Assembly: GCA_905215045.1 (NCBI GenBank)
Contig: CAJMOO010000028.1
Coordinates: 1 to 22,806, forward strand
Length of the DNA: 22,806 nucleotides
Direction of reading: 5' to 3'
Source: an uncultured bacterium
GTDB taxonomy: Bacteria > Bacillota_A > Clostridia > Lachnospirales > Lachnospiraceae
How positions within the stretch are numbered: position 1 is the first letter of the stretch; each line of letters starts with the position of its first letter. Of this stretch, positions 1-22,806 are shown piece after piece. A program made the position numbers and the translations under genes. The notes under the pieces were generated by a model. That model worked only from the letters and a program-made list of their open reading frames with translations. It was not told the DNA's origin and ran no database searches.

Positions 1-758
1 TTATCAGTGACCGGCATTTTGGAATTGGTTCTGATGGAATGATCTGTATCTGTCCGTCAGATAAGGCTGATTTTAGAATGGCCATGTATAACTCTGATGG
101 TTCTGAGGGAGCCATGTGCGGAAATGGTGTCCGCTGTATCGCGAAATATGTCTATGACTATGGACTGACAGATAAAACAACGATTACGATCGAGACAAAA
201 GGCGGGATCAAAGAATTAGATCTTACCGTAGAAGATGGCAAGGTAACATGGGTAAAGGTTGATATGGAAGCACCGATTACAAAAGCTTCTCAGATTCCTG
301 CAATCTATGACGATCTTGAGGAAGTGATCGATCAGCCAGTGATTGTTGATGGCAAAGAATACAATATCACGTGTATTTCGATGGGGAATCCTCACGGAGT
401 TGTGTTTGTAGATTCTGTAGCAGATATCGACGTTGAGAAGATTGGACCAAAGTTTGAAAACCATCCAATGTTCCCGGATCGTGTGAATACAGAATTTATT
501 GAACTTGTTGATGATGAAACAATCAAGATGCGTGTATGGGAGAGAGGTGCAGGAGAAACTCTTGCCTGTGGTACAGGAGCCTGTGCAAGTGCCTATGCAT
601 CTTATCTGAATAAGAAAACAGGAAAGAAAGTCTTAGTACATCTCTTAGGTGGAGATCTTCAGATTGAATATGATGAAGAGAAGAATACGATCTTTATGAC
701 AGGACCAGCAACAACGGTATTTGACGGAGAGATCGATCTTACAGGAATTGACGATTAA
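1..758 (+). CDS. dapF: Diaminopimelate epimerase DapF (5'-truncated)
   Basis: DapF interconverts LL- and meso-diaminopimelate, the last step before meso-DAP enters peptidoglycan or is decarboxylated to lysine; it is cytosolic. The start lies outside the window and the reading frame is open from position 3. Both halves of the active site are visible: the first catalytic cysteine in the motif MCGNGVRC (codons near 115-138) and the second in the motif [13 protein letters not shown] (near 553-591). These are the two cysteines that act as acid/base pair in PLP-independent epimerases. About 250 residues are present, so only roughly 20-30 N-terminal residues are missing. It is followed after 35 bases by murE, whose substrate it supplies, so the two are probably co-transcribed. 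The identification is firm. Confidence 0.96.
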
Positions 759-793
759 GAGTACAAAGACAGAAGAATTATTGGAGATAGAAC

Positions 794-2251
794 ATGATTT
801 TAAAAGAGTTATTAGAACGTTCAGAATATACCCTCGTACAGGGAAGTGTGGATACAGAGATTTCCACATTAGTATATGATTCAAGAAAGATTGAAAAAGG
901 CAGCGTATTCGTATGTATCAGCGGAGCAGCTTTTGACGGCCATAAGTTTGCAGCGCAGGCAGCCGAACTTGGTGCAGCAGCGATCGTTGTAGAGAAAGAT
1001 GTGGAAGTACCAGAAAGTCTGACAGTTATTAAGTTTGATAACACAAGACTGGCTCTGGCAGAGATGTCAGCAGCATACTTTGGATATCCAGCAGAAGAGT
1101 TAACAACAATTGGTATTACAGGAACCAAAGGAAAGACAACAACAACTTATATGATCCGTGCAGTCTTAGAACACGCAGGACAGAAGACAGGACTGATCGG
1201 AACGATCGAGACGATCATCGGAGATGAAAGAATTCCATCTGTCAATACAACACCAGAATCTTACATCGTACAGGAATCTTTCCGTAAGATGGCAGATGCA
1301 GGACTTCAAAATGTTGTTATGGAAGTGTCCTCTCAGGCATTGATGCTTCATAGAACAAGTGGATTTGAATTCGATTATGGAATCTTTACAAACCTTGCAG
1401 AAGATCATATCGGTGAGAATGAGCATAAAGATATGGATGATTATATCCATTGCAAGAGTTTATTATTTAAACAGTGTAAACAGGGAATCGTCAATGGGGA
1501 TGATGACTATGTAGAAAGAATCATCAAAGACCATACATGTGCGATCGAAACTTATGGAATGAAAGACACAAACGATGTCTACGCAGAGAATATTACAAGA
1601 ATTCAGGAACCTGGATACCTTGGGGTTGCATATGATCTCAAAGGAAAACAGGAATACAACGTACATGTAGATATTCCTGGAGACTTTACAGTCTATAACT
1701 CACTGGCAGCAATCTCTCTTTGCCGTCATATGGGAATTGTTAAAGAAGATGTATTATCCGCATTGAATACAATCCAGGTCAAAGGACGTTTAGAGATCAT
1801 CAAGACTCCGGGAGATTATACATTAATGATCGACTATGCGCATAATGCAATGAGTCTTGAAAGTCTGTTAACAACAATCCGCAAATATAATCCAAAGAAG
1901 ATCTACTGTTTATTTGGATGTGGTGGAAACCGTGCGAAAGCAAGACGTTATGAGATGGGAGAAGTATCTTCAAAACTTGCAGATCTTACAGTTGTAACAT
2001 CTGATAACCCAAGAAATGAAGAACCAATGGATATCATCAATGACATTTTGATCGGTGTTCATAAAGCAGATGGAGAATATGTGACAATTCCGGATCGTAA
2101 AGAAGCGATCAAATATTGTATGGAACATGCCGGAGCAGGAGATATCGTTATCCTTGCAGGAAAAGGACATGAAGATTATCAGGAGATCAAAGGTGTCAAA
2201 CATCATATGGATGAGAGAGACCTGATTCAGGAAATCATCGAAGGAAGATAG
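794..2251 (+). CDS. murE: UDP-MurNAc-tripeptide synthetase MurE (meso-DAP adding)
   Basis: MurE is the cytosolic Mur ligase that adds the third residue to UDP-MurNAc-L-Ala-D-Glu using ATP. Its 485 residues match the family length. The ATP P-loop ITGTKGKTTT is at residues 108-117, the probable carbamylated lysine is K221 (HCKSLLF), and the C-terminal domain has DNPR at 404-407, the signature of enzymes that select meso-DAP rather than lysine. That agrees with dapF directly upstream. The segment DYAHNAMSLE (347-356) differs from the usual YAHTPDSLE-type motif, so a divergent Mur-ligase paralogue is a less likely alternative. The start is ATG at 794, with GGAG about 8 bases upstream. The gene sits with dapF and not in a division/cell-wall cluster. 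Confidence 0.92.
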   Translation: MILKELLERSEYTLVQGSVDTEISTLVYDSRKIEKGSVFVCISGAAFDGHKFAAQAAELGAAAIVVEKDVEVPESLTVIKFDNTRLALAEMSAAYFGYPAEELTTIGITGTKGKTTTTYMIRAVLEHAGQKTGLIGTIETIIGDERIPSVNTTPESYIVQESFRKMADAGLQNVVMEVSSQALMLHRTSGFEFDYGIFTNLAEDHIGENEHKDMDDYIHCKSLLFKQCKQGIVNGDDDYVERIIKDHTCAIETYGMKDTNDVYAENITRIQEPGYLGVAYDLKGKQEYNVHVDIPGDFTVYNSLAAISLCRHMGIVKEDVLSALNTIQVKGRLEIIKTPGDYTLMIDYAHNAMSLESLLTTIRKYNPKKIYCLFGCGGNRAKARRYEMGEVSSKLADLTVVTSDNPRNEEPMDIINDILIGVHKADGEYVTIPDRKEAIKYCMEHAGAGDIVILAGKGHEDYQEIKGVKHHMDERDLIQEIIEGR

Positions 2252-2297
2252 AATATCTGTCTTTTGAAATATAAAGAAACAAAGGAGAATTACAAAC

Positions 2298-3173
2298 GTG
2301 GAAGCAAGAATTTCAGGAACAACAAAATTATTCGGACTGATCGGTTCACCAGTTTCACATTCCGCATCACCAGCGATGCAGAATTACGGTTTTCAGGCAT
2401 GCGGAGTCGATGGAGCTTATCTTGCCTTTGATATTAAAGAAGAGGAAGTACCAGAATTCATCAAATCCATGCGTCTGTTAAACATTCAGGGATGCAATGT
2501 CACAATGCCAAACAAAACAGCAGCAGCTCAGAACATGGATGAATTATCACCAGCAGCAGAACTGATTGGGGCCGTAAACACAATTGTAAACAGAGATGGA
2601 AAATTATACGGACATATCACAGATGGTGAAGGTTTCGTTGCAAACTTAAAAGACCACGGAATCGGTGTGGAAGGAAAAGATATCGTAATCTTCGGTGCAG
2701 GTGGAGCAGCAACAGCCATTCAGGTACAGTGTGCATTAGACGGAGCAAAATCTATCACAATCTTCAACCCAAGAGATCCATTCTTTGAAAGAGCTGAGAA
2801 AATGGTAGAGAAGATCAAAGCCAAAGTACCAGCATGCCAGGTAGAATTATATGATCTGGATGCAAAAGATACAATGCGTGCAAAGATTGATGCAGCAGAT
2901 ATCTTAGTAAATGGAACATTACTTGGAATGAAACCAAAAGAAGATACAACAGTAATCTCCGATACAACAATGTTCCATGAAGGATTAGTTGTAGCTGATG
3001 TTGTATACAATCCAGAAGAGACAAGATTCTTAAGAGAAGCAAAAGAACATGGATGTATTACAGTTCCTGGAAAAGGAATGTTATTATGGCAGGGAGTTGC
3101 ATCTTTCAAATTATTTACAGGAAAAGATATGCCTGTAGATGAAGTGAAAGAAAGATTCTTCCAGGGAGTATAA
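2298..3173 (+). CDS. aroE: Shikimate (quinate/shikimate) dehydrogenase, YdiB-like
   Basis: The enzyme reduces 3-dehydroshikimate to shikimate in aromatic amino acid synthesis. The 291 residues show the shikimate-binding segment GSPVSHSASP (16-25), catalytic Lys73 in NVTMPNK, Asp109 in HITDGEGF and the dinucleotide loop FGAGGAA (132-138). After the second beta strand the protein has FNPRDPFF (156-163) with acidic D160, and near the end GMLLWQG and TGKDMP. This resembles E. coli YdiB more than classical AroE, which has an NRT motif for NADP. NAD use, or dual NAD/NADP use, is therefore an inference. The start is GTG at 2298 behind AAAGGAG at 2281-2287. It is the last gene before a terminator. 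Confidence 0.92.
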   Translation: MEARISGTTKLFGLIGSPVSHSASPAMQNYGFQACGVDGAYLAFDIKEEEVPEFIKSMRLLNIQGCNVTMPNKTAAAQNMDELSPAAELIGAVNTIVNRDGKLYGHITDGEGFVANLKDHGIGVEGKDIVIFGAGGAATAIQVQCALDGAKSITIFNPRDPFFERAEKMVEKIKAKVPACQVELYDLDAKDTMRAKIDAADILVNGTLLGMKPKEDTTVISDTTMFHEGLVVADVVYNPEETRFLREAKEHGCITVPGKGMLLWQGVASFKLFTGKDMPVDEVKERFFQGV

Positions 3174-3202
3174 GATACATAGATTATAATATGGAATCTA
3201 AA

Positions 3203-3243
3203 AGATCAGAAACTGCAAATAAGCAGATTTCTGGTCTTTTTTT
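3203..3243 (+). terminator. Intrinsic terminator after aroE
   Basis: The left arm at 3203-3216 (AGATCAGAAACTGC) pairs with 3223-3237 (GCAGATTTCTGGTCT) with one bulge and one G-U pair around a six-base AAATAA loop. A run of T residues follows through 3243. The position just after aroE fits the end of the dapF-murE-aroE transcript. Confidence 0.85.
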
Positions 3244-3262
3244 CTTGCTGGCTTCATATACT
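3234..3262 (+). promoter_or_regulatory. Probable sigma-E promoter of spoIVA
   Basis: CATATACT at 3255-3262 fully fits the sporulation sigma-E -10 pattern CATAYAMT as I know it. Thirteen bases upstream lies GTCTTTTT (3234-3241), which agrees with 6 of 8 positions of GTCATATT. SpoIVA is a mother-cell, sigma-E-controlled gene in Bacillus subtilis. The -35-like element overlaps the T-run of the aroE terminator, so its composition could be partly coincidental. Confidence 0.5.
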
Positions 3263-3287
3263 TTATCAGTCTATAAAGGAGGAAACT

Positions 3288-4760
3288 ATGGATCAGTTTA
3301 ATGTATATAAAGATATGAAGGCAAGAACGAATGGAGAGATTTACATAGGAGTTGTAGGGCCTGTTCGTACTGGAAAAAGTACATTTATCAAACGCTTTAT
3401 GAATTTGATGGTTTTACCAAATATCGAAAATGAGAATGACAGAAACCGTGCAAATGATGAACTTCCACAGTCATCCAGTGGCAAGACGATCATGACGACA
3501 GAGCCGAAGTTTGTCCCAAATGAAGCAGTTTCTATCAAAGTAGAGGGTGGAATTGAATTAAATGTGCGTCTCATCGATTGTGTAGGATATATGGTGGAAG
3601 GTGCAACGGGGCATATGGAGGGAGAAGAGGAACGACTGGTAAAAACCCCATGGTTTGATTATGAGATTCCATTTACAAAGGCGGCAGCGATCGGGACGAA
3701 AAAAGTTATCACAGAACATTCTACGATCGGGATTGTTGTAACGTGTGATGGATCTTTTGGTGAAATTGATGCAAAACAGTATGAACCTGCGGAAGAAGAA
3801 ACGATCAATCAACTAAAAGCTTTAAAAAAACCATTTGTAGTATTATTAAATACGATCCATCCGTATTCAGAAAGTACAAAACAATTAGCAGCACAAAAAG
3901 AAGAAAAATATGGAACGAAAGTTTTGCCGATAAATCTTGAACAAATGAAAAGAGATGATATTTATCAGATCCTTAAAAATGTATTGATGGAATTTCCAAT
4001 TTCATCGATTGGTTTTTATGTTCCAAGATGGACGGAAATGCTAAAAAAAGATCATCCGTTGAAAATGGAACTGCTCGAGATGGCAAGGGACGTGATCAAT
4101 TCTAAGACAACAATGAAAGATATTTATGAAAATGAGGAAAAACAATATGAGTACATAACAGACAGAAAACTGGAATCGGTAGCGATGGATAGTGGAGAGG
4201 TGATCATAGCGGTAAAAGTCGGAGATTCCTATTACTATGATTTCTTAAGTGAGACAACGGGAATGGAAATTCATAATGAATATGAATTTATTAAGATCAT
4301 GGGTGAATTGTCAAAGAAAAAGAAGGAATATGAAGAAGTCGGGGAAGCTTTAGCAGCTGTTAAGCAACGTGGATATGGAGTTGTTACACCGACAAAAGAA
4401 GAAATTGTATTAGAACAGCCGCAGATTGTAAAGCATGGAAATAAATATGGAGTTAAGATCAAAGCAAGTGCTCCATCAATTCATATGATCCGGGCTAATA
4501 TATCCACAGAGATAGCTCCGATCGTAGGCGAAGAATATCAGGCAAAAGATCTGATGGAATACATCGAACAGGGATCTGAAAAACCAGGGGAAAGTATGTG
4601 GGATGTTAATATTTTTGGAAAAACACTGGAACAGCTTGTTGGAGACGGCATGCAGAGCAAGGCATTAAAAATGACAGATGAAAGCCAGCAAAAGCTTCAG
4701 GATACGATGGAAAAGATTATTAATGAGAGCAATGGAGGACTTGTCTGCATCATTATCTAA
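3288..4760 (+). CDS. spoIVA: Stage IV sporulation protein A (spore coat ATPase)
   Basis: SpoIVA is made in the mother cell during sporulation. It hydrolyses ATP to polymerise on the forespore surface and forms the base layer on which the coat assembles; it is also needed for cortex formation. The 490 residues are close to the 492 of B. subtilis. The P-loop GPVRTGKST is at residues 24-32, followed by conserved DELPQSSSGKTIMTTEPKF and IDCVGYMVEGA segments of the GTPase-like domain. The C-terminus ends in INESNGGLVCIII, very similar to the family's membrane-anchoring tail. The start is ATG at 3288 behind a strong AAAGGAGG. It stands alone between a terminator and the fabH promoter. Its presence is strong evidence that the organism belongs to an endospore-forming lineage. 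Confidence 0.97.
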   Translation: MDQFNVYKDMKARTNGEIYIGVVGPVRTGKSTFIKRFMNLMVLPNIENENDRNRANDELPQSSSGKTIMTTEPKFVPNEAVSIKVEGGIELNVRLIDCVGYMVEGATGHMEGEEERLVKTPWFDYEIPFTKAAAIGTKKVITEHSTIGIVVTCDGSFGEIDAKQYEPAEEETINQLKALKKPFVVLLNTIHPYSESTKQLAAQKEEKYGTKVLPINLEQMKRDDIYQILKNVLMEFPISSIGFYVPRWTEMLKKDHPLKMELLEMARDVINSKTTMKDIYENEEKQYEYITDRKLESVAMDSGEVIIAVKVGDSYYYDFLSETTGMEIHNEYEFIKIMGELSKKKKEYEEVGEALAAVKQRGYGVVTPTKEEIVLEQPQIVKHGNKYGVKIKASAPSIHMIRANISTEIAPIVGEEYQAKDLMEYIEQGSEKPGESMWDVNIFGKTLEQLVGDGMQSKALKMTDESQQKLQDTMEKIINESNGGLVCIII

Positions 4761-4765
4761 GAGCA

Positions 4766-4794
4766 TTGACAAACAAAGCGAAAAAGAATATACT
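4766..4794 (+). promoter_or_regulatory. Sigma-A promoter of fabH
   Basis: The -35 is TTGACA at 4766-4771 and the -10 is TATACT at 4789-4794, with an optimal 17-base spacer. Transcription would start near 4801, leaving a leader of almost 90 bases before fabH. The promoter begins 6 bases after the spoIVA stop codon. Confidence 0.8.
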
Positions 4795-4808
4795 TTGATA
4801 GACAAAGT
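4792..4808 (+). promoter_or_regulatory. Palindromic FabT-like operator over the fabH -10 element
   Basis: ACTTTGATAGACAAAGT is an inverted repeat with perfect 6-base arms (ACTTTG / CAAAGT) around a 5-base centre. It covers the end of the -10 element and the expected transcription start. It resembles the TTTGA-N3-TCAAA boxes of the MarR-family fatty-acid repressor FabT, with one mismatch in the core. Control by FabT is an inference. The alternative is a weak terminator for spoIVA, because GTTTTTTG follows directly, but the stem is only six pairs. Confidence 0.5.
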
Positions 4809-4887
4809 GTTTTTTGTTTCATAAATTTTGAAGATTTATGGAAGATCAAAGAGAAAAAAAGAAGCGATTAAGATAAGTGGAGTAATT

Positions 4888-5850
4888 ATGTCTGTAAAAA
4901 TATTAGGAACAGGAAGTTTTCTTCCAGAAAAATCAGTAAGCAACGATGACCTTTCCAAAGTGATGGATACAAGCGATGAGTGGATCTCATCAAGAACAGG
5001 AATTCGAAGCAGACACATTTCAATTGAAGATACGACATCAACGATGGCGGTCAAAGCAGCAAAGAAAGCATTAGAGAATGCAGGGATCAGTGCGGAAGAA
5101 TTAGATCATATTTTTGTTGCAACATTATCAGGAGATCATGCAACACCAAGTACATCTTGTCAGGTGCAGAAAGGAATCGGAGCGGTCAATGCAGTATGCA
5201 TGGATATCAATGCAGCATGTTCAGGATTTGTGTACGGATTGAATACAGCAATTGCATATGCGAAGGCTGGAATGGGCAAGAAGATGATGATCATTGGAGT
5301 AGAGACATTATCTAAGATCCTTGACTGGAGTGACCGAAGTACTTGTGTACTATTTGGAGACGGAGCAGGCTGTGCGATCGTTGAAGCAGATGATTCAAGA
5401 GAGATTTATATTGATGCAGGTTCTGACGGAGCAAGAGGAGATGTCCTTACCTGTGAAGAAAGACATTTAAATAATCTTTTAGTCAAAGATGAAACACCAA
5501 TGCAGCAGGTTGCCATGGATGGTCAGGAAGTGTTTAAATTTGCAGTCCGTATGGTGCCAAAGAGCATTACTAAAGTGCTTGACAAGGCAGGAGTTGACAA
5601 AGAGGAAGTTAAATATTTTGTGCTGCATCAGGCGAACAGAAGAATCATTGAGGCAGCAGCAAGAAGATTAAAACAGCCAATTGAGAAGTTCCCAATGAAT
5701 GTGGATCGATGTGCGAATACTTCATCAGCAACAATCCCAATTCTTTTAGATGAGATGAATCAGAAAGGTATGCTAAGTCGAGGAGACAAGATTGTTTTAA
5801 GTGGTTTTGGAGGAGGACTTACATGGGGATCTGTTTATCTCACATGGTAA
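4888..5850 (+). CDS. fabH: Beta-ketoacyl-ACP synthase III FabH
   Basis: FabH condenses acetyl-CoA (or another short acyl-CoA) with malonyl-ACP and starts type II fatty acid synthesis in the cytosol. With the start at ATG 4888 it has 320 residues, typical for the family. The catalytic triad is visible: C111 in INAACSGFVYG, H247 in FVLHQANRR and N277 in RCANTSSATIP. I chose ATG 4888 because GGAG at 4879-4882 is correctly spaced and the protein then begins SVKILGTGSFLPE, as in other FabH proteins. A longer in-frame TTG start at 4828 would add a lysine-rich stretch that does not fit. The gene is separate from any other fab gene here, has its own promoter and possible operator, and is followed by a terminator. 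Confidence 0.95.
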   Translation: MSVKILGTGSFLPEKSVSNDDLSKVMDTSDEWISSRTGIRSRHISIEDTTSTMAVKAAKKALENAGISAEELDHIFVATLSGDHATPSTSCQVQKGIGAVNAVCMDINAACSGFVYGLNTAIAYAKAGMGKKMMIIGVETLSKILDWSDRSTCVLFGDGAGCAIVEADDSREIYIDAGSDGARGDVLTCEERHLNNLLVKDETPMQQVAMDGQEVFKFAVRMVPKSITKVLDKAGVDKEEVKYFVLHQANRRIIEAAARRLKQPIEKFPMNVDRCANTSSATIPILLDEMNQKGMLSRGDKIVLSGFGGGLTWGSVYLTW

Positions 5851-5881
5851 GAAGATAATAAGTAAGATACGAATGAAAATA

Positions 5882-5927
5882 AAAATAGTCAGCTTTTATA
5901 TAAAGAATCAAAGTTGACTATTTTTTT
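5882..5927 (+). terminator. Intrinsic terminator after fabH
   Basis: AAAATAGTCAGCTTT (5882-5896) pairs with AAAGTTGACTATTTT (5910-5924) over 15 positions with one G-U pair, and a run of seven T residues spans 5921-5927. Because the stem is flanked by A and T runs it could also work in the opposite direction. Confidence 0.9.
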
Positions 5928-5944
5928 ATGCGGTGAAAAAGCAG

Positions 5945-5970
5945 GAATCATGCAATGCAGGATTCTTTTT
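5945..5970 (+). terminator. Second, short terminator-like hairpin before relQ
   Basis: GAATC-a-TGC (5945-5953) pairs with GCA-g-GATTC (5957-5965) around an AAT loop, and TTTTT follows at 5966-5970. The stem is short and contains one mismatch. It may be a backup terminator, or a structure overlapping the -35 region of the relQ promoter. Confidence 0.4.
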
Positions 5971-5982
5971 GAAACAAAAATA

Positions 5983-5991
5983 TGGTATAAT
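5983..5991 (+). promoter_or_regulatory. Extended -10 promoter of the relQ operon
   Basis: TGGTATAAT at 5983-5991 is a consensus -10 (TATAAT, 5986-5991) with the extended TGn element. Seventeen bases upstream only a poor -35 (TTCTTT, 5963-5968) is present, as is common for extended -10 promoters. Transcription would start near 5998, only about 20 bases before the relQ start codon. Confidence 0.7.
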
Positions 5992-6017
5992 GAGTGGATA
6001 AGTACAGGAGGGAATCA

Positions 6018-6821
6018 ATGGAATTACAGTTATGGAGAGAAATGCTCACCCCATATGAGCTGGCAGTAGATGAACTTGTGTTAAAGTTTCGGCATATTAT
6101 AAGAGAATACAGGAATGTCGGAAGGTATTCACCGATCGAACAGGTTGACGGACGTGTAAAATCAATTTCAAGTATCTTAGACAAGATGCAGAGAAAGAAG
6201 ATTAATGTCAACGATGTGGAGAAGGAACTGGAAGATATTGCGGGAGTGAGGTTGATCTGTCAGTTTGTGGAAGATATCGATAAGGTTTTAGAAATAATCG
6301 AAAGCCGCTCTGATATGGAAATCAAGAGCCACAAAGATTATATTTCACATTCCAAAGACAGTGGATACCGAAGCTATCATGTGATCATTTACTATGAAGT
6401 GAATACGATTTATGGGAAGAAACGGATTCAGGCAGAGATTCAGATCAGAACACTTGCAATGAATTTCTGGGCAACCGTAGAACATTCATTGCAGTATAAG
6501 TATAAAGGAGATATTCCAAAACATGTAACGGATAAGCTCCTTGTGGCATCCAATGCGATTGATGTATTAGATCATGAGATGTCAACGGTTCGAGATGAGA
6601 TCATGGATGCACAGAATTCGTTCCGCAAGAAGTCAAATCTTGTATCAGAGATTCTTCATACGATGCAGAATTTATACAAAGTTGCAAATCGTCATGAAGT
6701 CTTAAAGATTCAGGATGAATTTTATAAAATATACGAGACAGGAGATATGGAACGCTTAGAGCATTTTAATAAGCAGCTGGATATTATCGCAGAAGGATAT
6801 CGTGCTCAAAGCATTTCTTAG
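6018..6821 (+). CDS. relQ: Small alarmone synthetase, RelQ/YjbM type
   Basis: This is a single-domain (p)ppGpp synthetase: it transfers pyrophosphate from ATP to GDP or GTP and lacks the HD hydrolase domain of long Rel proteins. Visible family motifs are SPIEQVDGRVKS (38-49), DIAGVRLICQF (73-83), SGYRSYH (115-121) and EIQIRTLAMNFWATVEHSL (140-158) with the expected catalytic E140. The closest match from memory is B. subtilis YjbM/RelQ. The protein has 267 residues against about 211 for YjbM, so it carries an extra C-terminal segment of about 55 residues from roughly residue 210. I chose ATG 6018 because AGGAGGG is at 6006-6012; an in-frame GTG at 5994 would start upstream of that site. It is first in a run of RNA-modification genes. 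Confidence 0.93.
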   Translation: MELQLWREMLTPYELAVDELVLKFRHIIREYRNVGRYSPIEQVDGRVKSISSILDKMQRKKINVNDVEKELEDIAGVRLICQFVEDIDKVLEIIESRSDMEIKSHKDYISHSKDSGYRSYHVIIYYEVNTIYGKKRIQAEIQIRTLAMNFWATVEHSLQYKYKGDIPKHVTDKLLVASNAIDVLDHEMSTVRDEIMDAQNSFRKKSNLVSEILHTMQNLYKVANRHEVLKIQDEFYKIYETGDMERLEHFNKQLDIIAEGYRAQSIS

Positions 6822-6828
6822 AAGAGAT

Positions 6829-8190
6829 ATGAAATTACCAGAATTATTTGAAGAGAAGATGAGACGCCTCTTAGGGGAGGACTTTGAAGAATACGAGAAG
6901 CATTTGGATGATCCGGCATATTATGGGATCAGAGTGAATACGTTAAAGATTTCCGTGGAGGACTTTTTAAAGATCTGTCCATTTAAAGTCACGAAAGTAC
7001 CTTGGACAGACAATGGATTTTATGTAGACAGGGAAGAAAAACCATCCAAACACCCATATTATCATGCAGGACTTTATTACATTCAGGAGCCAAGTGCGAT
7101 GACACCAGCTTCTTATCTGCCAGTAGAACCAGGAGACCGTGTACTGGATCTGTGCGGAGCACCGGGTGGGAAGTCAACAGAACTTGGAGCAAAGCTAAAA
7201 GGTGAAGGCCTATTAGTATCCAATGATGTCAGCATCTCAAGAACCAAAGCCTTGATCCGTAATATTGAGATGTTTGGAATCAGAAATGATATGATCCTTT
7301 GTACAGAAGCAAAATATCTAGTTCCATCAATGACTGGATTTTTCAATAAAATCTTAATTGATGCTCCATGTTCCGGGGAAGGAATGTTTCGAAAAGGAAA
7401 TAATGAGATCAAGAACTGGCAGCAGAAAGGAAGCGAGCCATATGCCAAGTTACAGCGAGAGATCGTTGATGATGCGATCAAACTGTTAGCACCAGGTGGT
7501 ATGCTGCTTTATTCTACCTGCACATTTTCACCAGAAGAAAATGAACAGGTGATCGAATATCTGTTAGAGAAGAATGATGATCTTTCCTTAGTGCCGATGA
7601 AGATGTGTGAAGGATTTGATCATGGGCACCCAGAATGGACATTAACAGGAAGAGAAGACATCAAACAGTGTATCAGACTATGGCCATATAAGATCAAGGG
7701 AGAAGGACATTTCCTTGCACTATTAAAGAAAGAAGACGGACCACAGCCAACATTTAAGTATGAAAAGATCAAGAAAGTCAAACTGACACCAGAGACCGAA
7801 GAATTTTTCAAACACTGTAAGATGGATATTGACTGGAGTCATGTCAGAGAACATCAGGGAAAATTATTCTATTTAAGAGAAGATATTCCAGAGATGAAAA
7901 AGGTCAGAGTTTTAAGAAAAGGGCTTTATTTAGGAGAGATGAAGAAAGGAAGATTCGAACCAAGCCAGTCCTTTGCGGTAGCGTTATCTGCAGATGAGTA
8001 TGATCCATACCTTTCTTTTGATATCAATGATGAGAACACGATCAAATATTTAAAATGCGAAACTTTAGATGTAGATACGAACACGGATGGAGTTCATCTG
8101 GTTGGAACAAATGAATTTCCACTGGGATGGGCAAAGATCAAAAAAGGGAGACTTAAGAATAAATATTCTTCCAGCTGGAGATGGTTATAA
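6829..8190 (+). CDS. RsmF-type rRNA (cytosine-C5) methyltransferase
   Basis: The enzyme is a SAM-dependent RNA m5C methyltransferase of the NOL1/NOP2/Sun family, closest to the RsmF (YebU) group that modifies 16S rRNA; the exact target base is an inference. In 453 residues it has an N-terminal RNA-binding region, the SAM motif VLDLCGAPGGKS (105-116), the DAPCSGEGMFRK motif with C181, and STCTFSPEENE with catalytic C231. The last 160 or so residues match the extra C-terminal domains of RsmF-type enzymes. I prefer ATG 6829, since family members begin near MKLPELFEEK. A GTG at 6802 has a better ribosome site (AGAAGGA, 6791-6797) and would overlap relQ, so the start is uncertain. Its stop overlaps the rsuA start (TAATG). 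Confidence 0.88.
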   Translation: MKLPELFEEKMRRLLGEDFEEYEKHLDDPAYYGIRVNTLKISVEDFLKICPFKVTKVPWTDNGFYVDREEKPSKHPYYHAGLYYIQEPSAMTPASYLPVEPGDRVLDLCGAPGGKSTELGAKLKGEGLLVSNDVSISRTKALIRNIEMFGIRNDMILCTEAKYLVPSMTGFFNKILIDAPCSGEGMFRKGNNEIKNWQQKGSEPYAKLQREIVDDAIKLLAPGGMLLYSTCTFSPEENEQVIEYLLEKNDDLSLVPMKMCEGFDHGHPEWTLTGREDIKQCIRLWPYKIKGEGHFLALLKKEDGPQPTFKYEKIKKVKLTPETEEFFKHCKMDIDWSHVREHQGKLFYLREDIPEMKKVRVLRKGLYLGEMKKGRFEPSQSFAVALSADEYDPYLSFDINDENTIKYLKCETLDVDTNTDGVHLVGTNEFPLGWAKIKKGRLKNKYSSSWRWL

Positions 8191-8927
8191 TGGCAAAGAA
8201 AACCAGATTAGATAAATTTTTGTGCGACAGTTTAAATATTACAAGAAAAGAAGCAAAAGAAGCAGTCAAAAAAGGAAAAGTTACGATCAATGGGGAAGTA
8301 GTGAAGAAACCAGAGTGTAAACTGGATGCAGATGATGATCAAGTGGAATTTGAGCATCAGCCGGTTATATTTGAACAGTTTCATTATCTGATGCTTCATA
8401 AACCGCAAGGCGTTGTCTCTGCGACGAAGGACAATCACGATAAGACAGTGATCGATCTGATCCATGAAGACTTTAAAGATAAACTTTTCCCGGTCGGCAG
8501 ACTCGACAAAGATACCGAAGGACTGCTGCTTCTTACAGATGATGGAATGCTTGCACATGAATTACTTTCTCCGAAGAAACATGTGGATAAAGTATATTTT
8601 GCAAAAGTAGCTGGCAGATTTACAGAAGAAGAGATTAAGAGATTTAGGGAAGGTTTGGATATTGGCAATGGAGAGAAGGCAAAAGAAGCATTTCTTGAGA
8701 TATTGAAGGCAGGAGAAGATCAATCTGAAGTTCTTATCACGATCACGGAAGGCAAGTTTCATCAGGTAAAGCGTATGGCAAAAGCCGTCGGAAGTGAAGT
8801 GTTATATTTAAAAAGATTGTCTATGGGACCCTTAAAACTGGATGAGGAATTAGAGATTGGAACATACAGGAGATTAAGCGAGGAAGAGCTACACAAACTA
8901 AAGGAGCATACAGATGTTAGAAAATAA
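8190..8927 (+). CDS. rsuA: 16S rRNA pseudouridine synthase RsuA
   Basis: RsuA-family enzymes convert a single uridine in rRNA (U516 of 16S rRNA in E. coli) to pseudouridine during small-subunit maturation. The 245 residues comprise an N-terminal S4 RNA-binding domain (TRLDKFLCDSLNITRKEA, about 5-22) and the catalytic domain with GRLDKDTEGLLLLT (103-116), where D106 is the nucleophile. The GRLDxDTxG form fits the RsuA/RluB/RluE/RluF group rather than RluA. The start is ATG 8190, overlapping the previous stop, with GGAG at 8177-8180 nine bases upstream. An in-frame ATG at 8181 directly abuts that site and is unlikely. The 3' end overlaps the next gene by 14 bases, pointing to one transcript. 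Confidence 0.9.
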   Translation: MAKKTRLDKFLCDSLNITRKEAKEAVKKGKVTINGEVVKKPECKLDADDDQVEFEHQPVIFEQFHYLMLHKPQGVVSATKDNHDKTVIDLIHEDFKDKLFPVGRLDKDTEGLLLLTDDGMLAHELLSPKKHVDKVYFAKVAGRFTEEEIKRFREGLDIGNGEKAKEAFLEILKAGEDQSEVLITITEGKFHQVKRMAKAVGSEVLYLKRLSMGPLKLDEELEIGTYRRLSEEELHKLKEHTDVRK

Positions 8928-9585
8928 AAAAGCAGTGATCTTTGATCTTGATGGGACATTAGTTGATTCTATGTGGATCTGGAAGGAGATTGATATCCGT
9001 TTCCTTGGAAAATATGGACTTGAAGTTCCTAAAGGATTAAACGACGAACTGGAAGGATACAGTTTTCATGAAACAGCTGTTTATTTTAAACAAAGATTTG
9101 AACTTCCACTTACGATCGAAGAGATCATGGAAACATGGAATCATATGGCTTCTGAGATTTATATCAATGAGATCCGCTTAAAAGATGGAGTCAAAGAATT
9201 CATTGATCTGTTAAAAAAACGGAATATGAAGCTTGGGATCGCAACAAGCAATTCAAGAAAGCTTGCGAAAGACTGTTTAAGATCCAATGGAATTTTGGAT
9301 GCATTTGATTATATCTGTACATCTGATGAAGTTCCAAGAGGCAAGCCAGAGCCGGATGTTTATCTGCATGCTGCAAAGATGATCGATACCAGACCAGAAG
9401 ATGCATTGGTATTTGAAGATATTCCATATGGACTTTTGGCAGGAAAGCGCGCTGGAATGGAAGTGTGTGCAGTCGAAGATCCGTATTCCCAAGGATCAGT
9501 CAAAGAAAAGAGAGAAATTGCAGATTATTATATTAATACATATTATGATATACTAGATGGAACCTATGAGACATTAAAGAGATAA
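8914..9585 (+). CDS. HAD-family hydrolase (beta-phosphoglucomutase-like)
   Basis: This is a haloacid dehalogenase superfamily phosphatase or phosphomutase of subfamily IA; its substrate cannot be told. All four HAD motifs are present in 223 residues: FDLDGT with nucleophile D11 and acid D13, TSNS at 111-114, lysine K144 in RGKPEPDVY, and the acidic pair E168-D169 in FEDIPYG. A helical cap lies between motifs I and II. The best matches from memory are beta-phosphoglucomutase-like and general sugar-phosphate phosphatases. The start is ATG 8914 behind AAGGAG (8901-8906), within the last codons of rsuA. Being embedded among rRNA-modification genes suggests a housekeeping or metabolite-repair role, but this is inference. 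Confidence 0.88.
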   Translation: MLENKKAVIFDLDGTLVDSMWIWKEIDIRFLGKYGLEVPKGLNDELEGYSFHETAVYFKQRFELPLTIEEIMETWNHMASEIYINEIRLKDGVKEFIDLLKKRNMKLGIATSNSRKLAKDCLRSNGILDAFDYICTSDEVPRGKPEPDVYLHAAKMIDTRPEDALVFEDIPYGLLAGKRAGMEVCAVEDPYSQGSVKEKREIADYYINTYYDILDGTYETLKR

Positions 9586-9611
9586 AAGATGCCATAAGAA
9601 AGGGTGATCAC

Positions 9612-10376
9612 ATGAGAAATAATATCGCACTGGTAACCGGAGCATCCTCCGGAATGGGAAAAGAATTTGTCCGTGAGATTGCAAAGAAATACAAAGGACT
9701 CGATGAAATCTGGGTGGTTGCAAGAAGAAAAGACAGACTAAGAGAATTAAAGAAAGAAATCATCGGAACAAGAGTCCGTATTCTTCCATTAGATCTTATG
9801 GAAGAAAAAAGTTTTGAACGACTTAAAAAAGCTCTTGAAAAAGAACAGCCAGATGTAAGAATTTTAGTGAATGCTTCGGGATATGGAATTTCTGGTTCTT
9901 TTGAGTTTGGGACACAAGAAGATGCATCTGGAATGGTCCGTTTAAATTGCGAAGCACTCACAAGGGTAACTTATCTGGTGCTTCCATATTTAAGAAGGGG
10001 ATCTTTTATCTATCAGATAGCATCGTCTGCTGGATTTGCGCCACAGCCGGGCTTCGCAGTTTATGCAGCAACCAAAGCATATGTGAAAAGCTTTTCGATT
10101 GCATTGCGCCAGGAATTAGCATGGAGAGAGATTAAGGTGATCGCTGTATGTCCAGGACCAGTAAAGACAGAGTTTTTTGATCGTGCATACGAACAGGAAG
10201 AAATGAAATTTTATAAAAGATTCGTGATGGCTAATCCAAAGAAAGTTGTAAGAAAAGCAATTCGTGATGCGAGAAGAAACAAAGCGGTATCGGTATATGG
10301 AGTGACCATGAAGATAACAAGAATGATCTGCAAACTTCTTCCTGGAAAATGGATCGCAAAAATCATGGATAAGTAA
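9612..10376 (+). CDS. Short-chain dehydrogenase/reductase (SDR)
   Basis: This is a cytosolic NAD(P)-dependent oxidoreductase of the classical SDR family with unknown substrate. Its 254 residues show the cofactor motif TGASSGMG (9-16), the paired arginines R38-R39 typical of NADP preference, NASG (87-90) in place of the usual NNAG, catalytic S139 in IASSAGF, and Y151/K155 in YAATK. PGPVKTEF follows as in other SDRs. The C-terminal stretch around MKITRMICKLLPGKWIAK is basic and hydrophobic and might touch the membrane. The start is ATG 9612 behind an AAAGGGTGAT site. It lies 26 bases after the HAD gene and 9 bases before the RluA-type gene, consistent with one operon. Confidence 0.87.
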   Translation: MRNNIALVTGASSGMGKEFVREIAKKYKGLDEIWVVARRKDRLRELKKEIIGTRVRILPLDLMEEKSFERLKKALEKEQPDVRILVNASGYGISGSFEFGTQEDASGMVRLNCEALTRVTYLVLPYLRRGSFIYQIASSAGFAPQPGFAVYAATKAYVKSFSIALRQELAWREIKVIAVCPGPVKTEFFDRAYEQEEMKFYKRFVMANPKKVVRKAIRDARRNKAVSVYGVTMKITRMICKLLPGKWIAKIMDK

Positions 10377-10385
10377 GGATATAAG

Positions 10386-11360
10386 ATGAGAGAATTAAAC
10401 ATAACGACAAGAGAAGAAGGACAGAGATTAGATAAGATTCTTTCGAAATATTTAAATAAAGCTCCAAAGAGTTTTGTATACAAGATGCTTCGAAAGAAAA
10501 ATATCAAGTTAAATGGCAAAAAAGCAACTGGGAATGAAAAATTAACCAAAGGAGATCAAGTTTGTATCTACCTTGCGGAAGATACGATCAATAAGTTCAG
10601 AGAAGAAGTAAAAGCCGGAAAACAAAAGCTGAAGCTTGATATTTTATATGAAGATGATAACGTCATTATGGTGAATAAACCATGGGGAATCTTATCCCAG
10701 AAATCAAAACCAGAAGATATTTCAATCAATGATCAGATCATTCCATATGCAGTGAATAAAGGACTGATCAGTGAAAAGGAATTACAAGTAGTAAAACCTT
10801 CTATCTGTAATCGTTTAGACCGCAATACAACTGGAATCATCATCTGTGGGATTTCAATGGAAGGTCTGCAGACAATGGCAGAGATGTTAAAGAACAGGGA
10901 TATGCACAAGTATTATCTTTGTATTGTCAAAGGTAAATTAGACAGATCACAGAAGGTCAGTGCCTATTTAAGAAAAGATGAGAAAACAAATAAAGTAACT
11001 GTTTCAAAACAAAAGATCCCAGAAGGGAATTACATTGAAACAGCTTATGAACCTGTGATGTCAAACGATGAATTTACATTATTGAAGGTAAAACTTATCA
11101 CAGGAAAGACGCATCAGATCCGCGCACACCTTGCAAGTATCGGACATCCGTTGATCGGTGATTTCAAATATGGAGACAAGAAGATTAATCAGGAGATGAA
11201 ACAGAGATTTGGATTAAAAGACCAGCTGCTTCACTGCAGGGAAATCGTATTTCCAAAAGATATGAAGACATGCAGCAATCTGTCAGGAAAGAAGATACAG
11301 GCACCACTTCCAAAACGATTTGAGACGATCAAACAGGAACTGTTCGGGAGAGAGGCATAA
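10386..11360 (+). CDS. RluA-family 23S rRNA pseudouridine synthase
   Basis: This enzyme isomerises one or more uridines to pseudouridine, probably in 23S rRNA as RluC and RluD do; the site cannot be deduced. The 324 residues contain an N-terminal S4 domain (EGQRLDKILSKYL, about 11-23), the VNKPWGILSQ segment (96-105), the active-site motif NRLDRNTTG (142-150) with nucleophile D145, and LITGKTHQIRAHLASIGHP-type residues later. The histidine that usually opens the HRLDxxTSG motif is an asparagine here. The start is ATG 10386 with AAGGAT at 10375-10380. The stop overlaps the recU start (TAATG). It is the third rRNA-modifying enzyme of this operon. Confidence 0.88.
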   Translation: MRELNITTREEGQRLDKILSKYLNKAPKSFVYKMLRKKNIKLNGKKATGNEKLTKGDQVCIYLAEDTINKFREEVKAGKQKLKLDILYEDDNVIMVNKPWGILSQKSKPEDISINDQIIPYAVNKGLISEKELQVVKPSICNRLDRNTTGIIICGISMEGLQTMAEMLKNRDMHKYYLCIVKGKLDRSQKVSAYLRKDEKTNKVTVSKQKIPEGNYIETAYEPVMSNDEFTLLKVKLITGKTHQIRAHLASIGHPLIGDFKYGDKKINQEMKQRFGLKDQLLHCREIVFPKDMKTCSNLSGKKIQAPLPKRFETIKQELFGREA

Positions 11361-11923
11361 TGGCGGAAGATAAATGGAACGTAAAAGGACTTCGAGGTTC
11401 TGTTCTGGAAGAACTGATCAATTATACGAACGAAAAATACCGACAGCAAAAACTTGCGCTGGTTCAAAAGATACCGACATCGATCAAACCAGTAAGATTT
11501 GACAAGACAAAACGTCATATCACACTTGCTTATTTTGACCAGAAAAGTACGGTGGATTATATAGGAGTGGTACAGGGGATTCCAATCTGCTTTGATGCAA
11601 AGGAATGTGCCAAAGATGTATTCCCACTTCAGAATATTCATGAACATCAGGTAGAGTTTATGAGGCAGTATGAAGAACAGGGTGGTATTAGTTTCTTATT
11701 GATCTATTTTACATCAAGACACGTTTGCTATTATATGTCGTTTCAGGAGATGATAAAGTACTGGAATCGTGCAAAAGAAGGCGGAGTCAAGCATTTTAAA
11801 TATGAAGAATTAGATATTGGATTTTTTGTTCCGTTAAAGCAGGGGATGATCCTTCATTATCTGGAATGTCTGCAGAAAGTTTTAGCACAAAAAGATCAAG
11901 AAGATTCGTGTCGAAAAGATTGA
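11360..11923 (+). CDS. recU: Holliday junction resolvase RecU
   Basis: RecU is the Gram-positive enzyme that cleaves four-way DNA junctions during recombinational repair and chromosome segregation. The 187-residue product follows B. subtilis RecU (206 residues) closely in pattern: an early RGSVLEELIN segment, TVDYIGVVQG with metal-binding D66, then CFDAKE and FPLQNIHEHQ. The usual catalytic ExK appears as D79-A80-K81, a conservative Glu-to-Asp change. The C-terminal LGY-like part is shortened. It overlaps the upstream gene by one base and closes the relQ operon. In Bacillus recU sits beside the penicillin-binding protein gene ponA; that neighbour is absent here. No terminator is visible; the next promoter begins at its stop codon. 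Confidence 0.87.
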   Translation: MAEDKWNVKGLRGSVLEELINYTNEKYRQQKLALVQKIPTSIKPVRFDKTKRHITLAYFDQKSTVDYIGVVQGIPICFDAKECAKDVFPLQNIHEHQVEFMRQYEEQGGISFLLIYFTSRHVCYYMSFQEMIKYWNRAKEGGVKHFKYEELDIGFFVPLKQGMILHYLECLQKVLAQKDQEDSCRKD

Positions 11924-11948
11924 CGAAAAGATAAATTTTGCGTATAAT
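11920..11948 (+). promoter_or_regulatory. Sigma-A promoter of yicC-gmk-rpoZ
   Basis: TTGACG (11920-11925) and TATAAT (11943-11948) are separated by 17 bases, nearly perfect consensus. The -35 overlaps the recU stop codon. The sequence TTGACGAAAA is repeated 35 bases downstream at 11955, and CGAAAAGAT is repeated in tandem at 11912 and 11924. Transcription would start near 11955. Confidence 0.85.
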
Positions 11949-11971
11949 ATAACATTGACGAAAAAGAAAAC

Positions 11972-11990
11972 CTGTGGATGTTAACCACAG
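11972..11990 (+). promoter_or_regulatory. Hairpin/inverted repeat in the yicC leader
   Basis: CTGTGG (11972-11977) and CCACAG (11985-11990) form perfect six-base arms around ATGTTAA, between the predicted transcription start and the yicC ribosome site (AAAGGAT near 11997). No T-run follows, so it is not a terminator. It could be an operator or an mRNA structure; which one is unknown. Confidence 0.4.
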
Positions 11991-12010
11991 AGTAGAAAAG
12001 GATAGATTTT

Positions 12011-12892
12011 ATGATCAGAAGCATGACAGGATTTGGACATGGGGAAGTGTCCAATGACAAGAATCAGAAAGTCACAGTGGAGATGAAATCCGTCAACCAC
12101 AGATATTGTGATATTTCATTAAAACTTCCCAAGAAATTAGCCATGTTTGAGGCGAATATCCGTAATATCATGAAAGAATACGCAAGCCGTGGAAAGATTG
12201 ATATTTATGTATCTTATGAAGATCTGTCAGAGACAGCGGTAAGCCTTCATTATAATCAGGCAATGGCTGCAGAGTATATGCAGGTATTTAAGAAGATGCA
12301 GGAAGATTTTGGTATTGAGACAAAGATCACTGCGGAAGCACTTGCCAAGTATCCAGAAGTTGTAACGCTTGAAGAAGTACAGCAGGATGAAGAAGTATGG
12401 TGGGAGCTGTTAGAGGCAGCCCTAAGACAGGCAGCAGAGAAATTTGTAGAGACAAGAACGATCGAAGGAGCAAATCTTAAGAAGGATCTGCTGGGCAAAT
12501 TAGATCAGATGGCAGCAGATGTAGCATTTATTGAGAAACGTTCTCCACAGATCATTGCAGAATACAGAGCTAAATTAGAAGAGAAAGTCAAAGAATTTTT
12601 AGAAGACTCAACAATCGAAGAGAACAGGATCGCTGCAGAAGTTACATTATATGCAGATAAGATTGCGGTTGATGAAGAGATCGTAAGACTGCAAAGTCAT
12701 ATCAGTTCTATGACAGATGTGTTAGAAAGTGATGAAAGCGTCGGAAGAAAGCTTGATTTCATGGCACAAGAGATGAACAGAGAAGCAAATACGATCTTAT
12801 CAAAATCAAGTGATGTTGATCTTGCAGATCATGCGATCGAACTGAAGACGAATGTTGAGAAAGTAAGAGAACAGATTCAGAACATAGAGTAA
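12011..12892 (+). CDS. yicC: YicC/YloC-family endoribonuclease
   Basis: YicC-family proteins have been reported to act as metal-dependent endoribonucleases and to affect small RNA and mRNA turnover. The 293-residue length and both signature ends are present: the N-terminal MIRSMTGFGHGE (1-12) with EMKSVNHRYCDISLKLP, and the C-terminal DUF1732 part with DFMAQEMNREANTI and a final helical stretch. The middle is predicted to be mostly alpha-helical and rich in charged residues. The start is ATG 12011 behind AAAGGAT. It is the first gene of a yicC-gmk-rpoZ unit, the same order as yloC ... gmk ... rpoZ in Bacillus, except that the small regulator gene remA found between yloC and gmk there is missing. 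Confidence 0.92.
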   Translation: MIRSMTGFGHGEVSNDKNQKVTVEMKSVNHRYCDISLKLPKKLAMFEANIRNIMKEYASRGKIDIYVSYEDLSETAVSLHYNQAMAAEYMQVFKKMQEDFGIETKITAEALAKYPEVVTLEEVQQDEEVWWELLEAALRQAAEKFVETRTIEGANLKKDLLGKLDQMAADVAFIEKRSPQIIAEYRAKLEEKVKEFLEDSTIEENRIAAEVTLYADKIAVDEEIVRLQSHISSMTDVLESDESVGRKLDFMAQEMNREANTILSKSSDVDLADHAIELKTNVEKVREQIQNIE

Positions 12893-12926
12893 GAAGAACA
12901 TAGAATAAGATAAGAAGGGAAAGATC

Positions 12927-13544
12927 ATGGAGAAGAGAGGTTCATTACTGGTACTGTCTGGATTTTCCGGTGTCGGAAAAGGAACAGTAGCGAAGAAACT
13001 GGTAGAAAAATACGGATACAGCTTATCAATTTCCGCAACGACAAGAAAACCAAGAGAAGGGGAAGTCGATGGGAGAGAGTATTTTTTTAAGTCCGTAGAT
13101 GATTTTAAAAATCTGATCGATTATAATGGATTTATCGAGTATGCCAGATATGTGGACAATTATTATGGAACGCCAAGAAAGTTTGTGGAAGAGGAACTTG
13201 CAGCAGGACATAATGTGATCTTGGAGATTGAGGTACAGGGTGCATTCAATATTAAGAAACAGTATGAAGATGCATTACTGATCTTTATCACAGCCCCAAG
13301 TGCCGCAGCGATCAAAGAACGTCTGGTGGGAAGAGGAACAGAATCCGAAGAAGTGATCAACAAACGTATCAACCGTGCCAAAGAGGAATCAGAAGACATG
13401 GACAAATACGATTATATTGTGATCAATGACCAGGTGGAAGATTGTGCGGACCGAATTCATGCCATTGTACAGGCAAAAGACTGCCTGCTTGGAAATAATC
13501 TTAAATTTATAGAAGAAACTAAAAAAGAATTAGAACAACTATAG
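12927..13544 (+). CDS. gmk: Guanylate kinase
   Basis: Gmk phosphorylates GMP or dGMP to the diphosphate with ATP in the cytosol, and is an essential step in GTP supply. The 205 residues are standard. The P-loop is SGFSGVGKGT (11-20). GMP-binding segments follow: SISATTRKPREGEVDGREYFF-type residues near 34-54, EYARYVDNYYGTPR and ILEIEVQGA. The lid contains RLVGRGTESEEVINKRINRA. In many Firmicutes Gmk is directly inhibited by (p)ppGpp; since a relQ operon ends only 1 kb upstream, this may be relevant, but no regulatory residue can be proven by eye. The start is ATG 12927. The stop codon overlaps the AGGAGG of rpoZ. Confidence 0.97.
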   Translation: MEKRGSLLVLSGFSGVGKGTVAKKLVEKYGYSLSISATTRKPREGEVDGREYFFKSVDDFKNLIDYNGFIEYARYVDNYYGTPRKFVEEELAAGHNVILEIEVQGAFNIKKQYEDALLIFITAPSAAAIKERLVGRGTESEEVINKRINRAKEESEDMDKYDYIVINDQVEDCADRIHAIVQAKDCLLGNNLKFIEETKKELEQL

Positions 13545-13555
13545 GAGGAATTATT

Positions 13556-13798
13556 ATGTTACATCCATCATATACAGAATTAATGAAAGTTATCAACGGT
13601 GACAGCGAAGAAGAGAAAGTTATCTCAAGCCGTTACTCTATCGTACTTGCAAGTGCTAAGAGAGCAAGACAGATCATCGCAGGAGATATGCCATTAGTAG
13701 AAGAAAAAGATGGTGCAAAACCATTATCCACAGCCGTTGAAGAACTTTGGGAAGAAAAGGTTAAGATTCTCGGAGACGACGAAGAAGCAGAAGAATAG
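13556..13798 (+). CDS. rpoZ: RNA polymerase omega subunit
   Basis: Omega assists folding and assembly of the beta' subunit of RNA polymerase. The product has 80 residues with the conserved omega core SRYSIVLASAKRARQI at about 23-38, followed by KPLSTAVEELWEEKV and an acidic tail DDEEAEE. The gene follows gmk after 11 bases, with an ideal AGGAGG ribosome site (13543-13548) that overlaps the gmk stop codon; strong translation is expected. The gmk-rpoZ pairing is conserved widely in bacteria, which supports the call even though the protein is small. A hairpin follows, so it probably ends this transcription unit. Confidence 0.94.
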   Translation: MLHPSYTELMKVINGDSEEEKVISSRYSIVLASAKRARQIIAGDMPLVEEKDGAKPLSTAVEELWEEKVKILGDDEEAEE

Positions 13799-13819
13799 AA
13801 ATAGTAAGGAAAACAAAAC

Positions 13820-13847
13820 AGGGTGCTTAGGAATTCCTAAACACCCT
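13820..13847 (+). terminator. Hairpin terminator after rpoZ (weak T-run)
   Basis: AGGGTG-c-TTAGG (13820-13831) pairs with CCTAA-a-CACCCT (13836-13847) around an AATT loop, leaving one C-A mismatch. The tail is TTATTTG, so the T-run is imperfect. It is probably a partial terminator that allows some read-through into uppP, for which no clear promoter is visible. Confidence 0.65.
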
Positions 13848-13872
13848 TATTTGTACAGACAGGGAGTTTTTT

Positions 13873-14700
13873 ATGGATATTATTTTATTACTTAAAACCG
13901 TATTACTTGGAATTGTTGAGGGAATTACGGAATGGCTGCCAATCAGTAGTACAGGACATTTGATCCTGGCAGATGAATTTATCAAGTTAAACATGACAAG
14001 TGACTTTAAGGAAATGTTTGACGTTGTGATCCAGCTAGGTGCGATCATGGCAGTCGTTGTTTTATATTTTCATAAACTAAACCCATTTTCACCAAAGAAG
14101 AATCACAGGGAGAAGATGGATACGATTGTTTTATGGACAAAAGTAATTCTTGCAGTATTTCCAGCAGCGATCATTGGCGTTTTATTCGATAATTGGCTGA
14201 ATGCTCATTTTTATAATCCACCAGTTGTTGCAGCAATGCTGATCATCTATGGTATTTTATTTATCATTATTGAGAATCGTAACAAACGAAGCAGAAGAAG
14301 ACCGATGAATGATCTTTCCAGATTATCTTATACAATGGCACTTGGAATCGGAGTATTTCAGGTATTGGCATTAATTCCAGGTACATCAAGATCCGGAGCA
14401 ACGATCCTTGGAGGAATCTTACTTGGATGTTCAAGAACTGTTGCAGCCGAATTCTCATTTTTCTTAGGAATTCCGGTAATGTTTGGAGCCAGTCTGTTAA
14501 AGATCGTCAAATTTGGTCTTGTATTTACATCAACAGAATTGATCGTACTGATCGTAGGAATGGTTGTATCTTTCCTTGTATCAATCGTAGCGATCAAGTT
14601 CTTACTTGGATATATTAAGAAGAATGACTTTAAAGCATTTGGTGTATACCGAATCATACTCGGTCTGTTAGTGATTGTGTATTTTGCATTCATCAAATAA
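13873..14700 (+). CDS. uppP: Undecaprenyl-diphosphatase UppP (BacA)
   Basis: UppP is an integral membrane enzyme that dephosphorylates undecaprenyl diphosphate, recycling the lipid carrier for peptidoglycan and other wall polymers; extra copies give bacitracin resistance. The 275 residues carry the two family signatures: [15 protein letters not shown] (17-31) and [10 protein letters not shown] (169-178) with R173, both at the active site facing the outer side of the membrane. About seven to eight hydrophobic segments are visible, for example 50-66, 88-106, 117-133 and the C-terminal 253-273. The start is ATG 13873 with AGGGAG six bases before it. The next gene begins 14 bases after its stop, with its ribosome site overlapping the end of uppP. 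Confidence 0.95.
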
Positions 14701-14714
14701 GGAGTTTGTAAAGA

Positions 14715-15485
14715 ATGGATAAGAATTTATTTCTAAAGAATATGGAAGAGATGATCGCCATTGCAAAGACGAATGGAAATCAGATTGACCACAAAGAATT
14801 ATTAGACTATTTTAGTGATTATGACTTAAACGAGGAAGCAAAGAAACTTCTGATTGCAAGTTTTATAGAAGCTGGAATCCGTGTTCTTGGTGTGGATGAA
14901 GCAAAGATCGTTGCGGAAGAGGAGGCAGAGGCGAAAGCTGATGTTTCAGAAGAAGAGCAGGGAGCAATTCGTTTTTATGAGGAAGAATTAAGCCAGATGG
15001 ATCTTCCAGGAGAAGAAGAACAAAAAGAACTGATCACAGCATGGCTTTCCGATAGAGGAGATGGAGAAGCAGTGATCGAAAGCTTTCTCCCACAGATTCT
15101 TGAAATCGCAAGAAATCATATGGGAAAAGGTGTCTTATTTGGAGATCTTGTACAGGAAGGTAACATTGGACTATTAGAAGCAATGGCAATCTATCAGGGC
15201 AATGATGCCCAAGGCTTTCTTGCACATGCCAAAAGTGCGGTGGAAGATTCCATTCTGGATGCGATCGCAATGCAGAGAGGTTCTGACAGTGTCGGAGAGG
15301 CAATGGCGATCAAAGCAAATCGTTTGGATGATGCATCTACATTTTTATCAAAAGAACTTGGAAGAGAACCAAAGATTGAAGAATTAGCGAAGTATCTTTC
15401 TATGACAGAAGAAGAGGTGAGAGAGGTCATGAAGATTTCTCTGGATGCACTTTCTGTTATGGAAGCAGATATCAAGCAGTCATAG
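14715..15485 (+). CDS. Sigma-A-like protein lacking region 4 and promoter-reading residues
   Basis: The 256 residues are clearly related to the RpoD encoded at 18406. Residues 6-60 match region 1.1, 84-104 region 1.2, and 126-157 region 2.1-2.2, with LFGDLVQEGNIGL keeping D144, Q147, E148 and N150, the counterparts of core-RNA-polymerase contacts. Residues 203-248 match region 3 (KELGREPKIEEL at 213-224). The region 2.3-2.4 tryptophans W187-W188 of RpoD are S174-A175 here, and R190, Q191, T194 and R195 become E177, D178, L181 and D182. Region 4 is absent, and 66-81 form an acidic linker. It therefore should not recognise promoters as a normal sigma factor. A core-binding regulator or decoy is an inference. 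ATG 14715 follows AAGGAG; it lies between uppP and dgt. Confidence 0.85.
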   Translation: MDKNLFLKNMEEMIAIAKTNGNQIDHKELLDYFSDYDLNEEAKKLLIASFIEAGIRVLGVDEAKIVAEEEAEAKADVSEEEQGAIRFYEEELSQMDLPGEEEQKELITAWLSDRGDGEAVIESFLPQILEIARNHMGKGVLFGDLVQEGNIGLLEAMAIYQGNDAQGFLAHAKSAVEDSILDAIAMQRGSDSVGEAMAIKANRLDDASTFLSKELGREPKIEELAKYLSMTEEEVREVMKISLDALSVMEADIKQS

Positions 15486-15522
15486 AAGAATCCTTAGTGT
15501 TAGCAGAGGGGAGGCTGATCTT

Positions 15523-16530
15523 ATGAATATCAGACAAAAGCAGGAACAGACGGAACTAAGGCTGTTAAGCCCGTATGCGACACGAAGTATGGATACAAAA
15601 GGAAGAAGAAAGCCGGAAATGGAATGCGAGATACGGACCTGTTTTCAAAGAGACAGAGACCGGATCTTGCATTGCAAGGCTTTTCGCCGTTTAAAAGACA
15701 AGACACAGGTGTTTTTATCACCAGTGGGAGATCATTACCGGACAAGACTAATGCATACACTTGAAGTGTCACAGAATGCAAGAACGATCGCAAAGGCATT
15801 GGATCTTAATGAGTCCTTAACGGAAGCGATCGCCTTGGGACATGATCTCGGGCATACACCATTTGGTCATGCAGGAGAACGAGTATTAAATGAAATGAAT
15901 CCGAATGGATTTAAACATAACCGGCAAAGCGTACGGGTTGCACAGTATCTGGAGAAGAATGGCGAGGGATTAAATCTCACATGGGAAGTATTAGACGGCA
16001 TGGAAAATCATTCAATGAAAAGTATGCCGCACACCTTGGAAGGAAAAATCGTCCGTCTGGCAGATAAGATTGCGTATATCAATCATGATATTGATGATTC
16101 TGTGCGCGCCAAAGTCTTGAGAGAAGAAGATCTTCCAAGGGAATACACAGATGTGCTTGGAACGACATATCGTGAGCGAATCAATACAATGGTTTTAGAT
16201 ATTGTAAAGCACAGCGAAGGAATCAATGATATTGTGATGTCGCAGGAGATAAGAGATGCGATGACAGGGCTTCGAAGTTTTATGTTCCAGAGAGTATATG
16301 AGGAACCGAATACGAAGAAAGAAGAAGAGAAGATCAAGAATATCATTGGACCATTATACGAATATTATCTTCATCACATTGATGAACTTCCAGTGTATAA
16401 CCAGAAGATGATCAATACGAGAGAAGACAGGGAACAAGCGGTCTGTGACTATATTGCAGGGATGACGGATCACTTTGCGATTGAACAGTATACAGATATT
16501 TTTATTCCAAAATTTTTTATGCAAAAATAA
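15523..16530 (+). CDS. dgt: dNTP triphosphohydrolase (Dgt-like)
   Basis: Dgt-family HD-domain enzymes split dNTPs into deoxynucleoside and triphosphate, lowering dNTP pools. With ATG 15523 the protein has 335 residues, the short form seen in Firmicutes. Metal-binding HD residues are visible: RLMHTLEV with H78, GHDLGHTPFGH with H107-D108, and INHDIDD further on. The N-terminal FQRDRDRILHCKAFRRLKDK segment (41-60) is typical of the family. The start was chosen because GAGGGGAGG (15506-15514) lies eight bases upstream; a longer reading frame from 15445 would overlap the previous gene. It precedes dnaG and rpoD, an arrangement known from Clostridia that links dNTP control to replication. Substrate preference cannot be read from the sequence. 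Confidence 0.92.
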   Translation: MNIRQKQEQTELRLLSPYATRSMDTKGRRKPEMECEIRTCFQRDRDRILHCKAFRRLKDKTQVFLSPVGDHYRTRLMHTLEVSQNARTIAKALDLNESLTEAIALGHDLGHTPFGHAGERVLNEMNPNGFKHNRQSVRVAQYLEKNGEGLNLTWEVLDGMENHSMKSMPHTLEGKIVRLADKIAYINHDIDDSVRAKVLREEDLPREYTDVLGTTYRERINTMVLDIVKHSEGINDIVMSQEIRDAMTGLRSFMFQRVYEEPNTKKEEEKIKNIIGPLYEYYLHHIDELPVYNQKMINTREDREQAVCDYIAGMTDHFAIEQYTDIFIPKFFMQK

Positions 16531-16593
16531 AGGAAAATAAAAAAAGATGTAGAATAATATATTATAGAGGGATTTTTTAAGGAGGGACAAGCG

Positions 16594-18369
16594 TTGATTT
16601 ACGGAGAAGAAATCATAGAAGAGGTGCGAAGCCGGAATGATATAGTAGATCTCATCTCCACTTATGTGCCGCTAAAGAAAAAAGGAAGTTCTTATTTCGG
16701 ATTGTGCCCATTTCACAATGAAAAATCACCCTCTTTTTCTGTAAGCAGAGATAAACAGATGTATTATTGTTTTGGATGTGGGGCAGGCGGAAACGTCTTT
16801 ACTTTTTTGATGGAATATGAGAATTTTACTTTTCCGGAAGCATTAAAGTATCTTGCAGAACGTGCAGGAATGGAACTTCCAGAAGAGGAACTGAATGAAG
16901 AAGCCAAGCGGGCAATGGATGCGAAAGCCAGACTTCGGGAGATGAATAAGCTTTCTGCCAATTATTTTTATTATCTGCTTCACAGCAAACGAGGACAGAA
17001 AGGGCTTGCTTATTTAAAAGACCGTGGCATTACAGATGAGACGATCAAGAGATTTGGGCTTGGCTACGCAGATATTTATAATGATGATCTGTATCGTTTC
17101 CTGAAGAGTAAGGGATACAGTGATGAAGATTTGAAAGATTCTGCACTTGTAACGATCGATGAGAGGCGTGGCGGAAGTGATAAGTTTTGGAACAGAGTTA
17201 TGTTTCCAATCATGGATGTCAACAATCGAGTGATCGGTTTTGGTGGCAGAGTCATGGGAGATGGGTCGCCCAAATATTTAAATTCAAAAGAAACCACATT
17301 ATTCGATAAAAGCCGTAATCTCTATGGATTGAATTTTGCAAGAAGTTCAAGAAAGAAAGAGATTATTTTATGTGAGGGATACATGGATGTCATATCCATG
17401 CATCAGGCAGGATTTACGAATGCAGTAGCAGCACTTGGAACTGCATTTACAAGCGGACATGGAACACTGCTTAAACGTTATACAGAGAATGTTATACTTT
17501 CATTTGACAGTGATGAAGCCGGACAGAGAGCAATTTTACGTGCAATTCCGATTCTTAAGGAAGCGGGACTGACTGTCCGTGTACTGGATCTTAAGCCATA
17601 CAAAGATCCGGACGAGTTTATCAAAGGATTAGGAAGCGAAGCACTAGAAGAAAGAATAAGAAAAGCAACCAGCAGTTTTATGTTTCAGGTAAAAGTTGCT
17701 GCAGGAAGATATGATCAGAACGATCCAGAGGAGAAGACAAAATTCCAGCATGAAGCGGCAAAGCTGCTTTCAACGATTGAGGAACGTCTGGAACGTAAGA
17801 ATTATATTGACGCTGTATCAAGAGAATATTATATTGATGCAAAAGATCTGGAAGAATTGGTTAATTATTATGGAACTTCTGGATATGCAACAGCACAAAG
17901 GCAGCAAAATACACCAAAACAGCCAGAGAGAAGACTGCAGCAGAGCGAAGCAAAAGAAGAAAAGAAAAAGCAGCCACAGAAACTTCTGCTTACATGGATG
18001 GTCAATGAGCCACAGTTATTCGAGAAATTGAAGGGAATCATCGGGCCAGATGATTTTTATGAACAGATTTATCATGGAGCGGCATTACTGCTGTTTAAAC
18101 AATATGAAGAAGAAAACGCAGTAATACCAGGAAAGATATTAAATCAATATACAGATCTTAATGATCAGAAGAAGATCGCAGAATTATTTAATACGACATT
18201 GAAGATCAGTCCGTCACCAGAGGATCGCAATAAAGCGTTGAATGATATTGTGCGAAGAGTGAAAGAAGATAGTATTGAACAACAGATGAACGCAACAAAT
18301 GATATTTTGAAATGGCAGGATTTGATCAAGGAGAAAGCAAACCTTGCAAAACTGCATATTTCATTATAG
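16594..18369 (+). CDS. dnaG: DNA primase DnaG
   Basis: DnaG synthesises the RNA primers for lagging-strand DNA replication and works with the replicative helicase. The 591 residues contain the N-terminal CHC2 zinc finger with C38, H41, C59 and C62, then the RNA polymerase core with RVIGFGGRVMGDGSPKYLNS-type residues near 209-229, the TOPRIM motifs with E259 in LCEGYMDV and D303/D305 in SFDSDEAGQ, and a C-terminal helical helicase-binding domain from about residue 460. Residues 425-465 form a Gln/Lys/Glu-rich linker. The start is TTG at 16594, supported by AAGGAGGG at 16579-16586 and by the family-like beginning EEIIEEVRSRNDIVDLIS. An A/T-rich leader precedes it; no convincing promoter is visible. 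Confidence 0.97.
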   Translation: MIYGEEIIEEVRSRNDIVDLISTYVPLKKKGSSYFGLCPFHNEKSPSFSVSRDKQMYYCFGCGAGGNVFTFLMEYENFTFPEALKYLAERAGMELPEEELNEEAKRAMDAKARLREMNKLSANYFYYLLHSKRGQKGLAYLKDRGITDETIKRFGLGYADIYNDDLYRFLKSKGYSDEDLKDSALVTIDERRGGSDKFWNRVMFPIMDVNNRVIGFGGRVMGDGSPKYLNSKETTLFDKSRNLYGLNFARSSRKKEIILCEGYMDVISMHQAGFTNAVAALGTAFTSGHGTLLKRYTENVILSFDSDEAGQRAILRAIPILKEAGLTVRVLDLKPYKDPDEFIKGLGSEALEERIRKATSSFMFQVKVAAGRYDQNDPEEKTKFQHEAAKLLSTIEERLERKNYIDAVSREYYIDAKDLEELVNYYGTSGYATAQRQQNTPKQPERRLQQSEAKEEKKKQPQKLLLTWMVNEPQLFEKLKGIIGPDDFYEQIYHGAALLLFKQYEEENAVIPGKILNQYTDLNDQKKIAELFNTTLKISPSPEDRNKALNDIVRRVKEDSIEQQMNATNDILKWQDLIKEKANLAKLHISL

Positions 18370-18405
18370 GTTGGTTAAAATAGGAAGAGAAGAAAGGGAC
18401 GAATT

Positions 18406-19506
18406 ATGGAAGGTACAATGGAACAGTTCACCGAGAAACTTGCAGGACTGGTGGAATTAGGAAAAAAGAATAAGAACTTTTTGGAGTATGCACAGATTGA
18501 TTCATATTTCAAAGATATGAAACTGACTTCTGATATGATGGAAGCAATTTATGATTATCTGGAACAGAATGGAATCGATGTACTTACTCTTGCCGCAGTT
18601 GCAGACGATGATGACGATCTTGATGATCTTGACGATACATTAGAGGATGAGACAGAGATTGCCGTTCCTGATGGTGTCAGCATTGAAGATCCAGTTCGTA
18701 TGTACTTAAAAGAGATCGGTAAAGTACCGCTTCTTAGTGCAGATGAAGAGATCAAACTTGCACAGAGAATGGAAGAAGGGGATGAAGCAGCCAAGAAGAA
18801 ACTTGCTGAGGCAAACCTTCGTCTGGTAGTAAGTATTGCAAAACGTTATGTTGGACGTGGAATGCTCTTCCTTGATCTGATTCAGGAAGGTAACTTAGGT
18901 CTGATCAAAGCCGTGGAGAAATTCGATTACCGCAAAGGATACAAATTCAGTACTTATGCGACATGGTGGATTCGTCAGGCGATTACAAGAGCAATTGCCG
19001 ATCAGGCAAGAACGATCCGTATTCCAGTGCATATGGTAGAAACGATCAATAAACTGATCCGTGTATCCAGACAGCTTCTTCAGGAACTTGGAAGAGAACC
19101 ATCTCCAGAAGAAATCGCAGCAGAGATGGATATTCCAGTTGAGAGAGTTCGTGAAATCTTAAAGATTTCTCAGGAACCAGTATCATTAGAGACACCAATC
19201 GGTGAAGAGGAAGACAGCCACCTTGGAGATTTCATTCAGGATGAGAATGTACCAGTGCCTGCGGATGCAGCAGCTTTCACTTTACTGAAAGAACAGTTAG
19301 ATGAAGTGCTTGGAACATTAACAGAGAGAGAACAGAAAGTATTAAGATTACGTTTTGGATTAGATGACAGCAGAGCCAGAACACTTGAGGAAGTCGGAAA
19401 AGAATTTAACGTTACAAGAGAACGTATTCGACAGATCGAGGCAAAAGCACTGCGTAAGTTAAGACATCCAAGCCGCAGCAGAAAATTAAAAGATTATTTA
19501 GATTAA
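18406..19506 (+). CDS. rpoD: Primary RNA polymerase sigma factor RpoD/SigA
   Basis: This is the housekeeping sigma factor that directs core RNA polymerase to -35/-10 promoters. The 366 residues show region 1.1 (about 7-62), an acidic stretch (67-83, largely Asp/Glu), region 1.2 from [11 protein letters not shown] (95-105), core-binding [13 protein letters not shown] (154-166), melting and -10 residues around [14 protein letters not shown] (183-196), region 3 with [11 protein letters not shown] (226-236) and region 4 with [28 protein letters not shown] helix-turn-helix residues (328-351). It follows dnaG as in Bacillus and E. coli. ATG 18406 lies behind AGAAAGGGAC. The promoters found in this window fit its expected specificity. 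Confidence 0.97.
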
Positions 19507-19515
19507 GGTATGATT

Positions 19516-20211
19516 ATGGAATTATCAAATAGATTAGAAACGATCGCATCATTTGTCACAGAAGGTTATGTGGTGGCAGATATCGGGACAGACCACGGAT
19601 ACATACCAATCTATTTAACAAGTAATGGAAACTGCCCGAAAGCATATGCGATGGATGTAAATAAAGAACCATTAAGCCGTGCAAAAGCACATATTGAAGA
19701 AGAGAATGCAGGAGAAGTTGTATCCTGCATTCTTTCTGATGGATTACATGAATTACCAAAAGATACTGTAGATTCCGTTGTGATCGCAGGAATGGGAGGA
19801 GACTTAGTTGTAAGGATTTTAGAACAGGATTTTGACAAATTAGCAAATGTCAAAGAACTGATCTTATCTCCACAGTCTCATTTAGAAAGAGTACGACATT
19901 TCTTAAATGATCACAGATTTCGCATTCTAGAGGAAGAATTCTTAAAAGAAGATGGAAAATATTACGTTGTGATCCGTGCTGTTCATGGCAAACAGCACTA
20001 TGATAAAGAATGTTTCTACCGCTTTGGTGAAGAATTGATTCTTGCAAAACATCCAGTACTTCTTGAATATCTGGATCAGGAATATGTAAAATATTCAAAG
20101 ATTAAAGAAAGTCTTACCGATGAATCAAAAGAACATATTAAAAGACGTAAGGAAGAAGTAGAAGATTTACTGGGAGATATCACGGAGGCACTTTGTTATT
20201 ATGAATTGTAG
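19516..20211 (+). CDS. trmK: tRNA (adenine-22-N1)-methyltransferase TrmK
   Basis: TrmK methylates N1 of adenine 22 in the D-loop of some tRNAs using SAM. The 231 residues have a Rossmann fold with VVADIGTDHGYIPIYL (19-34), MDVNKEPLSRA, and VIAGMGGDL, all diagnostic of the YqfN/TrmK family, followed by a C-terminal helical, charged coiled-coil-like part. I chose ATG 19516 because AAGG at 19505-19508 is seven bases upstream; ATG 19510 is in frame but only one base away from that site. It follows rpoD directly and overlaps the next gene by 11 bases, the same dnaG-sigA ... yqfN-yqfO order as Bacillus. Confidence 0.93.
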   Translation: MELSNRLETIASFVTEGYVVADIGTDHGYIPIYLTSNGNCPKAYAMDVNKEPLSRAKAHIEEENAGEVVSCILSDGLHELPKDTVDSVVIAGMGGDLVVRILEQDFDKLANVKELILSPQSHLERVRHFLNDHRFRILEEEFLKEDGKYYVVIRAVHGKQHYDKECFYRFGEELILAKHPVLLEYLDQEYVKYSKIKESLTDESKEHIKRRKEEVEDLLGDITEALCYYEL

Positions 20212-20992
20212 AGAACTAGTTAATCTTTTGGAGAAGGAAGTACCCTTAGAGACAGCAGAAAGCTGGGATAATCCAGGATTTCTTGTTGGAGATAAAGAAA
20301 AAGAGATCAAAAAGGTTTTAGTTGTTCTGGATATTACAAATGAAGTTGTTGAATATGCAATCAAAGAGCATGTAGATTTTATCCTTGCACATCATCCAGT
20401 GATTTTTTCAAAGATCAACAGATGTACCAGTGATGATTTCCTTCAGAATAAGCTTTTGAAACTGATCAGTCATGGAATCTGTGCATATGGAATGCATACT
20501 TGCTATGATGTATGCAGAATGGGAGACCGCATGGTAGAACGTCTGGGACTTAACAGCCCATGTGGACCTGTAGAAGATAGTGTATCTAACAATGAAAAGG
20601 CACAGGGAAAAGGAATCGGTATCACAGCATGCATCAAAGAAGATGTAACCGTTGGAGAATATGCAAAGAAAGTCAAAGAAGCATTTTCACTGGACAGTGT
20701 AATGGTATTTGGTGATCCAGATACGAAGATATCAAAGATCGCAATTGTTCCGGGATCAGGAAGAAGCATGATCGGTCATGCAAAGCAGACAGGAGCAGAT
20801 GTATTCATAACTGGAGATATCGGACATCACGAAGGACTTGATGCTGTTGATATGGGAATGTGCGTGATCGATGCAGGACATTACGGATTAGAACATGTAT
20901 TTATTGACGATATGAAGCAATTACTTTGTGATCAGACAGAAGATCTTGAGGTGATCACATATAAAGCAGGAAGTCCATATAAAGTTTTTTAA
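20201..20992 (+). CDS. Nif3-like dinuclear metal centre protein (YqfO family)
   Basis: Nif3/YqfO/YbgI proteins form toroidal hexamers with two metal ions per subunit; a GTP cyclohydrolase-like activity has been proposed, but the physiological role is not settled. Metal ligands are visible: AHHPVIF with H64-H65, MHTCYD with H99 and D103 (usually HTNxD), and later GDIGHHEG and DAGHYGLEH. The 263 residues correspond to the short form, lacking the PII-like insert that makes B. subtilis YqfO about 373 residues. The start, ATG 20201, lies inside the end of trmK, and GGAGG at 20184-20188 is rather far (12 bases) upstream, so translation may depend partly on coupling with trmK. Confidence 0.9.
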   Translation: MNCRELVNLLEKEVPLETAESWDNPGFLVGDKEKEIKKVLVVLDITNEVVEYAIKEHVDFILAHHPVIFSKINRCTSDDFLQNKLLKLISHGICAYGMHTCYDVCRMGDRMVERLGLNSPCGPVEDSVSNNEKAQGKGIGITACIKEDVTVGEYAKKVKEAFSLDSVMVFGDPDTKISKIAIVPGSGRSMIGHAKQTGADVFITGDIGHHEGLDAVDMGMCVIDAGHYGLEHVFIDDMKQLLCDQTEDLEVITYKAGSPYKVF

Positions 20993-21033
20993 ATAAATTT
21001 GTTTATTGATAAAAGAGAAAGAAGTGATGGCAT

Positions 21034-22689
21034 ATGATCAAAGTTACAGCAGGTCAGACCATTTATGAAGTAAAAGAGGGAACAACGCTTGCCGAGTTTG
21101 CAAAGGGGCTGCAAAAACAAGAGGAACCAGTGATCCTTCTCGCTTACATGGATGGAAAATTAACAGAATTATTTGCACAGATCAAAAAAGATTGTCATGT
21201 ACGTTTTGTTACATTGAAAGAACAGGCAGGGTATATGGCGTATAAACGTACAGCAACCTTTATGTTTTTAAAGGCATGTGAAGATTTTCTTGGAAAAGGT
21301 AAGAGTACGAAGATAGCAATTGATTACTCCATTGGAAATAGTATCTTTTGTGATTTTTCTTCCATAGATCAGACAGTTGATGATAAATTCGCACATTCCA
21401 TTCAAAAACGAATGGAGCAGCTGTATGAGGCAGATTTACCAATTACAAAAAGATCACTGGATACAGATCAGGCATCAAGATATTTTGACAGTGTTGGCCT
21501 CAAAGGCAAGAGAGAACTGTTTAAATTCCGCAGAGAATCAAAGACAAATATTTATTCTCTGGATGGATATGATAATTATTTTTACGGGTATATGGCACCA
21601 TCAACAGGGTACATTCCAGCATTTTTGGTATCACCATATGAACATGGTGTGGTATTGCAAATTCCAAAACGCAAGCAGACCGAACAGATCGTTCCGTTTA
21701 CACCACAGCCAAAACTGTTCCATGTGATGCAAAGATCGAGAGAATGGACAAAAACGATGGGAGTCGATACGGTTGGGGCATTAAATGATGAGATCACATA
21801 TGGTAATATCAACCATCTGATCTTATTACAGGAAGGCTTACAGGAGAAACTTCTTGCAGATATCGCAGATGAGATCGTAAACAAGAATAAGCGGATCATT
21901 TTGATCGCAGGACCTTCATCTTCTGGAAAGACAACATTTTCTCATAGATTGTCGATTCAGTTAGAGATTGCTGGATTAACGCCGCACCCAGTTTCCATGG
22001 ATGATTATTTCTTGGATAGAGAATTATCTCCAAGAGATGAAAATGGTAATTATAATTTTGAAACGATCGCATCTCTTGATGTAGATCTGTTGACAAAACA
22101 TATCAATCAGCTGTTAAATGGCGAAGAAGTTGATGTTCCAAGCTACAATTTTATTTCTGGAAAAAGAGAGTATCATGGACATAAATTAAAGATTGGGCAA
22201 AAAGATGTCCTCGTTATGGAAGGAATTCATGGATTAAACGGAACTCTCACGAATGAGATTCCAGAAGATGCCAAATACAGAATCTATGTCAGTGCATTAA
22301 ATCAGATCAACTTGGATGAACATAACAGAATACCAAGTTCCGACGGAAGATTATTGCGAAGAATCGTAAGAGATGCTATGACAAGAGGAAATGATGCCAG
22401 AGAGACAATCTCAAGATGGGATTCTGTAAGAAAGGGAGAAGAAGACAATATTTTCCCATATCAGGAAGAAGCAGATGTGATGTTTAACTCTGCACAGGTC
22501 TATGAGATTGCAGTACTGAAGCAATATGCAGAACCATTGCTTTTTGCGGTTCCAAAGGATTGTCCAGAGTATCAGGAAGCAAAAAGATTATTAAAATTCT
22601 TAGAATATTTCTTAAATATTCCAAGCGAAGCCATTCCAAAGACATCTCTTTTAAGAGAATTTATCGGTGGCAGTTGCTTTGAAGTGTAA
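21034..22689 (+). CDS. Uridine kinase fused to ThrRS-like TGS/editing-like N-terminal domains
   Basis: The C-terminal half (about 285-500) is a phosphoribulokinase/uridine-kinase domain with P-loop GPSSSGKTT (293-301), SMDDYF (321-326) and LVMEGIHGLN; it probably phosphorylates uridine or another nucleoside. The N-terminal 60 residues look like a TGS domain, and 65-210 follow the pattern of the threonyl-tRNA synthetase editing (SAD) domain, including GRL/GYIPAFLV-like segments. The HxxxH and CxxxH zinc ligands of real editing domains are missing, so it is probably a non-editing relic used for regulation or binding. The 551-residue fusion is a known nucleoside kinase architecture of anaerobes, with function poorly defined. 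ATG 21034 has a moderate GAAGTGAT ribosome site; the gene leads into rnpB. Confidence 0.85.
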   Translation: MIKVTAGQTIYEVKEGTTLAEFAKGLQKQEEPVILLAYMDGKLTELFAQIKKDCHVRFVTLKEQAGYMAYKRTATFMFLKACEDFLGKGKSTKIAIDYSIGNSIFCDFSSIDQTVDDKFAHSIQKRMEQLYEADLPITKRSLDTDQASRYFDSVGLKGKRELFKFRRESKTNIYSLDGYDNYFYGYMAPSTGYIPAFLVSPYEHGVVLQIPKRKQTEQIVPFTPQPKLFHVMQRSREWTKTMGVDTVGALNDEITYGNINHLILLQEGLQEKLLADIADEIVNKNKRIILIAGPSSSGKTTFSHRLSIQLEIAGLTPHPVSMDDYFLDRELSPRDENGNYNFETIASLDVDLLTKHINQLLNGEEVDVPSYNFISGKREYHGHKLKIGQKDVLVMEGIHGLNGTLTNEIPEDAKYRIYVSALNQINLDEHNRIPSSDGRLLRRIVRDAMTRGNDARETISRWDSVRKGEEDNIFPYQEEADVMFNSAQVYEIAVLKQYAEPLLFAVPKDCPEYQEAKRLLKFLEYFLNIPSEAIPKTSLLREFIGGSCFEV

Positions 22690-22702
22690 GATGTGATATA
22701 AT
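22674..22702 (+). promoter_or_regulatory. Promoter of rnpB
   Basis: TATAAT at 22697-22702 is preceded by the extended element TGA (22694-22696) and, 17 bases upstream, by TTGCTT (22674-22679), a partial -35 match. The -35 lies inside the 3' end of the uridine kinase gene. Transcription would start near 22709, matching the predicted 5' end of RNase P RNA. Confidence 0.75.
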
Positions 22703-22704
22703 AG

Positions 22705-22806
22705 TTGGCGCTTAGTCGGACAAATGGTCGCGCCGTTTCAGACGAAAGGGGAACGGTGAGGAAAGTCCGGGCTTCACAGGGCAGGATGCCGGATAACGTC
22801 CGGTAG
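22705..22806 (+). ncRNA. rnpB: RNase P RNA component (5' part only)
   Basis: RNase P RNA is the catalytic RNA that matures the 5' ends of tRNAs. The universal core GAGGAAAGTCCGGGCTTCAC (22758-22777), followed by the AGGGCAGGATGCCGG segment, is unmistakable; helix P3-like pairing (CGCCGTTTC against GGGGAACGGTG, 22731-22758) is visible upstream. The molecule is truncated by the window end; about 250 or more bases are missing. Its exact 5' end could lie between 22703 and 22709. Confidence 0.95.

Follow-up and report, generated by a model that had tools for sequence, protein, structure and literature searches.

Locus and anatomy of a SigA-related protein

The window, by which we mean the whole 22,806-nucleotide stretch of Lachnospiraceae DNA that was analysed, carries on its plus strand, in this order, uppP, a gene for a sigma-like protein, dgt, dnaG and rpoD. 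The features of this locus are:

13873..14700, plus strand: uppP (undecaprenyl-diphosphatase), named by NCBIfam, 14 bases upstream of the sigma-like gene
14715..15485, plus strand: sigma-like protein of 256 aa with an ATG start, SigA-derived; regions 1.1, 2 and 3, without the finger and without region 4
14739..14957, plus strand: region 1.1-like N-terminal domain, residues 9-81, from Pfam PF03979 (5.4e-5) and AF2 pLDDT
15144..15164, plus strand: core-grip motif DLVQEGN, residues 144-150, from family conservation and zero nonsynonymous changes nearby
15213..15299, plus strand: remodelled -10 melting/reading segment, residues 167-195; both tryptophans gone and basic residues often replaced by acidic ones
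15315..15458, plus strand: region 3, residues 201-248, from Pfam PF04539 (3.9e-12) and alignment
15523..16530, plus strand: dgt, 335 aa, named by NCBIfam; its start lies 37 bases past the sigma-like gene
16594..18369, plus strand: dnaG (DNA primase), named by NCBIfam
18406..19506, plus strand: rpoD/SigA, the full-length paralogue of the sigma-like gene, from Pfam and NCBIfam

A scan of positions 13500-16700 returned seven promoter-like and one terminator-like call, against 9.2 and 2.0 in shuffled sequence, so there was no excess of either. The terminator-like hairpin (13820-13847, upstream of uppP, called on the minus strand) is nearly palindromic and may terminate transcription from both sides. 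Two genes before the sigma-like gene lies an 80-aa open reading frame that we take to be rpoZ-like, a label of our own; it had no NCBIfam match at 1e-15.

The original prediction described the frame at 14715-15485 as a truncated relative of SigA, and the ORF call, Pfam and alignment with RpoD confirm this. Residues 6-248 align to the RpoD of the window with 27% identity (E 7e-24), the alignment is free of gaps from about residue 119 to residue 248, as had been claimed for the shorter stretch of residues 150-219, and the C-terminus coincides with the point where the sigma finger (region 3.2) would start. Pfam found regions 1.1, 2 and 3, the three for which a profile check had been proposed, all over their curated cut-offs (Sigma70_r3 3.9e-12, Sigma70_r2 1e-8, Sigma70_r1_1 5.4e-5). 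Region 1.1 scored 23.5 bits against a PF03979 cut-off of 22.5, and AF2 pLDDT was 91-97 across residues 1-60. The same scan of the window protein gave no match to region 1.2, to a receiver domain or to a NusG-like part, and none to region 4, the absence of which had been predicted.

In a search of PDB sequences the best match was C. difficile SigA (E 1.6e-22). The best NCBIfam model was the RpoD model PRK09210 with 88.6 bits, far below its cut-off of 572 bits, and it was also the best model for four other members of the family described below (5/5 tested), which bears out the proposed descent from SigA. Judged by its sequence, the window protein is correctly described as a SigA relative minus its last third. 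We infer that the gene is probably a duplicate because its matches are SigA-like and it has retained region 1.1. A structural comparison, which was a second look at the matches and not a structure search, gave the same sigma-2 fold as in SigA.

Extent of the family in Lachnospiraceae genomes

Sequence searches place the protein in an unnamed family that is found in many Lachnospiraceae genomes. A protein search with the window protein gave 155 matches; among the 120 listed, the close ones were from Anaerostipes where named, the distant ones were from Lachnospiraceae and the tail consisted of ordinary sigma factors. The sources label members as 'sigma-70 domain-containing protein', 'sigma-70 family RNA polymerase sigma factor', 'RNA polymerase primary sigma factor' or 'hypothetical protein'. 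Family profiles run against the genomes found short sigma-like frames across many Lachnospiraceae genera.

On the full-length family profile, held-out members had a median of 244 bits and RpoD had 191. Because RpoD also scores on full-length profiles, we based our counts on a C-terminal profile, A4, which starts past region 2.2 and leaves out the grip motif. The held-out RpoD maximum on this part was 65.9 bits, and the E 1e-20 cut-off corresponds to about 75 bits. A4 matched at E 1e-20 or below in 95/299 sampled Lachnospiraceae genomes, a hand count that may be low, since only so many candidates are scored at the first-look step. Members were read from 80 of these 95 genomes, the other 15 being unread. 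The first A4 match that could be placed at an rpoD locus was at 1.8e-18 (G004), and unread frames of 365-366 aa matched at 3.9e-19; matches above 1e-20, which may include other sigma factors, were left out of the count. In two samples of 196 genomes each, whose share outside Lachnospiraceae is not fully listed, five genomes matched at the level of the order, all five of them Lachnospiraceae, and the reference genome G001 was the sole match at the level of the class. A search for related loci gave five, two with members (L133 and L135) and three with RpoD. Confinement of the family to Lachnospiraceae is not proved, because the L133 metagenome-assembled genome is labelled Eubacteriaceae, a placement by label alone.

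All 11 genomes of the nearest genus have an orthologue about 3.7 kb ahead of an RpoD-like match on the same contig. Five of them (G625, G627, G628, G630 and G631; loci L228-L232) have, in addition to the nearby RpoD, another sigma-like frame (359-407 aa) that scores 54-63 bits to the window protein. In a tree of 124 rows, the 24 RpoDs fell on one side of a branch with an SH-aLRT of 99. This fits one origin of the family; the tree comes from a quick LG+G4 search, many of its forks are weak and its root is uncertain.

Truncation after region 3 is common to most members: at most 39 residues follow it in 59/61, and 64 and 102 in the remaining two, which are 356-357 aa long (L110:5704-6771 and L111:5809-6879). 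We did not detect a region 4 match in the extra residues of these two, and the region 4 matches in other scanned members fall on the helix-turn-helix of region 3. One protein, P0091, carries a precomputed region 4 label, yet its aligned sequence stops at region 3.

Residue retention, charge and selection

For the residue test we aligned 61 members (<70% identity) with 55 Lachnospiraceae RpoDs and used the 105 columns in the range 95-262 at which RpoD does not vary. Members retain these columns at an average of 33%. RpoD D157, E161, Q160 and N163 rank within the first six of the 105 by retention, and all four residues are kept in 59/61 members. We take them to be D403, E407, Q406 and N409 of E. 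coli sigma-70, which grip beta', and we take RpoD W187, W188, T194 and R195 to be W433, W434, T440 and R441, residues with a part in melting or reading the -10 element. The latter four are kept in 0/61, as are RpoD P96, L156, K168, S182, I204, P207, V208, Q226 and P258. The extended -10 residues H455 and E458 (region 3.0) are kept in fractions of 0.08 and 0.11 of the 61, and are A and I in the window protein. For the window protein itself, the alignment agrees residue by residue with the original prediction: D, Q, E and N of DLVQEGN are kept, L156 is replaced by G, W187/W188 by S/A, R190 by E, Q191 by D, T194 by L, R195 by D, H209 by A and E212 by I.

Retention is higher in the four grip columns than in 90 other columns (p 0.0005), and it is lower in eleven DNA-contact columns (p 0.002). 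L402, I/M413 and K414 of the same grip stretch, presumably RpoD L156 and I167/K168, are kept at 0.00, 0.15 and 0.00 in the 61 members; when these three lost columns are added to the grip set, the effect vanishes (p 0.11). We picked the residue classes ourselves on the basis of E. coli work, with R436 outside the DNA set. This residue, which we equate with RpoD R190 (and R465 with R219), is kept in 0.28 of the 61. General roles of sigma regions 2.2 and 2.3-2.4 are given in the excerpted text of PMC4598750. Across the family, the alignment shows a split between kept residues of the putative grip and lost residues of the putative DNA contact.

The first protein search needs shared words and could favour relatives that bear the motif. 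Because motif retention might be an artefact of the search, 40 places were fetched with the motif-free A4; 39 of these have region 2, and 35 are non-redundant. Of the 35, 31 retain D, 27 retain Q, 34 retain E and 29 retain N. All four are present in 23/35 and at least three in 30/35, with at least one lost in 12/35. W433, W434, R441 and K426 are kept in none, T440 in one and R436 in 16. We judge the split to be real, somewhat weaker in the motif-blind set and with a minority of members in which the motif is weakened. It does not look like chance, because the pattern holds both in 61 non-redundant relatives and in 35 found without the motif.

Among the motif-blind members, the 11 long forms keep D in eight cases and Q406 in six. 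The other 28/39 are short forms of 169-216 aa, with QEAN or QEAS in 21/28 and QEGN in 4/28. They have 2 to 36 residues ahead of RpoD position 95 and therefore no room for region 1.1, for which a Pfam scan of 11 short forms gave no match. In the model of one short form (L173), the region 2.4 helix continues into region 3 as one 48-residue helix (100-147). The place without region 2, L195 in G126, is a 116-aa ORF whose region 3 part matches near 6001-6249. It consists of a region 1.1-like start fused to the end of region 2 and to region 3, without region 2.2, and resembles a second copy in decay; G126 has a complete member at a different locus (L116).

The loss of DNA-facing residues is accompanied by a change in charge. 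The mean charge of the 2.3-2.4 segment is -3.7 in the family versus +3.6 in RpoD, and -2 in the window protein; region 1.1 shifts the opposite way, from -18.8 in RpoD to -8.7 in the family. At the K/R columns that are invariant in RpoD (168-222), the share of K/R among members is 14% and that of D/E 37%, compared with a D/E background of 21% across all columns 95-262. R219 (R465) is E or D in 48/61 members.

Between the window and G001, dN/dS was 0.04 for the sigma-like gene, 0.04 for dnaG and 0.05 for dgt, values that are rough since dS is near 1. Closer pairs gave 0.08 (L212/L213, dS 0.20) and 0.11 (L215/L216, dS 0.31). The sigma-like gene is under purifying selection. Residues 139-160 (region 2.2) had no amino-acid change between window and G001, dN/dS was 0.02 in the remodelled 2.3-2.4 segment, and residues 85-138 were the least constrained at 0.19. 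The remodelled surface is itself maintained in this pair and does not look like decay. The earlier suggestion that DNA binding may be selected against, and not merely lost, is supported by the purifying selection together with the acidic swaps at basic DNA-facing columns. A pseudogene is ruled out by the same selection (dN/dS about 0.04, rough).

Gene neighbours, possible functions and known systems

The original prediction placed the gene between uppP and the dgt-dnaG-rpoD operon. This holds in the window and is occasional elsewhere. Of 119 genomes with a dnaG match, we read the dnaG loci of 60; dgt lay directly upstream of dnaG in 56/60, and a member lay upstream of dgt in one of these 56, that of G001. 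Conversely, dgt was directly downstream of a member in 6/81 loci (L034, L091, L092, L093, L106 and L178), two from genomes of the nearest genus and four from other genera. Most member loci read lie away from dgt and rpoD, so a functional link to them is not supported and the dgt-rpoD arrangement gives no clue to function. Members were also found beside an S41 peptidase gene and rho, beside nrdD and mutY, or beside transketolase, and purL was downstream in 15/28 short-form loci and at four long ones (L099, L110, L114 and L115). Seven short forms (L168, L170, L171, L173, L177, L184 and L186) share one neighbourhood of an HPr-like gene, a DinG-like helicase gene, an oppositely oriented LysR regulator gene, the short sigma-like gene and purL, at times with one gene before purL; other short loci hold part of this set. 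The neighbour names come from one scanned locus, and PurL from L099. We dropped the attempt to read function from neighbours, since these loci are unrelated and the neighbours give no hint of a shared condition or partner. A region-4 profile built from RpoD was run on 860 genes of 81 member loci. It picked out, at dgt-dnaG-rpoD loci, four proteins resembling RpoD; its other matches were a 391-aa protein in L178 and, weakly, one member itself. The 391-aa ORF (L178_14, G163) lies a few genes from the member at a dgt-dnaG-rpoD locus.

Taking the ancestry, anatomy, grip/DNA split and purifying selection as observed, we infer binding to beta' and competition with SigA, as well as any condition under which the protein would act. 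The sigma-2 domain would dock via DLVQEGN on the beta' clamp helices of RNA polymerase, which form a coiled coil. Incapable of -10 melting and reading, and without region 4 or the finger, the sigma-like protein would not start transcription; with the site of SigA held, the share of polymerase able to start at promoters would be lowered or buffered. Site occupation without promoter recognition is the simplest reading because the family guards the residues that would grip beta' and sheds those that would touch DNA. That the protein is a promoter-blind SigA derivative which occupies the clamp helices in competition with SigA we regard as evenly balanced between right and wrong. The loss of L402, I/M413 and K414, the weakened motifs and the partial retention of R436 count against it, and simple competition leaves the retained sigma-3 fold unexplained. 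In a wider version, members would be 'null sigma factors', a class specific to Lachnospiraceae lineages that loads core polymerase instead of SigA and holds it in a promoter-blind state, with an acidic DNA face, as a protein counterpart to 6S RNA. This we put forward tentatively, as possible though somewhat short of even.

NusG-family factors use the same clamp helices of beta'. An occupant could therefore act in elongation, excluding re-binding of SigA or NusG-type factors and so affecting pausing or termination. The same grip-residue evidence would fit, and long forms at L096, L105 and L120 have rho and a DUF1385 gene nearby; this neighbourhood is one among many, probably incidental, no NusG-like part was among the Pfam matches, and the data do not separate elongation from initiation, so that we consider this role unlikely. 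Sequence by itself cannot tell a brake on initiation from an elongation role or from polymerase storage. As an assembly or storage factor, the protein would hold core polymerase or free beta', for example while cells are at rest. The grip residues would again fit, and in the window the gene comes two genes after the rpoZ-like 80-aa ORF. A match to this ORF was present in only 3/30 member loci of 3.7 kb (L061, L063 and L064), and, with 6S RNA present in most genomes searched, the lack of a storage system does not explain the family; we give this reading little credence. Least credible by far is a functionless decaying duplicate, or else a working sigma factor that uses unusual promoters. Decay would suit the missing region 4, the missing tryptophans and identities of 20 to 69% to the window protein (48 other rows of alignment A3); against it stand a dN/dS of about 0.04, retention of the gene in 11/11 genomes of the genus and the same residues kept family-wide. 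An active sigma factor would have to manage with the tryptophans, T440 and R441 absent from 61/61 members and, bar one T440, from 35/35.

Retention of the motif would also fit binding of an anti-sigma factor via region 2.2, as in a PhyR-like mimic that frees a sigma factor and leaves polymerase untouched. Some anti-sigma factors bind region 2.2 (excerpted text of PMC4598750), and PhyR is a precedent for a sigma-like domain without DNA binding (excerpted text of PMC8103513). In PhyR, however, the promoter-facing and the core-facing parts are both degenerate according to the latter excerpt, whereas here the core-facing residues are among the best conserved; the window protein has no receiver domain match, and no neighbour cluster is common to the whole family. 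We regard such a mimic as distinctly improbable. Half of a two-subunit sigma factor would contribute sigma-2 to a partner with region 4 and promoter reading, in the way that SigO and RsoA divide sigma-2 and sigma-4 between two proteins (excerpts of PMC8103513 and PMC10141391). No region-4 partner is encoded beside most members (81 loci) and the -10 residues are lost, which leaves this arrangement very improbable. Pairing with an unlinked region-4 partner keeps some weight, as does anti-sigma binding.

In the open-licence literature, titles and abstract starts were searched for sigma factors that lack region 4, are degenerate, or act as decoys or mimics; the matches were PhyR, SigO-RsoA and phage factors, and none described this family. 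A defence role, as MzaA of the MZA anti-phage system, was rejected (44.2 bits against a curated NCBIfam cut-off of 800, and 26.5 bits with PADLOC), the likeness being confined to the shared sigma part. The residue pattern suggests a previously undescribed protein brake or adaptor on transcription. If the proposed competition with SigA is true, gut bacteria of a large family would control polymerase through a sigma factor turned competitor of itself, a route of regulation with no match for primary sigma factors in the titles and abstract starts searched. In these proteins nature would also have pulled two functions apart, keeping core binding and dropping DNA reading, which would make them a probe of the effect of sigma binding itself; they are small and occur widely.

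With SigA/RpoD the window protein shares regions 1.1, 2 and 3 in order and the D, Q, E and N that face beta'; the family differs in having no region 4 and no finger, in the lost -10 readers and in a basic DNA face that has often become acidic. RsoA likewise bears sigma-2 without region 4, but it starts transcription together with the sigma-4-bearing SigO (both from the excerpt of PMC8103513), whereas family members mostly have no adjacent partner and have lost the -10 residues. The sigma-like domain of PhyR, from Alphaproteobacteria, also lacks promoter recognition; PhyR is a response regulator whose core-facing part is degenerate, in the excerpted account, while the family keeps its core-facing residues. 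In the SigO-RsoA pair, a region 2.3-like part of RsoA reportedly contacts SigO. 6S RNA binds the holoenzyme and holds back polymerase, and the outcome proposed here would be the same, fewer polymerases starting at ordinary promoters. Replacement of 6S RNA by the family is ruled out, since at E 0.01 we found 6S RNA in 113/120 Lachnospiraceae genomes, with 106 of them exceeding the gathering score. The two differ in that 6S is an RNA acting on holoenzyme, and they occur in the same genomes.
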